A stretch of 64,000 nt of DNA from an uncultured Bacteroidales bacterium. GTDB taxonomy: Bacteria; Bacteroidota; Bacteroidia; Bacteroidales; P3. The position numbers and the translations under genes were made by a program. The stretch lies in the NCBI GenBank assembly GCA_905233475.1, contig CAJOEN010000003.1, positions 1 through 64,000 on the forward strand. Direction: 5' to 3'. Of the stretch, positions 1 through 64,000 are shown piece by piece. Under the pieces are notes generated by a model, which worked only from the letters and a program-made list of their open reading frames with translations, had not been told where the DNA came from and made no database searches. Numbering within the stretch: the stretch's first letter is position 1; each line of letters begins with the position of its first letter.

Positions 1-33
1 CATAAGGCAACACAAAAGTAGTCATTTTACCTG

Positions 34-64
34 AGAGTACCAAATATTTGGTGCTCTTTTTTTC
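34..64 (+). terminator. Rho-independent terminator of a gene left of the window
   Basis: A near-perfect stem (AGAGTACCAAAT pairing with ATTTGGTGCTCT, one T-G mismatch) is followed by a run of T. It would end a plus-strand transcript entering from the left edge. No coding sequence is seen between base 1 and 363 otherwise; the rest holds the structured element at 133-269 and AT-rich leader sequence. Confidence 0.7.
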
Positions 65-132
65 TACCTAGTGTTGCACTTGTAACTGGAATTTAGGTAC
101 TTGAAATTCGGAATCGCTCTTATACAACGTAT

Positions 133-269
133 GACTGATTTTTGCCAAACCTTCTCCTTGTCGCGTCTCTCCGAGACGCTGGTAGATAGACTTTTTTGTC
201 ACCGCACTGCGCTTCGCTTGTTCGGTGTTATTGAAATTCAGCCTCTTCGAGGCTGTTGAAAAATCAGTC
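133..269. repeat. Structured intergenic element with terminal inverted repeats and internal triloop hairpins
   Basis: The ends are perfect 11-bp inverted repeats (GACTGATTTTT at 133-143 and its complement at 259-269). Inside are a hairpin GCGTCTC-tcc-GAGACGC (163-179), a looser one with arms CACCG (200-204) and CGGTG (223-227), and CAGCCTC-ttc-GAGGCTG (239-255). I see no open reading frame in it. It could be a small non-autonomous repeat (REP/MITE-like) or a folded RNA in the leader of the next gene, whose start codon is 95 bp downstream. Confidence 0.55.
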
Positions 270-363
270 CAATATTAAGGAATAAAGCAAAACTCTTTAA
301 AATTTTTGCAAACACTTATACTTTTTTTGTGCTTTTAATGTTAATGTAAAAAATATCAGTAAC

Positions 364-3048
364 ATGCGTAATGTAATTCTTTTTACGGCATTTATGACAC
401 TTTTATCGGTGTCGTGCCACCGCGAGACGCATTTAATCACCGACGCCGACTACCGTGCGCAGGTGGAAAAGGATTTCGAAGCCCGCAAGGTTCTTGCCGA
501 AGGCCGTGCCACAGAGCTTTTCGCCGTCCTCGACAGTAACCTCAGCACCGAGGAGCGCGAGGCCATGCAGTTCCTCTACGCTTATATGCCTTACAGCGAT
601 TTGGCCGATTACGACGGCAATTTCTTCCTCAAGCAGGTGCGCTATGCCTTTGCCGCCCGCGACACCTTTGCATGGGGACGCACCGTGCCGGAGGACATCT
701 TCCGCCATTTCGTGTTGGTGTATCGTGTGAACAACGAAAATCTCGACACCGCCCGAATGTTCATTTTCAACGAGTTGAAATATCGTGTAAAAGGCATGAG
801 CATGTACGACGCCGCTTTGGAGGTGAACCACTGGTGTCACGAAAAAGTTACCTACCGTCCGAACGACATACGCACCTCCGCGCCTTTGGCCACCATACGC
901 ACCGGATTGGGACGCTGCGGCGAGGAATCCACCCTTGCCGTAACAGCATTGCGTGCCGTGGGCATCCCCGCCCGACAGTGCTACACCCCGCGCTGGGCGC
1001 ACTGCGACGACAACCACGCATGGGTTGAAGTATGGGTTGACGGCAAATGGTACTACCTCGGAGCCTGCGAGCCCGACGCCAAACTGAATATGGCGTGGTT
1101 TACCATACCCTCGACCCGCTGCATGATGGTGCATTCCAACGCTTTCGGCTGCTACAAGGGCGAGGAGGAGATAAACTACAACGGCAGTCTTTACGCCAAG
1201 ATAAACATGCTCTCCAACTACGCCGAGACCAGGAAAATCACCGCCACCGTTGCCGATGCCGACGGAAAGCCCCTTGCCGGAGCCACGGTGAAATTCAAGC
1301 TGTACAACTATTCGGAGTATTATCCTATTGCCGAGGCAGTTACCGACGCACAGGGCCGTGCCTCGCTCACCACGGGCTTGGGCGATTTGCTGGTTTGGGC
1401 AAGCAAGGACGGCAAATACGACTACGCTAAAATCGACGTGCGCCAAAGCGACAAAATTGCGTTAAAACTGACACGCATAGAGGGTAGGGAATATGTTGAA
1501 AATCTGGAAGTTACTCCACCTGTCGGCAAGATAGTGAAGGATGACGTAACCCCCGAGGAGGTGGCCGCCAACAACCGCCGTCTGCAATACGAGGACAGCC
1601 TGCGCAACGCCTATTGGCAGACATTTCCGACAAAGGAGAATTTCAAACAAAAGATGAAACCCAACCCCAACCTTTCCGATGAACAGGCTTGGGAGATTAT
1701 CCACAAGAGCGAGGGCAATTATGCAGAGATTATTAAGTTCATCAACAACCATGCGGAAGAGAAGTTGGCAGGGGAGGAATCGGTTGCATTTGATTTATAC
1801 CCGGATGTTTGTCACGAAACATGGGAGAAGTGGAATGTTTTATATGATTATCTTTGTTCTTTCAGTGATAAGGATTTACGCGACATTACCGCAGATGTGT
1901 TGGAGGCGCATTGTGTTATTCCGTCAATGATTTTTGTAGGATGGGACTATGAAATATACAAAAAAGGCCTCCTGCCCGCACGCATCAGCAACGAGATGGT
2001 GCGGCCTTACCGCGAGGAACTCGGGAAAGTTTTCCAAGGTTATACCATAGACAGCCTCCGCCGCTGGACGGAACAGCACATCGCCGTGGACGACACCGGC
2101 AACTACTACCGCTGCCCCATCTCACCCGTAGGTGTTTACAAACTCCGCCACGCCGACCCGCACAGCCGCGACATCTTCTTCATAGCCGCCTGCCGTGCCG
2201 CCGGCATCCCTGCCTATATGGACAATGCCACGGAGCAACTGTTTGTGTATGATGACGATAATAAATGGGAAATTGTTTCCTTTGCCGAAAAGCAGGAACC
2301 TGCCAAGACCGGCAAACTGAAACTCGTTTACAAAGGCAATGCCGACCTCAAGCCGCAGTATTGGACACATTTCACCATAGCCAAGTTCGATAACGGCGAC
2401 TTTGTTACCTTCGACTACGAGAACGACCCGCGCGTGGCCAAATTCCCTGCAACTTTGGAGCTTGAGGCGGGTTACTACATGCTCTCCACCGGCAACCGCT
2501 ACAGCGACGGCGCCACCCTTTCGCGGCTGGAGTTTTTCAACATCCCCGAAGGCACTACCGTAACCAAGGAAATAGTTATCCGTCCGCTAGAAGCCCGTGC
2601 AGGGCAGTCGTACGGATATATCGCCGAAAACACCAAAGCCACTATCGACGGCAATGAGGTGGCACTTGTGCAGCTGGCCAAGGAAAAGCCCCTTGTGATG
2701 TGTTTCATCGACCCCAACCGAGAGCCTACCCGACACACCCTCAAGGAGTTGGGTGCCATGAAAGCGGTTTTCGAGAAATGGGGCGGCAATATCCTTATGG
2801 TAATCCCTAAGGACAAACTCACGCAGCCGTTCGACAAAAAGCATTGGAATCTGCCGAAAAACACCCTGGTAACCACCGACGACAACGGCCTTTTGGCTAA
2901 AATACTTTCCGACACAAAACAGTATTTCCGCGACAACTATCCGCTTATCTTCATAATGGACGGCAAACGGCAGCTGGTGTTCAAATCGGAGGGCTACCGC
3001 ATTGGTACCGCCGAACTGGTTTATAAAACATTGCAACAAATTAAATAG
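364..3048 (+). CDS. Transglutaminase-like lipoprotein with C-terminal thioredoxin-like domain
   Basis: Predicted outer-envelope lipoprotein of 894 aa. The first 18 residues are a lipoprotein signal (LLSVSC, Cys18). A transglutaminase-like fold spans about 140-245 with a plausible Cys185 (GRCGEES), His218 (DNHAW) and Asp238 (CEPD) triad. A carboxypeptidase-regulatory-like beta domain follows at about 285-365. Around 590-640 there is a second, degenerate transglutaminase-like segment (the stretch with RAAGIPAYMD) that lacks the catalytic Cys. The last 120 residues look thioredoxin-like but I see no CxxC. Multi-domain proteins of this layout are common in Bacteroidota; the substrate is unknown, and proteolysis or cross-linking of envelope peptides are both possible. 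The VanX-like gene follows after 30 bp in the same direction. Confidence 0.8.
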   Translation: MRNVILFTAFMTLLSVSCHRETHLITDADYRAQVEKDFEARKVLAEGRATELFAVLDSNLSTEEREAMQFLYAYMPYSDLADYDGNFFLKQVRYAFAARDTFAWGRTVPEDIFRHFVLVYRVNNENLDTARMFIFNELKYRVKGMSMYDAALEVNHWCHEKVTYRPNDIRTSAPLATIRTGLGRCGEESTLAVTALRAVGIPARQCYTPRWAHCDDNHAWVEVWVDGKWYYLGACEPDAKLNMAWFTIPSTRCMMVHSNAFGCYKGEEEINYNGSLYAKINMLSNYAETRKITATVADADGKPLAGATVKFKLYNYSEYYPIAEAVTDAQGRASLTTGLGDLLVWASKDGKYDYAKIDVRQSDKIALKLTRIEGREYVENLEVTPPVGKIVKDDVTPEEVAANNRRLQYEDSLRNAYWQTFPTKENFKQKMKPNPNLSDEQAWEIIHKSEGNYAEIIKFINNHAEEKLAGEESVAFDLYPDVCHETWEKWNVLYDYLCSFSDKDLRDITADVLEAHCVIPSMIFVGWDYEIYKKGLLPARISNEMVRPYREELGKVFQGYTIDSLRRWTEQHIAVDDTGNYYRCPISPVGVYKLRHADPHSRDIFFIAACRAAGIPAYMDNATEQLFVYDDDNKWEIVSFAEKQEPAKTGKLKLVYKGNADLKPQYWTHFTIAKFDNGDFVTFDYENDPRVAKFPATLELEAGYYMLSTGNRYSDGATLSRLEFFNIPEGTTVTKEIVIRPLEARAGQSYGYIAENTKATIDGNEVALVQLAKEKPLVMCFIDPNREPTRHTLKELGAMKAVFEKWGGNILMVIPKDKLTQPFDKKHWNLPKNTLVTTDDNGLLAKILSDTKQYFRDNYPLIFIMDGKRQLVFKSEGYRIGTAELVYKTLQQIK

Positions 3049-3078
3049 TTTATTTTAAATATATTAAAACATAATACA

Positions 3079-3831
3079 ATGAAATACAGATTTTTTACGA
3101 TTTTGTTAGCTGTAGCTATTAGCACAGTAACAGTATCTTGCGGAAGCACTTCCGCACCCAAAGCAACTTTGCCAGAAGACAATACCTCCGATTTTGTGGT
3201 TATTGCCGACGTCGCTCCCGATGTTATTCAAGAGATACGCTACTACAGCACCTACAATTTCGTTGGCACCCGCATCGACGGGTATCTGGAGCCCATAGCC
3301 CTGCTCACCCGCCGTGCCGCCGACAGTCTGCGCGCCGTGAGCGACGACGTCAAAGCCATGGGCTACCGCCTGAAAATCTACGACTCCTACCGTCCGCAGA
3401 TGGCTGTGGATCATTTTTTGCGCTGGGGAGCCGATTTGGCCGACACCGCCATGAAACGCTATTTCTATCCCAATGTGGACAAAAGCCGCCTATTCGAACT
3501 GGAGTATATTGCCGAGAAAAGCGGCCACTCGCGCGGCTCCACGGTGGACCTCACTCTTTTCGACATGACTACCGGCAAGGAACTCGACATGGGCGGCACT
3601 TTCGACTGGTTCGGACGCGAGAGCCATCCCGACTGCGGCGGAAATCCCACGACACAGCAGTACCGCGAAAACGACACCATCACCGCCGCACAGTTTGCCA
3701 ACCGCATGATACTGCGCTCGGCAATGCTACGTCATGGTTTCAAACCCTATGATTGCGAATGGTGGCACTTCACCCTCAAAGACGAACCCTACCCCAACAC
3801 TTACTTCACTTTCCCTGTGAAGAAGCTGTAA
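3079..3831 (+). CDS. D-alanyl-D-alanine dipeptidase, VanX/DdpX type lipoprotein (peptidase M15D)
   Basis: Predicted zinc dipeptidase that cleaves D-Ala-D-Ala released during peptidoglycan turnover. The 250-aa product has a lipobox (VTVSC, Cys21), the family DSYRP motif (Arg105), the zinc motif SGHSRGSTVD (His150, Asp157) and the EWWH catalytic/zinc motif (Glu227, His230), in the order expected for M15D. Length fits the family. It lies 30 bp after the transglutaminase gene and probably shares its transcript. As a lone gene without vanH/vanA neighbours it is more likely a nutrient or cell-wall recycling enzyme than a glycopeptide resistance gene; that last point is inference. Confidence 0.88.
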   Translation: MKYRFFTILLAVAISTVTVSCGSTSAPKATLPEDNTSDFVVIADVAPDVIQEIRYYSTYNFVGTRIDGYLEPIALLTRRAADSLRAVSDDVKAMGYRLKIYDSYRPQMAVDHFLRWGADLADTAMKRYFYPNVDKSRLFELEYIAEKSGHSRGSTVDLTLFDMTTGKELDMGGTFDWFGRESHPDCGGNPTTQQYRENDTITAAQFANRMILRSAMLRHGFKPYDCEWWHFTLKDEPYPNTYFTFPVKKL

Positions 3832-3889
3832 GAAGGGTAATTAATAACACTTTTCGTTGAACAGAGATTATCCCAGGATGGGAGTTGTT

Positions 3890-4906
3890 TTATTGCTTCT
3901 TTCCTTTTTTGTTTTTCTTCACAAATTCGGCCGTGGCTTTCAGGGTTTCCAAATAGGCTTCCTCAACGGGCGAAAGAGTATTGTTCTGATATTTGCGATA
4001 CTCGGCAGTAGCTTTTTCCATAGCTTTTGCATGGCTAACAGAGCCAGAGCCCTCAAGCAAAGGTCTGTTGCCTGATGTAAGTACCGAATCCAATTGGCGG
4101 ATATAGTCGCTCATGTACATGGGTTTGTGCTCAAGCGCATTGATTTCTGCTATGTCGAAATAACCGGAAACAAGGTTGTTCAAAATCTTCAACTCGTTTT
4201 CGTTCAAATAGTTCTTGGCAATGCCTATGTCTTTCAAAGCAGGCAGTTCTCCCGAGAATGTGGTAAGTCCCATAAAAGGTTTATCGGCATCGGCACGCTC
4301 ATAAATAACTTCAGCGGCGGTATGACCATGGGCGGCATAGTGCAGTTTGTTCTGCACCATCTTGAAAAACAGAATGGATTCATCGCTTTTGGGGTTGTAG
4401 TCCACGCTGGTGGCATATAGGTCAAGAACTTGACGATACAACACCTTTTCAGAAGAACGGATATCGCGGATACGGTCGAGCAACTCTTTCCAGTAATTGC
4501 CGCCGCCGTTGCCTTTCAGCCGCTCATCGTCCATGGTAAAACCTTTGACCATGTATTCCTTCAACCGTTGCGTGGCCCAAATGCGGAATTGGGTGCCTCT
4601 TATGGACTTTACTCTATAGCCAACAGAAATTATTACATCAAGGTTATAATAATCCACCTGATATGTTTTTCCATCGGCAGCAGTTGTTGCAAAATTTGCA
4701 ACAACTGAATTTGACGACAATTCTCCTTCGCTAAAAATGTTTTTTATATGTCTTGAGATGGTGGATTTATCTCGCTGAAAAAGTTCTGCCATCAAATCAA
4801 GTGAAAGCCATACGGTTTCTCCTTGAACATTAACATTGATCTTTGTCAAACCGTCTTCGGTCTGGTAAATTATGATGTCGCCGGTGTTTTCTGCTTTATT
4901 TTCCAT
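3890..4906 (-). CDS. RhuM-family protein
   Basis: The 338-aa product matches the RhuM family (named from a Salmonella pathogenicity-island gene of unknown biochemical role). The N-terminal part (about 10-110) has the family features: the IIYQTEDG opening, the VWLSLDLMAELFQRDKS segment that looks like a winged-helix DNA-binding unit, and the NLDVIISVGYRVKS and FRIWATQRLKEY blocks. The C-terminal half resembles the Fic/DOC-adjacent regions often annotated with RhuM, but I see no HPFxxGNG motif. It lies 9 bp after the glycosyltransferase gene on the same strand but is unrelated in role; RhuM genes are typical accessory genes. Confidence 0.8.
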   Translation of the reverse strand: MENKAENTGDIIIYQTEDGLTKINVNVQGETVWLSLDLMAELFQRDKSTISRHIKNIFSEGELSSNSVVANFATTAADGKTYQVDYYNLDVIISVGYRVKSIRGTQFRIWATQRLKEYMVKGFTMDDERLKGNGGGNYWKELLDRIRDIRSSEKVLYRQVLDLYATSVDYNPKSDESILFFKMVQNKLHYAAHGHTAAEVIYERADADKPFMGLTTFSGELPALKDIGIAKNYLNENELKILNNLVSGYFDIAEINALEHKPMYMSDYIRQLDSVLTSGNRPLLEGSGSVSHAKAMEKATAEYRKYQNNTLSPVEEAYLETLKATAEFVKKNKKGKKQ

Positions 4907-4915
4907 ATTCTGTTT

Positions 4916-5953
4916 TTAATCATTTCCCCTGCTAAACTTTCCCTCTTTGTACATCGAAAAGCGGGACTTTTTCAGTAGGTAGTTGGCCACAACTATGCTT
5001 CCGCGATAAATCTCGCCCACGCGGCGGTGTTCCATCTTGCGACGTTTTTTCGTCAGCTTGGGCAACATGCGGTAGAAAGCGAAATGGGCTTTCACCACGG
5101 CAGAAAACTCCTTGGGCTTGCCTTCCGTAAGGAAACGCACTGCAGCCACGTAGTCGAGGACTATGCGCACGGGGAAGACGTAGGCAAGACAGTGGCGGCG
5201 CAGGTTTTTGTATAGCAGTGCGAAATTATTGCGGAAATTGAGGAATGTCTTGAAAGGCGAGCTGGGAGGCAGTGTGCCGCCGCCCACGTGGAAAATTGTG
5301 GATTCGGGGCAGTACATAACCTTGTAGCCGTAATTTTTGGCACGCCAGCAGAAATCAATCTCCTCCATGTGTGCAAAGAAATCGCCGTCGAAGCCGCCAA
5401 GGTCGTGAAAGACAGGTGCTTTTACAAACATCGCCGCGCCCGATGCCCAGAATATCTCACGTACGTCGTTGTATTGTCCCTCGTCTTTTTCCAGAGTGCT
5501 GAACACCCTTCCGCGACAGAAAGGATAACCGAAACGGTCGATGAAGCCTCCGGCGCCGCCCGCATATTCGAAAGTGTCGCGGTTGATGTGCGAAAGCAGC
5601 TTGGGCTGGCAGATGGCAATTTTGTCGTCGGACTCCATTAGTTCCACCACTGGCTCTATCCAATGCGGTGTTACCTCCACGTCGGAGTTCAGTATTATAT
5701 AGTAGTCGGCGGACACTTGGGCCAGGGCTTTGTTGTAGCCTTCGGCGAAACCGTAGTTTTTGTCGTTTATAACAAGCTGTATCTGAGGATAGTTGGCACG
5801 CAGAAAATCCACGGAGTCGTCGGTGGAGGCGTTGTCGGCAACCACAATGCGGGCCGTGGCGGAGCTGTGTTCCACCACCGAGGGCAGAAACTGCTCGAGC
5901 ATTTTCCGTCCGTTCCAGTTGAGTATTACTATGGCTATGTCTTTTTGTGTCAT
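4916..5953 (-). CDS. Family 2 glycosyltransferase
   Basis: Predicted cytoplasmic or membrane-associated GT-A glycosyltransferase of 345 aa, like those that add sugars to O-antigen or other surface glycans. From residue 5 it reads IAIVILNWNG, followed by VVADNASTDDS, NYGFAEGYN and the metal-binding-type ILNSDVEV motif, all typical of GT2. The frame stays open upstream, but the ATG at 5953 is preferred: it overlaps the acyltransferase stop as ATGA (4 bp), the domain starts right after it, and the upstream codons are antisense to conserved acyltransferase sequence. Donor and acceptor cannot be told from sequence. Confidence 0.88.
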   Translation of the reverse strand: MTQKDIAIVILNWNGRKMLEQFLPSVVEHSSATARIVVADNASTDDSVDFLRANYPQIQLVINDKNYGFAEGYNKALAQVSADYYIILNSDVEVTPHWIEPVVELMESDDKIAICQPKLLSHINRDTFEYAGGAGGFIDRFGYPFCRGRVFSTLEKDEGQYNDVREIFWASGAAMFVKAPVFHDLGGFDGDFFAHMEEIDFCWRAKNYGYKVMYCPESTIFHVGGGTLPPSSPFKTFLNFRNNFALLYKNLRRHCLAYVFPVRIVLDYVAAVRFLTEGKPKEFSAVVKAHFAFYRMLPKLTKKRRKMEHRRVGEIYRGSIVVANYLLKKSRFSMYKEGKFSRGND

Positions 5954-6831
5954 ACGTTTTCGGATGGGCGTTTGTGTTTCCAGCGTCGGTGCGACCAAAG
6001 CCAGTATTCGGGTTGTTGTTTTATTGTTTGTTCGAGCATGCGCACGTATTTCTCCACAATCTCGCCATGCTGCGTGTCGTTGGGGGTGTCGGTGATGTGG
6101 CGGAAAGTAACTTCGTAAAAGCCGCGTTTCACCTTGTTCACTTCGTAGTACAGCACGGGGATGTTGTATTTCTTGGCAAAATATTCGGCTCCGTAGATAA
6201 CGCCGGTGTCCTGGTTTAGGAAAGTGGTCCACCAGCATTTGTGGATGTCGTTGGGCGACTGGTCGCAGAGCATCATATAAGCCGTTGGCACGTGGTGATG
6301 TTCGTAGTATTCGAAAGTCTGGCGCACGGTGTCGGCAAATACCACCTCGGTGCCGAAGCGTGTGCGGCGTTTGTTAAGGCATTTGTCCAAAGGCACGTTC
6401 GACAGCTGTTTGCCAACGCCTACGCCGTGGTGCAGCAGCTGATGTTCGAGCGATGTTATCATATACTCCCAGTTGTTGTAGTGCGCCGACATCAGTATTA
6501 CGCTCTTCCCCTGCTCGAAATATTTGGTGGTCATTTGCGGATTGGTTACGCGGTAGCGTGCAAAGAGTTTCTTCGGCGACAGCCGCATGTTAAGCACCAG
6601 CTCCACAGCAATGTCGGCCAGATGACGGTAGTATTTCTTTGCCAAAACGGCGATTTCCTCATCGCCCTTTTCAGGAAAGGAATTTCTCAGGTTGTTGAAA
6701 ACCACTTTTTTGCGATAGCCAAAGACTTTATAAAGCAGAAAAAATATAAATGTGGACAGGGCGTACAGCACCCTTATCGGCAGGTATGCCAGAGGGAGCA
6801 GCACAAGGTAGAAAAGCAGTTTGCTTAACAT
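5950..6831 (-). CDS. Lysophospholipid/lipid A acyltransferase, LpxL (HtrB) family
   Basis: Inner-membrane acyltransferase of 293 aa predicted to add a secondary acyl chain to lipid A or to acylate a related lipid. An N-terminal membrane helix (about 5-35) precedes the fold. The HxxxxE catalytic motif is present as HYNNWE in the segment SVILMSAHYNNWEYM, and the later CDQSPND block is also typical of the family. It starts 3 bp after the GWxTD gene and its stop overlaps the start of the GT2 gene, so GWxTD, acyltransferase and glycosyltransferase likely form one envelope operon. Confidence 0.88.
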   Translation of the reverse strand: MLSKLLFYLVLLPLAYLPIRVLYALSTFIFFLLYKVFGYRKKVVFNNLRNSFPEKGDEEIAVLAKKYYRHLADIAVELVLNMRLSPKKLFARYRVTNPQMTTKYFEQGKSVILMSAHYNNWEYMITSLEHQLLHHGVGVGKQLSNVPLDKCLNKRRTRFGTEVVFADTVRQTFEYYEHHHVPTAYMMLCDQSPNDIHKCWWTTFLNQDTGVIYGAEYFAKKYNIPVLYYEVNKVKRGFYEVTFRHITDTPNDTQHGEIVEKYVRMLEQTIKQQPEYWLWSHRRWKHKRPSENV

Positions 6832-6834
6832 GGT

Positions 6835-8295
6835 TTAATAGCCTCTTTCAAATTGCATACCGGCCTCGCCCTGCACGTACTCGTCGAGTATATTGCGCGA
6901 CAGACGGCGTTCCCAAAGCATGTCCTGCACCTCGCCGCGGGCGTTGGAGTGCAGCAGCTTGTAGTCGCCCGATTGGAACTCGTCGAAGAAAACGAACATA
7001 CGCTTAGGTTCGTCGGCGGGGAGTATGTCGTAGCGCCACATCTCGTAAGGATAGTAGAACACCTGTCCCTGAGTTTGGTGGTTGCGCACACTTACTTTAT
7101 GCCTTCCGTCGATGATATAGTTCGGCGGTCCATACTGTAGGTACACGCGACCGCGGTCGGTGTTGTAGCCGGGAGTTTTGCCGTAGGCGAATTTTTCTTC
7201 CACAAATTGCAACTGCTGAAGGTATTTCTGCCATTCCGACTCGGGGTCGAGGTCGCTACGTTTTGCCCAGAACATAAACAGAAAATGCTGCTTCTCTTCC
7301 AACGATAGTTTGGAACAATTATAGATAAAATTACGTTCTTCGGAATTGGCTATCGGCCACAGACCATTCACATAATAGGTAATTTTGTTGCTGTCGGTTA
7401 TTCGAGTGGCAAAATTGTTGTCGGAATATTCAATACTGGAGTAGTTGTCCCTCTGTGCATCCACAGTGGGGTTGCTGCGTTGGAAGGGGAATTTGCGGAA
7501 AAGCAGAAGGTCGTTGTTTTTGTTTACAACCTCCACCACGAGATTGTAGTTTCCCGACGGCAGTTTGCTTATGTCTATAGTACCTAATTCAGGGATAATA
7601 GTATCGGGAGTGTGGCGCGTGTAGTAGTCGTAGCCATTTATTTTGCGCCCGGTTTCAAGAGTTTCCAAATATTTATGAGTTGCGATTACACCTTTCTTCT
7701 CTTCATTATTTATATTGTATATTTCAAAATAATAACTCAGTTGTTTAATGGTTTCCGGCACAAAACTGTTGGTGTAAGGAACCATGTCGTAACCCCCACG
7801 GGAGAGTATATTTTCGGTTTTTGTGGATTTAATTTCCGACATCAACTGTATGGACGATATTGAAGGTGACGTTTGCGGATATGCAATATACACCGTATCA
7901 GTAATGGTCTGGGGTTGGGAAACGCTGTTTTTGTCGTTTACAACAAGTTCAATCGCATAAATGCCGTTTTCGAGCGGAAAACGCTGCATATCAAGAAATT
8001 GAAACTGGCTGTCGGATAATTTTTCGATTGCCGGACTTTTAAGACTGTATTTTTTTGCATAATAAATGGAATCCCCTTTGCGTGCAACAAGTTCCATTTC
8101 GAGAGTGGCTTGATATTTGCCATCGGTTTTAACGAACTCAAGGCTCCATGCGTCGAACCACAGGTAAGTCTCCACGTAGGGAGTGTCGTCGGGAACGTTG
8201 AATGTGGAGTGGGTAAACAGTGCCGACACCTGTGGTTTTTGCGCCATGACCACAGTTGCCAAAAAAGAAACTATCAGCAAAAATACTCTTTTCAT
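6835..8295 (-). CDS. GWxTD domain-containing protein
   Basis: Secreted protein of 486 aa (signal peptide ending near AQ at residue 19). The C-terminal 150 residues carry the GWxTD-type domain: an FMFWAKRSDLDPESEW block, then EKFAYGKTPGYNTDRGRVYLQYGPPNYI, which is the strongly conserved part of the family; the diagnostic GWxTD pentapeptide itself is degenerate here. The family is almost confined to Bacteroidota and relatives and has no established function. First gene of the probable operon with the acyltransferase and glycosyltransferase, which supports an envelope role. Confidence 0.82.
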   Translation of the reverse strand: MKRVFLLIVSFLATVVMAQKPQVSALFTHSTFNVPDDTPYVETYLWFDAWSLEFVKTDGKYQATLEMELVARKGDSIYYAKKYSLKSPAIEKLSDSQFQFLDMQRFPLENGIYAIELVVNDKNSVSQPQTITDTVYIAYPQTSPSISSIQLMSEIKSTKTENILSRGGYDMVPYTNSFVPETIKQLSYYFEIYNINNEEKKGVIATHKYLETLETGRKINGYDYYTRHTPDTIIPELGTIDISKLPSGNYNLVVEVVNKNNDLLLFRKFPFQRSNPTVDAQRDNYSSIEYSDNNFATRITDSNKITYYVNGLWPIANSEERNFIYNCSKLSLEEKQHFLFMFWAKRSDLDPESEWQKYLQQLQFVEEKFAYGKTPGYNTDRGRVYLQYGPPNYIIDGRHKVSVRNHQTQGQVFYYPYEMWRYDILPADEPKRMFVFFDEFQSGDYKLLHSNARGEVQDMLWERRLSRNILDEYVQGEAGMQFERGY

Positions 8296-8366
8296 ATATG
8301 TGTTGTTTTCGTAATTAGCTAATTAATAGAAACGTAAAAGTCATAATTATATTGCATGTATCAAAA

Positions 8367-8720
8367 TTATTCGCGCGAAAAATGCAACAACTCGCCCTTG
8401 TAAAGCAGCACAAGGGAATCCTGCGATAACTTTTTAACAGTCATGGTGTCGGTGAAAGGTAGCACAGTGGTGTCGGTGAAACGTTTGCCCGACAGCCATA
8501 GAGTGTCGCGTTTTCGGTGCCAAGCATTGTACTGCGTCTCGGTATTATTGATGGACGCTGCTATGCCGTTTCCTCCAAGTGTAAAACCCCGGTACATGCT
8601 GTCGCCATCGGCAACACGTTTCCATGTACCCATATATGCCGCCACATCATCGGTACATCCCGATAGGAACAGCATTGCCAAAACAAGCCCAAAAACCGTT
8701 ATTTTGTCATATAACTTCAT
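8367..8720 (-). CDS. Small lipoprotein, lipocalin-like
   Basis: A 117-aa protein with a clear lipoprotein signal (LFLSGC, Cys22). The mature part begins MGTWKRVADGD, the GxW opening seen in lipocalin-like Bacteroidota lipoproteins, and continues as alternating short beta strands (NTETQYNAWHRKRDTLWLSGKRF, MTVKKLSQDSLVLLYKG). These small proteins are widespread in gut Bacteroidales and have no assigned function. Transcribed alone, convergent with nothing; 71 bp separate it from the GWxTD gene. Fold assignment is tentative. Confidence 0.65.
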   Translation of the reverse strand: MKLYDKITVFGLVLAMLFLSGCTDDVAAYMGTWKRVADGDSMYRGFTLGGNGIAASINNTETQYNAWHRKRDTLWLSGKRFTDTTVLPFTDTMTVKKLSQDSLVLLYKGELLHFSRE

Positions 8721-8921
8721 TATTTACAGTTTTTTATGATTAACCATCGTGATTTTACGACAATACAAATTTACACAAAAAAATCAAAAGTTCGGGTATT
8801 GTCCAATATAAACTCTTTTTGAGAAAAGAAAAAAGGCGGAAGAATGTTTGAAAAAAACAGAAGATGTCGTCACTTTGTTGGAACAATAGCAAAAAAATTT
8901 TTTTATCAAACATTTTTTTAT

Positions 8922-8929
8922 TACATTTG
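8922..8929 (+). promoter_or_regulatory. Bacteroidota -7 promoter box (TACATTTG)
   Basis: Exact TAnnTTTG match 45 bp before the ATG of the PepSY-like gene, in a very AT-rich spacer. The -33 element is not clear. Confidence 0.5.
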
Positions 8930-8973
8930 TAGCACTAAACAAGAAGTATAACAACATTTATAAATATCAGGTT

Positions 8974-9438
8974 ATGAGAAAGTTATTAGTTGTTTTAACA
9001 GCAGCTCTCATGGTGCAGACAGCCGCTTTTGCCCAAAAAACCGTTGCAAAAGAAAATGTTCTGAAGAATTACGTGACCGATTTCGAGAAAAACTATCCCG
9101 AAGTTCAAAACGTTAAATGGGTTCAATATGACTCGCTCAACTACGAGGCTACTTTCACCAACGACGGTGTGTTACAACAAGTTATATACTCCAACAAAGG
9201 CACCGAAAAACGCTGGTACGTTGAACAGGAGTACACCCCAAAAGCTATAAAAGACACTTTGGCAAACAGCTACCAAGGCTACAAAATCAAACATGTGTGC
9301 ATTGTGGAACTTCGCGGCAAAATGACCTACCAGGTGCGCATATACAAAAAAGGCGGTCTGTTCGGCAGAAAACAGAAAGACCCCAAACAACTCAATTTCG
9401 AGACCAACGGCAAGTTTATCGACGCTATAAGCCTCTAA
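8974..9438 (+). CDS. PepSY-like secreted protein
   Basis: A 154-aa exported protein: signal peptide MRKLLVVLTAALMVQTAAFA with cleavage after residue 20 or so. The body has two repeats of the PepSY-like pattern (FEKNYPEVQNVKWVQYDSLNYEATFTNDG; then KDTLANSYQGYKIKHVCIVELRGKMTYQVRI), as in the putative beta-lactamase-inhibitor-like family of Bacteroidetes. Function unknown; a periplasmic binding or inhibitor role is often suggested. Own promoter upstream and a strong terminator downstream, so it is monocistronic. Confidence 0.7.
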   Translation: MRKLLVVLTAALMVQTAAFAQKTVAKENVLKNYVTDFEKNYPEVQNVKWVQYDSLNYEATFTNDGVLQQVIYSNKGTEKRWYVEQEYTPKAIKDTLANSYQGYKIKHVCIVELRGKMTYQVRIYKKGGLFGRKQKDPKQLNFETNGKFIDAISL

Positions 9439-9457
9439 ACCACAGCCTTAAAAACAT

Positions 9458-9496
9458 AATTGCGAGCCACTTGCAACTCAGGTGGCTCGCAATTTT
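9458..9496 (+). terminator. Rho-independent terminator after the PepSY-like gene
   Basis: A perfect 13-bp stem (AATTGCGAGCCAC at 9458-9470 with GTGGCTCGCAATT at 9482-9494), an 11-nt loop, then TTATAA. It separates the PepSY-like gene from rnhA. Confidence 0.8.
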
Positions 9497-9509
9497 ATAA
9501 AATGACGCA

Positions 9510-10139
9510 ATGGCCAAAAAGAAAAAGAAATACTACGTTGTGTGGGAAGGCGTCGAGACGGGCGTTTTCGACAGCTGGGACGAGTGCCAGAAGATGATAA
9601 AAGGCTTCAACGGCGCCAAATACAAGTCATTCGACAGCGAAGCCGAGGCTCATGCGGCTTTTCAAAGAAACTATTGGCAGGTGGTTGGCCAGCAAAAGAC
9701 GGAAACCGCCAAGCCATTGCCCAGCAACACTGGAATTATCCTCGACAGTCTTGCCGTGGACGCGGCCTGCAGCGGCAATCCCGGAGTGATGGAATACCAA
9801 GGCGTGCGCACCAGCGACAAAACGCAGCTTTTCCACAAGCAATTCCCCGTGGGAACCAACAACATAGGCGAATTTCTTGCCATTGTGCACGGACTCTCGT
9901 ACATGAAAAAACACAGCTTCACGCAACCCATCTACAGCGACTCCGTGAACGGTATGGCGTGGGTGCGACAAAAGAAATGCAAGACAAAGCTGCCCCGCAC
10001 TCCCGAAACAGAAGAACTGTTCCAATATATCGAGCGGGCCGAAAACTGGCTTAAAACCAACACGTGGAGCACCCAAATACTGAAATGGGACACCGACAAC
10101 TGGGGCGAAATTCCCGCCGATTTCAACCGCAAGCACTGA
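9510..10139 (+). CDS. rnhA: Ribonuclease HI with N-terminal viroplasmin-like domain
   Basis: Cleaves the RNA strand of RNA-DNA hybrids (R-loops, Okazaki primers). Residues 1-52 form the caulimovirus viroplasmin/hybrid-binding domain (YYVVWEGVETGVFDSWDECQ...FNGAKYKSF). The catalytic domain starts near 78 with acidic residues Asp84 (LAVDAACSGNPG), Glu121 (NNIGEFLA), Asp144 (IYSDSVNG) and a C-terminal Asp (194-204 region, DTDNWGEIPADF). The 209-aa length and domain order match the form common in Bacteroidota. The stop is followed 3 bp later by prmC, so the two are cotranscribed. Confidence 0.92.
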   Translation: MAKKKKKYYVVWEGVETGVFDSWDECQKMIKGFNGAKYKSFDSEAEAHAAFQRNYWQVVGQQKTETAKPLPSNTGIILDSLAVDAACSGNPGVMEYQGVRTSDKTQLFHKQFPVGTNNIGEFLAIVHGLSYMKKHSFTQPIYSDSVNGMAWVRQKKCKTKLPRTPETEELFQYIERAENWLKTNTWSTQILKWDTDNWGEIPADFNRKH

Positions 10140-10142
10140 ACT

Positions 10143-11000
10143 ATGAGAATCCCTTCCAACCGCATCTGCGACATAGAACGCTTTGCCTACGCCGAACTTG
10201 AGGGCATCTACCCTCAGGAGGAGATTCGGGGTTTCCTGCGCCTTCTGTTCGAAGAATATCTCGGCTGGGACCTCACCACTTGGCTGCTTTCGAAACAGAA
10301 GACCATAAACCAGTCCGACCTGCTTAAAATCAACTTCGCCATCAAAGACCTGAAACGTCACCGCCCCATTCAGCACATAATAGGCAAGGCGGATTTCTGC
10401 GGCATGACGCTGACGGTGGACGAAAATGTGCTTATTCCCCGTCCCGAGACCGAAGGCTTGGTGGAACTTGCCAAGGACAGGTGCCCCTCTCCGAAACGCA
10501 TACTCGACCTCTGCACCGGAAGCGGATGCATAGCCATAGCGTTGGCCAAGGCGTTTCCCGAAGCCTCGATTACTGCCGTGGACATCTCGGAAAAAGTGCT
10601 TGAGGTGGCAAGGCAAAACGCATGGAATCAGGGAGTTGAGATTGAGCTTGTGCAAGCCGACGTGTTGAACGACTGTCTTGCCCAGCTGCCCGAATACGAT
10701 TTGATAGTGAGCAATCCGCCATACGTGCGGGAGTTGGAGAAACCCAGGATGCGCCCCAACGTACTCGACTACGAGCCGCATCTTGCCCTTTTCGTTCCCG
10801 ACAACGACCCTCTGCTTTTCTACCGCCGGCTTGCCGAAATAGCGGATAAACATCTAGTTACCAGCGGTTTGCTTGTGGTGGAAATCAACGAAAGTTTTGG
10901 CGATGAGACGGCCAAGCTGTTCCGTGCCCACAGTTTTGAAACTACCCTGCACAACGATTTCAAAGAAAAGACCAGGTTTGCGGTGGGGAGAAGGGGGTAA
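10143..11000 (+). CDS. prmC: Peptide chain release factor N5-glutamine methyltransferase
   Basis: Methylates the Gln of the GGQ motif of release factors RF1/RF2. The 285-aa product has an N-terminal helical substrate-binding domain (1-85), the SAM motif LDLCTGSGCIAIALA (about 118-132) and the NPPY active-site motif (VSNPPYV), plus the IPRPETE block before the SAM domain, all diagnostic. It follows rnhA by 3 bp. Confidence 0.93.
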   Translation: MRIPSNRICDIERFAYAELEGIYPQEEIRGFLRLLFEEYLGWDLTTWLLSKQKTINQSDLLKINFAIKDLKRHRPIQHIIGKADFCGMTLTVDENVLIPRPETEGLVELAKDRCPSPKRILDLCTGSGCIAIALAKAFPEASITAVDISEKVLEVARQNAWNQGVEIELVQADVLNDCLAQLPEYDLIVSNPPYVRELEKPRMRPNVLDYEPHLALFVPDNDPLLFYRRLAEIADKHLVTSGLLVVEINESFGDETAKLFRAHSFETTLHNDFKEKTRFAVGRRG

Positions 11001-11077
11001 ATAAAGCGGCAAATGATATAAACATCAGAGACTTACGTTATTTTTGGATATATTTTCTTCGATACGCTTTTACAAAC

Positions 11078-11127
11078 TGCGACTAAAAAGTGTAGTATTT
11101 CGACAAAAAGTGCGACTAAAAAGTGTA
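11078..11127. repeat. Pair of exact 17-bp direct repeats
   Basis: TGCGACTAAAAAGTGTA occurs at 11078-11094 and 11111-11127, 33 bp apart, in the spacer between prmC and the next gene. Read on the minus strand both copies lie in one frame as LHFLVA, so they may be a fossil of coding sequence or a binding site. The rest of 11001-11309 shows nothing else that I can support. Confidence 0.5.
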
Positions 11128-11309
11128 AAACACACCCTCCTTTCGTCATTCGGGGTACAAAATTGGGAGGGAAAAATATACTAAAAGACCCGACTTGTGG
11201 TGGAAAGAAATTGGTGGAAACTATATGCCAAACAATATTCAATGCAGAACGACGTTATTGTACGTGGAAGAACAAACTTCTATCCCTCAACAATATAAAT
11301 ACAGCACAA

Positions 11310-12662
11310 ATGAAAAAATGTCCTTTCATTCTATGCATAGCACTGTGCTTTTTGTGGAATGCTACCACAATGGCGCAACTGAAGGTGTCCGTGACGCAGT
11401 TGGACAGCATAATACTTGATTGTTTCAACGATTACAGGGATATGGCCGTTTCCATATATCCCGACAGGACCATAATGAAAAGCAAATGCTTCAATGACAA
11501 CAAATGGGTTGAAACGCTGGACGACACCACCGCCTCTCAGATGTTACAAAAAGTGAAAGCGGCCTTTTTCGACCGCAGTCCTATTGTTGGGACTCTACCA
11601 GGCGAAGGAGTGACCGATGGCGATTTGATAACTGTTAAAGCTTATTCTAAAGGTAAGCAGGTATATTACAAACAAACTAGTTCCGAGAATAATTACAAGT
11701 ACACTCCTGAATACGAGCATTTTATCAAGTGGTGGAACTCTTTGTTCAAAAAATTTCAGGCCATGTACACCCGTTATCCGCGCGAGGTGCTGATTATAGC
11801 CGATGACAACGAAGATTCGGCAAAAACAATTGTTACACCCGAATTATTCGACAAGCAAAATCATGACACAATATTGATAACTCAAGATTATAATACCCAC
11901 CCTCTGATATGGAAACTCGACAAGGACACCGTAAAAAGTGAAAATCAGCCCTTAGGTGTACGTGGAAAACTTCTGTTGAAATATTACAACCACTCGGAAG
12001 AGATATATTACAACGACAATTTTGTCTACCGCAATAAAACCTTGTACAAAATCAATTCCGATTTACCGATGTGGTTGAGAAAAGCACGTATTTCCATAAA
12101 ACTCGTCTACCCCCTACCAATAACCAAGATGCAGGAAGGAAAATTCCCAACCTACCCCGACAATTTAAAAAAAGAACCCCATGTTACGTATCTATTTCCC
12201 CCTGCCGACACCCTCACTTTATTTCACAGATGCCTTTCCGACACCATGTTTGCCGGATTTGTTCTTGTCCCCACAGAATTCGACACATTACAATATCAAT
12301 TATACATAAATGAACGCAAGGCAACTTTTAAAAAAGACGTTACCCTCGAAGATATACGACAAGCGGAAAAAACAATGGCCAAATTATTGAATTCCAAACC
12401 CTTGTCTCAAGAAAAGAGTTTTAGGAATATAAAACGACGTTACCGCGAGTACGGACGACAATATATTTTCTTCTACAAAGACGGAGATTTGTGCGTTTAT
12501 GTGAATTGCAACTGCAAAAAATATGATTGGCATTTCTCGCACTCTTATTATGACACGATGGAAGGCGGCGATTGCCATTGGATGATTAAAATTAACCTCT
12601 CTAAAAGCGAAACAATCTGGTACTACATAGGCGGGCCGTGTTTTGGTGGACCGTGTGAATGA
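11310..12662 (+). CDS. Secreted protein of unknown function
   Basis: I do not recognise this 450-aa protein. The start at 11310 is chosen because a clean signal peptide begins there (MKKCPFILCIALCFLWNATTMA); codons upstream do not look like protein. The mature part is mixed alpha/beta with many aromatic residues. Near residues 80-140 the segment TLPGEGVTDGDLITVKAYSKGKQVYYKQ looks like a beta-rich unit, and a Cys-containing tail (VNCNCKKYDW...YIGGPCFGGPC) could form disulfides. No enzyme motif is visible. It stands alone between prmC and the hip operon. Confidence 0.6.
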   Translation: MKKCPFILCIALCFLWNATTMAQLKVSVTQLDSIILDCFNDYRDMAVSIYPDRTIMKSKCFNDNKWVETLDDTTASQMLQKVKAAFFDRSPIVGTLPGEGVTDGDLITVKAYSKGKQVYYKQTSSENNYKYTPEYEHFIKWWNSLFKKFQAMYTRYPREVLIIADDNEDSAKTIVTPELFDKQNHDTILITQDYNTHPLIWKLDKDTVKSENQPLGVRGKLLLKYYNHSEEIYYNDNFVYRNKTLYKINSDLPMWLRKARISIKLVYPLPITKMQEGKFPTYPDNLKKEPHVTYLFPPADTLTLFHRCLSDTMFAGFVLVPTEFDTLQYQLYINERKATFKKDVTLEDIRQAEKTMAKLLNSKPLSQEKSFRNIKRRYREYGRQYIFFYKDGDLCVYVNCNCKKYDWHFSHSYYDTMEGGDCHWMIKINLSKSETIWYYIGGPCFGGPCE

Positions 12663-12721
12663 CATTCCTTCTGTTGCCTAATTTTTCAGAATAAAACATT
12701 CAACTGAATATTTTGCATTTT

Positions 12722-12780
12722 TACACCCTTTCGGGTATAATTTAATCCGAATTATAGAGATTTATACCCTATCGGGTATA
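12722..12780. promoter_or_regulatory. Downstream palindromic operator pair of the hip operon
   Basis: Two 18-bp palindromes of the form TATACCC-N4-GGGTATA: an imperfect one (TACACCC...) at 12722-12739 and a perfect one at 12763-12780. Their starts are 41 bp apart. They lie just beyond the 3' end of hipT. The same pair with the same 41-bp spacing and similar filler recurs upstream of hipB at 14392-14450, so the operon sits between direct repeats of about 59 bp. By analogy with HipB operators these are probable HipB sites. Confidence 0.65.
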
Positions 12781-12842
12781 ATTTTAAAAAAACACATAAA
12801 AGGTAAAACCAACTACCACTTTGTTTTTTCACTCAAACGGTA

Positions 12843-13790
12843 TTACTGAAGCCTTTCCAGCATATTAGAGATGTAGCTAATATATTCCTTCTGAAGCTCT
12901 GCGGGTAGGAAAGATTGTCCGACAAACGTTTCCCACTTTGGAAACACCTTGGTATATTTCTTTATCATCCGTTCCACAACTACAGAATCAATTTCGGACC
13001 TTGCCATAGCTGCAACGAAATCGGACTTTTTTATGTTACTTTTCTTGCCGTTGAGGGTAAGTGCAAGTTCCTCTGTGTCCGACGGCATAGCCAATCGCAC
13101 AGCAAGCATATCGTATGCGGGGGAGAATTGCCACCTGTCGCCTGTGGGATTGTACAACGAAAAATTTTTCAAATGCATATCGGAGTTGCCCGTAAGCCAG
13201 CAAAACATCACCACTTCCCAATAGTTTACTATGTCGAGTTTCCCGACGTCTGAAAATTGAGCCACTGTTTTCGCCACCTGTTCGTAAGAGGAATGGTACT
13301 TATCCTCTGTCAAGCGTCCCGACAGCTGGCAGGCGTCTTCCATTGCAATTTTTAATCCATCTCGTGTCCGGTCGATACGGCGGGTAAGGTAGCACAGTTC
13401 GCCATCGGCCATGCGTGCCAGGGTATGAGGCACTACTTTGATACCTGCCAATTCGGCCAGATGCATGGTCAAGTCTTCGTTTTCGGGCAGATAGGGGTAT
13501 GCTTTTGCCTGAGGTTTAAGGATATAGTTTCCCGCCATTCCAACCAACGTCAGTCGGTCGGGCTCGTTGCGCTCTCCTTTGGCCAAATGCAACGAGAGTT
13601 TTGGCTGCACCCCCGTAATGGTGGTCTGACTTAAAACTAATTTGCGGGCCAAATCGTTGATGTTTTCGCGAGTGTAGGGTATCCGTGGCAAGCCCTTGGT
13701 GCCGAAAGCCTTCTTTATGCAGCCTGAATGATAGCCGTGTTCTTCCTGAGCAAGTTCCTTATAACAATACAAACAGCGTTCCATAGTCAT
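12843..13790 (-). CDS. hipT: HipT-like serine/threonine kinase toxin (HipA core and C-terminal domain)
   Basis: Toxin kinase of a three-gene HipBST-type system; the studied E. coli HipT phosphorylates tryptophanyl-tRNA synthetase, other HipA kinases target glutamyl-tRNA synthetase. The 315-aa protein lacks the HipA N-terminal subdomain, which is encoded separately next door. It opens with a zinc-ribbon-like CxxC...H..C block (residues 5-24), then shows TGVQPKLSL (about 59-67), the NYILKPQ nucleotide-binding Lys, the catalytic loop DMHLKNFSL and the metal-binding SPAYDM. The SQTTITG stretch before GVQPK is where HipT autophosphorylation serines lie. It overlaps hipS by 4 bp (ATGA). Target protein not predictable. 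Confidence 0.85.
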   Translation of the reverse strand: MTMERCLYCYKELAQEEHGYHSGCIKKAFGTKGLPRIPYTRENINDLARKLVLSQTTITGVQPKLSLHLAKGERNEPDRLTLVGMAGNYILKPQAKAYPYLPENEDLTMHLAELAGIKVVPHTLARMADGELCYLTRRIDRTRDGLKIAMEDACQLSGRLTEDKYHSSYEQVAKTVAQFSDVGKLDIVNYWEVVMFCWLTGNSDMHLKNFSLYNPTGDRWQFSPAYDMLAVRLAMPSDTEELALTLNGKKSNIKKSDFVAAMARSEIDSVVVERMIKKYTKVFPKWETFVGQSFLPAELQKEYISYISNMLERLQ

Positions 13791-14107
13791 TTTTCTATAG
13801 ATTCAACACTTACCGCACCAATGCAATCGCGACAGCAGGTCATCAGCAATCCCATGCGGTCTTTGGGATTGAGTTTCCAATTTTTAACCGAAATATCGAG
13901 CAGCCATCCTTCGGGAATCAAGCCGTCGAAAAAAGGAAAGAGGACTTTCGATTTGTATTCCTTATGCGTAGTAGGCAAAGAAAGACTTACAGCAGCGGCT
14001 TTGCTGTCCTGCAAATAATCATCATCATAAACAAAACGGTAACCCGTATCGTCTTCGCTGAGAATACCGGCCAGTTTCGACTGGTAATAGATTTTTGCAC
14101 TTCTCAT
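13787..14107 (-). CDS. hipS: HipS-like protein (detached HipA N-terminal subdomain 1)
   Basis: A 106-aa protein that corresponds to the N-terminal subdomain of HipA as a separate polypeptide: YYQSKLAGILSEDDTGYRFVYDDDYL, then AVSLSLPTT, the FPFFDGLIPEGWLLD block and DRMGLLMTCCRDCIGAVSV, which are the couple_hipA signatures. In the E. coli HipBST system the equivalent HipS is the antitoxin that binds and inhibits HipT, while HipB augments it and binds DNA. The 4-bp overlaps on both sides (with hipB and hipT) indicate coupled translation. Confidence 0.85.
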   Translation of the reverse strand: MRSAKIYYQSKLAGILSEDDTGYRFVYDDDYLQDSKAAAVSLSLPTTHKEYKSKVLFPFFDGLIPEGWLLDISVKNWKLNPKDRMGLLMTCCRDCIGAVSVESIEK

Positions 14108-14316
14108 AATTCAATCTGTTTTTCTTTAGATACTACACCCAATTTTGTGCCGAACATCTCCAGCACCATATTAACTTTGTCCATACGAAGCGTTGGCTTG
14201 TCGGCTTCCAATTCGCGCAAAAAGCGCAATCCGACACCGGCTTTGGCCGCAAGTTGCTCTTGCGTAAGAGAATATTGCTTACGCATTTCTTTGACGTATT
14301 TTCCACAAGAATTCAT
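14104..14316 (-). CDS. hipB: HipB-like XRE-family DNA-binding protein
   Basis: A 70-aa helix-turn-helix protein of the XRE type (KEMRKQYSLTQEQLAAKAGVGLRFLRELEADKPTLRMDKVNMVLEMFG). Position and size match HipB, the operon autorepressor, which binds palindromes as a dimer. Three copies of a TATACCC-N4-GGGTATA palindrome lie directly upstream of its promoter, and two more lie after the operon. First gene of hipB-hipS-hipT. Confidence 0.85.
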   Translation of the reverse strand: MNSCGKYVKEMRKQYSLTQEQLAAKAGVGLRFLRELEADKPTLRMDKVNMVLEMFGTKLGVVSKEKQIEL

Positions 14317-14332
14317 ATCAAGATTTTTTTTG

Positions 14333-14340
14333 CAAAGTTA
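14333..14340 (-). promoter_or_regulatory. hipBST promoter -7 box
   Basis: On the minus strand TAACTTTG fits TAnnTTTG exactly, 17 bp before the hipB ATG. The predicted -33 region falls at about 14353-14362, so the nearest operator palindrome (14360-14377) would overlap or abut it, which fits autorepression. Confidence 0.6.
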
Positions 14341-14359
14341 CAATTTTTTTTTGCAATAT

Positions 14360-14450
14360 TACACCCTTTCGGGTATATTTATATATATTTTTACACCCTT
14401 TCGGGTATAATTTAATACAAAATATCGGGATTTATACCCGATAGGGTATA
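14360..14450. promoter_or_regulatory. Upstream operator array of the hip operon (three palindromes)
   Basis: Three 18-bp palindromes of TATACCC-N4-GGGTATA type at 14360-14377, 14392-14409 (both with TACACCC left arms) and 14433-14450 (perfect). The last two repeat the arrangement found after hipT at 12722-12780, with identical 41-bp spacing. Probable HipB binding sites; inferred from position and palindromy. Confidence 0.7.
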
Positions 14451-14599
14451 ATCATCGGCAAAAAAACTCACATACGTCCAAAATATTGATTTTTTCTCCT
14501 TTGTTGAAAATTTTTAATTTAACGCCTTATGGCGAAAGATATTGTACGAAAATAATCATTTTTAATATGCAAATCGTACAAATATTCAATAGTTTTTCG

Positions 14600-14607
14600 T
14601 ACCTTTG
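14600..14607 (+). promoter_or_regulatory. -7 box of the purine nucleoside phosphorylase gene (TACCTTTG)
   Basis: Exact TAnnTTTG match 33 bp before the ATG at 14641. A start site just after it rules out the in-frame codons further upstream and decides the start of the gene. Confidence 0.6.
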
Positions 14608-14640
14608 CCAAAGATAACCAACACAAAAACATATTTCAAT

Positions 14641-15462
14641 ATGGACGAAAGAATGATAAAATTTCAGGAATCGGCTGACTATATCAAACATAGAATCTGC
14701 GAGATACCGAGCATTGCCATAGTATTGGGCAGCGGCTTGGGCAAATTGGCCGACAAGATAGAAAATGCCGTTGTAATCCCCTACAAGGAGATTCCAAATT
14801 TCAAAATTTCCACCGCCATAGGGCACAAAGGCAACCTTATCTACGGCGATTTGGGCGGCAAAAAAGTCATTGCCATGCAGGGACGTTTCCACTACTACGA
14901 AGGCTACACCATGCAGGAAGTTACCTTCCCCATCCGTGTGCTGGCCACACTTGGCGTGAAAATTCTCTTCGTGTCCAACGCCGCCGGTGGCGTAAACCCC
15001 AACTTCCATGTCGGCGACCTGATGATAATAAAAGACCACATCAATATGCTACCCAATCCGTTGGTTGGCAAGAACATAGAAGAAATGGGGCCGCGTTTCC
15101 CCGATATGACTCACGTTTACAGCACCCGCATCCGCAAAATAACTTACGAAATTGCTGAAAAACAAGGTATTGCCCTGAAGGAAGGCGTTTATATCGCCGG
15201 CACCGGTCCTTCGTACGAAACTCCCGCCGAATACCACTATTTCACCGTTATCGGCGCCGATGCCGTGGGTATGTCAACAATTCCCGAAGTAATCGTGGCA
15301 CGGCACTGCGGACTGGAGATTTTCGGTATGTCTGTGATTACCAACGAGGCACACTCGATAGACGAAAACACTTTCAACGACGGCGACGACGTAATAAAAG
15401 CCGCCGACCGCGCCGCCGACAAAATGACGGGACTTTTCACCGAAATTATCAAACAGCTATAA
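14641..15462 (+). CDS. punA: Purine-nucleoside phosphorylase (PNP-I, inosine/guanosine type)
   Basis: Splits inosine and guanosine with phosphate to free base plus ribose 1-phosphate in purine salvage. The 273-aa product is the trimeric PNP type: IVLGSGLGKLAD near the N-terminus (phosphate site), then MQGRFHYYEGY, VSNAAGGVNP, GTGPSYETPAE with the MST segment, and VITNEAHS (the Asn that contacts the base), all in family order. The start at 14641 is supported by the promoter box just upstream. The amidohydrolase follows after 16 bp. Confidence 0.93.
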   Translation: MDERMIKFQESADYIKHRICEIPSIAIVLGSGLGKLADKIENAVVIPYKEIPNFKISTAIGHKGNLIYGDLGGKKVIAMQGRFHYYEGYTMQEVTFPIRVLATLGVKILFVSNAAGGVNPNFHVGDLMIIKDHINMLPNPLVGKNIEEMGPRFPDMTHVYSTRIRKITYEIAEKQGIALKEGVYIAGTGPSYETPAEYHYFTVIGADAVGMSTIPEVIVARHCGLEIFGMSVITNEAHSIDENTFNDGDDVIKAADRAADKMTGLFTEIIKQL

Positions 15463-15478
15463 ACAAAACACTTACGCC

Positions 15479-16609
15479 ATGCTCGAAGATTGCATCGAAC
15501 TACGGCATCATCTGCACCAGCACCCGGAACTTTCTGGCAACGAGCAAAATACACACAATCTCTTAGCCTCGTTGCTGGAGCGTCTAAACCCGTCAAAGCT
15601 GTACAAAAACGTTGGCGGCTACGGCCTTGTGGCAGTGTTCGAAAAAGCGGGTGCCAAGCGCACCGTTGCTTTCCGAGCCGACATCGACGCCCTGCCGATA
15701 AACGAGACCTTGCCACTCCCCTATTGCTCTGGTTCCATGAATGTTGCGCAAAAATGCGGACACGACGGACACACGGCCATTCTTATGCGTTTTGCCGAAA
15801 AGATAAGCCAAAATCCTCCCGACTGCAACATAGTGCTGATTTTCCAAGCCGAGGAAGAGACTGGCTACGGCGCAAAAAAAATTATGCAGACCGGATTGCT
15901 CCAAAGTCTGCATATCGATATGGTTTTCGGCTTCCATAACCTGCCGCAATATTCTTATAACAAGATAGTTACGCGACACAACACCTTTACCGCCGCCTCT
16001 TGTGGCTTTGTGGCGAAACTCGTTGGGCGCCAGACTCATGCGGCACATCCGGAGAACGGCATAAATCCGGGCTTGGCAGTGGCAGAGCTAATAGCGGCTA
16101 TGGATCAGCACAACGCAAGTCATTGCAAACAAGACAGTTTCCAGCAATCTACGCTTATTTATACCCATATCGGAGAAAAGGCCTTGGGCACTTCGGCAGG
16201 AGATGCCGAGATAATTTTCACCCTCAGGGCGTTTTCCAACAAAGATATGGCTGAGATTCTGGACTTTGCAAAGCTCACCCTTGCCGCCGTCGGCAAAAGG
16301 CACCGCCTCGAAACGTCGTACGAAATGCAGGAATCGTTCCCAGCGGTAGAAAACAGCACTGAGCTGACAGATTTTGTGCATCGAACTGCCGTTGAGTGCG
16401 ATTTTGAGGTCGAGGAAGCTACAAGTCCGTTCCGCTGGTCGGAGGATTTCTCGCAGTATCTTGCCGAGTTCAAAGGATGTTTCTTCGGCATTGGCTCGGG
16501 CTTGTACAGCCACGAGCTGCATCATCCCGACTACGACTTCCCCGACAGGATAATAGAGCCTGCCGCCGAATTTTTATCACATATAGCACATAGAATCAAT
16601 ATATTATAA
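15479..16609 (+). CDS. M20 family amidohydrolase (M20D, N-acyl-amino acid hydrolase type)
   Basis: Predicted cytoplasmic metal-dependent amidohydrolase of 376 aa, acting on N-acyl amino acids or similar conjugates. The opening IELRHHLHQHPELSGNE and the metal/catalytic motif KCGHDGHTA are typical of the M20D group, followed by the acidic pair AEEETGYGAKKI, the FGFHN histidine, and the dimerisation insert starting at about 180. A C-terminal HHPDYDFPD histidine completes the metal set. It lies between the PNP gene and radA, 3 bp before radA, and is probably cotranscribed. Substrate unknown. Confidence 0.88.
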   Translation: MLEDCIELRHHLHQHPELSGNEQNTHNLLASLLERLNPSKLYKNVGGYGLVAVFEKAGAKRTVAFRADIDALPINETLPLPYCSGSMNVAQKCGHDGHTAILMRFAEKISQNPPDCNIVLIFQAEEETGYGAKKIMQTGLLQSLHIDMVFGFHNLPQYSYNKIVTRHNTFTAASCGFVAKLVGRQTHAAHPENGINPGLAVAELIAAMDQHNASHCKQDSFQQSTLIYTHIGEKALGTSAGDAEIIFTLRAFSNKDMAEILDFAKLTLAAVGKRHRLETSYEMQESFPAVENSTELTDFVHRTAVECDFEVEEATSPFRWSEDFSQYLAEFKGCFFGIGSGLYSHELHHPDYDFPDRIIEPAAEFLSHIAHRINIL

Positions 16610-16612
16610 ATT

Positions 16613-17986
16613 ATGGCCAAGCAAAAAGTCATCTACTACTGTCAGAACTGCGGGGCGCAATCGTCGTCGTGGCTGGGCAAATGTCCGCAATGCGGCAGCT
16701 GGAACTCCTTTGTGGAGGAAATAGTGAAACACGACACCGACAGCGGCAGTCAATGGAGCAAGACCTCCAAAGCCGCGCAGCAGAGCAAACCCAAGCTAAT
16801 CAAGGAGATAACCTATAGCGAGGAGGAACGCATAGCCACAAGTTGCGCCGAATTCGACAGGGTGCTTGGAGGAGGCTTGGTGAAAGGGTCGCTGGTGCTT
16901 ATCGGCGGCGAACCGGGAATAGGCAAATCCACACTGCTTTTGCAAGTGGCATTACTTATTAAGAATCAGAGAGTTCTGTATGTCAGCGGCGAGGAGAGCG
17001 AACAGCAGATACGCATGCGCGCCGAACGCATACACAAGGACAACGACACCTGCTACATAGTGTCCGAGACCTCTACACAACAGATTTTCCAACACATCGA
17101 AACGGTGAAACCCGACATTGTTGTGGTGGATTCCATTCAGACAATTTCAACCGACAGCATAGAGTCATCGGCGGGAAGCATATCGCAAATACGCGAGTGC
17201 ACCGCTGAGTTTCAGCGTTTTGCAAAGACCACAGGCGTTCCGGTGATACTTATCGGACACATCACCAAGGACGGCAGCCTGGCCGGACCAAAAATAATGG
17301 AGCATATCGTGGACTGCGTGCTTCAGTTCGAAGGCGACCGCAACTACGGCTACCGCATACTGCGCTCCATGAAAAACCGTTTCGGCTCCACGTCGGAGTT
17401 AGGTATTTTCGAGATGCAAAGCTCTGGTTTACGCGAAGTTAGCAATCCGTCGGAGATACTTCTCTCGCAGCACGACCCCGACCTTAGCGGCACGGCAATT
17501 TCCGCCACTTTGGAAGGCATGAGGCCAATGCTTATCGAGGTGCAGGCCCTTGTGAGCTCGGCAGTGTACGGCACTCCGCAACGCTCGGCAACGGGTTTCG
17601 ACCTGCGACGGCTGTCGATGCTGCTGGCCGTGCTGGAAAAACGCTGCGGATTCAAGCTGGGAGCCAAGGACGTGTTCCTCAACATCGCCGGTGGAATAAA
17701 GGTTTACGACCCGGCCATCGATTTGGCGGTGGTAACGTCGGTGCTGTCGTCGAATCTGGATATGCCGCTTTCGCAAAAGGACTGCTTTGCGGCGGAGATA
17801 GGACTTTCGGGCGAGGTGCGGCCGATAAACCGTGTGGAACAACGTATCTCGGAAGCACAAAAGATTGGTTTTGAGCGTATTTTCATCTCAAAATACAACG
17901 CCAAAGGCATCGACAAAACGAAATACAACATCGAAATTGTGGAATGTGCCACAATAGAGAACGTTTTTCGCAAGCTGTTTGCGTAA
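16613..17986 (+). CDS. radA: DNA repair protein RadA
   Basis: RecA-like branch-migration ATPase/helicase that processes recombination intermediates. The 457-aa protein has all hallmarks: zinc finger Cys10, Cys13, Cys24, Cys27, Walker A GGEPGIGKST, the RadA-specific KNRFG motif (MKNRFGSTSE), and a C-terminal Lon-like domain (about 290-457). Convergent with comEC: only 4 bp lie between the two stop codons, and I see no terminator hairpin there. Confidence 0.95.
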   Translation: MAKQKVIYYCQNCGAQSSSWLGKCPQCGSWNSFVEEIVKHDTDSGSQWSKTSKAAQQSKPKLIKEITYSEEERIATSCAEFDRVLGGGLVKGSLVLIGGEPGIGKSTLLLQVALLIKNQRVLYVSGEESEQQIRMRAERIHKDNDTCYIVSETSTQQIFQHIETVKPDIVVVDSIQTISTDSIESSAGSISQIRECTAEFQRFAKTTGVPVILIGHITKDGSLAGPKIMEHIVDCVLQFEGDRNYGYRILRSMKNRFGSTSELGIFEMQSSGLREVSNPSEILLSQHDPDLSGTAISATLEGMRPMLIEVQALVSSAVYGTPQRSATGFDLRRLSMLLAVLEKRCGFKLGAKDVFLNIAGGIKVYDPAIDLAVVTSVLSSNLDMPLSQKDCFAAEIGLSGEVRPINRVEQRISEAQKIGFERIFISKYNAKGIDKTKYNIEIVECATIENVFRKLFA

Positions 17987-17990
17987 AAAT

Positions 17991-20177
17991 CTAATTTCCA
18001 ACTACTTCAAACGCCCCGTCCGCAACCACATTGTGGCAAGGGATTTGCAGGGAGTCGCACTGCTGCTGCCACTGCAAGGACTTGTACTGACTATTGTTGG
18101 AGGCTATTATCAATTCCTTGAAATGATATTTCTCAGTCAGTTCCGAGACGTCTTTCAACCTCGGACTGCCTGTAAGTATCACGTAATCCACTGAGGGTAT
18201 GACTTTTGACTTGGTTTTGACGTTTTCGGGTGTTATAAACACAAAGCGAGTCTGGCCAAAGGCACTGAAATTCCCGCTGGAAAAGAAAATATCATCCTTG
18301 TAATTATCTTGGAACAAGATGTTTACACGTTTGTCAGTCATATTCTGCCGCTGATAGCCCTGTGTGGAAAACTCCACCGACTTGGGGTCGGAAACAACAG
18401 CCGAATCGGAAACAAAATAGCTTCGGTTGCCACTGACAAACTCCATAACCAAATGATTACGTGTGGAATACACTATCCACTTGCGTTGGCCTTCCTTTTG
18501 GTTGGACACATAACCGACGTATGCCACAAACACAATGCTCATCGCCATTGCGCTGAACAACGCCCATTTCTTGCGTTTCACCAAAGCGATGGCGTAACCG
18601 AGTATCAACAAGGCTGTTAGCAGCACCATTACCTTGTCGAAATAAAAGTCGGTGATTGTGGCGTGAGGCAATTTCTCCACAAAGGAAGTTACCGAAGTTA
18701 TAGCCGTGATTTCGAGCGAGAGGAGTTTCACAATCCACGCTCCCACAACGGGAACCCACGAAAATGCCACGACAAAAATGACTGTGGCGAGCAGGAATCC
18801 AGCAAAGGGTATCACAGTAACGTTGGCAATGAGGAAATACACGGGAAACTGGTGGAAATAGTAGAAAGTGAGCGGCAGAGTGGCCACCTGCGCGGCTATG
18901 GAAACACACGACAGCTCCCAAATTTTCTGCACAATCCAAAGGATGGAGTTGATAATGATTTCGAGTGTCCTGGCGATGACTTTACCCACGCCACTACTTG
19001 CAAACTCTTGATTCCATGAGTTTTGACATTTTTCGGCAATCTTCAGTTTTTCGGGAATGGTTATCAGTTGCTTAATCCGCGGTTGAAGCACAACTATGCC
19101 CACCACGCCGAGATACGACAGCTGGAACCCGACATCAAACAACAACAACGGCCTGAAAACCAATAGCAAAAACGCCGAGGAAGCCAAGTTATTGTAAAAG
19201 CTGGCTCGAGTGAAAAACATCTCCCCTATTGTGATGAGGGTAAACATAGTGGCCGCACGCTGAATGGATGGTGCCAAGCCGGTGATGATGGCGAAAAACC
19301 ACAGTACCACGAGTTGCACAAAGCCACGTATCATCCTGTTACGGCGCGAGTTACCCATCCAAAAGAACATATAGCCGATGAACATGAAAATGATGCCGAG
19401 ATGCAGTCCAGAGATGCTGAGGAAGTGGGCTATGCCGGCGTTTGAAAAACTCTTCTGCGTCTCCTCGTCAATCTCCTCGTCCCAGCCGAGAAGCAGAGCT
19501 GAAGCAATGCCTTGCTCATTTTTCGAGAGGCCGCTGTTTTTTATCAAATCTATCATATTGGCTCTCAGCGAATAAGCCAAAGAGTAGATACTTTTCTCCG
19601 ACGACGGCTCTATGATGCGGTATTGGTCGGAAGATAGGTACGACTGATAGTAAATATCCTTGCGCTGTAGATATTCCTTATAGTCGAACTGACAGGGATT
19701 TTGCGGAGGGGCGACCTCCTTCAACTGAGTATAAACCAGAAGTTTATCGCCATAATGAAGTTGTTTGGACAGAGTGTCCTTATGAAAAAACAGCATCGCT
19801 TTTCCCGAAACAGCGTGCCAGCCCGCAGAGTCCTTGATTTTAAGCACCTCCGCCTTGGTTTTGACAGTTTTTACGGACTGAGTCGGCATATCTTTGATTA
19901 CCACCTCGGCCCAGCAATACTTTTCGCCGACATATTGTGAAAAATCGTTGCCCGTGCGTTGCATAAAATGCACGGAAACAACAGAATAGCCCACAAAAGC
20001 AAAACACAGGCCGAATACCACGGCATACCAAGGAGTACGTTTAAGATGGTAATAAGCCAAGTAAAACATAGCCGTCAGAAAAACCGCCAATCCACCGATT
20101 ATAACCCATTGGTTATGCGACGGATATAAATATCCAAGCACAATTCCCGCCATAAAGGGGAAAATCAGTTTCAACAT
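17991..20177 (-). CDS. comEC: ComEC/Rec2-family DNA uptake channel protein
   Basis: Inner-membrane protein of 728 aa that would carry single-stranded DNA across the membrane in natural transformation. An N-terminal DUF4131-type region (1-180) with two membrane helices is followed by the competence core with the hallmark ISGLHLGI near residue 250 and about ten hydrophobic segments. The C-terminal 150 residues align in position with the metallo-beta-lactamase domain of other ComEC proteins but I see no HxHxDH metal motif, so that domain looks degenerate, as in other Bacteroidota. The ATG at 20177 is preferred over a TTG four codons upstream. Confidence 0.88.
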   Translation of the reverse strand: MLKLIFPFMAGIVLGYLYPSHNQWVIIGGLAVFLTAMFYLAYYHLKRTPWYAVVFGLCFAFVGYSVVSVHFMQRTGNDFSQYVGEKYCWAEVVIKDMPTQSVKTVKTKAEVLKIKDSAGWHAVSGKAMLFFHKDTLSKQLHYGDKLLVYTQLKEVAPPQNPCQFDYKEYLQRKDIYYQSYLSSDQYRIIEPSSEKSIYSLAYSLRANMIDLIKNSGLSKNEQGIASALLLGWDEEIDEETQKSFSNAGIAHFLSISGLHLGIIFMFIGYMFFWMGNSRRNRMIRGFVQLVVLWFFAIITGLAPSIQRAATMFTLITIGEMFFTRASFYNNLASSAFLLLVFRPLLLFDVGFQLSYLGVVGIVVLQPRIKQLITIPEKLKIAEKCQNSWNQEFASSGVGKVIARTLEIIINSILWIVQKIWELSCVSIAAQVATLPLTFYYFHQFPVYFLIANVTVIPFAGFLLATVIFVVAFSWVPVVGAWIVKLLSLEITAITSVTSFVEKLPHATITDFYFDKVMVLLTALLILGYAIALVKRKKWALFSAMAMSIVFVAYVGYVSNQKEGQRKWIVYSTRNHLVMEFVSGNRSYFVSDSAVVSDPKSVEFSTQGYQRQNMTDKRVNILFQDNYKDDIFFSSGNFSAFGQTRFVFITPENVKTKSKVIPSVDYVILTGSPRLKDVSELTEKYHFKELIIASNNSQYKSLQWQQQCDSLQIPCHNVVADGAFEVVGN

Positions 20178-20201
20178 CGGTGCTTTCAAAGCGAAAAAGG
20201 T

Positions 20202-21062
20202 TTATTGTTTGTACAAAGTACTGTAAGCAAGCTCGGCGGCTTCGGAATTGGGCAAACAAGCTAATTGGAAAATAGGACATTGTTTCAACACAATATCCAA
20301 AAAATCAATGATTTTAGGTAGATAAAAATCGCTGTACGAAAATGAGGGAGGTGTTGAAGGTTGTAAAGCCGCAAAAGCCTGAAAAACACTTAGTTTAGTT
20401 ATAATATTCTGTTTCGCCTGTTGCAGTCGCACAAAGGCATTGACCGGAAACCCTATATTGTGGTAGCATGGTGTTTTTCCACTCCACGGAGAACCATATA
20501 CCATAATGCGGTCGTCCTCGACTGCCAAAACAGGACTGTCGTCGTTCAGTAGTTTAGACCCATTTATATTATTGAGCCACAGACGAGTATGCGTACTTTT
20601 TCCTGTTCCGGATTCACCCAAGAAAAGATTGGCTTTGCCATTGCAAACAATTGTAGACGAATGAATTGCCATTAGTTTATGCGGAACGGCAAAAAGATTA
20701 AAAGCAAACCAAAGAGCATAGCGCAAAACATTGGTATCGGTGGTGTATGTGGCGGCAATAGTATTGTCGCCACGGTTGTAGTGCAGACGAAATACCTCTA
20801 TTTTTGTTTCCCGCTCAATTATCTGCAAAACATCCGTTTTTTCGGTACAACCATAATGGCAGTCATACTGCTCAAAATCAAAAACATGCAGAACAACAAA
20901 GTCTATAGATTGTAGATTGTGGACAAGATTTACAGTCCATTCCGATGGCTGTTCTGTACGGAAAACACTGAAACCATGAATTTTAGACATAACCACCCCT
21001 ACACCATCACCACTGACGGAGAGGACGTGTCCGGCTATCCGATACGAAACAGTTTCGTTCAT
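20202..21062 (-). CDS. HPr-kinase-like (PEP-carboxykinase-fold) protein of the radical SAM locus
   Basis: A 286-aa protein with a P-loop of the HprK type (LFLGESGTGKSTHTRLW, about 155-171), a downstream LLNDDSPVLAVE block equivalent to the HprK acidic motif, and GSPWSGKTP. Proteins of this family accompany PqqD-like proteins and peptide-modifying enzymes in several RiPP loci, where some phosphorylate a serine of the product. The start at 21062 is chosen because it lies 11 bp after the PqqD stop and leaves the domain whole; an ATG at 21113 would overlap the PqqD gene by 40 bp. Last gene of the radical SAM operon. Substrate unknown. Confidence 0.72.
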   Translation of the reverse strand: MNETVSYRIAGHVLSVSGDGVGVVMSKIHGFSVFRTEQPSEWTVNLVHNLQSIDFVVLHVFDFEQYDCHYGCTEKTDVLQIIERETKIEVFRLHYNRGDNTIAATYTTDTNVLRYALWFAFNLFAVPHKLMAIHSSTIVCNGKANLFLGESGTGKSTHTRLWLNNINGSKLLNDDSPVLAVEDDRIMVYGSPWSGKTPCYHNIGFPVNAFVRLQQAKQNIITKLSVFQAFAALQPSTPPSFSYSDFYLPKIIDFLDIVLKQCPIFQLACLPNSEAAELAYSTLYKQ

Positions 21063-21073
21063 GATTTCAAGGT

Positions 21074-21340
21074 TCAGTCGAAGATATGATGTGATGCCAA
21101 CAGGCTTATCCATTCCTCGGAATCATGCAAAGCAACGGTTTCATCAACCTCGTATTCCGAAAGGAGCAATTTTGCAACATCTTCAGTATCAAAATCCTTA
21201 CCCTCCAACTGATTCCAAAGCCATGCCGAAGTTTCGTTAAGAACCATGAGTTTGGAAGTATCCTTATCCACTACTCCCGGCATAAAAATCACGTTTTCGC
21301 CCGCAAGGGAGCGAAGCCTAAATTTTGGATTTATTTTCAT
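21074..21340 (-). CDS. PqqD-like peptide-binding protein (RRE fold)
   Basis: An 88-aa protein with the PqqD pattern: a short beta hairpin region, then LMVLNETSAWLWNQLEGKDFDTEDVAKLLLSEYEVDE, the N-E-x-x-x-x-L-W helix being diagnostic. PqqD-type domains (RiPP recognition elements) hold the precursor peptide for its modifying enzymes. Its ATG overlaps the radical SAM stop by 4 bp, so the two are translationally coupled and its partner is most likely that enzyme. Confidence 0.8.
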   Translation of the reverse strand: MKINPKFRLRSLAGENVIFMPGVVDKDTSKLMVLNETSAWLWNQLEGKDFDTEDVAKLLLSEYEVDETVALHDSEEWISLLASHHIFD

Positions 21341-22410
21341 TTGTATCTTGTTTCAGTTATTCTTTTCAGATGGCATACCATAAGATTGCCGTCTTCGTCG
21401 CGGAGGTGCATGCCACTGCCTTCGCAGTAGCGAAACATCTCACAATCGGCACATTGATCTTTTTTCATCCAACTGCGGTTGCGATAATTTTGGAACCTGT
21501 TTTCCCACACGTCCCAAAAATTGTCCTTGTAGATGTTTCCCTGATAGTATTTTCCTCGAATGCTGGTGCATGCTGAAATACTACCGTCGATAAGCACCGA
21601 AGCCACCGAAATGCCGGCATTGCACTGGTAATAATAGTCGCGTACTACACCTTCGTATTCTCCCAAAAATCCCTCACAGCCGTATGAAGCGTGTATGCGT
21701 CCCTCCTCGCGGGTACGTTTTATAAATTCCATAAGCTGAACAAATTGGTCATTGGCTACTTGTAGCTCGGGAAATTCTTTAGCCCTGCCCATAGGTGTTA
21801 TGGTAAACAAGCGCCAATCCTTAACGCCAAGCGATATAAGGTATTCCTTGAAGTCGTCGAGTGTGTCGATGGTTTTTTGGTTTACGCAAGTGATGATGTC
21901 CCACTTTATGTTGGGTGTACGGGCAATCATTTTTATTGCCTCGCTTGCACGCTTAAAACTGTTGTCGTGTCCTCTCATCCAGTTGTGAGCCTCTTCGAAC
22001 CCATCCAAACTTATTGATATTGAGCGCAATCCAGCGTTAAGCAATCTATTAAAACGTTCCTGCGTAAGGGCAAGGCCGTTGCTTACCATTCCCCAAGGGA
22101 ATTCACGTTTGTAAAACTCCCTGCCGCACTGCTCCAAATCGTCGCGCATAAGGGGTTCGCCGCCCGAAACAATAATAAGTAGTCTGTGGTGGTCCACCTC
22201 GGGAGGAAGACTGTCGAGGACTTTCAGAAAATCTTCCAACGGCATATCGGGAGTGAGTTCCTCGGTTTTGCAGTCGCTGCCACAATGCTTGCAACGCAGA
22301 TTACAACGCAGCGTTGATTCCCAAAACAACTGTCGCAACGGATGTAGTTTTTTGCTGTTGTTACGCATTTTGCGTACTGTTTCGAGAATGATACGCTGTC
22401 TCAGTTTCAT
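21337..22410 (-). CDS. Radical SAM/SPASM maturase of an rSAM/lipoprotein system
   Basis: A 357-aa radical SAM enzyme: the [4Fe-4S] motif CNLRCKHC near residue 36-43, the SAM-binding GGEP and the following SNG and SISLDG blocks, and a C-terminal SPASM domain with Cys residues for auxiliary clusters (CNAG..., SACTSIRG, CADCEMFRYCEGSGMHLRD, MVC). This fits the Bacteroidales family that pairs with small lipoproteins (TIGR04133/TIGR04134 as I recall them). Two such lipoproteins lie just upstream in the same direction, and PqqD-like and HprK-like genes follow, so it likely modifies one or both lipoproteins in the cytoplasm before export. Confidence 0.85.
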   Translation of the reverse strand: MKLRQRIILETVRKMRNNSKKLHPLRQLFWESTLRCNLRCKHCGSDCKTEELTPDMPLEDFLKVLDSLPPEVDHHRLLIIVSGGEPLMRDDLEQCGREFYKREFPWGMVSNGLALTQERFNRLLNAGLRSISISLDGFEEAHNWMRGHDNSFKRASEAIKMIARTPNIKWDIITCVNQKTIDTLDDFKEYLISLGVKDWRLFTITPMGRAKEFPELQVANDQFVQLMEFIKRTREEGRIHASYGCEGFLGEYEGVVRDYYYQCNAGISVASVLIDGSISACTSIRGKYYQGNIYKDNFWDVWENRFQNYRNRSWMKKDQCADCEMFRYCEGSGMHLRDEDGNLMVCHLKRITETRYK

Positions 22411-22428
22411 TGGAAAAATGATTTGTAT

Positions 22429-22740
22429 TTATTTCTTTTCCTCAATAAGTTCGAATTTTGCGGGAGGAACGCCATAAAGCGTTTTTACTTCCGGCTGTCC
22501 TTCATTGTCGAAAACAGGCTTTCGTTTTTCCTTGGTTTTTGTGTTTGTGTCGGCAGGTTGCTCGGGTTCAAACCTTACGGGTGGTGGACCATACAGTAGC
22601 GGACGGGGCTCCTCGTCCTTTATGCTCTGAGGTTGTTCGGGTTGCCCTATCGGATCGGAAATAACTTTTTTGCTACATCCCATCAAGGTTAGAACTCCAG
22701 CCAAAGCCATGTTTGAAAGTATAAGGATTCGTTTTTTCAT
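22429..22740 (-). CDS. Small lipoprotein with two YGxPxxxF motifs, candidate radical SAM substrate
   Basis: A 103-aa lipoprotein (lipobox TLMGC, Cys22) with almost no predicted fold: the mature part is rich in Pro, Glu, Lys and Gln. It carries LYGPPPVRFE (Tyr50-Phe57) and, as its last ordered element, LYGVPPAKFE (Tyr89-Phe96), i.e. the same Y-G-x-P-x-x-x-F pattern seen twice in the neighbouring lipoprotein. Its stop is 18 bp before the radical SAM start. I infer that the repeated motif is the site recognised or altered by the maturase. Confidence 0.75.
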   Translation of the reverse strand: MKKRILILSNMALAGVLTLMGCSKKVISDPIGQPEQPQSIKDEEPRPLLYGPPPVRFEPEQPADTNTKTKEKRKPVFDNEGQPEVKTLYGVPPAKFELIEEKK

Positions 22741-22909
22741 TGTTAGTAATTTATATCAGCAATAACTATTTTTGTGGAAAAATATTATCTATAACTATTT
22801 TTCCGCTCTCATCTATTTTTTCCAATGTTGTCGGTGTTGCTTTTGACTGTGGCAACATTTTATATAAGTAACATATTTTGCGAAGATGTATTGTTTACTT
22901 CCTTTTCAT

Positions 22910-23368
22910 TCATTTGTTTTTCTCTTTCAAGGTTTTTGTTACTGTGCCTCGGCCAACACCCATATTCCATTCTCCACTACGGCCGGAGTAAATTAAAGGC
23001 ACATCGGCGGTGTCGTTTTGGTAGCTGCCATTGGCAGAACCATCTATGTCGTTGAAATACAGTTTTATAGTATCCATCGGATACACACCGTTTGTACGCA
23101 ATACAAAATTGCCATTCTCATCGGTATAGACAGTATCGCCCGACTTATATTTCGGATGTATTACCTGTATGTTTTGTATTGGCTGGCTTGCTCCGTTCTG
23201 CACATGGCCATTTATTTCTGTATATTCGGAATATGGAGAACCGTATTCGGCTCGGAAATCATCATACGGGGGACCATATTCATCAGGCTGTTCGCAGCTC
23301 GACACTCCGAACAATGCCAAAATTGAGGCAAGTATGGCGTTGGAGATTTTGAGTATTTGTCTTTTCAT
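22910..23368 (-). CDS. Radical SAM-associated lipoprotein with tandem YGxPxxx(F/Y) motifs
   Basis: A 152-aa lipoprotein (MKRQILKISNAILASILALF, lipobox GVSSC, Cys25) of the rSAM-associated lipoprotein type, whose N-terminus (KRxxLKxSN, LALFGVSSC) is itself conserved in that family. Directly after the Cys come YGPPYDDF (31-38) and YGSPYSEY (42-49), then a carboxypeptidase-regulatory-like domain (51-110). The start at 23368 rather than 23389 is supported by a -7 box at 23387-23394. First gene of a probable five-gene operon ending with the HprK-like gene; a 169-bp spacer separates it from the second lipoprotein. Confidence 0.8.
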   Translation of the reverse strand: MKRQILKISNAILASILALFGVSSCEQPDEYGPPYDDFRAEYGSPYSEYTEINGHVQNGASQPIQNIQVIHPKYKSGDTVYTDENGNFVLRTNGVYPMDTIKLYFNDIDGSANGSYQNDTADVPLIYSGRSGEWNMGVGRGTVTKTLKEKNK

Positions 23369-23386
23369 AATATTTTTTTTATACAA

Positions 23387-23394
23387 CAAAGATA
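23387..23394 (-). promoter_or_regulatory. -7 box of the radical SAM/lipoprotein operon (TATCTTTG)
   Basis: Exact TAnnTTTG on the minus strand, 18 bp before the ATG at 23368. It would place the transcript start downstream of the alternative ATG at 23389, so it decides the start. Confidence 0.6.
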
Positions 23395-23441
23395 GGAATC
23401 CACAAGGGGTTTCCTACCTTTGTCAAAATATTGTATGTTAA

Positions 23442-23957
23442 TTAGTTCAGATTAACGTTTTCCAGTTCGCGTTTGATAAACTCGTTGGCACTTTCTTTGC
23501 TGCGGAGCTCCTGTTTCAGGATTTTCTCGGCCATCTCGATGGAGAGTGTGGCAATTTGGTTTTTCAGGTCGTGGATAGCCTGAAGTTTTTCGTAGTTGAT
23601 ATTTTCGCGAGCGGTTTCCACAATGCGGTCGGCTTCGGCTGTAGCTTTGGTTCGGGCATCTTCGATAATCTGCTCGCTGGCCATGCGTGCGTTGCGCAAC
23701 ATTTCGTCGCGTTCCTGTTTGGCCTGCACAAGAAGCTCTTCGTTGTGTGCCTCAAGGTGTTTCATCTCTTCGCGAGCCTTGTCGGCGGCGGTAAGAGCGT
23801 CTTTTATAGCTATTTCACGGTCTATCAGCGATTTAAGTATTATAGGCCAACCGAATTTTGCCAAAATAAACACAAGAATGGCAAACGTTAATGTTGTCCA
23901 AACTATTGTACCCAGTCCCGGGGTTATAAGTGAACTTGAAAGTAATGGAATGTTCAT
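23442..23957 (-). CDS. atpF: ATP synthase F0 subunit b
   Basis: Peripheral-stalk subunit of the F-type ATP synthase, 171 aa: one N-terminal membrane helix (about 14-36, IVWTTLTFAILVFILAKFGWP, with the typical FGWPII) and a long charged coiled coil (ADKAREEMKHLEAHNEELL ... ARTKATAEADRIVETARENI). It follows atpE on the same strand. The usual downstream neighbours atpH and atpA are absent; the next gene is the radical SAM lipoprotein. Confidence 0.92.
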   Translation of the reverse strand: MNIPLLSSSLITPGLGTIVWTTLTFAILVFILAKFGWPIILKSLIDREIAIKDALTAADKAREEMKHLEAHNEELLVQAKQERDEMLRNARMASEQIIEDARTKATAEADRIVETARENINYEKLQAIHDLKNQIATLSIEMAEKILKQELRSKESANEFIKRELENVNLN

Positions 23958-24082
23958 TTCGAATATATCTTTTTTATTTTACTTAACCTTATAAGTTTTT
24001 GAATTTCAAAATTTTCAGGGACTGCAACCAATCGTGGCAATCCCTGAAAAAATTTACCTTGGGTTTAAATACTGTTTTTCCC

Positions 24083-24337
<255 letters not shown>

Positions 24338-24390
24338 TTAATTTAAAAATTTATACTTATGTTTTATCAGTTTTTTCGATTTACAAACGG

Positions 24391-24398
24391 CAAATATA
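24391..24398 (-). promoter_or_regulatory. -7 box of atpE-atpF (TATATTTG)
   Basis: Exact TAnnTTTG on the minus strand, 60 bp before the atpE ATG, consistent with atpE-atpF being its own transcription unit. Confidence 0.55.
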
Positions 24399-24578
24399 AC
24401 ATTTTTTCGGCGTTTTTCGACGTTTTTATACGACATTTTTTTCTGTTTTTGATTAAATAGTTGGTTTTTAATGAATTATCCCCTCAAACATTATCATTAA
24501 ATTGTTTTTAAAAAGTAATAAACCACGACCATAACAAAAGTTTTTTCGCTTTTTTGAGCTTCTTTTTGAAAAGAAATG

Positions 24579-24586
24579 TAACTTTG
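24579..24586 (+). promoter_or_regulatory. -7 box of rsmE (TAACTTTG)
   Basis: Exact TAnnTTTG, 28 bp before the ATG at 24614; a TTTG at 24553-24556 could be the -33 element. It excludes the earlier in-frame start at 24554. Confidence 0.55.
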
Positions 24587-24613
24587 CAGAAACAAAAAAT
24601 ACAAATACAACAA

Positions 24614-25315
24614 ATGCATCTGTTTTATATCAGCAATTTAGACAGTGATTTGGTAGAACTCCCAAAGGAGGAATCGCAACACTGCACACGGGTTTTGCGG
24701 CTTACCAACGGCGACGAGATACACCTTGCCGACGGCAATGGGCAGATGTGTCGCGCAAGCATTGTAAATGCCGACGGCAAAGCATGTTTGGTGCGCATTA
24801 CAGACCGCCGGCACGAATATCAGAAACGCGACTACAGGCTACATATAGCAGTGGCACCCACAAAAAATCTCTCGCGCATGGAATGGTTTCTCGAAAAAGC
24901 CGTAGAAATAGGTATCGACGAACTTACGCCCCTTGTATGCGCACACTCCGAACGCGACACCTTAAAAGTAGAGCGATTGGAAAAAATTGCGGTTTCGGCT
25001 ATGAAACAGTCGCTAAAAGCCTACAAACCAACTATTAACGAGCCTGTAAACATCAATAAATTCCTGCAAACACCTGACGACGGGCAAAAGTTTATAGCCT
25101 ACTGCGACGGCGACACCCGAGTATCGCTTAAAGAGGCTTACAAACCACATAGCAACGCTGTGGTGCTTATTGGTCCCGAAGGCGATTTTTCGGCAACGGA
25201 GATAGGGGCGGCATTTGCAGCGGGATATAAACCTATAACACTTGGAAACAGCAGATTACGTACTGAAACAGCAGCATTGGCCACTTGTTTTTTCATCAAT
25301 TTTATGAACGAATAA
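24614..25315 (+). CDS. rsmE: 16S rRNA (uracil1498-N3)-methyltransferase
   Basis: SPOUT-class methyltransferase of 233 aa that methylates U1498 of 16S rRNA. N-terminal PUA-like domain (HCTRVLRLTNGDEIHLADGNG), then the conserved KNLSRMEWFLEKAVEIGIDELTPLVCAHSER segment and the knot motifs LIGPEGDFSATEI and ITLGNSRLRTETAALA that bind SAM. The start at 24614 gives the typical MHLFYIS opening. The nucleotidyltransferase follows after 9 bp. Confidence 0.93.
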   Translation: MHLFYISNLDSDLVELPKEESQHCTRVLRLTNGDEIHLADGNGQMCRASIVNADGKACLVRITDRRHEYQKRDYRLHIAVAPTKNLSRMEWFLEKAVEIGIDELTPLVCAHSERDTLKVERLEKIAVSAMKQSLKAYKPTINEPVNINKFLQTPDDGQKFIAYCDGDTRVSLKEAYKPHSNAVVLIGPEGDFSATEIGAAFAAGYKPITLGNSRLRTETAALATCFFINFMNE

Positions 25316-25324
25316 AAAATTATT

Positions 25325-26050
25325 ATGGAAGCAATGATACTTGCAGCGGGACTTGGCACACGTCTCCATCCTCTTACAAACAACAGGCCAAAGGCTTTGG
25401 TAGAAGTGAACGGAATCACACTTTTGGAACATAATTTAAGACGACTTATCGGCTTTGGTTTCAATAAGATAGTGATAAATGTGCATCATTTTCCCGACAT
25501 GGTGATGGATTTTGTGAGGTCAGGTAATTTCGATGCTGAAATTTTGTTTTCCGACGAGCGGGAACAACTTTTAGACACGGGTGGGGCTTTGAAAAAAGCC
25601 GCACCGCTGTTTTCGGGCAAGGAGCCAGTATTGATACACAACGTGGATGTACTTTCAACTCTCGATTTAGGCGATATTTACCGTAAACATCTTGAAACAA
25701 ATGCTTTGGCTACGCTGTTGGTAAGCAAACGCGACACAGCCCGGCAGCTGCTTTTCAATGATAATGAAGAACTGGTGGGATGGGAAAACCTGTACACTGG
25801 CGAGGTGTTACTCAACAGGTCAATTACCGAAGTGCCCGACAATCTGGCTTTCAGCGGAATACATATAGTAAACCCCGATTTGTTCGATATGCTGCCCGAA
25901 ACAAGCCCCTATTCCATCATTCCCGAATATCTGAAAATCGGCAAAGATAACAAAATCCTTGCTTTCAAGCACTTGGCCGAAGAATGGTTGGATGTGGGAA
26001 AACCTGAAACACTGAAACAGGCCGATTATTTTATAAAAAACATAAAATAA
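25325..26050 (+). CDS. Sugar-phosphate nucleotidyltransferase (MurU/HddC-like)
   Basis: A 241-aa NTP-transferase: the signature MEAMILAAGLGTRLHPLTNNRPKAL with the catalytic Arg and Lys, VNVHHFP-type second motif, LLDTGGALKKA and IHNVDVLST (metal Asp). Such enzymes activate sugar 1-phosphates (for example MurNAc 1-phosphate or heptose 1-phosphate) with UTP or GTP. Which sugar is used cannot be told here; the neighbours (rsmE, AddB-like nuclease) give no clue. Confidence 0.85.
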   Translation: MEAMILAAGLGTRLHPLTNNRPKALVEVNGITLLEHNLRRLIGFGFNKIVINVHHFPDMVMDFVRSGNFDAEILFSDEREQLLDTGGALKKAAPLFSGKEPVLIHNVDVLSTLDLGDIYRKHLETNALATLLVSKRDTARQLLFNDNEELVGWENLYTGEVLLNRSITEVPDNLAFSGIHIVNPDLFDMLPETSPYSIIPEYLKIGKDNKILAFKHLAEEWLDVGKPETLKQADYFIKNIK

Positions 26051-26060
26051 GCCCCTTACT

Positions 26061-28874
26061 ATGAATTACTTTTTGCAGGACATCGCCGAAAAAATAATAC
26101 AAAATCCATGTTATCAGTCAGATAAAAGCATTATAGTGTTTCCTAATCGCAGAGCTGGCATTTTTCTGCGCAAATATCTGAAAACGAGCGATAAAACCTT
26201 TTTCATGCCTCAGATAATGGGTATGGACGATTTTGTGTCGCAAACAAGTGGCATGGGAATTGTAAAAAACGAATTCCTGCTTTTCGAACTATTCCGTATC
26301 CACAAAGAGATAAGCAAAACCACAAACAACGACAAATACCAGACTTTTGAGGATTTTATACCATTTGCCGACATGCTATTGAAGGATTTTTCGGACGTTG
26401 ATTTGCACTTGGCGGACGCAAAACAGATTTTCACACTCCTTTACAACGAAAAGCAAATTGGCGAATGGGACATCTCAAATCCCGACCAACTATCTGAGTT
26501 TCAACAGAAATATTTGGCTTTCTACGAATCGCTGTACGACTACTACACCAAACTACAGGAACGACTCAAGGAGGCAAACAAGGCATACAGTGCCATGCTT
26601 TACCGAAATGTAGCGGAAAACATTGATTTCTACGCAGATACATTGAAATGGAATAAAATTCTGTTCGTGGGCTTCTGCGAAATTTCGCAAAGTGAGTACA
26701 AAATAATTGACTCCCTGAAACGTCGTGGCATAGCAGAATTTGAAGCGGATATCGACAAATATTACATGGAAAACGGACATGAGGCAGGACTTATGCCACG
26801 TCGCAATGCAAGTCTTTGGAAAAAAGATGGTTACGAACTTCCAGAATATTTCAAAGAGGAAAAAAGAAATTTCAAATTAGTAAGTTGTCCGGAAAACACC
26901 CTGCAGAGCGAATATGTGGGCAATTTGCTCAAAAAACTCACTGATACACAAGACAATACCGAAAATACAGTGATTGTGCTCGCCGACGAAAATTTGCTTA
27001 TTCCAACACTAAACGGGATTCCGCAATGCGTTGATAAAATCAACATAACTATGGGATTTCCATACACTTACACACTTACTCACAACCTTCTGCTATGTCT
27101 TTTGGATATGTACGAAAACCGGCAACAGGACGAGTTTTACGTAAAATCACTCATACAATTTCTGTCGCACTCCATAATGGAGAAAAACCTCGGAATCAGT
27201 AATTTACGAAACAGATTGACAGAACGGTTCTCAAAAGAGAAACGGTTTTATATAGATGGAGAAAACATTCTGGAAATAATACCCGAGATACGAAACTGCG
27301 GTTTCGAGTTTCTGTTCAGCAAAAAGGACATACAGCCCGAAGAACTTATCGAAATATACAAAACACTGGCTCTCAAAACATACCCGAACTGCACCACATT
27401 CCGCGAACGTATCTCCACCGCCGCTTCGTATGAGATTTTCGACCATTTTGCCGAACTTCAGCAGGAGTACCGTTTTGCCGAAACAATAAACATTTTGCGA
27501 AAAATATACCAACGAATTGCGGTATGCATACAGCTTTCTTTCAAAGGAGAACCTCTTGAGGGACTGCAGATTATGGGACTACAGGAAACAAAAAATATCG
27601 ATTTCCGAAACATTATTTTAGTTTCGTGCAACGAAGGCGTTGTGCCAAAAGGCAATTCACATAACTCTTTGATTCCATACAACATACGGCAAAACTTCGA
27701 AATGTTCACCTACCGCGACCGCGACGCCGCAGATGCATACAACTTTTACCGGATGTTGCAACGTGCCGAAAATGTGCACTTTATATACCAAACAGATGTG
27801 GAAGGCGGAGGAAAGGGCGAACCAAGCCGTTTCCTTACACAAATAAAAAAAGAACTTGCACGCAAATACCCAAATATAACACTGCACGAAGAAACCGTAT
27901 CTATAAACCAAAAAACTGATTCCAAGCCTATTACGTTATCAAAAGCAAAAGATGAACGGGTTATGGAATCACTTGCCGAAATGGCGGCAACAGGATATGG
28001 TTTTTCGCCGTCGGCACTCAACAAATACCGTCATTGCACACTAAGTTATTATTACGAAGTGATTCTCGGAATAACACCATCGGCAGAATTGGAAGAAGAT
28101 ATTGATAATTCGGAACTCGGCACACAAATCCATGCAATTCTGCAACAGATTTTCGGCAGATTTCTCAACTCCGACATAAATGTTTCGGAACTTCCAACAG
28201 GCAAAGAACTTACGTACATTATAGAACAGCATTTCGACGAAAATATATTCAAAAACCACCGAAACCGCTCAGGCGAGAACTATTTTATGCTTTCGGTGGC
28301 AAAAACACAAATACAACATTTTATAAAACAACAAATTGAGTTTTTGAACAAGCATTCGGGCCAAATTGTGTGCCTTGAAGAGGATTTGAAATACAAACTT
28401 CATGTCACCAATAATCTAGACGTTGTTCTGCACGGCATTGCCGACCGAATTGAATATGTAGATGGAATACTACGTATATGCGACTACAAATCTGGCAAGG
28501 TTGAGGACTCTGACCTCGCAATTTACGGAGATTTCTTCGAAAGTGAAAATCCTTTTGTGAACAAAAAAATAAGCGACAAATGGTTTCAGGTGATGTACTA
28601 CGCTTGGCTATACCATAAAAATCATGGAACCGGCCAATTAGAAGCGGGAATATTCCCCTTACAAAATCTCGGCAAATTTTTCATAAAAGCCTCAGCTGTA
28701 GGTGAAAACACCGTATTTGGCGAAAAAGAAATGAATAGGTTCGAAAAATACCTTATCGTATTGTTGTCGGAACTTTTCGACAAAGAAACCGATTTTGTAC
28801 AAACCACAGACAGCAAAAATTGCAGCAAATGCCACTTCAAAAACCTGTGCGGAAAGGACATAAAAACGTTCTGA
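26061..28874 (+). CDS. AddB-like PD-(D/E)XK nuclease/helicase-fold protein
   Basis: A 937-aa protein of the Bacteroidota family related to AddB. The N-terminal FPNRRAGIFLRKYL block resembles a degenerate UvrD-like ATPase domain without a proper Walker A. The C-terminus is a RecB-family nuclease: an acidic helix, then LRICDYKSGKVE with the D-x-K catalytic pair. A Cys near the start of the nuclease (YRHCTLSYYY) and three at the end (CSKCHFKNLC) form the pattern of an AddB-type iron-sulfur cluster. It would process double-strand breaks with an AddA-like partner, which is not in the window. It starts 10 bp after the nucleotidyltransferase. Confidence 0.85.
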   Translation: MNYFLQDIAEKIIQNPCYQSDKSIIVFPNRRAGIFLRKYLKTSDKTFFMPQIMGMDDFVSQTSGMGIVKNEFLLFELFRIHKEISKTTNNDKYQTFEDFIPFADMLLKDFSDVDLHLADAKQIFTLLYNEKQIGEWDISNPDQLSEFQQKYLAFYESLYDYYTKLQERLKEANKAYSAMLYRNVAENIDFYADTLKWNKILFVGFCEISQSEYKIIDSLKRRGIAEFEADIDKYYMENGHEAGLMPRRNASLWKKDGYELPEYFKEEKRNFKLVSCPENTLQSEYVGNLLKKLTDTQDNTENTVIVLADENLLIPTLNGIPQCVDKINITMGFPYTYTLTHNLLLCLLDMYENRQQDEFYVKSLIQFLSHSIMEKNLGISNLRNRLTERFSKEKRFYIDGENILEIIPEIRNCGFEFLFSKKDIQPEELIEIYKTLALKTYPNCTTFRERISTAASYEIFDHFAELQQEYRFAETINILRKIYQRIAVCIQLSFKGEPLEGLQIMGLQETKNIDFRNIILVSCNEGVVPKGNSHNSLIPYNIRQNFEMFTYRDRDAADAYNFYRMLQRAENVHFIYQTDVEGGGKGEPSRFLTQIKKELARKYPNITLHEETVSINQKTDSKPITLSKAKDERVMESLAEMAATGYGFSPSALNKYRHCTLSYYYEVILGITPSAELEEDIDNSELGTQIHAILQQIFGRFLNSDINVSELPTGKELTYIIEQHFDENIFKNHRNRSGENYFMLSVAKTQIQHFIKQQIEFLNKHSGQIVCLEEDLKYKLHVTNNLDVVLHGIADRIEYVDGILRICDYKSGKVEDSDLAIYGDFFESENPFVNKKISDKWFQVMYYAWLYHKNHGTGQLEAGIFPLQNLGKFFIKASAVGENTVFGEKEMNRFEKYLIVLLSELFDKETDFVQTTDSKNCSKCHFKNLCGKDIKTF

Positions 28875-28964
28875 AACAGCAAAAAACACATACAAAAACT
28901 TCAATTAACATTTTTTTGTTAAAAATGTATTCCGCACATAGTACCTAAACAAATATAAAACACG

Positions 28965-28972
28965 TATTTTTG
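28965..28972 (+). promoter_or_regulatory. -7 box of the flippase gene (TATTTTTG)
   Basis: Exact TAnnTTTG, 59 bp before the ATG at 29032. Confidence 0.5.
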
Positions 28973-29031
28973 CAAATGTACTTAAAAAGACATATTACAT
29001 ACAAAAAACTGATTATAAACAACATAACCTA

Positions 29032-30522
29032 ATGAATCCCCTGAAAAAACTACTTGGAGACACGGCAATTTACGGGTTGAGCAGCATAATAGGACGTTTT
29101 CTAAACTATCTTTTGGTGCCTCTTTACACCTATAAAATAGCTGCGGAAAGCGGTGGTTACGGAGTGGTTACAAACATATACGCCTACACAGGTTTACTAC
29201 TTGTATTGCTCACTTTCGGTATGGAAACCACTTTTTTCCGTTTCTCCAACAAAGAAAACATAAATCCCGACAGAACTTTTTCTACATCGCTGCTGACTGT
29301 GGGGGGTGTGGCACTGTTTTTTGTAATACTTACAACAATATTCATAACACCCATTTGCAATGTCTTAAACTACACCGCACATCCGGAATATATTGAGATT
29401 ATGTCTATTGTGGTTGCTTTGGACGCTTTTCAGGCAATACTTTTCTCGCGTCTGCGATACGAAAAACGTGCCATAAAATTTGCCGCTCTAAAATTACTTT
29501 TCATCGTACTGAACATTGGATTGAACCTATTCGTCTTCCTTGTCGCTCCAAGCATATATCAGCGATATCCCACGCTGATGGGCTGGTACAATCCTGATTA
29601 TCAGGTGGGTTACATATTTATGGTGAACCTTATATGCACCACTCTTGTTACTTTCGGTTTTATTCCCGAACTAAAACTTATACGCAACGGTATGGATTTC
29701 GGACTACTGAAAAAAATGCTGAAATACACTTGGCCGCTGTTGCTTTTGGGACTTGCTGGCATACTTAACCAAGTGGCGGACAAGATATGCTACCGATACA
29801 TAGTTCCCGGACAGGAAGGCGAAGTACAGCTCGGCATATACGGCGCATGTGTGAAGATAGCAATGATAATGGCCATGATAACACAGGCTTTCCGCTACGC
29901 ATACGAGCCTTTTGTATTCGGAAACGACAAAGACAAAAACAGCAAGGATGTACAGGCTGTGGTGATGAAATATTTCGTAATCTTCACTATGGTAGCATTC
30001 TTGGCAGTGATGATGTATATGGACATTTTCAAACACATCATAAACCAAAGCTATTGGGAAGGGCTTAAAGTTGTACCAATTGTAATGATGGCCGAGGTGT
30101 TTATGGGAATTTACTTCAATCTGTCGTTTTGGTACAAACTTATAGACAAGACTTGGTGGGGAGCTATTTTCTCAGGCATAGGCTGTACGGTGCTACTGGC
30201 AATAAACTTTATTTTTGTACCGAAATTCGGTTATATGGCCTGCGCTTGGGGCGGATTTGCAGGATATGGTATCTGCATGGTTCTGTCGTACTTGGTGGGA
30301 CAAAAAAAAGCCCCTGTGCCTTACGAGGTGGGCAAAATTTTGTTGTATATGGCACTTGCCGTGGGATTGTATCTTATAAGCACTCTAACACAAGTAGAAA
30401 ATACATTAATCGGTCTGGTAATAAACACTTTGTACATAATAGTGTTCGCGATTGCGGCCTACTTTTTGGATTTGAGAAAAGAAATAAATATCAATAAATT
30501 TTTTAACTACTTAAAACATTAA
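29032..30522 (+). CDS. Polysaccharide/lipid-linked oligosaccharide flippase (Wzx/MurJ-like, MOP superfamily)
   Basis: A 496-aa integral membrane protein with about 14 hydrophobic segments. The opening [31 protein letters not shown] is the standard start of Wzx-like flippases, and the mid segment [27 protein letters not shown] is also typical. It moves lipid-linked saccharides from the inner to the outer leaflet. There is no glycan gene cluster around it; mscL follows after 4 bp. Confidence 0.87.
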
Positions 30523-30526
30523 AATT

Positions 30527-30988
30527 ATGAGCGCAAAAAACTTTTTACAAGAATTTAAGGAATTCGCATTGAAAGGCAATGTATTCGACATGGCTGTAGG
30601 TGTAATCATCGGCGGAGCTTTCGGAAAAATCGTGTCGTCGTTGGTTGCGGACATTTTCATGCCGTTGATTTCGTTGGCAGTTGGCGGTGTAGATTTCACC
30701 AACTGGTTTATACAACTGGGTGGAAGAGATCACATCTACGACACTCTGGCACAAGCACAGGAGGCCGGTGTGGCAGTGTTAAGCTACGGAAATTTCATTC
30801 AGGTAACGTTTGACTTTATTATCGTAGCTTTGTGTATCTTTCTTGTTATCAAGCTAATGATGAAAGCTACGTCGTTGGCCAAGAAACAGAAAGAAGAGGA
30901 AGAGGCGGCAGCCCCTGCTCCCGAACCCACAAAAGAGGAACTCCTCCTCACCGAAATCCGCGACCTGCTGAAAGAACAGAACAAATAA
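30527..30988 (+). CDS. mscL: Large-conductance mechanosensitive channel
   Basis: Turgor-release channel of 153 aa. N-terminal helix and first membrane segment [41 protein letters not shown] contain the MscL signature, the second membrane segment is [22 protein letters not shown], and the cytoplasmic helix bundle is charged ([29 protein letters not shown]). Followed by a strong terminator at 31011-31038. Confidence 0.96.
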
Positions 30989-31010
30989 AAAACAACGGAA
31001 TTCAAACATA

Positions 31011-31038
31011 AAAAGGCAGGCATTTGGCCTGCCTTTTT
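31011..31038. terminator. Bidirectional terminator between mscL and the vsr operon
   Basis: A-rich stem AAAAGGCAGGC pairs with GCCTGCCTTTT around a 5-nt loop, with A and T tracts on both sides, so it can end mscL on the plus strand and the small membrane gene on the minus strand. Confidence 0.8.
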
Positions 31039-31087
31039 CGTTCAACTATCATAGAACTATGATTTTCAAAACAAAGAAATTACTATA

Positions 31088-31285
31088 TCATGGTATTCTG
31101 TCAATGTTGTCGCGACGACAATAAACAAGTACTATGGGCAGCGATAGAATCGAGGGTACTATGATTGCGGAAATAGCTGTCCATATCCAGAACGAATGTC
31201 CGCGACTGTGAGCTATGTGTCCGCAAATTAGGGCTACCGCCAGTTGCACGACGACTACGGCAACAAGTATTATCACGTCTTCCAT
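31088..31285 (-). CDS. Small two-helix membrane protein
   Basis: A 65-aa protein with two membrane helices (VIILVAVVVVQLAVALICG and FWIWTAISAIIVPSILSLPIVLVY). I do not recognise a family. Its ATG overlaps the vsr stop by one base (TAATG), which suggests coupled translation with vsr. Function unknown. Confidence 0.55.
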   Translation of the reverse strand: MEDVIILVAVVVVQLAVALICGHIAHSRGHSFWIWTAISAIIVPSILSLPIVLVYCRRDNIDRIP

Positions 31286-31944
31286 TATCCTTGTTTTTTG
31301 TTTTGTATTTTTCCATAATCGGCGCTGTCCTCGGCGGCCTGTGGCAGTGCGTCGGGAGTGTCGGCGTTGTAGCTTCGCACTTTGGTTTTATGGATGTCGA
31401 GGAAATGCTGGTTGAGCAACAGCTCCACCTCGCGCATGGTATGCTCTATCTTTTTGGACGTAAGCTGGCACTCCCACACTACTATCACCTGCCAGCCGTT
31501 TTCGCTAAGAATCTGGTAGTTGCGGCGGTCGCGCTCCTGATTGCGCCGGATTTTGGCAACCCAGAAATCGCGGTTGGTGTGAGGTAGCTTGCAGCAAGGG
31601 GAATCCTCAATCCCATTAATCTCGATACGAAATGCATTGTTGTTTTTATCCTGCTCGCTGAAGCTCGCGAAATCTTGAAAATCTTGTGGATTAACTATTA
31701 ACTCTAAATTCTTAACTCTAAACTCAATTCCGTGTCCGTGCCAAAAACAGCCGTTTACGAAAATGGCGGTGCGGTATGGCCGCATAACAATGTCGGGACT
31801 GCCGGGGACACTCCTTACGTTGAGACGATAGCGGTAGCCATGACTCCACAGCCACTTGCGCACCTTGAGCTCTGGCTTGGTGTCCTTGCTACGTATCCGC
31901 GACATGCAGCGGTGGCGTTGGGATGGAGACATTGTGTCGGACAT
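31285..31944 (-). CDS. vsr: Very short patch repair (Vsr) endonuclease with an in-frame insert
   Basis: Vsr nicks DNA 5' of the T in T:G mismatches made by deamination of 5-methylcytosine. Conserved blocks are present: MSRIRSKDTKPELKVRKWLWSHGYRYRLN, PGSPDIVMRPYRTAIFVNGCFWHGH, then PHTNRDFWVAKIRRNQERDRRNYQ and WQVIVVWEC. Zinc ligands correspond to the Cys of GCFWHGH, its His, the Cys of SPCCKL and the Cys of WEC. At 219 aa it exceeds the usual ~150 aa: residues 72-114 (31603-31731) are an insert whose DNA looks like intergenic AT-rich repeat sequence. A C5 methyltransferase, its usual partner, lies 15 kb away. Confidence 0.88.
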   Translation of the reverse strand: MSDTMSPSQRHRCMSRIRSKDTKPELKVRKWLWSHGYRYRLNVRSVPGSPDIVMRPYRTAIFVNGCFWHGHGIEFRVKNLELIVNPQDFQDFASFSEQDKNNNAFRIEINGIEDSPCCKLPHTNRDFWVAKIRRNQERDRRNYQILSENGWQVIVVWECQLTSKKIEHTMREVELLLNQHFLDIHKTKVRSYNADTPDALPQAAEDSADYGKIQNKKQG

Positions 31945-32032
31945 GGTAGATTATAGTTTATAGTTTACAGTTTATGATTAATAGTTTGTTATTTAGAGTG
32001 TTATTGCTCGAAAACAGCAAAATAAATTGCAG

Positions 32033-32079
32033 ACTTTCGGGCTATAAGTCGGAAAAAATATGCATTTACGCCCAAAAGT
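32033..32079. repeat. Inverted repeat downstream of the AAA ATPase gene
   Basis: Arms ACTTTCGGGCTATAA (32033-32047) and TTTACGCCCAAAAGT (32065-32079), the second being the complement of ACTTTTGGGCGTAAA. A matching inverted repeat lies upstream of the gene at 33752-33798. Possible operator or end of a mobile unit. The rest of 31945-32168 holds nothing else I can support apart from ACTATCATAG at 32165-32174. Confidence 0.55.
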
Positions 32080-32168
32080 ATGCATAAAAAAAGAATGATA
32101 ATAGTCATCTTTTTTGCTGATAACGTGCGACATATAATGATTTAAGCATAATATAGCATTATTCACTA

Positions 32169-33614
32169 TCATAGTCTTGGACCGAACAAATCTTTTAAAG
32201 TAACAACATTTTGAAAGACATGGCTATGCTGGTTGTTTGCCAGGCCATAGGTAGTTACAAGCACGGGGTGAATTGCCATACTCACATTCTCGGCATCGCG
32301 GAAAGCTCTTGCACGTCGTTCGATGTCCTCGGCATCTTTCTTTTTCATGGTGTAGCGGCTGTCGTAGAATTTCATCTCGCACACATTAATCACCTTGTCG
32401 GCACGTTTGATTATGAGGTCTATTTGTGCCTTTTCCGCTGCATAGGACGGCGTTGTCCAAGAAAATACCGATGTTATAACTCCCGAAATGCCAAGTGCTT
32501 GCTCTATCTGCCGATGATGATTGAGGCAAAGTTGCTCGAAAGCAAGTCCCGCCCATGTGTCGTGACGGTGGGTGCCGATCTGATATTTCCAGAAAGGCTT
32601 GTCGTTGGGGGCGTTTTTGCGGATAAACCTAAAATAGAACAGCGTAAAGGGGTCGGTGAGTTGATACAGCGACAGGCGCTCCTTGTTGCCATAGCCGTTG
32701 TAACGACGGATGAAGTCGCAGTTTACGAGGTCGTCGAGGATAGTGGAGAAATGGCCGTTGTTGGCGAGTTTTGTGGCGTCGAGAATCTCCTGCCGTGTAA
32801 GTCCTTTGTTCTTCTTGGCCAACGCCTCCACAACCTTTATGTAGTTGTCCGATTTTTCGAAAAGAGAGGCATACAGAGCATCGAACTCGCCGGAAAGCCT
32901 GCCCTTGTCGGCGAAAAACATCTCATCGACATTTTGCGCAAGGCCCGCTCCTCGGCGCAGATTTTTGAGATAAAAAGGAATGCCGCCCATAACCATATAG
33001 CACTCAGCAATTTCCTTGTCGCTCATTGCAAGCCCGCGACTTGAAATATACTCCTTGCATTCTGCCAAAGAAAAGGGATGCAGGTACAGTTTCTGCGTAA
33101 CGCGATTGTGCAGTCCGCCTTTGTTCTTAAGTATCTTTCTTGTAATCCACGATGTGGCTGAGCCACAGATGATAAGCACTATGTCGGATTGCGTTCCGGC
33201 CCAATCGTTCCAGAAATGTTCGAGAGCGGAAACAAGATTGCCGCCACGGGAATCCATCCACGGAAGCTCGTCGATGAAAACCACTTTTTTGCCTTTCTTT
33301 TTACTGCTTTCCAACAGGCAACGCAAACTGTTGAAAGCCTCGTACCACGTGCGCGGCTTTGTGTATCGCTGTCCGCCGCCGTAGCGGTTGAGGGCATCGG
33401 TGAAATTGGACAGCTGTTCGCGCTTGCTCTTTTTTGCCAGCCCAGTAAGTTTGAAAGCAAAACGGTCGTTGAAATATTTGTTCACCAAAAAAGTCTTGCC
33501 TACTCTTCGACGTCCATACACTACGACAAACTCAGGCTCCCGCGACTCAACAATCTGATTGAGAAGCTCCTGTTCTTTTCCACGACCGACTAACATATCT
33601 GTTTTCTTAGCCAT
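32169..33614 (-). CDS. AAA ATPase with DUF234-type C-terminal domain (archaeal-type ATPase)
   Basis: A 481-aa P-loop ATPase: Walker A VVVYGRRRVGKTFLVNKYF near residue 30, Walker B-type VVFIDELPWMD, a winged-helix region (about 270-320), and a C-terminal restriction-endonuclease-like DUF234 domain (YAAEKAQIDLIIKRADKVINVCEMKFYDSRY, where D...E-x-K is a PD-(D/E)XK-like core). Genes of this family are frequent, patchily distributed accessory genes of Bacteroidota; role unknown, defence or regulation proposed. The ATG at 33614 is preferred because a -7 box at 33635-33642 would start the transcript downstream of the alternative ATG at 33632. Confidence 0.82.
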   Translation of the reverse strand: MAKKTDMLVGRGKEQELLNQIVESREPEFVVVYGRRRVGKTFLVNKYFNDRFAFKLTGLAKKSKREQLSNFTDALNRYGGGQRYTKPRTWYEAFNSLRCLLESSKKKGKKVVFIDELPWMDSRGGNLVSALEHFWNDWAGTQSDIVLIICGSATSWITRKILKNKGGLHNRVTQKLYLHPFSLAECKEYISSRGLAMSDKEIAECYMVMGGIPFYLKNLRRGAGLAQNVDEMFFADKGRLSGEFDALYASLFEKSDNYIKVVEALAKKNKGLTRQEILDATKLANNGHFSTILDDLVNCDFIRRYNGYGNKERLSLYQLTDPFTLFYFRFIRKNAPNDKPFWKYQIGTHRHDTWAGLAFEQLCLNHHRQIEQALGISGVITSVFSWTTPSYAAEKAQIDLIIKRADKVINVCEMKFYDSRYTMKKKDAEDIERRARAFRDAENVSMAIHPVLVTTYGLANNQHSHVFQNVVTLKDLFGPRL

Positions 33615-33634
33615 TTTTTCAGCTTTTTGCACTG

Positions 33635-33642
33635 CAAAGGTA
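33635..33642 (-). promoter_or_regulatory. -7 box of the AAA ATPase gene (TACCTTTG)
   Basis: Exact TAnnTTTG on the minus strand, 20 bp before the ATG at 33614. It decides that start over the one at 33632. Confidence 0.6.
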
Positions 33643-33751
33643 CGAAAAAAAGTTGAAAATTGAGATTTGAAAGCTGAAATTAGATATATATATTTATAAT
33701 TTAGATATTTACAATGGGTGATATGCTCAAAACAAGGGCAAAAAATTGCAT

Positions 33752-33798
33752 ACTTCAGGGCTATAACTCGATTTTTTTTTCGCTTTACGCCCTAAAGT
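33752..33798. repeat. Inverted repeat upstream of the AAA ATPase gene
   Basis: Arms ACTTCAGGGCTATAA (33752-33766) and TTTACGCCCTAAAGT (33784-33798), matching the pair at 32033-32079 in sequence, order and spacing. It lies about 110 bp upstream of the -7 box. Confidence 0.55.
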
Positions 33799-34111
33799 TT
33801 GAAATTTTGTATTTTTTTTAGTTGAAAATCCGTGCTAGCCTTAGAAAATATCAGGAACCGCAGAATTAGTTCGGATTTCGGATTTCGGAATAGGGACGCA
33901 ATGCCTATGTCCACCATTAAAAACAACATTTCACGCCTTCATAATTCACAGACGACTAATCACAATTCAACAATTAAACACTCAACAACCTTTAGCTCAC
34001 TGCTAAAAACAGTAATTAAACAAGCACTCACTCTTTCAAAGATCATAAAAATTTAGTGTCTTTGCAAACTGATTTGACGACTTTGTTTAACATAAAAAAC
34101 ACTTTTTAAAC
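33799..34111. other. Spacer without a gene
   Basis: AT-rich sequence between the ATPase inverted repeat and the subtilase. Apart from a near -7 box (TGTCTTTG at about 34057), a possible promoter for the subtilase, I see nothing in it. Confidence 0.5.
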
Positions 34112-36988
34112 ATGAGAAAAACGGCATGTTTTATACTTTTGATTTTCGTTTCCACACTGGGATTTTCGCAGATAAAACTTGATTTTTCGGCTACGCCCAA
34201 GGGTCAGTCCAAGGGTTATTGCATTAGCGGATTGACGGCCGAAAGCGCCTTTTTCCTCTCCACCTACCGCACGGCTAACGACGCCGACGCCGCTTCGCGC
34301 AAAGCCGCACAGCAACGTCTCGTAAGTCGCTACGGTGTGATGCAAGGCAATGTGGGTGCAATCCTCACCCTCGCCAACGGCCGTTCCGCCGAGTAGCTGG
34401 CCCGATACGGCGTCGTTACCGCTTCGCAGGCGGGAGGCATTATCACCGCCAGCATTCCCGTGTCTAATTTCGCCGAAGTGGCGGCTTCGGGAATCTGCAG
34501 TGTCATCGACGTGGGACACAAATTGCAACCTTTTCTCGACCAAACTCGCAATTATCTCGGCATCGACCTGATATACAACGGAATACATCTGCCACAAGGC
34601 TACGACGGCAGCGGTGTGGTGGTAGGCATCATCGACGATGGTTTTGAATACACCCATCCGTCGTTTTACGACACTGCCGGAAACACCCTTCGCGTGAAGC
34701 GTGTGTGGAACCAGCGGGACACCACCGGAACGGCCCCCAGCGGATTCAGCTACGGCTCGGAATACTCCACCACAAACGAGATTATCGCCTCGCCAACCGA
34801 CGACGACTCTGCCGTACACGGTTCGCACGTTGCTGGCATAGCGGCAGGATGCGGCGCTCCCTCGGGCAACGGCACCGCCTACCGCGGCATGGCTCCTGGA
34901 GCCGACATCGTTCTGGTGTCGTCGATATTTACCGAAGCCTCTGTCCTCGACGCAATACAGTATATCAACAACTACGCCCGCTCGGTGGGCAAGCCCTGCG
35001 TGATAAACATGAGTTTCGGCACCTTGGTTGGTAGCCACGACGGCACCGGACTGAGCGACCGTTTCTTCACCTCATACATTTCCGAAAACACCGACAGCAT
35101 TGCCCTTGTGGCCTCGGCGGGCAACAGCGGCGACGAAAATGCGCATATCGAAAAGCATTTCTCCACCACCGATACCTCATTCACTTCCAATCTGGATTTT
35201 TATTCTTTGCGGGATTTAAGTGGAGAAATCGGCCTTTGGTGCGACCGTAATTTCCGTTTTGCTCTCTCGTTGGTGAACTCGAACACAAATGTGCAGGACG
35301 ATTTTTCGGGCTTTTTTGCCACCGGCACCGACACTTTGATAGAAACTCAGCTCTGGTCCAGCGACAGCACGAAATTCGACCTGACGATACATCTCTCGAG
35401 TCTCGACACAACGAACAACCGCTACCATGCTTTTGTAACGTTTTCCGACAGACCCTCGTTCCGGAACAAGCTGTATCTTACCGTGCGCTGCGACACCACG
35501 GCAGTGATGCACGGCTGGGGCGATGCCTTTACGTTCGAGGCCGACAACATTGTAAGCGGCACTATCGGCGGCGACAGCCTTTACACCATCGGCGGTTTCG
35601 GCGCCAACACCGACGCAGTGATTTCGGTGGGGGCCTACACCACCCGCCATAAAGCCGTGACCTACGACGGAGAAACCATACAATACAACGAGAAGATAGG
35701 CCAGATTACGAGTTTTTCGTCGATGGGACCCACCCTCGACGGCCGTGTAAAACCCGACATCGCCGCCCCCGGCGAGCTTGTTGTTTCGGCATACAACACT
35801 TTCGGTACCAATGCAATAATGACCATGGTTTACGACACCACGATGTGGAGCGGACGCACAGCGGAATACGGCATAGAATCGGGCACTTCGATGTCGTCGC
35901 CTATGGTTACAGGCATCGTGGCGCTGTGGATGCAGCATAATCCAGCCCTCGGCACCGATTCGCTTCGCGCAATAATGCACCGCACTGCACGCAACGACCG
36001 TTTTACGGGCAATGCCGCCGTTTCGCCAAACAATATCTGGGGCTACGGCAAGGTGAACGCTTTCGGCGGACTGCCTGCCGACACCGCCATGTGGCTGCTT
36101 AATGTGTTATCTTGCGACGAAGGCACCGGGACGGTTTCCGGAAGCGGCGTGGTGGCCGAAGGCTCGCACACCATCGCGGCAACACCGGCAAACAATTATA
36201 TTTTTGCACGATGGGACGACGGAGACACCAACAATCCTCGTTTGGTGAACGTTATTAGCGACACCACTTTCTCCGCCGTTTTCATTCCCGACTGCCGCCC
36301 CATCACCACTTTCCCGTGGTGGGCCGAGACCGACCAAAACTTTACCTGCTGGGAGATTATCGACGGCAACAACGACAACTTGTCGTGGAGAAAGATGGCT
36401 TCCGGCCTCGCTGTGTCGAATGGCAACGACACTACCGACGACTGGATTGTTTCTCCGAAAATTATTGTTAACCAATCACTTGTGACCAATGTTTATACTC
36501 GTGCCTTGACATTTACGATGGGCAGACAAGGCGGCCAGGATTGCTCTTTGCTGATTTCCACCACAGGCACCGCTATGAGCGATTTCACTACTGTTTTGGA
36601 TTCCCACACTTTTACTAATCTCAACGAATCTTATATGCTTTCGGCCTCACTAAGCGACTACCAAGGGAGTGAGGTGTATCTGGCCGTTCGTCATCACAAC
36701 TGCATAAGCAATGCCTTATTGCTGTATATCGACTCTCTTTGCGTTTTAAGGGACTCCACCGTTGCCATACACGATGTGCAGAACGCCGATTTCGTTATCG
36801 CTACCAACGGTCTGCAGTTCAGGGTGACAGGTGCCGAATGGCGGCCAATGCGGGTGTTCGACATGATGGGAAGGATGGTGCTGTACTCGCCCACCACCGA
36901 AGGCACTTTCCGTGTAGCCATGCCAGGGATTTATGTGATTGAGGTAAAAGGACTTAAACCGAAAAAAACAGCGCTAATCAATTTATAG
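34112..36988 (+). pseudogene. Secreted subtilase (S8) with type IX sorting domain, interrupted by one in-frame amber codon
   Basis: One continuous frame of 958 codons broken only by TAG at 34394-34396 (codon 95); no frameshift. Signal peptide (1-19), then a propeptide region to about 135 that contains the TAG. The S8 domain carries Asp175 (IIDDGFEYTHP), His236 (VHGSHVAG) and Ser593 (GTSMSSP). A divergent InlB-type repeat (GTGTVSGSGVVAEGSHTI...FARWDDG) and a beta domain follow; the end (MRVFDMMGRMVLYS...PGIYVIEVKG) is a type A T9SS C-terminal domain. Codon 95 is probably an ancestral CAG (Gln). Either a recent nonsense mutation, a read-through codon, or a sequencing error. Restart at 34460 would lack the signal peptide. 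Confidence 0.8.
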
Positions 36989-37106
36989 TTTATTGTTAAA
37001 TCCCCCCTAGCCCCATTTGGAAAGGAACTTTTTAGCCAACAATTAAAAACTTAAACAATCAACACTTCAACTACAACTCATTCTTTCACAGTTCACAAAA
37101 AAAACG

Positions 37107-37114
37107 TATCTTTG
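37107..37114 (+). promoter_or_regulatory. -7 box (TATCTTTG)
   Basis: Exact TAnnTTTG match 94 bp before the ATG at 37208, in the 219-bp spacer after the subtilase. Confidence 0.5.
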
Positions 37115-37207
37115 CAAAGCCGTTTTGTCCGATTTTTGTTCGGCAGACTTCGGCGGAAAATATAAAATAACAGAAAAATAAACGTGATTAAAAAGTCTTG
37201 TAAAACA

Positions 37208-38764
37208 ATGAAAAAAATACTTTTCTTATTCGCAATGATGGCCGTAGTGTCGTCACAAACAGCTTTTTCGCAGGATATAACCTTGACTTTTACCGGCGCC
37301 AGAACAGACGGCGCATACGTCATTCTGGATTCAGTGCAGGTGCAGAACATCAACCACTCGTGGACCGAGACTGTCGTTTATCCCGACACCATTCTGTCTT
37401 TCTCGCAACCGGTAACGGGTGTTTCCGATGTACAGGGCTTTGCCACCAATCTCTCGGCCTATCCCAACCCCTTCAACGGTGCTACCAAGGTGGCTGTAAC
37501 CATGCCGCAAAGCGGTAACGCCACAGTGCAGGTCTTTAATCTTGCCGGACAGAAAGTAGTTGAGCAAGTAGTGGCTCTCGAAATGGGAAACAACCTGTTA
37601 GAGGTGCGTCTGCAAGAGCCTCAGGTTCATATCCTTACAGTAACTACGCCGCAGGGACGCAGAACCATAAAGCTGATTAACAGCCAATCGGGTTCGGAAA
37701 ATGCCGTTCTGAACCGTGGCACCGGCGTAATTATCGATAAACGTCAGTCGGCACAGACTTTCCAAATTGGCGATTCGCTGAAAATTACAGGCTTTACATC
37801 GCAATTGGGCTCTATTATGATAAGTAGGGAACAGATTCTATGTCCTGCTGCAAGTGAAAATATTACATTGCTTTTCGACACTGTTCCCGAAGATGGAATC
37901 TTGCCAGGGTCGTTTTCGGTATCGGCCGAAAAAGAGGTGCGTTTCGCCAAAGGCAACTTGCAATACACCACCACAGGCACCCATGCTGTGGCAGGTGGCG
38001 GCACAGCCCCCGGCACCTGGCGTTTCGCTCCCCACCAATGGGACACAATTGGTGCTTTAAACAGAAACGTATCAAGCAGCTATACCGGATGGATTGACCT
38101 TTTTGGCTGGGGAACAAGCGGTTATCACAACACAAACGACCTTTACAACACCTACTACCAGCCTTACAGCATCGGTAATTACACAACAATTATACATACA
38201 GCCTTCAACTACTATGGTTACGGACCTTCCACTAATATGCAGGATACCAATTTTATGGGTACCAGCGCCAACTACGACTGGGGCATTTATAATGCCATAT
38301 CCAACGGAGGAAACCGTCCCGGTTTATGGCGTACCCTTACACAAGCGGAATGGTCGTATATTTTGGAGAGCCGCAGTACTGATTCCGGAGTGCGTTATGC
38401 CAAAGCAACAGTAAACGGAGTGGCAGGCGTAATTATTGCTCCCGACAACTGGGACACAGCCACCTACCACTTGGATAGTGTCAATACACCAAGTATTTCA
38501 TTCACCGCCAATGTGATAACGGCTGCACAGTGGGTGTCGGTATTAGAAAGTGCCGGTTGTGTATTCCTTCCCGCCGCAGGTTTACGTACCTCCATTGTCG
38601 TCGCGCAAGTCAATATAATTGGCATTTATTGGGCTTCTACATGTTGGAATTGCTCCGTGTCCAATAATATAAGTTTCCAAAGAAATATCTGCTCTTTTTC
38701 TTACTATAGTGGCAATGCTCGCTATTATGGACATTCGGTGCGCCTTGTTACAAATGACAAATAA
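37208..38764 (+). CDS. Secreted protein with internal T9SS-like domain and a Fibrobacter-paralogue-like C-terminal domain
   Basis: A 518-aa exported protein (signal peptide MKKILFLFAMMAVVSSQTAFSQ). Residues about 78-160 (LSAYPNPFNGATKVAVTMPQ...VQVFNLAGQKVVEQ...ILTVTTPQGRRTIKLI) match the type A sorting/FlgD-Ig-like fold that normally forms the C-terminus of T9SS cargo, here in the N-terminal half. From about 225 a second unit follows (VRFAKGNLQYTTTG, TWRFAPHQWDTIG, WIDLFGWGTSGY, GIYWAST..., YYGHSVRLV), resembling the Fibrobacter succinogenes major paralogous domain (TIGR02145-like). The ATG at 37208 is used because the signal peptide starts there. Role unknown. Confidence 0.72.
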   Translation: MKKILFLFAMMAVVSSQTAFSQDITLTFTGARTDGAYVILDSVQVQNINHSWTETVVYPDTILSFSQPVTGVSDVQGFATNLSAYPNPFNGATKVAVTMPQSGNATVQVFNLAGQKVVEQVVALEMGNNLLEVRLQEPQVHILTVTTPQGRRTIKLINSQSGSENAVLNRGTGVIIDKRQSAQTFQIGDSLKITGFTSQLGSIMISREQILCPAASENITLLFDTVPEDGILPGSFSVSAEKEVRFAKGNLQYTTTGTHAVAGGGTAPGTWRFAPHQWDTIGALNRNVSSSYTGWIDLFGWGTSGYHNTNDLYNTYYQPYSIGNYTTIIHTAFNYYGYGPSTNMQDTNFMGTSANYDWGIYNAISNGGNRPGLWRTLTQAEWSYILESRSTDSGVRYAKATVNGVAGVIIAPDNWDTATYHLDSVNTPSISFTANVITAAQWVSVLESAGCVFLPAAGLRTSIVVAQVNIIGIYWASTCWNCSVSNNISFQRNICSFSYYSGNARYYGHSVRLVTNDK

Positions 38765-38792
38765 ATGAATGTACAATTTGCAATTTATAGTG

Positions 38793-38817
38793 TCACTTCT
38801 TAACTTCTTAGTTTCTT
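38793..38817 (-). repeat. Dispersed 25-bp repeat, copy 1
   Basis: On the minus strand AAGAAACTAAGAAGTTAAG plus AAGTGA; the same 25 bp with one mismatch occurs on the plus strand at 59457-59481. Both copies sit next to AAATTGTACATT-like sequence in intergenic DNA. Confidence 0.5.
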
Positions 38818-38863
38818 AAACATTAAAGAAAACTGCCGACTATCTGTTTATCCGACTACTGAC

Positions 38864-39247
38864 CTACGACCTCAGTCTTTTAATTACTTCCAAATCTGCC
38901 GGTAGCCATTGCACGGTGTCCAGCTCGTTGGGGCTGAGCCAGCGGGCGGCCTGGTGCTCCTTGAGGATGAGGCTGCCGCTCTGCACTCGGCACAGGAAAC
39001 AGTGCAGGGTGAGGTGGAACTTGGGATACTGCCACTCCACGGTGGTTAGGTGGCGTTCCACGAGTATCCGGGTGTCCAGCTCCTCGCGGATTTCGCGCAG
39101 CAGGGCTTGCTGGGGCGTTTCGCCGGGCTCCAGCTTGCCGCCGGGGAACTCCCACCAGCCTTTCCAATCGCCATAGCCCCGCTGGGTGGCGAAGACACGG
39201 CCTTGGCTGTCGTGGATTATGGCGCAGGAAGCAGTGATGTGGGGCAT
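38864..39247 (-). CDS. mutT: 8-oxo-dGTP diphosphatase, MutT-type NUDIX hydrolase
   Basis: Hydrolyses 8-oxo-dGTP to keep oxidised guanine out of DNA. The 127-aa product has the NUDIX box GKLEPGETPQQALLREIREELD, preceded by the MutT-like RGYGDWKGWWEFPGG and followed by the FLCRV and EHQAARWLSPNELDTVQWLPADL end seen in MutT (8-oxo-dGTPase) rather than other NUDIX enzymes. It lies 18 bp downstream of the McrC-like gene on the same strand, perhaps as the last gene of that transcript. Confidence 0.9.
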   Translation of the reverse strand: MPHITASCAIIHDSQGRVFATQRGYGDWKGWWEFPGGKLEPGETPQQALLREIREELDTRILVERHLTTVEWQYPKFHLTLHCFLCRVQSGSLILKEHQAARWLSPNELDTVQWLPADLEVIKRLRS

Positions 39248-39265
39248 GGATATCTTTTAGATTTA

Positions 39266-41494
39266 TTACTTGATTTGAAATAAAATTGATTTTGGAAAAA
39301 GCATTTTCTCAAGTTCTTCAAAATCAGTATCAATAAAAGCGTAATTGACCATTGCAGAAGTGTCGATTTTTACAAATTGGTCTGATAGTTTATGGTGATA
39401 TTTCAGGTGGAAAGCAAGTCTGATGTCGTCGGGATGTTCTTCGTCGGGAGAGAATTGCTTGGCCTCGCTGCCTTTAATGGTACGGATTTTGGTGATTTCA
39501 TACACATCACGGACACCTTTATCCTTAAAATAAGGGACAAAGAAGTGCAAATCGTGAAGAGGAATGGTCGAAGGAAATTTTGGGCCCGTGTAGTACAAAT
39601 CGGCATTACCGTCTTCAAAACTTTGGTTATAACCTTTCCTTGGACTTGATGAAACAAAACCTATCAAAACACGGTTGGGAACGAAAACGGTTGTTCCTTT
39701 TTGTGGAATTACCTTGGAAATGGTTTCGGCTGATTTCGTATCAATCAGCTTTTTAATGAAATTTTCCAATAATCTCCTGTTTTTTTCGTCATTGGGGCGA
39801 AGCGGAAAGGCTCCGATATTCACATCTTGGATGCTCTCGTAAAATTTTGACATTTGCACCTCAGCAGAATCCCCATCTCCAGGGAACAAGATATATCCTC
39901 CAATGACTTCCTTTTTTAGTTGCTTTGAATCGTAATCCCTGTAATAAATGGCATCACGGTAACGGTGCATTTGGTTGATGGCATCATCGGGCGGTGTGTC
40001 AACCCCGTTTTCCTTTCCGCTAATCCGATACTTTGCATCAAAAAGATAGGTCATTTTCATGCCTTTTTCCACATCGTCCTTGGTCAGTTGCAGTACGATA
40101 TCGGGCTTTTGTGGCACTGTTGGCACAACCAGATTGCTCATGCTGATGGAATCGTTTTCCTTGTCGGTTTGCTTGGGGTTATACACCAGTTCGGCCAATT
40201 CCACATCATCTCTCTTGAACAATATGCGTGACTTTTCGCCTCTGCCAAGCTCCCATGTGAACAAACCGTTCATCTCCATTCGGTTGCGATGGTCTACATC
40301 TTCCTTATTAATACCCAATTGTTCTCGTACTATATGGCTCATCTCGATGAAACACCATATTTCGTATAAGGTTGCAATGTCTTTTGTCTCCATGCGGAAC
40401 ATTCCGTCGTTCAGGCTGAACGATTTGCGCAGGATGAAATAAGTGCGATATATGGTTGAATAATTGGTGTCGCGTTGCAATACAAGCGATTCTTGTTTCA
40501 ACCCCTCGAAGCTGCCCACTGTGCGGAAAAATGGATTGTTCAACAGGTGTTTTAATTCTTTGTCGGAAGCCTCGATTTGCTCTTTTATGCTGTCTGACAA
40601 CGATATTTTGAATGTTAAAACACGATTGGCCAGCTCCGAGTAGCGTTTTTGTATTATGGCAAGGGCATGTTTGAGAAAACGATTTTCAACCGTATTGTGC
40701 GTATGTTGTTGCTCATCAACTAAATATAGTCTGGCCTCCTCTGTGCGATGTTCGGCAAACTGTTGTTCCAAAAGCGGGTTGAAATGCCTGATTTGATCGG
40801 CTCGTTTGTAAGAAGATATGGTTTTGAGACGATGCCTGGGACGATCAATGATATTACGTGTGGCACGCACGAATTTCTCTTGCAGATTGTGGAAAATGTT
40901 CCACCAAATGATGTCGTAAGATTCCCCTTCGCCCTCTGATATGCCATGATAGGTGCGTTTCAGATAATCCAACGAAAGCATGCGGTATTCTTTCTCTATA
41001 TCTTCCAATATGAGTTTCCAGTCGTGGTGATAATCCAATTTTGCGGAAATTACATCGTATGAGAACACAAAACGCTTTTGTTCTCCATTAATGGTATAAC
41101 GCAATGGCAGATCAGCGCGACCGATGTCGTTGCCATAGTTAAGGAACCCCATGAGGATATGCTGTTTCTTTTTCCAGGAGAAATGCTCGTTCACATCGGA
41201 ACGCGGACTGTCGAAACATGCTTCCGTGACATTGTTGTTGAACTCTACCCAAATGCTGTAATCGGTCTGCTCAAAGAAGAAGGCCTTTTCATTGGGATTG
41301 CCAGCAATGATTTCCGCTGTCCGGCTTTCTTCCTCGTTGGTTCGCTCCACTTTTTCAACGCCTTCTGTCCACGAATAGGTGGAAATCAGTTGTGCATCAC
41401 CTATATTGCGCACTCCTTTCTGCCATTCCTGCCAGAAATGGGAACACTCTATGGTGAGTGCGAAATCGGTATGATTGATACGAAGAAGTTCCAT
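39266..41494 (-). CDS. DUF2357 nuclease-fold protein, McrC-like partner of the McrB-family GTPase
   Basis: A 742-aa protein with the DUF2357 region in the first half and a PD-(D/E)XK nuclease core near 480-530: KPDIVLQL, then MTYLFDAKYRI (D...D-x-K). DUF2357 proteins are the nuclease partners of McrB-like motor proteins in modification-dependent (type IV) restriction and related systems. The McrB-like gene lies 123 bp upstream on the same strand; the spacer is an array of short repeats. Target modification cannot be predicted. Confidence 0.8.
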   Translation of the reverse strand: MELLRINHTDFALTIECSHFWQEWQKGVRNIGDAQLISTYSWTEGVEKVERTNEEESRTAEIIAGNPNEKAFFFEQTDYSIWVEFNNNVTEACFDSPRSDVNEHFSWKKKQHILMGFLNYGNDIGRADLPLRYTINGEQKRFVFSYDVISAKLDYHHDWKLILEDIEKEYRMLSLDYLKRTYHGISEGEGESYDIIWWNIFHNLQEKFVRATRNIIDRPRHRLKTISSYKRADQIRHFNPLLEQQFAEHRTEEARLYLVDEQQHTHNTVENRFLKHALAIIQKRYSELANRVLTFKISLSDSIKEQIEASDKELKHLLNNPFFRTVGSFEGLKQESLVLQRDTNYSTIYRTYFILRKSFSLNDGMFRMETKDIATLYEIWCFIEMSHIVREQLGINKEDVDHRNRMEMNGLFTWELGRGEKSRILFKRDDVELAELVYNPKQTDKENDSISMSNLVVPTVPQKPDIVLQLTKDDVEKGMKMTYLFDAKYRISGKENGVDTPPDDAINQMHRYRDAIYYRDYDSKQLKKEVIGGYILFPGDGDSAEVQMSKFYESIQDVNIGAFPLRPNDEKNRRLLENFIKKLIDTKSAETISKVIPQKGTTVFVPNRVLIGFVSSSPRKGYNQSFEDGNADLYYTGPKFPSTIPLHDLHFFVPYFKDKGVRDVYEITKIRTIKGSEAKQFSPDEEHPDDIRLAFHLKYHHKLSDQFVKIDTSAMVNYAFIDTDFEELEKMLFPKSILFQIK

Positions 41495-41503
41495 TGTTAA
41501 TTT

Positions 41504-41617
41504 GCCCTTTTATTCGCCCTTTCTTATTTGTTGTAAATCAAATGTTTACATTGTTTACAAAGCCCATTTCACCCTGTTTATTCACCCTGTTTATTCGCCC
41601 TTTTATTCGCCCTTTGT
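41504..41617. repeat. Short tandem repeats between the McrB-like and McrC-like genes
   Basis: Directly after the McrB-like stop, degenerate 12-13 bp units related to AAAGGGCGAATAA (minus strand) run in tandem at about 41569-41617 (two GGGCGAATAA, two GGGTGAATAA-type units). GCCCTTTTATTCGCCCTTT recurs exactly at 41504-41522 just before the McrC-like start and at 41597-41615. Possibly a binding array or a slippage-prone tract. Confidence 0.6.
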
Positions 41618-43192
41618 TTATGCCCAATAACTTGTATATCCGGACTTCACCAACTTGCCTAGCATTTCCTCTATCTTCGCGGCCGAAATGCTCTTGGGTT
41701 TCTCTTTGCCCTCCTCGGGTTCGGGAATGGCATTGCATATTAGTTCTTCAACCAATCCCTTGAGGCCTTCCAGGACACTCTTGGTGCGTTCGCTGTCGCC
41801 CTCGATACGCGAGAGGATTTTCATGGAGGTCATCTCGTCGAGGGTTTGCCAAAGTTGGGAATCCTTGTCGAGCAGTTGGCGGTTAACAGCGTATAGCAGG
41901 AACTCGTTGCGGGTACGGTAGGCAATTTTGAAGGGCGTGCCTTCCAATACTGTATTCACTTTCTCTAAATAGGCCAGCACTTGGTCGCACAGCGCCTGGT
42001 TGTCCTCGTAGATATCGCATCCCTCGGCGGCTTCGCCAATGATGCTGTTGCCGATATAGCCAATCTCATTGTCTTTGCCTTTCTCCAAACCACCGTGCAG
42101 GTTCACTTCGTTCATCTCCAAGGTCATGGCGCGGTCGAGCACCTTGCGGCTGAAGCTGAAAGTGGTCTCGTCCATGTTCACTGTGCCGACCACGAAGAGA
42201 TTTTGCGGGATGGTGAGGCGTTTGCCGTCGGTTTCCGACTTGTAGGCCCTTCTGTCTGCATCATCGGCAAACAGTTGGTCTATCAAAGTGCCATAGGCCT
42301 CGGTATCCTCGTATGGAATAATCGGGTCGGTGGTGATGCTGCCGTCGGCATTCAATTTGCGACTCTCAATCACACTCAGATACTCGGCAAAGTATTGTTC
42401 CACAGGAGCCAGGTTCATCTCGTCCAAGCAGAGGAAATAAGGCGTATTCTCATCTTTGATAGCTTTGGCCAAGAAACGCAGGAACGGCCCCACCACATAT
42501 TTCTCGCCATTGATACGGCTCACATAGCCAATAAGCTCGCTACTGTCGTGCCAATTGGGTTTCACCTGCACCATGCAGAAATTCTTCGGATGGTTTTTGC
42601 CGTATTCTTCATCCCCTTCTTTCCAGCAAGCCTTGGCCAATTCTCTCACGATACGACTCTTTCCTGTGCCGCTGATACCTGCCAACAACATAAAGGGCTT
42701 GGTGCGGAGGGCAGTGAGGTAAGGAATGTGTTTATCTGAACAATGTGTTTCTGGTTTTGTAGTATTAGCAGTGGATTTTTCTGATATATTGTATTTTTCA
42801 TCCACAAGACTTCTTAACCAATCAACAAAGTCGCTTCTATTATCAGGTTTCTTTCCTTTCCCATCATACCATTCAGAAGAAAGCAATACATTTTTCCCAG
42901 CAATATAAAACACGTTATCATAATAGCGCTGTCTTCCTGTATTGTCTTTTTTCTCCTCTACCAAAGCATCGGCTATATTTTTTGACAATGTCTTAATTAC
43001 AGTATATTCATGCTTAAATTGTTTCCTGCACCAGTCGTGGTTTTGGAGTTTTTCAAAGTCATCCTTCTTAATCAAATCATAATCATTGACTAATCCAGCA
43101 AAAGCTGCCATGAATTCTTTGTTTCCAAGAGTTTTCAGATTGTCAATTCTATAGATCAAAATCTGTTTTTCAAAATCGCTTAATTGCTTCAT
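41618..43192 (-). CDS. McrB-family AAA+ GTPase/ATPase
   Basis: A 524-aa motor protein of a McrBC-like restriction system. The N-terminal 150 residues are a variable domain, probably the DNA-modification reader. The AAA+ core has Walker A MLLAGISGTGKSRIV, the McrB-type Walker B and following helix FLCLDEMNLAPVEQYFAEYLSVIESR, and the sensor block VVGTVNMDETTFSFSRKVLDRAMTLEM, where VNMDE replaces the MNTAD seen in McrB. It is followed by the DUF2357 nuclease gene. The pair probably cleaves foreign modified DNA. Confidence 0.87.
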   Translation of the reverse strand: MKQLSDFEKQILIYRIDNLKTLGNKEFMAAFAGLVNDYDLIKKDDFEKLQNHDWCRKQFKHEYTVIKTLSKNIADALVEEKKDNTGRQRYYDNVFYIAGKNVLLSSEWYDGKGKKPDNRSDFVDWLRSLVDEKYNISEKSTANTTKPETHCSDKHIPYLTALRTKPFMLLAGISGTGKSRIVRELAKACWKEGDEEYGKNHPKNFCMVQVKPNWHDSSELIGYVSRINGEKYVVGPFLRFLAKAIKDENTPYFLCLDEMNLAPVEQYFAEYLSVIESRKLNADGSITTDPIIPYEDTEAYGTLIDQLFADDADRRAYKSETDGKRLTIPQNLFVVGTVNMDETTFSFSRKVLDRAMTLEMNEVNLHGGLEKGKDNEIGYIGNSIIGEAAEGCDIYEDNQALCDQVLAYLEKVNTVLEGTPFKIAYRTRNEFLLYAVNRQLLDKDSQLWQTLDEMTSMKILSRIEGDSERTKSVLEGLKGLVEELICNAIPEPEEGKEKPKSISAAKIEEMLGKLVKSGYTSYWA

Positions 43193-43303
43193 AAATCATC
43201 CATTTATTTGAAAATCATAACAGATAATATCGCATATCTATATTGTTAGCTTGCAAATTCTTAAAACACTTTTATTGTGTCTTTGTAATTTGTGCATGAT
43301 AAT

Positions 43304-44221
43304 CTAATTTGATAGAGCATCTTCTATTGGAAAATTAAGAGAATAATTTAGGCTTTCCCCTATACCTTGACAATAATCAATATTATAATCTTTGCAAGGC
43401 AAATAACATAAAGCTATCTCGGGATGTTGCATATAACATCTATATGCAGCTATCGCACTAGGTTTAGGTCCAAAAGAAGCCAATATGACATTTGATAGGT
43501 TTTCTTCTTTGATAACAGATTCTACGACTTCAAAACCAAAATCTGGAGAATATGAGTCAATCCGTTTAGATAGAATATTATCTTTACTTAATCCAAAATC
43601 TTCACAAACTATCCTATGAGCAGACTCATCGTTACGTTGTTCATTGTTAAATTGATCTCCTTCTTGGACTAATAAGTATACCTTCTGAGGCTCATATTTA
43701 TATAGCATATATTTTGTGCGGTCCTCATCAAATCCTGTTACCAAAATAAGAGTTGTCCTCTTAGACAAATCGTAAATACCAGAATGTTTAAATAGTAATC
43801 TCGGTTGTTCCGGTTCTCGGCTAATCCAATCATTATTATAAGTTTCAGGCTTATGATATATTATTTCTACATTTTTTACTTTTGTTCTCAAAAAATACAA
43901 TAGAGACCATACAATATTTCTTGACATAGTTGTTATATCTATTGATATTTTATCTTCCTTGTCTACAAATGTGCCTATCTTTTCCTCGATAATCCTCCAA
44001 TTATTTGCTACATCGCTATTTATATCTAAGTATGAAATATCAATACTATTCTCCGTACATTTTTTGCTGATTTCTTCAACCTGTTTTTTGGCTTCATCAT
44101 AATGATGTGTTGCATTGCGGATAATAATACTATGTGAGAAACTAGATTTTTCCATGTCTCGTAAGAAACCGCTATACGAGCGAGATTCCCAACTAGGATA
44201 TAATATCAAAATATTTTTCAT
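43304..44221 (-). CDS. Double Rossmann-fold, CARF-like protein of a defence cassette
   Basis: I do not recognise a named family. The 305-aa protein looks like two Rossmann-like halves: residues 1-135 (ILILYPSWESRS..., ISIDITTMSRNIVWSLLYFLR, VEIIYHKPE) and 155-305 (TLILVTGFDEDRTKYMLYKYEPQKVYLLVQEG, NVILASFGPKPSAIAAY). The IDITTxSR...L helix after a hydrophobic strand resembles CARF-type ligand pockets. ATG at 44221, 5 bp after the ATPase stop. The DNA is very AT-rich (13 G or C in 60 bases at 43861-43920). As the last gene of the cassette it could be the sensor or effector; this is inference. Confidence 0.6.
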   Translation of the reverse strand: MKNILILYPSWESRSYSGFLRDMEKSSFSHSIIIRNATHHYDEAKKQVEEISKKCTENSIDISYLDINSDVANNWRIIEEKIGTFVDKEDKISIDITTMSRNIVWSLLYFLRTKVKNVEIIYHKPETYNNDWISREPEQPRLLFKHSGIYDLSKRTTLILVTGFDEDRTKYMLYKYEPQKVYLLVQEGDQFNNEQRNDESAHRIVCEDFGLSKDNILSKRIDSYSPDFGFEVVESVIKEENLSNVILASFGPKPSAIAAYRCYMQHPEIALCYLPCKDYNIDYCQGIGESLNYSLNFPIEDALSN

Positions 44222-44226
44222 ATTTT

Positions 44227-45960
44227 TCAAAATAATGTTAATTGGTCATTTGTTTCAATAATATCATCGGAAGCGTTAAATGGAAAAGCTGTTTTATTAT
44301 GTGCTGCGTTATAAATATCACTTACTTTTAGAGATACACGAGCAAATTGACCATGTGGGTCTAAACCAAAATTCGGAAATAACATCCTATTGGGAACATA
44401 ATAAGCCTCCCTTTTCCCTTTATCTTTTGCATTGCCCAATCTTACATAAATATATTGTGCCCTTCTCGCTATTTCCAAAAGTTCTTGTACCTCCTTATAT
44501 TGTTCTGGGTATAAATCAGTTTGAGACATTGCAAATACAATTGCACAAGGCTCTGATATATCAGATTTCAATCTTTGGGCAAAGAGAGACATCAATTGTT
44601 CAAATAAATTATAAATATATTCACCTTGCTCTTTCGAACAATCAGGAACAATGCAATCCAAACCTTGCATTAATTGCTTCCATAAAAATTCGCTACGATT
44701 TAATATTACATTATTTTGTATAGTTGGACTTATTTCTGTTATCGTGCCTTTATTTTCGTTCATGGCACTATCAAACATCCAGAAACAAGGTTCTAGCATG
44801 TTTCTTACAATACCAGTGGAAATATCGATAATAGTATCAAAGCCTGAATATGGAGGTCTATTTGCGGTTTTTCCTCTATTTCGGAAATACATCGCTCTAT
44901 GATATTTATAGACATAATCACCGACGGACTTTTTGTTTTCTTCTCCATACTTTTGAATTGCTTGTTGACGAGCTAACTCCTTATATTTCTCAATATCTTC
45001 AATAAAAGACTTATTCGCAGGGAAAAAACTATCAGCAGATTGCATAATCCCTACTTTTTGTAAACGCCTTTCTATTATTTTCTTAGAGAGTTTATAAAAA
45101 TCTGCTTCTTGATTTTGGTATGGTTGCTCCAAATTAACGGTGATATAATCGTGTCCTTCTATAATAGAACCATGCGTGGATGTGTATCGTATCGGATTTG
45201 GAAGTTGTACCATCGCAATTTTAAAGCTGAACAATGAATGGTCACGATAAGCAATCCATGAATTTAATATCATCATATGATATTTATTCAAATCCTGCGC
45301 ATCATCTATCATTAACATATAATGTGATGAAGACAACAATGGTATTTGACGACATATTTTCAAAAAAGGAATAATTGTCGTAGCAAATGACATCGCATTT
45401 TCATAAAACACATCAGATGAAACCGAGTTAATTATTTTCTGGGAATTCTTTATTTCTTTGTCGGCATACTGCGTTATTGCCTCAAAAAAATGTTTAGTAG
45501 AATGATTCAGTTTTATATCCCAAAGGTATTCTATATCGGAAAACAATTTTTCTTGATACTCCTTAGAAGCTTCAACGATTTCTAAAATTCCGCCAAGTGT
45601 TTCTGCAATGGCATGAAGCAACGTTCCCACTAAAAAATGTTCATTAAAAATAAGGCGTTTATACTCATCTTCCAACAGTAAATATTCGCCTTTATCAAAA
45701 AGCGATTCTTTACATGTAATATGTACACCTATTTTATCATATGAAATTGGCTCTTGATTTCTTAGAGATATTTGGTACTGAATCGGGAACGAGGAATATA
45801 ATAAAGTGATTGTTTTTCCCGAACCGCGTTCTCCAATTAAAAATACATTTTTAGTGGATTGTATTGTGCGAGAGAAATTATTATCATCAATAAAATAATC
45901 CATAATATCCCCCTCGGGAATATTGTTAGCACCCGTATATTCAAATGGATTCTTCGTCAT
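44227..45960 (-). CDS. ORC/CDC6-like AAA ATPase of a defence cassette
   Basis: A 577-aa P-loop NTPase: Walker A LIGERGSGKT (41-50) and Walker B YMLMIDDAQDL (214-224) in a fold resembling ORC/CDC6-type ATPases, followed by a long helical C-terminus without a recognised domain. The start overlaps the HD gene by 20 bp. Such ATPases couple sensing to effector release in several conflict systems; here the likely partners are the HD protein and the CARF-like protein on either side. AT-rich like the rest of the cassette. Confidence 0.7.
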   Translation of the reverse strand: MTKNPFEYTGANNIPEGDIMDYFIDDNNFSRTIQSTKNVFLIGERGSGKTITLLYSSFPIQYQISLRNQEPISYDKIGVHITCKESLFDKGEYLLLEDEYKRLIFNEHFLVGTLLHAIAETLGGILEIVEASKEYQEKLFSDIEYLWDIKLNHSTKHFFEAITQYADKEIKNSQKIINSVSSDVFYENAMSFATTIIPFLKICRQIPLLSSSHYMLMIDDAQDLNKYHMMILNSWIAYRDHSLFSFKIAMVQLPNPIRYTSTHGSIIEGHDYITVNLEQPYQNQEADFYKLSKKIIERRLQKVGIMQSADSFFPANKSFIEDIEKYKELARQQAIQKYGEENKKSVGDYVYKYHRAMYFRNRGKTANRPPYSGFDTIIDISTGIVRNMLEPCFWMFDSAMNENKGTITEISPTIQNNVILNRSEFLWKQLMQGLDCIVPDCSKEQGEYIYNLFEQLMSLFAQRLKSDISEPCAIVFAMSQTDLYPEQYKEVQELLEIARRAQYIYVRLGNAKDKGKREAYYVPNRMLFPNFGLDPHGQFARVSLKVSDIYNAAHNKTAFPFNASDDIIETNDQLTLF

Positions 45961-46972
45961 AATTATAACCTTTCTCTTTTATTTGTGTTTTTAATATATC
46001 TTCTTTGATATTAGGATAACGAGATAATATAACATCTTCAACGGATTCTTCTGTTAAAGCATATTTGTCTCCTAATTCGATTGGAGGTAAGTCTATAACA
46101 TCTTCTCCATCACAACTAATGAATATTCTAGCTTCTGTACGCTTTAACTTGTTTAGAGCAGGAGTATAGTATTTGCAATAACGACGTTCTGCATCTAATT
46201 TTACAATTCGTTTATAAATAAAATTTATTAATTTCGAAAATGATATTTGACGTACCGGAATCTCTATGTGATATGTAAGACCAACTCGACCATTGCCTTT
46301 ATCAATAAATACATTAGTAACAGATGCGTACTTATGGTATATAATGGCATCATCTTTTATGATTGGTTCTTCCTCGCCTTCTTTAATTGCAAAGTTATGT
46401 TTTAGTATATAATCAGATGTACGTTGAGGACCTTCAGCCGATTCGTCAGCAAATCGTAGTATTCCGGCAATTTCTCTGAGTTTTACTTCTTTATCGTATA
46501 AACTATTGCTTTCAAGTACATCAACTAAAGTGTCTTTGTCTCCCATTCTAGATAAACCAGAATGAGCTCTTACTATAGAAAGGAGCCATCTCTTTTCCTG
46601 AGCTCTCGATGATTTTGCAGTAATCGCTTCATCATAAATATCTGTAATCTTCTTTTCATGTCCTTCTCGTCCATGGATATTTCCGCAATCATGAAATAAG
46701 ATAGACATACACAACAAGTATAATTCTGCAGCATTGAATCTATTAATTTCGTCACATATCAGCATGTATGCTTTTTTCATAACATCTTCGATGTGCTTTT
46801 CAGTGTGATCAGTTAATTGAGATTCCACGGAAGGAATGTTTGGAAATATCTCATCCACAAGGAAATTCTTCGCAGAACAATACTGTGTACAATACTTTTC
46901 TGCCTCCTCATGATTATATTCTTGAGAAAGTTTTTCCTTCATTTGCTTTTCAAGTTGTGTCTCTTCCCACAT
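45941..46972 (-). CDS. HD-domain phosphohydrolase-like protein (HD-CE type) of a defence cassette
   Basis: A 343-aa protein whose first half is an HD-fold domain: DHTEKHIEDVMKKAY (His56, His60), ILFHDCGNIHGREGHEKK (His94-Asp95, His100, His105) and RAHSGL (His137), then FADESAEGPQR. This matches HD domains found in bacterial conflict systems. The C-terminal part (from about 190) is beta-rich and unassigned. It probably hydrolyses a nucleotide or phosphodiester. The ATG at 46972 is chosen: it lies 4 bp after the methyltransferase stop, and upstream codons overlap that gene. Confidence 0.75.
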   Translation of the reverse strand: MWEETQLEKQMKEKLSQEYNHEEAEKYCTQYCSAKNFLVDEIFPNIPSVESQLTDHTEKHIEDVMKKAYMLICDEINRFNAAELYLLCMSILFHDCGNIHGREGHEKKITDIYDEAITAKSSRAQEKRWLLSIVRAHSGLSRMGDKDTLVDVLESNSLYDKEVKLREIAGILRFADESAEGPQRTSDYILKHNFAIKEGEEEPIIKDDAIIYHKYASVTNVFIDKGNGRVGLTYHIEIPVRQISFSKLINFIYKRIVKLDAERRYCKYYTPALNKLKRTEARIFISCDGEDVIDLPPIELGDKYALTEESVEDVILSRYPNIKEDILKTQIKEKGYNYDEESI

Positions 46973-46976
46973 AAAA

Positions 46977-48053
46977 CTATTCTTGTTTATTAGATGTTTT
47001 AATAATACTTTCAAAAACTGATTTTGCTAATAATGGCGGTACCGCATTACCTATTTGTTGTTGAATATCCATAAGTGTCCCTTTAAAAATAAAGGCATCT
47101 GGAAAACTTTGCAATCGTGCCGCTTCCCTAACAGACAACCCTCTATCTTGCCAAGGGTGAATAAGCATATTTTTTCTATAATTAGATATCACAACAGAAG
47201 GTTTGTCTTGCATTAATCGTTTATATATACCACTATGACAATTATTTCTATTTTTATAATTTCGCATTAGTTCATTAGGAATAGCCTCCCAATTTTGTCC
47301 TTGCTTTATATATTTATATCTTTCAATCACATAATCGGCATTGCGAGAAACATAATTTTGTCGAGACCGTCTAGAACCATTACGCATCTGACGCGCATAT
47401 TCGCTTGCTTTTGATGCTGGGCAAGCATATGGCAAAATATCTTCCATCTGACCATTTACCAATGCGGGCAAGTCGCTAATTGCATCTGCCACTGTATATT
47501 TTTTTTCTTGTTTTTCCGGGAACGCAAACTCTATTCCATGCCTGTTACCTACCATGATATATCGATGGCGGTGTTGAGGAACACCATAATCAGAAGCAGT
47601 TAGTAATGCGTCGTTCACAGTATAGCCCAAATCTTCAAAACAATGCTTCACCTTATTTCTAATAGTACCTTTTTCAAATCTGTAGAACCCTTCCACATTC
47701 TCAAACAAAAACCAATCCGGTTGTATCACGCTGACAAAACGAACAAATTCTTCAAAAAGTGAGTTGTTAGGGTTTTGCATATTACGAGTTACAGTATTTG
47801 AAGTCGAAAACCCCTGGCACGGTGGCCCTCCAAAAACAATTAGCTGGTCATTTGGACCTATAGGCGTGATATGTTGTAAAGGATTGATGTTATGAATGTC
47901 ATCACAAATAACGGGGGTGTCATTGTGATTATATCGATAAGTTTCAGCAGCACTTTTGTCTTTTTCAACAGCAAACATAATAGATGCACCAGCCATCTCA
48001 GCTCCTAAACTAAGACCGCCTGCACCACTGAATATGTCAATACCATATAACAT
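46977..48053 (-). CDS. DNA (cytosine-5-)-methyltransferase
   Basis: A 358-aa C5 methyltransferase with all catalytic motifs in order: motif I IDIFSGAGGLSLGAEMAG, motif IV GGPPCQGFS with the catalytic Cys, motif VI FENVEG, motif VIII QHRHRYI, a variable target-recognition region (about 180-290), motif IX LSVREAARLQSFPD and motif X IGNAVPP. It heads the AT-rich cassette and is closely spaced with the HD gene. It probably marks self DNA for the system; the recognition site cannot be read from sequence. The T:G product of its deaminated sites is what the vsr enzyme at 31.3 kb would repair. Confidence 0.93.
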   Translation of the reverse strand: MLYGIDIFSGAGGLSLGAEMAGASIMFAVEKDKSAAETYRYNHNDTPVICDDIHNINPLQHITPIGPNDQLIVFGGPPCQGFSTSNTVTRNMQNPNNSLFEEFVRFVSVIQPDWFLFENVEGFYRFEKGTIRNKVKHCFEDLGYTVNDALLTASDYGVPQHRHRYIMVGNRHGIEFAFPEKQEKKYTVADAISDLPALVNGQMEDILPYACPASKASEYARQMRNGSRRSRQNYVSRNADYVIERYKYIKQGQNWEAIPNELMRNYKNRNNCHSGIYKRLMQDKPSVVISNYRKNMLIHPWQDRGLSVREAARLQSFPDAFIFKGTLMDIQQQIGNAVPPLLAKSVFESIIKTSNKQE

Positions 48054-48068
48054 ACCTTATCCTATTCT

Positions 48069-48152
48069 TTAGTAAACGACTCCTATCTTCGTCATCCCGC
48101 CCCCGCCACAGAAGAAGTCTATCGCCTTAAATTTTTGATTATTACTTGTCAT
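48069..48152 (-). pseudogene. Fossil 5' end of a second C5 DNA methyltransferase
   Basis: An ATG 2 bp after the TOPRIM gene opens 27 codons reading MTSNNQKFKAIDFFCGGGG followed by MT and an unrelated KIGVVY, then TAA. The AIDFFCGGGGMT block is motif I of C5 methyltransferases. The homology stops right there, so only the start of the gene is left. It differs from the start of the intact methyltransferase (IDIFSGAGGLS), so it is not a simple duplication of that gene. Confidence 0.7.
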
Positions 48153-48154
48153 GG

Positions 48155-48772
48155 TTACTCCTCATTTATAGTCTTTACCAGAAACTCCTTCAGCGGCTTC
48201 AGATACTCTGCATCCAAATTCCAGTGTTGAACGTTTTCGTAGTTGCGGTTAGCCTCTTTTATCAATTCTTTCTGACTTTTTGTTTCAAGAAGCAACGCCT
48301 CAAGATACCCATAAATCTTGGTTTTCTTGGCGGGTGTGGTCAAAGGCGGAGGTGTGCGGCCTGGAATATCCAGTTTTACAAGTGCTTTTTCGTAATCTTC
48401 CCAGCAATCAAAAATGGGCTTGTTATTCGGATTAATTATGTTTTCCAACAAGTCTTCCAATGCGCCTGCATCTTTGTCGTTGGGAAGCAAAAACAACTCA
48501 AACTTCAAACCGTTTTGTCGCTTCCAATTGAGTATGTCTGCACGACGAGCGTCAATATTCTTGTCGGCATCAATAATCACAATATTAATAACATCGTTAG
48601 CGGTATTGGTTCTCATCCTTTGTTGCCAAGTCGTCCCTTTCATATTCGTCCAACCATCCAAACTCAAAATGTTGTTCTCGCCAACATCAACTTTCCAGAG
48701 ATAATGGATGTATTGTTTAATAAAAGCGACATCGGCAAAGCCTTCTACATATATTGTGAATAAGTTTCTCAT
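48155..48772 (-). CDS. TOPRIM-like DUF3226 protein, partner of the AAA ATPase (AbiL/PARIS-like)
   Basis: A 205-aa protein with a TOPRIM-like core: IYVEGFADVAFIKQYI (catalytic Glu9) and NIVIIDADKN (the D-x-D pair), followed by the FLLPND and GALEDLLENII stretches characteristic of DUF3226. TOPRIM proteins of this kind act as nucleases in OLD-type systems. Its start overlaps the ATPase stop by 4 bp (ATGA). The pair resembles AbiLi/AbiLii and, more distantly, the AriA/AriB genes of PARIS. Confidence 0.75.
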   Translation of the reverse strand: MRNLFTIYVEGFADVAFIKQYIHYLWKVDVGENNILSLDGWTNMKGTTWQQRMRTNTANDVINIVIIDADKNIDARRADILNWKRQNGLKFELFLLPNDKDAGALEDLLENIINPNNKPIFDCWEDYEKALVKLDIPGRTPPPLTTPAKKTKIYGYLEALLLETKSQKELIKEANRNYENVQHWNLDAEYLKPLKEFLVKTINEE

Positions 48773-49854
48773 AACACAATACTTCTAAGTTCCACATTGT
48801 TTTTACATGCTTCGGCCAAACCTTCGTATGTGTATTTATATGCCTGATGTCCTTCCCGTTTTGTCTTTTCTATTGTATATAGTCGCAACGCATCCTGATA
48901 CTCCTTGTGTTCTTCCAGCATTTCGCTCAGTCGGAAAAGCGTTTCCTTGCTGTGGGTGGTTACAAATATCTGCTTGTTTATTGTGGTCGACAGGGCGAAT
49001 ATAGCTTCCCACAGATTTTTGTAAACGGAATAATGCAGTCCATTTTCGATTTCGTCTATCAGAACAACATCTGAGATAGGATTGGCGGATGCCGCAACAA
49101 TCATTAAATATCTGAACATTCCATCGCCATGCATTGTAACTGGCAACAATTCCGGCACACCTTCGATACCAACGAAAACACCATCCGACAACACTTCAAT
49201 GGCGGTTATTCTTTTGTCAAAAAGAGCAAGTCGGTCAACAACCAGATGTTTCATTTTCCGTTTTATAAGTTCCGACAAATCACTTGTGTAATTTCCTGTT
49301 GGTATATTTGCGGGAATCAATGAGGCATATAGTTTTTCTTGATAACCATCAGCGATAGTTCTTTCCTTAAGAAGTCCTTGCTGATTGAATGACAATGTGC
49401 TTTTATACTGCTTAACGTCATCGTTTTCTGTAATATCAAAATCCATTTCCACTTGATTGACTTGAACCATCGAATCCGAACGTTGAATCTGAGCTATTTG
49501 ATTGGGGTCTATTTCGTTGTGTTCAATAAATTCAATCGGCATTTTTAAGGCGATGTGTCTTTTTGCGCCAGTTGTTTGTTTTGCAGAAATTTCAGGAGGA
49601 TTCAACAATGCCAAATTATGGAAAAAATATCTGACATCAAGAAATTTGCCAGAAGCACCCTTTGAACGTAATATGTTGATGTTTCGTGGGAGTTCAGGAT
49701 TTGACATTCCAGCAATCATCAATAATGCTTCAAGAACAGAGGACTTTCCAGAGCCATTCTGTCCTATAAAGACATTGACACGTGAAAAATCATCAATTGT
49801 CAGATGTTCAATGCCTCTGAAGTTTTTGATTTCAACGTTTTTAAATCCGTCCAT
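48769..49854 (-). CDS. OLD/SMC-like AAA ATPase (AAA_15 type), AbiL/PARIS-like
   Basis: A 361-aa ABC/SMC-type ATPase: VEIKNFRGIEHLTIDDFSRVNVFIGQNGSGKSSVLEALLM (Walker A GQNGSGKS near 33-40), a long insert, then the signature-like DGMFRYLMIVAA, Walker B DVVLIDEIENGLH and the His switch QIFVTTHSKE. In AbiL- or PARIS-like systems such an ATPase detects phage proteins and activates the TOPRIM partner, which is encoded next with a 4-bp overlap. Confidence 0.82.
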   Translation of the reverse strand: MDGFKNVEIKNFRGIEHLTIDDFSRVNVFIGQNGSGKSSVLEALLMIAGMSNPELPRNINILRSKGASGKFLDVRYFFHNLALLNPPEISAKQTTGAKRHIALKMPIEFIEHNEIDPNQIAQIQRSDSMVQVNQVEMDFDITENDDVKQYKSTLSFNQQGLLKERTIADGYQEKLYASLIPANIPTGNYTSDLSELIKRKMKHLVVDRLALFDKRITAIEVLSDGVFVGIEGVPELLPVTMHGDGMFRYLMIVAASANPISDVVLIDEIENGLHYSVYKNLWEAIFALSTTINKQIFVTTHSKETLFRLSEMLEEHKEYQDALRLYTIEKTKREGHQAYKYTYEGLAEACKNNVELRSIVL

Positions 49855-49972
49855 AACCTATATATTATATAATGCTATCTCTGCAAAGCAACACCATTAC
49901 GTCAAAGAAAATGCAGTATCTACTGATTTTCAATTAATTGACTTTGGCGTGCTTTGCAATATGATTAATTTG

Positions 49973-49980
49973 CAAATATA
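49973..49980 (-). promoter_or_regulatory. -7 box for the ATPase/TOPRIM operon (TATATTTG)
   Basis: Exact TAnnTTTG on the minus strand, 119 bp before the ATPase ATG, giving a rather long leader. Confidence 0.45.
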
Positions 49981-50074
49981 CGATTTTTTTTGAAATGGAG
50001 AAATGGGATTTCGGAATTAGGATTTCGGAGATTTAGTTGTACCTTACTAATTAGTCATTACTCATTACTAATTG

Positions 50075-50653
50075 CTAATTGTTCATTGCTCTTTCTATGA
50101 TTGGTATGAGGATTTTAACTCCGGCAAAGCGGTGTCTCTGCTGGTCGAAATAGTTGAAATCGTGGCAGTCGGGAAAGCGCTGCTCGAGGTAATGGTGGTC
50201 GCCGAGGAGCTCTTCGTCGGTGGAGAGGACGAAATGGAGCTTGGTGCCGTCGAAGGTCAATTTGTCGAACACCTTCTGCTCGAAATCGGCGAACTTGGCG
50301 AGGTCGGCGGCGGTGAACTGGTACTCCTCGCGGGTAACGTAGTTTTTCTGCTTGCCCACCATCTTGGCCAGCGTCTGCGAAGGCTTTACGGTGGGGTTTA
50401 TAACAACGGCGTGTATGGCGTGTTTTGCGGAGCAGTAGATGGCAAAGAAACCGCCCAAGGATGTGCCCATCACCATGCCAACGCGCTGGGTGCGCACCAG
50501 CGAGTCGAGCTTTTTCTGCACGGCGGCGGGATTTTTGTAGTCGAAAGTAGGCGAGAGCACCTAGCACTGGGGGAACATTTTCTGTAGCTCCACAGCCTTG
50601 TGTCCCCCGCCAGCGGAGTTGAAACCGTGTATGTAGAGTATCTTCTGGGGCAT
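50075..50653 (-). pseudogene. YqiA-family alpha/beta esterase interrupted by one amber codon
   Basis: One frame of 192 codons from the ATG at 50653, intact except for TAG at 50561-50563 (codon 31). It reads MPQKILYIHGFNSAGGGHKAV, then after the stop VLSPTFDYKNPAAVQKKLDSLV, MVMGTSLGGFFAIYCS (nucleophile elbow G-T-S-L-G), AVVINPTVKPS, and a C-terminal DHHYLEQ...RHRF with catalytic acid and His. This is the YqiA/YcfP esterase family in full. The expected residue at codon 31 is aromatic or similar (QCxVLSPTFDY, likely TAC Tyr). Nonsense mutation, read-through or base-call error cannot be told apart here. Confidence 0.72.
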
Positions 50654-50667
50654 GATGTTTTTTTTCC

Positions 50668-50935
50668 TGCTCGCCTTCGGCTCACGAAATCTGGTAGATC
50701 TTGTAGATTATTATATTTGTTTTTTTCTATTATATCAACGAGTTCTCTGCCACTTGCGAATAGGGGTTTTTATACTGTTCGCTTCGCTCACGAAATCTAT
50801 TAAATCTTGTAAATTATTTTGTTTTTTTCCTGCTCGCCTTCGGCTCACGAAATCTTTTAGATATTGTGGATTATATTCTTTTATTTTTATCTGCTATATC
50901 AATAATATCTCTGCCGCTTGTGGATAGTAGTTTAT
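50668..50935. repeat. Direct repeats of about 110 bp in an intergenic region
   Basis: CTGCTCGCCTTCGGCTCACG starts two long copies (about 50669-50775 and 50829-50935) that both continue AAATCTNNTAGAT..., run through TATATCAA and end near CTCTGCC-CTTG. A shorter, diverged copy (GTTCGCTTCGCTCACGAAATC) lies between them at 50778-50828. Each contains GCCttcGGC-type hairpins. No gene seen in 50654-51009. Confidence 0.6.
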
Positions 50936-51009
50936 ATGTTAAACACGGATATAACGGATTTTGCGGATTTTTCGTGTGCATCCGAGAATTCTGTGTTCGT
51001 TTTTTTATC

Positions 51010-51258
51010 CTACTCGCCTTCGACGGTGTTCATCAACCAGAAATACACTGGACTCACCCATATCACATACAGCAACGCACATAGTATATATACTGTGATA
51101 GTCGCTCCCTTGGACTTTTTCTGTTGCAGCGAGGGGTCGTATAGGATTTTACGGCAGGCAACGGCTTTGCACTCACGGATAAAGAGGTAGAACCCCAGCC
51201 TGCGACCGAAAGCTATCAGCAAAAGGCATAACCCAAAATCTTTCACATAATAAACCAT
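51010..51258 (-). CDS. Small membrane protein, unrecognised
   Basis: An 82-aa protein with two hydrophobic segments (VKDFGLCLLLIAFG and GATITVYILCALLYVIWVSPVYFWLM) around a basic loop with two Cys. No family recognised. The end of the gene contains a further piece of the neighbouring repeat (ACTCGCCTTCG), so the C-terminus may have been altered by it. Confidence 0.45.
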   Translation of the reverse strand: MVYYVKDFGLCLLLIAFGRRLGFYLFIRECKAVACRKILYDPSLQQKKSKGATITVYILCALLYVIWVSPVYFWLMNTVEGE

Positions 51259-51269
51259 TCAAACATCAT

Positions 51270-51377
51270 GGTCTATGATAGTTAGATTCAAAAACGGGGA
51301 TTTTGTGAAGATATGAACAATTTTTGTATGGTTATCAATATTCAAACAAAGCTAACAACCTTGGTCTATGATAGTTA
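51270..51377 (+). repeat. Two copies of GGTCTATGATAGTTA
   Basis: The 15-mer occurs at 51270-51284 and 51363-51377, on either side of an otherwise blank spacer. The core CTATGATAGT also appears (as its complement) at 31044-31054 and 32165-32174. Meaning unknown. Confidence 0.5.
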
Positions 51378-51384
51378 TATTAGA

Positions 51385-51400
51385 TGTTCCACGTGAAACA
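51385..51400. promoter_or_regulatory. parS centromere site 1
   Basis: TGTTCCACGTGAAACA, identical to a form of the bacterial ParB binding site parS known from B. subtilis. It lies 17 bp after the mnmG stop. ParB-parS complexes organise and segregate the origin region. Confidence 0.85.
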
Positions 51401-51416
51401 TTGCGAAAAACCTCCC

Positions 51417-53303
51417 CTACTTCTCCCCTTTGCTGAGGTAGATAATAAGCACGGAAATATCTGCCGGGGAGACGCCGCTGATACGTGAGGCCTGACCTAT
51501 GGTGCGGGGCTTCATCTTGGTGAGTTTCTCGCGCGCCTCATACGACAGCGACTGCAAGGCAAAATAATCGAAATCGTCCTTCAAAGGAACGTCCTCGTAT
51601 TTCAAAATCTTGTTGGCCACGTCCTGCTCCTTGTCGATATAGTTCTGGTATTTTATCAACACCTCGGAATATTCCACACTCTCGTCGCGTATCTCCTCGG
51701 GGATGTCGGCGATGCAGGACTGTAGCTCTGCGGACACGGGCAACAAATCCTCTATATGTATCTGCGGACGCAAAAGCAGGTTTTTCAGACGTACTTTCTG
51801 GTCAACAGGCGGTGTGTCGAGACTTTCGAGGACGGGATTTGCCTCCGAAGGCAGCACCGAAGTCTCGGAAATACAATCCATGATCTGCGAGGAACAACGC
51901 AGTTTCTGCTCCACACGCCCCATACGCTCGTCGGAAGCGAGGCCGAAATCGTACGAGAGTGGCGTAAGGCGCACGTCGGCATTGTCCTGCCGCAACAAAA
52001 TACGGTATTCGGCACGCGAGGTGAACATGCGGTAAGGCTCGTCAACGCCTTTGGTAACGAGGTCGTCGATAAGCACTCCGATATACGACTGCGTACGGTT
52101 CATCACAAACGAGGGCTTGCCTTTCAGCTTGAGGGCGGCGTTTATACCGGCCACAAGTCCCTGCGAGGCGGCTTCCTCGTAGCCGGTGGTGCCGTTTATC
52201 TGTCCGGCGAAATAAAGATTCTCAACTTGCTTGGTTTCAAGGGTATAGGATAGCTGCGTGGGTGGGAAATAGTCGTATTCGATGGCGTAGCCGGGCTTGA
52301 AAATACGGGCTTTTTCGAAACCTTTTATGGAGTGCAGGGCGTCTATCTGCACGCTCAGCGGCAACGACGACGAAAAGCCGTTGACATAATACGAGTTGGT
52401 GAAACGTCCCTCGGGTTCGATAAACAGCTGATGGTGGTCCTTGCCGGAGAAACGCTCGATTTTGTCCTCGATAGAAGGACAGTAGCGCGGGCCCACGCCT
52501 TTTATCCGTCCGGTGAACATGGGCGATTGGGCAAAACCCGTCCGCAAAATGTCGTGGGTTTGTTCGTTGGTGTAAGCCAAAAAACACGATTTCTGCTCGG
52601 CGAGTCGCGGAGTGTCGGAAAACGAGAATTTACCCACTTTTTCATCGCCTTTCTGCTCGGTGAGGACGGAGAAATCTATTGTCCTGCCATCCACACGCAC
52701 GGGGGTGCCGGTTTTCAGTTTCTTCACCTCGAAACCCATCTCGGCAAGCTGGTTGGAGAGTCCTATTGCCGGCTGCTCGGCAATGCGTCCGGCGGAGAAA
52801 GAGGTCTCGCCTATATGTATGCGTCCGTTGAGGAAAGTGCCGTTGGTAAGTACGACGGCTTTGGCACGACATTCCAAACCCATTTTCGTGCAAACACCTG
52901 TTACAGTGTTTCCGTCCATGGTAACGGCCACCACCTCGTCCTGCCAGAGGGAGAGATTGGGGGTGTTTTCGAGAAGTCCGCGCCAGAAGAGCGAGAACTG
53001 CATTTTGTCGCACTGCGCGCGGGGGCTCCACATGGCGGGACCTTTGGAGAGGTTGAGCATGCGGAACTGTATCATGGTGTTGTCGGTAACAATTCCCGAG
53101 TTGCCGCCGAGGGCGTCGATTTCGCGCACTATCTGACCTTTGGCCACGCCACCCATGGCGGGGTTGCACGACATCTGACAGATGGTGTCGAGGTTTTGGG
53201 TGATGAGGAGGGTGTTCATGCCGAGGTTGGCCGAAGCGGTGGCGGCCTCAGCACCGGCATGTCCAGCGCCAACAACAATTATATCGTAACTGCCAAAAAT
53301 CAT
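51417..53303 (-). CDS. mnmG: tRNA uridine-5-carboxymethylaminomethyl(34) synthesis enzyme MnmG (GidA)
   Basis: FAD enzyme that, with MnmE, adds the carboxymethylaminomethyl group to U34 of several tRNAs. The 628-aa product opens with the dinucleotide-binding motif DIIVVGAGHAGAEAA, followed by CNPAMGGVAKGQIVREIDALGG and TGTFLNGRIHIGE, GLKKG-like KTGTPVRVD, and the C-terminal helical domain with the final GVSPADISVLIIYL. Full length for the family. It is bracketed by parS sites; gidA is often close to the replication origin. Confidence 0.96.
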   Translation of the reverse strand: MIFGSYDIIVVGAGHAGAEAATASANLGMNTLLITQNLDTICQMSCNPAMGGVAKGQIVREIDALGGNSGIVTDNTMIQFRMLNLSKGPAMWSPRAQCDKMQFSLFWRGLLENTPNLSLWQDEVVAVTMDGNTVTGVCTKMGLECRAKAVVLTNGTFLNGRIHIGETSFSAGRIAEQPAIGLSNQLAEMGFEVKKLKTGTPVRVDGRTIDFSVLTEQKGDEKVGKFSFSDTPRLAEQKSCFLAYTNEQTHDILRTGFAQSPMFTGRIKGVGPRYCPSIEDKIERFSGKDHHQLFIEPEGRFTNSYYVNGFSSSLPLSVQIDALHSIKGFEKARIFKPGYAIEYDYFPPTQLSYTLETKQVENLYFAGQINGTTGYEEAASQGLVAGINAALKLKGKPSFVMNRTQSYIGVLIDDLVTKGVDEPYRMFTSRAEYRILLRQDNADVRLTPLSYDFGLASDERMGRVEQKLRCSSQIMDCISETSVLPSEANPVLESLDTPPVDQKVRLKNLLLRPQIHIEDLLPVSAELQSCIADIPEEIRDESVEYSEVLIKYQNYIDKEQDVANKILKYEDVPLKDDFDYFALQSLSYEAREKLTKMKPRTIGQASRISGVSPADISVLIIYLSKGEK

Positions 53304-53359
53304 CGGTTTTTATTATTCGTCGTTGTTTATTTTGTTTATTTACGGCATTTTAGCAACAA

Positions 53360-53375
53360 TGTTTCACGTGAAACA
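53360..53375. promoter_or_regulatory. parS centromere site 2
   Basis: TGTTTCACGTGAAACA is a perfect 16-bp palindrome and the consensus parS sequence. It lies 57 bp upstream of the mnmG start codon, so ParB could also influence mnmG transcription. Confidence 0.88.
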
Positions 53376-53408
53376 TTTTTTTATATATGGACTGATGACC
53401 GGCTTGAA

Positions 53409-53452
53409 CAGGGGCTGACGCCCCTGCCTAAATTCTTTCGCCCCTTCGGGGC
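53409..53452. repeat. Two short intergenic hairpins next to parS
   Basis: CAGGGGC-tgac-GCCCCTG (53409-53426) and GCCCC-ttc-GGGGC (53440-53452), the same small-loop style as the elements at 163-255 and 59543-59621. No coding potential. Confidence 0.55.
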
Positions 53453-53501
53453 TTTTAGGTTCTTCCAGCCTGCTGTTTCCTATCAATGCCCATTTCAACT
53501 T

Positions 53502-53936
53502 TCAATTCTCAACTTTCAACTTTTCCAAGAGTGCAAGTGCGTCGTTCTCTTTTTTTCGCATGGCCTCGGCTTCGGCGGGGGTTTTGTCCTTGCCGCCCAA
53601 AAGATGCAGCACCCCGTGGATGATAACCCGGTGCAACTCCTGCTCGAAAGTACAGCCGAAAGTCCTGGCGTTCTCCCCTACCCTGTCGATGCTTATCAGT
53701 ATGTCGCCGGACACAAGGTCGCCTTCCACATAGTCGAAAGTTATGATGTCGGTATAGGTGTCGTGGTTGAGGTACTCACGGTTGACTTGCAAAATATATT
53801 CGTCGTCGCAAAACTGATAGGCAATCTCCCCCACCCTCTTTTTGTTTCGTTTTATCACTTCGCCTATCCATTTTTTAAGACGGGTCTTTTCTTTCAAAGA
53901 AAATTTTACTTCGTTGTTCGAAAAAGTTATAGCCAT
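53502..53936 (-). CDS. ybeY: rRNA maturation endoribonuclease YbeY
   Basis: Single-strand endoribonuclease needed for 16S rRNA 3'-end maturation and ribosome quality control. The 144-aa product has VNREYLNHDTYTDIITFDY, the zinc motif HRVIIHGVLHLLGGKDKTPAEAEAMRKKE (HGxLHLLG; third ligand position occupied by KDK as in other Bacteroidota), in standard order. Upstream of mnmG on the same strand. Confidence 0.92.
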   Translation of the reverse strand: MAITFSNNEVKFSLKEKTRLKKWIGEVIKRNKKRVGEIAYQFCDDEYILQVNREYLNHDTYTDIITFDYVEGDLVSGDILISIDRVGENARTFGCTFEQELHRVIIHGVLHLLGGKDKTPAEAEAMRKKENDALALLEKLKVEN

Positions 53937-54091
53937 ATCGTTTTTTGCTTCAAATTGATTTTTAGAAGATATTTAGGAAACACTGTGTTTTCGATGTAAT
54001 TTGTTGGTTGTTAGTGTTTTATTGTGTATTTTCGGTAGTTATTCCTCGTTTTGGTGAGCATGAAATTGTTTTTTCGGTCGGATGATGGGGT

Positions 54092-54286
54092 TTAAACGGC
54101 GGTGCTGTCGTTGTCGGATGGGGTTTTGTCGTCGAAAAGTGAGATGCCCAGACAAACGATTCCGGAACCGAGAAGAAGGAAAATTATTTTGGGTTCAATT
54201 TTGACTCCGAGGGTGACAAGTACGCAAACGGCCAGACCCAAAGTTATTCCTAAAATATTTAACAAGGTGCTTAATATCGGTTTCAT
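54092..54286 (-). CDS. Small membrane protein, unrecognised
   Basis: A 64-aa protein with two membrane helices (LLNILGITLGLAVCVLVTLGV and KIIFLLLGSGIVCLGISLF) and an acidic, serine-rich tail. It follows the RsbW-like gene and its terminator on the same strand. No family assigned. Confidence 0.5.
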   Translation of the reverse strand: MKPILSTLLNILGITLGLAVCVLVTLGVKIEPKIIFLLLGSGIVCLGISLFDDKTPSDNDSTAV

Positions 54287-54299
54287 GGTTTTTGGTTTA

Positions 54300-54332
54300 A
54301 AAAAAAAGCGACCAACGGAAAAGTTGCTCGCT
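54300..54332 (-). terminator. Rho-independent terminator after the RsbW-like gene
   Basis: Minus-strand stem GCGAGCAAC/GTTGGTCGC with one internal mismatch, followed by a run of nine T. Confidence 0.75.
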
Positions 54333-54353
54333 TAAGTTGGTTATGCTTTATTT

Positions 54354-54809
54354 TTAAATTTTGACTGTTGCTTTTTGGAAAAAGGAGGTAAGGGTGTTGG
54401 CGCGTTCCATGGAGTAGCCGGCGTCGATGCCCTGGATTTTGAAGAGCATCTTTACGCATCTTCCTTTGTTGGAGAATTGGCAATTGTCTGACAATACGTT
54501 CATTAGGAAGATGCCAGTGCCTTGTTCGGTGTCGGTGGGAAGGTCGGTGTAGCTTTTGTAGTCGAAACCTTTGCCTTCGTCTTCCACGGTGAAGGACACG
54601 CCGCCTTTGGCACGTGAGAATTTTATAGTTACCGATTTCTCGGTATTGCACTTGTTGCCGTGAACTATCGCATTTTCAACGGCTTGCAGTACAGCCACGG
54701 AAATGGTGCCAAAATAATTGTAGCAGTTGAGGTCGGTGCAAATGCCCTCAACAAAAGCTTCAACTTGCGGTATATTGGCTTCAACCGATTGGATTTTAAG
54801 TGTTTCCAT
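54354..54809 (-). CDS. RsbW-like serine-protein kinase/anti-sigma ATPase (HATPase)
   Basis: A 151-aa GHKL-fold protein of the RsbW/SpoIIAB type: N-box AVLQAVENAIVHGNKCN, G1 box VEDEGKGFDY and G2-type EQGTGIFLMNVLSD. These small ATPases phosphorylate STAS-domain anti-anti-sigma factors or act as regulatory switches. No sigma or STAS partner is next to it, so the pathway is open. Terminator follows at 54300-54332. Confidence 0.82.
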   Translation of the reverse strand: METLKIQSVEANIPQVEAFVEGICTDLNCYNYFGTISVAVLQAVENAIVHGNKCNTEKSVTIKFSRAKGGVSFTVEDEGKGFDYKSYTDLPTDTEQGTGIFLMNVLSDNCQFSNKGRCVKMLFKIQGIDAGYSMERANTLTSFFQKATVKI

Positions 54810-54835
54810 ATTGTTTACGTTTGATAAACTAATAA

Positions 54836-54843
54836 CAAAGATA
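54836..54843 (-). promoter_or_regulatory. -7 box of the RsbW-like gene (TATCTTTG)
   Basis: Exact TAnnTTTG on the minus strand, 27 bp before the ATG at 54809. Confidence 0.6.
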
Positions 54844-55013
54844 CATATTTTTTGCTTTATTTCAAACTTTTATACGGATTTTTTACCAAAATTTCAGGTT
54901 GAAAACCTTGTAACAAGATGTTTTTTAGCTTGATACGTTTTGAAATATTGTACAACAACAGGGAAGAGTAGGGGAGTTGAAAGTTGAAGGTACGTCCGCT
55001 ACGACGGTATCGT

Positions 55014-58000
55014 TCACTGATTATAAAAATATTCGTTGACTTTGTTTTTATAAAAATCGGTGAAGGAAGCAGGGTTGGTTTGGAGTGTTTCTATATTTTT
55101 GTTTTTCAGCTGGTTGTATTTCTCAAGGTCTGGGGCGGAGAGTTGCTGCACCTCGTGAGCTTCGGTGCTTTGGCGGCGGTCGTCCTTTTCGCGTTGCATC
55201 TGTGCCTTTTCGTGCTCCAAAAGTCGTGTCATTATCTGCTGTTGCCGCATAATGGTCTGCTCGGTAATAGTTTTATTTACAAGGTCGTGCTCGGTCTGTT
55301 CCATTTTCTGCATAATGTCGTCGAGTTCCTTCCCGGCGTTTCCTGCGGTGCTTTGTTTCAGCTCGTCGGCGTATTTCTGCATCATGCGGCGTATCTGCTC
55401 CTGCTGTGCCACCATTTTAGCAAACTGCTCGCTGAATTCGGAGTTGCTGCGGCTGCCCGACTGCTGCTTGCCCTTTGCATCTATCTGTTTTTTAAGGGCT
55501 TCCAGCTGTTTGTTGAGGGCTTCCTGTAGTTGTTTCATGGTCTTGGGCGAGGGTTTTTTGCCCGATTTCCCTTGGCTGGGATTGTTGCAAATTCCCGACT
55601 TTTTGCAGCTGCCGGATTTTTTCATCTGGTTGTTCTGCCGCATCTGCTGCTGCATCTGGTCGAGGGATTCGGCAAGGACAAGGGCAAGGTTGTTCAACGA
55701 AGTAACGGTGTATTGCATTGAGCGTGAGGCCGATGAGTTCTTGCTTTGTCCGTAGTAGTTTTGGTTAAGACGCAGAAGGTCGCGGAGGGAGTAGGAGATA
55801 TTTGTGTTGATGGCCGACACTTCCTTGTTCACCAGCGAGGCGATTTTTATCTGGCGTTTGGCCATTGCCCGCAGGGAATCCTCGACGGCGGCAAAGTCGG
55901 TCTTAACACGGTTTTGGCGGTTTATAATTGTTTGGTATTTAGTGTCTTGGATATAAGTTTGGTTGAGTTCGTCGGCGAGCTGCTCCTGATTGAACGACAG
56001 GGTAACGAGGTTTTTCAGCAGCTGGCGCACGGTTTCCACGTCCTCGGCCAAATCCTCCTGCTCCATGTCCACAAGGCTCTCGGCGAGTTGGTTGGATAGT
56101 TTGTCGAGGTCGTCGGCTGCGTCCTTCTGGTTTTGCGAGGCGTTTTTGTTTTTGCCTTTGTCGAGGTTTTGCAGAGCGTTATTTTGTTGGTTTTCAATGT
56201 TTTTCTCGGTATTTTTGTCGCGGCGGAGGGTGGGGGAGTCTTCCAGCTGGCGGAACTGCTCCTGAGCCTTGTCCAGAGATTTCTGCAAGTCCTTGAACTC
56301 CTTGTTGAGCTGCTCCTGCTGCTGTTGCAGCTTTTCGGCGTCTTTTTTGGAGGTTTTGGAGGTTTGCTCGGACAACTCGCGCTGGCGTTGCGACAGTTCC
56401 TCGGCTTTCTTGATGGCGTTTTCCACGGCTTTCTCGGCCTCGAGGCGTTTCATCAGTTCAATGTCCTGATTGAGTTGCTTTTCGATGTCCTCGTTTTTCA
56501 GTTTGATATTTTCCAAAGCCTCTTGCAGCTTGGATTTGTCCACGTCGTTCATCAGCTTTTCTATCTCCTTCATCAGCTCTTTCATGTCGTCGGTCATAAG
56601 CTTCTCGTAGAGCTGTTCGAGCTGACGCTGCTTTTCCATAATTGCCTCGCTTTGTTCGCGATACTGCTGTTGGAACTGGTTGTTCTGCTTAATCTGTTCC
56701 TGCATTTTGGCAATGTCGTCCTTCAGTTTTTTCTGCTGTTTGGCCAACTGCTCGAGGTCTTTCTTGTCCTGCCATGTAAGTTCCTTTTTGTCAACGAGTT
56801 TGCGCATCAGCTCGGAAATTTCCTGCTGTGTCTTTTTTATCTCCGAAAGCGACTGCTCGTTGGCCTTGTTTACATTGCCGATGTTTGCATCTATCTGATT
56901 TTGAATCTCCTGCTCGGTAGGCATACGCATTTCGAACACCTGCGAGCGTGCCGACTTCGGGCCATGGATGCCGTCGTTGTCCCAAACCTCGAAATAATAC
57001 TCTATACTTTCTCCGGAAGATAGTTGTAACTCATTTACATTCAGCATATAATAAAACTCCTGAGCCGAAACGCCCTTTTGCAGTTCCAAGTTATAGCTTT
57101 TGACCGAATTTTTCGACGAATCGGCGGAAGTTTTGACGATTTTGAACGCAAGTCGCGAAAAGCCGTAGTCGTCCTTTATCTGTCCACGGAAAAACACACG
57201 GTCGTTGAGGAGGGTGTCGTGCTGTTCGGCAACGGCAATCATGGGGGTGATGTCGGGAATGGCGGAAATGGTGTAAAACAATGTATCCGAGGAGTTTAAA
57301 TAACTATTGGAAGTGTAAAAGCCGTAGTTTATAGTGCGGGCTATGCGTTTGGTAAAGGCCAGTCGTCCGTTTTGGTTCGGCACAAGACGCTGCACCGAGG
57401 AATCGACGATAAACGAAAGACTGTCGGCAAACTGCGTCTGAAACGACCATTGCACGGAAGTACCCTCGGGGACGGCAAAATCGCCGACATTGGAGAGCTG
57501 TTCGGCAGGCTTGCCAGTGTAGGCGGGATAGTTCAGCTTTACCTCGAAATTCAGTAGCAATGGTTTGGGAAATACCTCAAGTTCAAAGGTTTGCGAGCGA
57601 ACACCCACAGCCTCGAAATAAAAATCCTGCGTTTTCTGGACGTTTTTGAAAAGGTATGAAAAAGTGGCGGGGTCGTCCTTGTGCATCTTGTACGAACGGT
57701 TTCCGAAATTTACATAAACCTCGTCGGGGACGGTGTTTCCCTCGATGCCGACTTTCAACAGGAAATCGTCCTGCTTTACGGCCTGCAGGGGGTGGGAGAG
57801 GAGCTCGAAAGAGAAAGGCGCAGGTTTTTCGTAATAGGTGTTATGGTGCAGCAGCCGCAACGATGGGGCGGTGATGGTGGACGGCGCCACGATAAGCAGC
57901 AAAAGTATGGCTAACAAAGGGATTATCAGGTACTTGAAGTATTTGCGGTTGGCTTTCAAATCCACCGCCGAACGGAAGGGGAGAGGGGAGAGGGCTTGCG

Positions 58001-58400
58001 TTTTCTGCTCGATGCCGGCAACAAGCAGGTCGGAATCGGTGGTTTCGGCCATAGTTTGCAACTGCAACAGATTCAGGAGTTTATCCCCCACGTCGGGAAA
58101 ATGCTCGCCGATGATAAGGGCGGCCTGCTCGCGGCTTATGCGTGGGCCGATTTTGTGCATCTTGGCAAGGGGGACAAGTATGTAAAAGCCCACAAAAAAC
58201 GCCGTGGCCAGGATATATGTCCAGAAAATGACCGTCCGCACCGCGGTGGAGAAATAACCGAAATGCTCGGCCAAAGCGATGACGAGAAAAACGGCAAGCA
58301 AGAGCGAAACGACACAAATACAGCCTTTTATCATCCGGCTTTTGTAGTATTTTCGGATGAAAGCGTCAATCTTTTGCAGTATTATATCGTTGTCTGCCAT
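55014..58400 (-). CDS. DUF4175 family membrane-anchored coiled-coil protein
   Basis: A 1128-aa protein with two N-terminal membrane helices (about 25-70: MIKGCICVVSLLLAVFLVIAL; VIFWTYILATAFFVGFYILV) and a third near 155-170, a beta-rich periplasmic part (175-480, typical SLSFIV... and IKDDYGFSRLAFKI blocks), then a very long Gln/Glu/Lys-rich coiled coil (about 480-1060). This is the DUF4175 layout of Bacteroidota; function unknown, an envelope or motility-associated scaffold has been suggested for related proteins. Unusual base composition on the coiled-coil part comes from the CAG/GAA-rich repeats. Promoter box at 58427-58434. Confidence 0.85.
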   Translation of the reverse strand: MADNDIILQKIDAFIRKYYKSRMIKGCICVVSLLLAVFLVIALAEHFGYFSTAVRTVIFWTYILATAFFVGFYILVPLAKMHKIGPRISREQAALIIGEHFPDVGDKLLNLLQLQTMAETTDSDLLVAGIEQKTQALSPLPFRSAVDLKANRKYFKYLIIPLLAILLLLIVAPSTITAPSLRLLHHNTYYEKPAPFSFELLSHPLQAVKQDDFLLKVGIEGNTVPDEVYVNFGNRSYKMHKDDPATFSYLFKNVQKTQDFYFEAVGVRSQTFELEVFPKPLLLNFEVKLNYPAYTGKPAEQLSNVGDFAVPEGTSVQWSFQTQFADSLSFIVDSSVQRLVPNQNGRLAFTKRIARTINYGFYTSNSYLNSSDTLFYTISAIPDITPMIAVAEQHDTLLNDRVFFRGQIKDDYGFSRLAFKIVKTSADSSKNSVKSYNLELQKGVSAQEFYYMLNVNELQLSSGESIEYYFEVWDNDGIHGPKSARSQVFEMRMPTEQEIQNQIDANIGNVNKANEQSLSEIKKTQQEISELMRKLVDKKELTWQDKKDLEQLAKQQKKLKDDIAKMQEQIKQNNQFQQQYREQSEAIMEKQRQLEQLYEKLMTDDMKELMKEIEKLMNDVDKSKLQEALENIKLKNEDIEKQLNQDIELMKRLEAEKAVENAIKKAEELSQRQRELSEQTSKTSKKDAEKLQQQQEQLNKEFKDLQKSLDKAQEQFRQLEDSPTLRRDKNTEKNIENQQNNALQNLDKGKNKNASQNQKDAADDLDKLSNQLAESLVDMEQEDLAEDVETVRQLLKNLVTLSFNQEQLADELNQTYIQDTKYQTIINRQNRVKTDFAAVEDSLRAMAKRQIKIASLVNKEVSAINTNISYSLRDLLRLNQNYYGQSKNSSASRSMQYTVTSLNNLALVLAESLDQMQQQMRQNNQMKKSGSCKKSGICNNPSQGKSGKKPSPKTMKQLQEALNKQLEALKKQIDAKGKQQSGSRSNSEFSEQFAKMVAQQEQIRRMMQKYADELKQSTAGNAGKELDDIMQKMEQTEHDLVNKTITEQTIMRQQQIMTRLLEHEKAQMQREKDDRRQSTEAHEVQQLSAPDLEKYNQLKNKNIETLQTNPASFTDFYKNKVNEYFYNQ

Positions 58401-58426
58401 TGAGTTCGGAGATAGATTTCGTTATG

Positions 58427-58434
58427 CAAAGATA
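58427..58434 (-). promoter_or_regulatory. -7 box of the DUF4175 gene (TATCTTTG)
   Basis: Exact TAnnTTTG on the minus strand, 27 bp before the ATG at 58400, in the divergent spacer shared with the SDR gene. Confidence 0.6.
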
Positions 58435-58516
58435 CGCTTTTTTGGGAATATTTGGATTTTCGGGGCAAGTAATGCGGAGCAAAACAATTTGGTTGCGGAA
58501 AATCGGATTTTTTTCG

Positions 58517-58524
58517 TATTTTTG
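58517..58524 (+). promoter_or_regulatory. -7 box of the SDR gene (TATTTTTG)
   Basis: Exact TAnnTTTG, 20 bp before the ATG at 58544, with TTG at 58493-58495 as a possible -33 element. It rules out the longer in-frame starts upstream. Confidence 0.6.
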
Positions 58525-58543
58525 CAAAAAAAAAAATAAACCC

Positions 58544-59344
58544 ATGCAGAAAGTAATACTTATAACAGGCGTTTCGTCGGGATTTGGCAAATCCACCGCC
58601 GAACTGCTAAGCTCGAAAGGCCATATCGTTTACGGCACAAGTCGCAAACCGTTGGAAAACAATGGTATAAACACACTCGTGATGGACGTTACCCAGCCGG
58701 AGACGATAAAACAGGCCGTAAGTAAAATCCTTGAAAAAGAAGGCCGTATCGACGTGCTGATAAACAACGCCGGCATGGGCATAGGCGGCTCCATAGAGCT
58801 TGCCACCGAAGAGGAAATACGACTGCAGATGCAGACCAACTTTATGGGCATGGCCAACGTTTGTCGCGAGGTGCTGCCCGCCATGCGCAAGCAACGTTGC
58901 GGCAAGATAATAAATATCAGCTCGATAGGCGGAGTTATGGGACTGCCGTACCAAGGCTGGTACTCGGCGTCGAAATTCGCCATTGAGGGCTACAGCGAGG
59001 CACTTGCCGCCGAGGTGAGGCAGTTCGGCATAAGGGTGTCGCTGGTGGAGCCGGGCGATTTCGCCACCAATTTCACCGCCAGCCGCCGCAACTCCGAAGC
59101 CACCATGCAAAACGACGACTACCGCGAGAGCTACGCACGCTCGCTGGCCATCATCGAAAAGGAGGAAAACGGCGGTTTACAGCCCTCTGTGCTCGCCAAA
59201 AAGATAAGCAAGATAGTTGACACCAAGAAACCGAAAATGCGCTACGTGGTGGCGAATTTCGAGCAAAAACTGTCGGTTCTGCTCAAGAGGTTCGTGTCGG
59301 GCAACTTCTTCGTGTGGATTCTGAGGGACTATTATAAGGTGTGA
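58544..59344 (+). CDS. Short-chain dehydrogenase/reductase
   Basis: A 266-aa NAD(P)-dependent oxidoreductase of the SDR superfamily: cofactor motif ITGVSSGFGKSTA (about 7-19), VLINNAGMG, INISSIGG with the catalytic Ser, and YQGWYSASKFAIEGYSEAL with the Tyr-x-x-x-Lys pair. The end (YKVLQKLSVLLKRF... type helix) is typical of the retinol/sorbitol-dehydrogenase-like group often acting on lipophilic substrates. The start is fixed by the promoter box. Substrate unknown. Confidence 0.9.
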   Translation: MQKVILITGVSSGFGKSTAELLSSKGHIVYGTSRKPLENNGINTLVMDVTQPETIKQAVSKILEKEGRIDVLINNAGMGIGGSIELATEEEIRLQMQTNFMGMANVCREVLPAMRKQRCGKIINISSIGGVMGLPYQGWYSASKFAIEGYSEALAAEVRQFGIRVSLVEPGDFATNFTASRRNSEATMQNDDYRESYARSLAIIEKEENGGLQPSVLAKKISKIVDTKKPKMRYVVANFEQKLSVLLKRFVSGNFFVWILRDYYKV

Positions 59345-59740
59345 GAACTCGGAACTCGGAGTGCGAAGGGATGTTTTTGATGAAAATGTGAAGGTTTAGG
59401 GAGTGAACTGTGATCTGTGAACAGTGATGGGAGCGATGTTATTTTGTTAAGAAGTTAAGAAACTAAGGAGTTAAGAAGTGAATATTTGTACATTGTTCAT
59501 TGTCCATTGTAAATTGTTCATTGTAAATTGTACATTGTAAACGGCCTGAAAGGCCAAAACCTGTTAGACAGTGGCAACGCCACGGGAAAGGAAATAATAC
59601 CGATTATCGCCCTGTAAGGGCAAAATAATGATGGCGTATGGCCATTGTGTTGAGGTGTTGATTTGGGATGAAATGGGCAGCGAGTTGTAAGGTTAAAAAA
59701 ACGTTACTAAAACCACAATCTCAATTTCCAAACCACTAAA
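59345..59740. repeat. Gene-free stretch with short repeats and three triloop hairpins
   Basis: From left to right: the second copy of a 25-bp dispersed repeat (59457-59481; first copy at 38793-38817), a run of CATTGT/AAATTGT units (about 59491-59540), then hairpins GGCCT-gaa-AGGCC (59543-59555), GTGGC-aac-GCCAC (59571-59583) and GCCCT-gta-AGGGC (59609-59621). No reading frame of note. Confidence 0.6.
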
Positions 59741-61060
59741 CTACGGATTTATTCCACGTCTTTTCAGTTGGTTTTGAATATCCAAATCCAACTGGGGAAT
59801 TGTATAGCCTTTTTTCCAGTCTTTGCCATAGCGCAATGTGTCACAAGGTATTGTGTCGTATTGTCCTATTACTGCTACGATAAATTTGTTTTTAGATCTC
59901 ATTTTACTTCTGTAGCTAAGGTTGTTGGTGTCATTATCCGGATATTTGGCGTATCCTTGCCATTGATACACAATGTTTTGGCGGGCTTTAATTTTTTTTG
60001 CAGCACCCTTCTCCACATATTTTTCCTTGGTTTCCATGTGCTCGTCTATATCGCTGGTATAACGATACATTATGTATTTGCCATCAATTTTACGATAATA
60101 TGTTTTGATGACGTACATATTGTGATACAATGATTTTGCAGAACCAAATGCCATTAGAATTCTTGGTACCAGTTTTCTGTTAGGGTTTATAACCTGCGTG
60201 GTCATTTCCGTAATGGCATAGTCTTGTTTGTTGATAATCATGGTAAAAAGATAATTTGCCTTTGAGGTATCTTTTTTGTCATAAGCTTTGATTTTGTAAA
60301 AGTTGTTACCTTGGTCGTCGGTAAATTGCGACAAGGTTAGTTTTTTCCATCCTTTAATACCTCCGTTGTAGGATATATTTGAAATTCCATCATCAAATAC
60401 TTGGTTAATATTCCAATTGGTATAAAATTTGTATAAACCCATAGTATCTCTGTAGACCAATGAATTAACCAAATCCAAGTCCATAACATGCCTGAATCCA
60501 GCGGAGCAATGTATGTAGTTGCCCGGATGCCCGAAATCAACACTTGTTCCCTTGCCTAAAGGCGGGTGAAAACGCCGTATATATGGTGCTTCGAGGAAGA
60601 AATACAAACTGTCGTTGAGTGTACGCCAGTCGCGGTAATAATAATTTGAAACTAAAGTGTCGGTGTGGTAGTTTTCGGGAATACGGCGTACAACCTCTTT
60701 CAAAAGAGCATCGGGTGTTATGTATTCTGTTTTGGTAAACTCTTTCAATTCTATTGCATTGTTTTTTAGGCGTATAGGTTTGCCAAGGTCTTTTACGGCC
60801 ACTGTTTTTGTCTGATAGCCAACAAAGGAAATCTGCACGGTGCCGTTGGCAGTATCTACTGCGGGAACCGAAAAGCGGAACACGCCTTTGGTGTTGGTGA
60901 TGTCGCCGTAGGGAGTGCCTTTAAGCATCACGTTGGCGTATGGCAGCGGCGTTTTGCCGTCCTCTTCCACCACCTTGCCGGTAAGGGTGAAAAGATTGGT
61001 TTGGGCGGAAAGTGCTAATATACTGATGGTGAGAATAATAAAAGAAACAAGGTTTTTCAT
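59741..61060 (-). CDS. Exported protein with N-terminal carboxypeptidase-regulatory-like domain
   Basis: A 439-aa exported protein (signal peptide ending at SAQ, about residue 20). Residues 25-105 form a CarboxypepD-regulatory-like beta domain (LTGKVVEEDGKTPLPYANVMLKGTPYGDITNTKGVFRFSVP), as in the plug-side extension of SusC-like and DUF5686-type proteins. The rest contains a PDALLKEVVRRIPENYHTDTLVSNYYYRDW block, seen in many Bacteroidota outer-membrane-associated proteins, and ends without a beta-barrel or sorting domain. Function unknown. Confidence 0.72.
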   Translation of the reverse strand: MKNLVSFIILTISILALSAQTNLFTLTGKVVEEDGKTPLPYANVMLKGTPYGDITNTKGVFRFSVPAVDTANGTVQISFVGYQTKTVAVKDLGKPIRLKNNAIELKEFTKTEYITPDALLKEVVRRIPENYHTDTLVSNYYYRDWRTLNDSLYFFLEAPYIRRFHPPLGKGTSVDFGHPGNYIHCSAGFRHVMDLDLVNSLVYRDTMGLYKFYTNWNINQVFDDGISNISYNGGIKGWKKLTLSQFTDDQGNNFYKIKAYDKKDTSKANYLFTMIINKQDYAITEMTTQVINPNRKLVPRILMAFGSAKSLYHNMYVIKTYYRKIDGKYIMYRYTSDIDEHMETKEKYVEKGAAKKIKARQNIVYQWQGYAKYPDNDTNNLSYRSKMRSKNKFIVAVIGQYDTIPCDTLRYGKDWKKGYTIPQLDLDIQNQLKRRGINP

Positions 61061-61257
61061 TTTGTTATGGGTTTTGTTCTATATTACGATTTACATATAA
61101 TAATTACATTTACCCCTAAAATATTACAGCAAAGGAAAAATATTTTTGAATGCGATTTGCTAATATGCTGTGTAATAGCAATGTATCATTAACATAACAT
61201 GTCGCAATTGGGGGCAGAAAAAATGTATTCCTAACTCCGAACTCCGAACTAAAAAAA

Positions 61258-61572
61258 TCAGATTTTTTTGGAGAAGACGGCGCGAGTCATCAGCGGGGTG
61301 GTGTCGTAGGTGGTCTCCCAAACGCGTTCGGCTTCGTTGCCGATAATCTGCGGGTTGCTGTAGGCGGTTACGTAATAGATGGAATGCACACCGCGTTTCT
61401 GCCAGTCGGGATGCACGCCGTTGAGGAGAAGGTCTATCTCGTCGAACTTGCGCAAAGCCTTGAGTATGTGGTACCAGCCGAAGGGGAACAGCTTGCCGTT
61501 GGCTTTCTGGTATGCCTTGGTAAGACTGGGAATGCTGAGTCCGAAAGCCACAAGGTTGTCGTCCTTGTCCAT
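61258..61572 (-). pseudogene. Truncated 3' copy of the GNAT-like gene
   Basis: The frame MDKDDNLVAFGLSIPSLTKAYQ...RAVFSKKI matches the C-terminal third of the gene at 63027-64000; the DNA match runs from 61258 to about 61571. Everything upstream of residue DKDDN is missing, so it cannot fold as the full enzyme. Compared with the other copy it has lost 7 bp (catctcc), which brings the end back into frame. Confidence 0.8.
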
Positions 61573-61875
61573 CAATTATGTGTTTTATTGTTGTAATTTG
61601 TGTATTTTATAGTTTTTTTCTTGTTTTTTGTGAAATAAAGTAATTATTATTCTAAAATAATTATTTGTTTAGTGTTGTAAATAAGGGTTTTGTGGGTGCT
61701 TTAAAATTTTTATGATTTTTTAATATGTCTTTGTCAATTTTTAATCATATTTTTGTTGCGTTAAAACATATCATATCAACGCAGAAATTAGGAGGATCTG
61801 CAAACGTGGAATAAACACGAGAGCCACGATAAAAATAGGGTAGTCAATTTAATTAATCATTTAACACACTTCACT
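61573..61875. other. AT-rich leader of the lipoprotein cassette
   Basis: Very AT-rich, no gene seen. It holds a short GTGG...CCAC inverted repeat (about 61808-61829) and a possible promoter region for the lipoprotein gene; no clear TAnnTTTG box found. Confidence 0.4.
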
Positions 61876-62718
61876 ATGAAAAACATAAAAAAAATATTAT
61901 TGGCATTCTTTTGCATTTCTATTATTGTCACTGCTTGCAACAAAGAAAAAAATAATGCCGTATTACAAAATAAAAAAAGTACTAATACACAAATTATTCC
62001 TTTTGATAAAATATTACAATTAGGAGAAATCCATAACGCAGCTTTGGATAAAATTTTCGATAATTTTGATATTAATGCCGATGATTTAATATTGGAAATG
62101 GATAATGCTATCTTATCCACCGAATTCGATGGTATTAGTGATGAAGAAAAAGAATTTTTAATTGAATACAGCAACAGGGTTAAAAACAATCCTTATACTG
62201 AAACAGATCTATTTATTGCTATACAAGAGTCAAGTTTTCTTGAAAATAAAGATTTAATAATCAATTTTTTAGAAAATATAAATTTATTACCAATAGATGA
62301 TGAAACAACTATTGATAACCTTTTCTCTTATATAAACGAAGTGGAGGTATTGGCTTTTGATCAATTGTCAAATCCAGAAGACTTGTGTGTGGTAATTGCA
62401 TACAGTGAGTTATTAAAATCATCCTTAAAATATTGGTTTCCAGAAGATGCCGGAGGCATTGGCCGAGGTTTTAATATATTGAATTCTGGCATTACTGACA
62501 AATCAAAAAAAACAGATGGAAAAGGAAAACAAGTTGCAGGGCAAGCTGCATTGGCAGACTGTGAAGCTCTTGGTGCAGGAATGTTAGCTACTGCCATTGT
62601 AGGTGCGATTGCACCCCCAGCTTCGGTTGTCGGATTAGTATCAACTGCTGTTGGGGCTGGAATATCATCAGGTTGGGCTGCAATTAAAGAAGCTGTTACG
62701 AAAAAAACCAAAAGATAA
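61876..62718 (+). CDS. Lipoprotein with glycine-rich hydrophobic, bacteriocin-like tail
   Basis: A 280-aa protein: lipoprotein signal (IIVTAC, Cys21), a long acidic helical part (40-200), then a Gly/Ala-rich hydrophobic tail (QVAGQAALADCEALGAGMLA...IVGAIAPPASVVGLVSTAVGAGISSGWAAIKEAVTKK) with GxxxG-type repeats similar to class II bacteriocins and holin-like peptides. I do not know the family. The gene is far more AT-rich than its neighbours (16 G or C in 60 bases at 62041-62100). A small membrane protein follows after 2 bp. A toxin with its immunity protein is one reading, not proven. Confidence 0.65.
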   Translation: MKNIKKILLAFFCISIIVTACNKEKNNAVLQNKKSTNTQIIPFDKILQLGEIHNAALDKIFDNFDINADDLILEMDNAILSTEFDGISDEEKEFLIEYSNRVKNNPYTETDLFIAIQESSFLENKDLIINFLENINLLPIDDETTIDNLFSYINEVEVLAFDQLSNPEDLCVVIAYSELLKSSLKYWFPEDAGGIGRGFNILNSGITDKSKKTDGKGKQVAGQAALADCEALGAGMLATAIVGAIAPPASVVGLVSTAVGAGISSGWAAIKEAVTKKTKR

Positions 62719-62720
62719 AA

Positions 62721-62924
62721 ATGAAAAACAATTTATTAGCAATTTCATTTATAATAATCTGGATAACAACGAGTTCTGGATACTTGTTTTATTCAATTAT
62801 ATCTAATAATACTTTGGATACTATAGATTTTATATCTGTATTTTTGATATTCCCGCTAATATCCCTCTTAATTTCCTATTTTATTATTAAAAGAACAAGA
62901 AAAGGGGATGACAAAGAGTTATAA
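62721..62924 (+). CDS. Small membrane protein, possible immunity partner
   Basis: A 67-aa protein with two membrane helices (LLAISFIIIWITTSSGYLFYSII and FISVFLIFPLISLLISYFII) and a basic tail. It starts 2 bp after the lipoprotein stop, is equally AT-rich, and is followed by a terminator, so the two form one transcript. Size and topology fit many bacteriocin immunity proteins, but also many unrelated small proteins. Confidence 0.6.
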   Translation: MKNNLLAISFIIIWITTSSGYLFYSIISNNTLDTIDFISVFLIFPLISLLISYFIIKRTRKGDDKEL

Positions 62925-62949
62925 TCATCAATATAATACAATAATACTT

Positions 62950-62981
62950 AAAGGTACCGATATTTCGGTACCTTTAATTTT
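62950..62981 (+). terminator. Terminator of the lipoprotein cassette
   Basis: Perfect 11-bp stem AAAGGTACCGA/TCGGTACCTTT with a TATT loop, followed by AATTTT. Confidence 0.75.
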
Positions 62982-63026
62982 ATACAAACTCTTTTAAGGA
63001 TTAACTTTTTTCGATTAATAAATATC

Positions 63027-64000
63027 TCAGATTTTTTTCGAGAAGACGGCGCGAGTCATCAGCGGGGTGGTGTCGTAGGTGGTCTCCCAAACGCGTTCGG
63101 CTTCGTTGCCGATAATCTGCGGGTTGCTGTAGGCGGTTCATCTCCACGTAATAGATGGAATGCACGCCGCGTTTCTGCCAGTCGGGATGCACGCCGTTGA
63201 GGAGAAGGTCTATCTCGTCGAACTTGCGCAAAGCCTTGAGTATGTGGTACCATCCGAAGGGGAACAGCTTGCCGTTGGCTTTCTGGTATGCCTTGGTAAG
63301 ACTGGGAATGCTGAGTCCGAAAGCCACAAGGTTGTCGTCCTGGTCCACCACGAAATTGGCGAACTGCAGGTTTACAAAGGGGAAATATTCTTTGATATAG
63401 CAGTCTATCTCCTTGTCGGTGAGGGGGACGAAATCGTAAAGGTCCTTGAAAGCGGCGTTGATGGTGAGGAAGAACTTACGTGCGTAGGGCATAATCTCGC
63501 TGCGTTTCTTGAATTTCAGCAGCTTGAGGTTGTACTTGCGGAGTATCAGATCGTTGATACGTCCCACCTTTTCGGGAATGGGCTGCGAGGCAGGCATTTT
63601 GAACTGCTGCCAGCGGCATTCTATCTCGAAACCCTGTTTTTCGATAAAGTCGATATAATATTTGGGGTTGTACAAAGTACTGATGTTCTGATAGTTGTCG
63701 AAACCATCGATAACCCAGCACTCTTTGTCCATGTCGGTGAAGCCGAGAGGGCCGTCGATTTGCGTCATGCCTTGCTGGCGGCCGTATTCTATAACGGTGT
63801 CGAGGAGGGTTTTGAACACGTCGTAATCTTCGATGAAGTCGAACCAGCCGAAACGCACGGCTTTTTTGTTCCAAACCTCATTTACAGTATGGTTTATAAT
63901 GGCCGCCACACGTCCCACAATTTCATTGTTGCGGTATGCGAGCCACATTTTGAGGCTGCAGTGCTCCAGCGATGGGTTTTTGTCGGTTAAAAGGGCTATT
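63027..64000 (-). pseudogene. GNAT-like acyltransferase gene, frameshifted near its 3' end and running off the right edge
   Basis: The protein (frame open to base 64000) matches the Bacteroidota GNAT-like family: PSLEHCSLKMWLAYRNNEIVGRVAAIINHTVNEVW, RFGWFDFIEDYDVF, DGPLGFTDMDKECWVIDGF, and WQKRGVHSIYYV. After IHSIYYVEMNR a 2-bp loss near 63137 shifts the frame; the ancestral end (AYSNPQIIGNEAERVWETTYDTTPLMTRAVFSKKI, stop at 63027) is still readable in another frame, while the current frame runs on to 63001. The N-terminus lies outside the window. A second copy of the 3' end is at 61258-61572. Confidence 0.75.

Follow-up and report, generated by a model that had tools for sequence, protein, structure and literature searches.

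An AAA+ ATPase gene in the 64,000-nt stretch of DNA analysed here (the window) lies between two direct copies of a palindrome, and we read gene and palindromes together as a single-gene mobile unit of ~1.6-1.8 kb. Taken whole, this is the best explanation of the data, and we give it a probability of roughly 55%. The palindromes are particular to each gene lineage, alike in orthologues and unlike in distant paralogues, and in many copies the gene is flanked left and right by the same palindrome in direct orientation. Moreover, units are present or absent between sister genomes, with a target duplication and a clean empty site at one well-resolved locus. The window features are as follows.

33752..33798, no strand (gene on the minus strand): upstream 47-bp palindrome, the same motif as found upstream of orthologues
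33724..33751, no strand: 28-nt tail adjoining the upstream palindrome, matching 32005-32032
33635..33642, minus strand: likely promoter -7 box TACCTTTG, read from the sequence, between the upstream palindrome and the gene
~32169..33614, minus strand: gene for an AAA+ ATPase with a predicted winged helix and PD-(D/E)XK nuclease, PDC-S27 family
32033..32079, no strand: downstream 47-bp palindrome, a direct copy of the upstream one
32005..32032, no strand: 28-nt tail adjoining the downstream palindrome, matching 33724-33751

The first-pass annotation had described inverted repeats at 32033-32079 and 33752-33798 with 15-nt arms and a 17-nt spacer, and both coordinates and sequence bear this out. 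The two loci are also direct copies, as it had claimed, in the same orientation and 1719 bp apart, and a common tail of ~28 nt lengthens the repeat on one side. Both are degenerate palindromes, with 11/15 outer arm positions complementary in each copy and 32/47 positions identical between the two 47-mers. Local alignment of flank against flank scored 39.0, versus a maximum of 16.5 in 100 shuffles. The concern that such arms might be common throughout the genome did not materialise: the pattern ACTTNNGGGC-N12-40-GCCCNNAAGT occurs at only these two sites in 2.3 Mb. With a spacing of N26-29 it was found in 2/393 genomes of the order, the window's own and, as a solo copy, genome G431. Single arms (up to 3 mismatches) occur within the window at about chance frequency; the significance of the repeats thus derives from their pairing and their conservation in relatives, not from single arms. 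Bacteroidota promoters have the consensus TAnnTTTG. With the likely promoter box situated after the upstream palindrome and ahead of the gene, that palindrome would act at the DNA level, if it acts at all. Outside the palindromes of the window copy we found no target duplication (score 10.5, null mean 12.0), and no empty site was found for it among the genomes compared, which include only 4 of its genus. The degenerate palindromes of the window copy, its absent target duplication and its lack of a known empty site count against the mobile-unit reading.

The ATPase gene is the sole gene between the palindromes, with no methyltransferase partner in the unit. Its listed ORF begins at GTG 33632; ATG 33614 agrees better with relatives. 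The product is a STAND/ORC-type AAA+ ATPase of the candidate defence family PDC-S27, matching PADLOC profile PDLC04984 (PDC-S27) over residues 5-475 of 479 (E=5e-198); the family's label as a candidate for defence counts against the mobile-unit reading. The earlier label was AAA/DUF234 ATPase; Pfam matched ATPase_2 (PF01637), and DUF234 itself found no match in Pfam, where only ATPase/AAA models were listed. No known transposase or recombinase domain was detected in the protein with Pfam or with NCBIfam, which gave a weak helix-turn-helix hit below cut-off, and a sequence search of the PDB returned no match. Over approximately residues 1-330, the predicted structure (pLDDT 91.1, pTM 0.89) matched the fold of SSO1545 (Z 19.8) and PABY2304 (Z 19.7), with STAND/NLR ATPases and ORC/Cdc6 (ORC Z about 14) next, in a comparison that covered residues 2-348 only; these fold matches suggest a winged helix. 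A separate model of the last 145 residues (pLDDT 92.2) matched McrC (E 9.7e-05) and AF1548 (E 3.5e-04) and, more weakly, MspJI, a Pyrococcus repair endonuclease and R2 endonucleases. Across the 200 proteins that were intact, out of 217 loci (exclusions being for short flanks, stops, truncation or duplication), Walker residues K38, D113 and E114 and predicted nuclease residues E358, D397, E411 and K413 were invariant to the nearest percent, and Q395 was conserved at 99%. The nuclease thus seems to be strongly selected, something not needed in a protein that acted as a DNA-binding regulator and nothing more. Just beyond the downstream palindrome, at 31285-31944, is a gene for a Vsr-type endonuclease (PF03852, E=1.8e-31).

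Orthologues, where the first-pass annotation had proposed to look for the same flanking arms, often carry them. Exact matches to the arm pattern were present at 16/30 of the closest loci, nearly always over 47 nt, and on both sides in 7. Downstream copies were found at L048, L049, L050, L051, L057, L062, L067, L079 and L083, and further arm variants, GAGTT..AACTC or ACTTTGCAGCC..GGCTGCAAAGT for example, were identified by eye. Similarity of upstream flanks tracked protein identity: flank pairs scoring at least 20 made up 2/11 below 35% identity, 7-11% at 35-50%, 20-21% at 50-60%, 67% at 60-70%, 85% at 70-80% and 96% at 80-90%. Between units with 75-90% DNA identity, homology mostly ends near the palindromes; neighbouring genes are unlike in L048, L049 and L057, and flanks are common to the close relatives L049, L050, L051 and L079. 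The solo window-type palindrome of G431 (L122:1501-1546) occurs in a genome with no ATPase match; it adjoins a gene whose product resembles a Schlafen/AlbA_2-type ATP-binding protein. A scan of viral contigs for the arm pattern found 5 stretches, and no ATPase match turned up in the DNA examined there. Three divergent ATPase copies of different lineages (L049, L069, L083) lie upstream of what we take to be an EF-G-like gene (fusA), perhaps an insertion hotspot.

Five such ATPase genes are present in the window genome; of these paralogues, by eye, L007 and L009 have two-sided repeats of their own and L008 an upstream repeat only, and L010 has a 295-nt host duplication. Family matches numbered 44 in G546, 29 in G540 and 18 in G549, of which 29, 21 and 10 copies, respectively, were analysed, together with all 24 in G613 and all 23 in G614. 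With the same exclusions as for the 200 proteins, upstream palindromes scoring at least 12 were found at 111/166 loci, versus 1/166 shuffled sequences and 10/123 control ORFs; the downstream figures were 57/168, versus 0/168 and 14/123. Direct repeats spanned the gene at 49/107 loci, versus 5/162 control ORFs (7 of 114 loci had flanks too short for this comparison). The upstream flank of a gene scored far higher against its own downstream flank than against mismatched ones (41.9 versus 11.9 in G540, 43.4 versus 11.6 in G613 and 39.9 versus 12.1 in G614; 0/5000 permutations in each), and the own downstream flank was the best partner for 14/21, 17/24 and 16/23 genes, respectively. Matching was weaker in G546 (6/29; 0/5000), G549 (4/10; 2/5000) and the window genome (3/5; 75/5000). 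At most loci the downstream copy is absent, which counts against the mobile-unit reading: repeats across the gene were present at 5/29 loci in G546 and 4/10 in G549, and none was found in most of L100-L121. The units are too short to hold a second enzyme, the segment common to L209 and L260 extending from -106 to +125. Genes of another type, the DUF4143 ATPases (PDC-S01 type), gave 23 matches in the window genome and 48 in G540; in a set of 30 loci, 10 of them left out by an ORF filter, upstream flanks (L333, L337, L342, L344, L346) often displayed, by eye, locus-specific direct repeats of ~32-33 nt that are not palindromes.

Sister genomes were compared for the presence and absence of units. 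Four sister genomes contain 29, 24, 23 and 28 family matches; common copies are mostly 94-98% identical, and many copies are not common to all three sister genomes compared. Flanks of 17 loci, 5 in one set and 12 in another, were queried in sister genomes and yielded 4 single-palindrome scars, 2 clean empty sites, 1 internal deletion and 10 uninformative outcomes, the high share of which counts against the mobile-unit reading. At L201, L204 and L205, a single copy of the palindrome, within 64-79 nt, connects the two flanks where the gene is absent (L204 in G613, L201 in G613 and G614, L205 in G614). At L276, the gene is absent from G614, G540 and G615, and a tandem palindrome is left between target copies of ~36 nt. 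Empty sites with one copy, which the first-pass annotation had also suggested seeking, are thus found at L201, L204, L205 and L276, all of them paralogues and not the window copy. Loss of the gene would account for such scars, as would, with lower probability, insertion at a palindrome that was already there; direct repeats recombining in the ordinary way can produce them. Together with the orthologue arms, these sites lend support to the earlier suggestion that the repeats serve the protein as operators or form ends that make the gene mobile. Beside the L276 scar is a second, different ATPase gene of 434 aa (L389 and L390, in G614 and G540), or 423 aa as read in G615; at L389, L390 and L391 it lies between further copies of the L276 target, as if two families had used one target.

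L259 is a well-resolved case of gain. Its unit is present in G614 between 37-nt duplicates, and both G540 and G613 retain a clean empty site; target duplication together with an empty site shows insertion. L254 also has a clean empty site in G540, with an overlap of only 14 nt. At L211, the gene was lost by ordinary internal deletion in which the palindrome played no role, a result that counts against the mobile-unit reading. No contiguous empty site was found in the sister genomes for L280, L285, L272, L275, L279, L207 or L266, and L260 and L209 (from the set of 5) and L282 (from the set of 12) were among the 10 uninformative loci. We had considered L209/L260 as a move to a new place and rejected it: the right flanks lie ~2.1 kb apart in the same region of G540, on one contig also in G613 and G615, and L209/L260 is one locus with rearranged flanks. 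Beyond the sister genomes, a unit occupies the merR-alaS intergenic region in one genome (L053). A merR search matched 55/60 genomes, and of the 19 relatives' loci read besides L053's own, none had an ATPase match on the stretch read, with merR and alaS adjacent in 13. A dispersed intergenic repeat of ~135 nt, present in many copies in G540, G613, G614 and G615, flanks some units (L260 on the left, L279).

Target duplications extend beyond these examples. Left and right flanks matched outside the palindromes (score at least 20) at 25/209 loci, versus 0.14% of mismatched pairs, in a set filtered like that of the 200 proteins; 7 of the 25 were discounted as palindromic or promoter repeats (L007, L070, L085-L087, L093, L285). 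Sizes range from ~30 nt to several hundred, including 36-37 nt at L276 and L259 and 295 nt at L010. Their length is variable, and part of them are found 30-40 nt beyond the palindromes, which counts against the mobile-unit reading; the palindromes therefore do not always mark the exact ends.

We propose that the AAA+/winged-helix protein probably recognises its own palindrome, binding it as two half-sites in duplex DNA, and that from the upstream site, beside the promoter, it probably also regulates itself. In this scheme the protein itself would move the unit: its nuclease would make breaks through which the unit gains entry to further sites, and target duplications of variable length, from ~36 bp up to several hundred, would result. 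Whenever the two palindromes recombined, the gene would be deleted and one palindrome would stay behind. Paralogues may have diverged because copies with a common recognition site would interfere with one another. A broader version holds PDC-S27 to be a self-mobilising class of one-gene elements, in which the ORC/STAND-type AAA+ nuclease is itself the mobility enzyme and the palindromes are orthogonal, gene-specific edges; this is possible, and we advance it tentatively. If true, thousands of "defence candidates" would have been counted as such because they are mobile, and one genome could hold dozens of mutually compatible elements.

The strongest rival takes the palindromes to be operators or self-recognition sites of a defence-type nuclease whose gene was moved passively, in the manner of restriction-modification (R-M) genes with their long, variable target duplications; downstream copies would be by-products or second regulatory sites, and scars the outcome of host recombination between direct repeats. 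The upstream palindrome is much more constant than the downstream one and adjoins the promoter, the arms act as independent half-sites, and the protein matches PDC-S27 over its full length, as this explanation would have it. In PDC-S01-type DUF4143 ATPases, too, locus-specific direct repeats are often seen upstream by eye. Insertion of R-M genes together with target duplications of great and varying length is reported in the accessible part of PMC3031569, which cites Nobusato et al. 2000. The same account leaves unexplained the near-identical, gene-specific downstream copies (14/21, 17/24 and 16/23 genes), and it could accommodate the solo palindrome of the gene-less genome G431 only as a relic. 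We regard operators combined with passive movement as somewhat doubtful.

That the palindromes function as hairpins in folded DNA or RNA, as terminators or as attC- or REP-like structures, is improbable. Many paralogues do have long, nearly perfect arms of the kind expected of a hairpin. Among 25 distinct 57-mers of the window's family (of 29 distinct matches), however, variable outer arm positions did not co-vary (paired in 10/25 versus 8.7 expected, 18 versus 18.8 and 11 versus 9.8), the exceptions being two inner positions that pair above expectation (P 0.026 and 0.004). With no such covariation in the outer part of the arms, these alignments fit recognition of two half-sites in duplex DNA better than a folded hairpin. 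The arms also contain free positions, and the upstream copy precedes the likely promoter and so is not part of the mRNA. Chance similarity in AT-rich intergenic DNA is scarcely credible as the origin of the window pair, whose copies are degenerate (32/47 identical) with single arms at chance frequency, but which occupies two genomic places only, aligns strongly between flanks and is kept in orthologues.

Origin boxes, repeated or inverted, are the binding sites of ORC/Cdc6 proteins, and the fold of residues 1-330 resembles that of ORC1/Cdc6 initiators and of the archaeal Walker-type ATPases SSO1545 and PABY2304; unlike all of these, the window protein has a C-terminal nuclease and has its sites around its own gene. 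Insertion sequences, RAYT/REP elements and integron cassettes are small units with palindromic or inverted edge sites, in which recombination between copies leaves one site. The mobile unit proposed here is like them in its small size, its palindromic edge sites and the recombination that leaves one site. It differs in that no known transposase or integrase domain was found in the protein, and in palindromes that are full direct copies, specific for each gene. Unlike in insertion sequences, the two ends are not mutually inverted, each palindrome being inverted within itself; the insertion-sequence trait of target duplication with an empty site is seen in paralogue L259 (37 nt) and not in the window copy.

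The accessible text of PMC12988326 counts PDC-S27 as one of the commoner defence-gene candidates in prokaryotes and describes a defence role for most such candidates as pending validation. The window protein resembles this PADLOC phage defence candidate in its full-length profile match and in the make-up of ATPase plus PD-(D/E)XK given there; no palindromes, unit boundaries, mobility or mechanism are described in that accessible text. Like R-M insertions, as presented in the accessible part of PMC3031569, the paralogues, though not the window copy, comprise a nuclease gene unit between variable, often long target copies. R-M units differ in that here there is no methyltransferase, the flanking palindromes are gene-specific and scars keep one palindrome. 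It is already known that the gene family is a candidate for defence and that genes can insert with a long duplication of their target. PDC-S27 is named in just two papers of the open literature searched. Gene-specific palindromes, the two-sided layout and palindrome scars at PDC-S27 genes were found nowhere in the open literature searched, a scope that excludes preprints, and the three features are absent from the accessible parts of PMC12988326, PMC13356809 and PMC3031569. A DNA site that is specific to its gene and legible directly in the sequence is now a proposed ligand for many divergent proteins, and through these palindromes specificity, regulation and mobility become directly testable. 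Mobility offers another reason why PDC-S27-type genes may sit among defence genes, and a one-gene unit makes accessible the kind of insertion, with long duplication of the target, that is known from R-M genes.

A second gene in the window also has flanking repeats. Direct copies of TTTTGCA.T.TTACACCCTTTCGGGTAT(A)ATTTA at 12711-12744 and 14349-14381 lie on both sides of minus-strand ORF 12843-13790, the gene that the first-pass annotation calls the hip operon and which we take to encode HipA.
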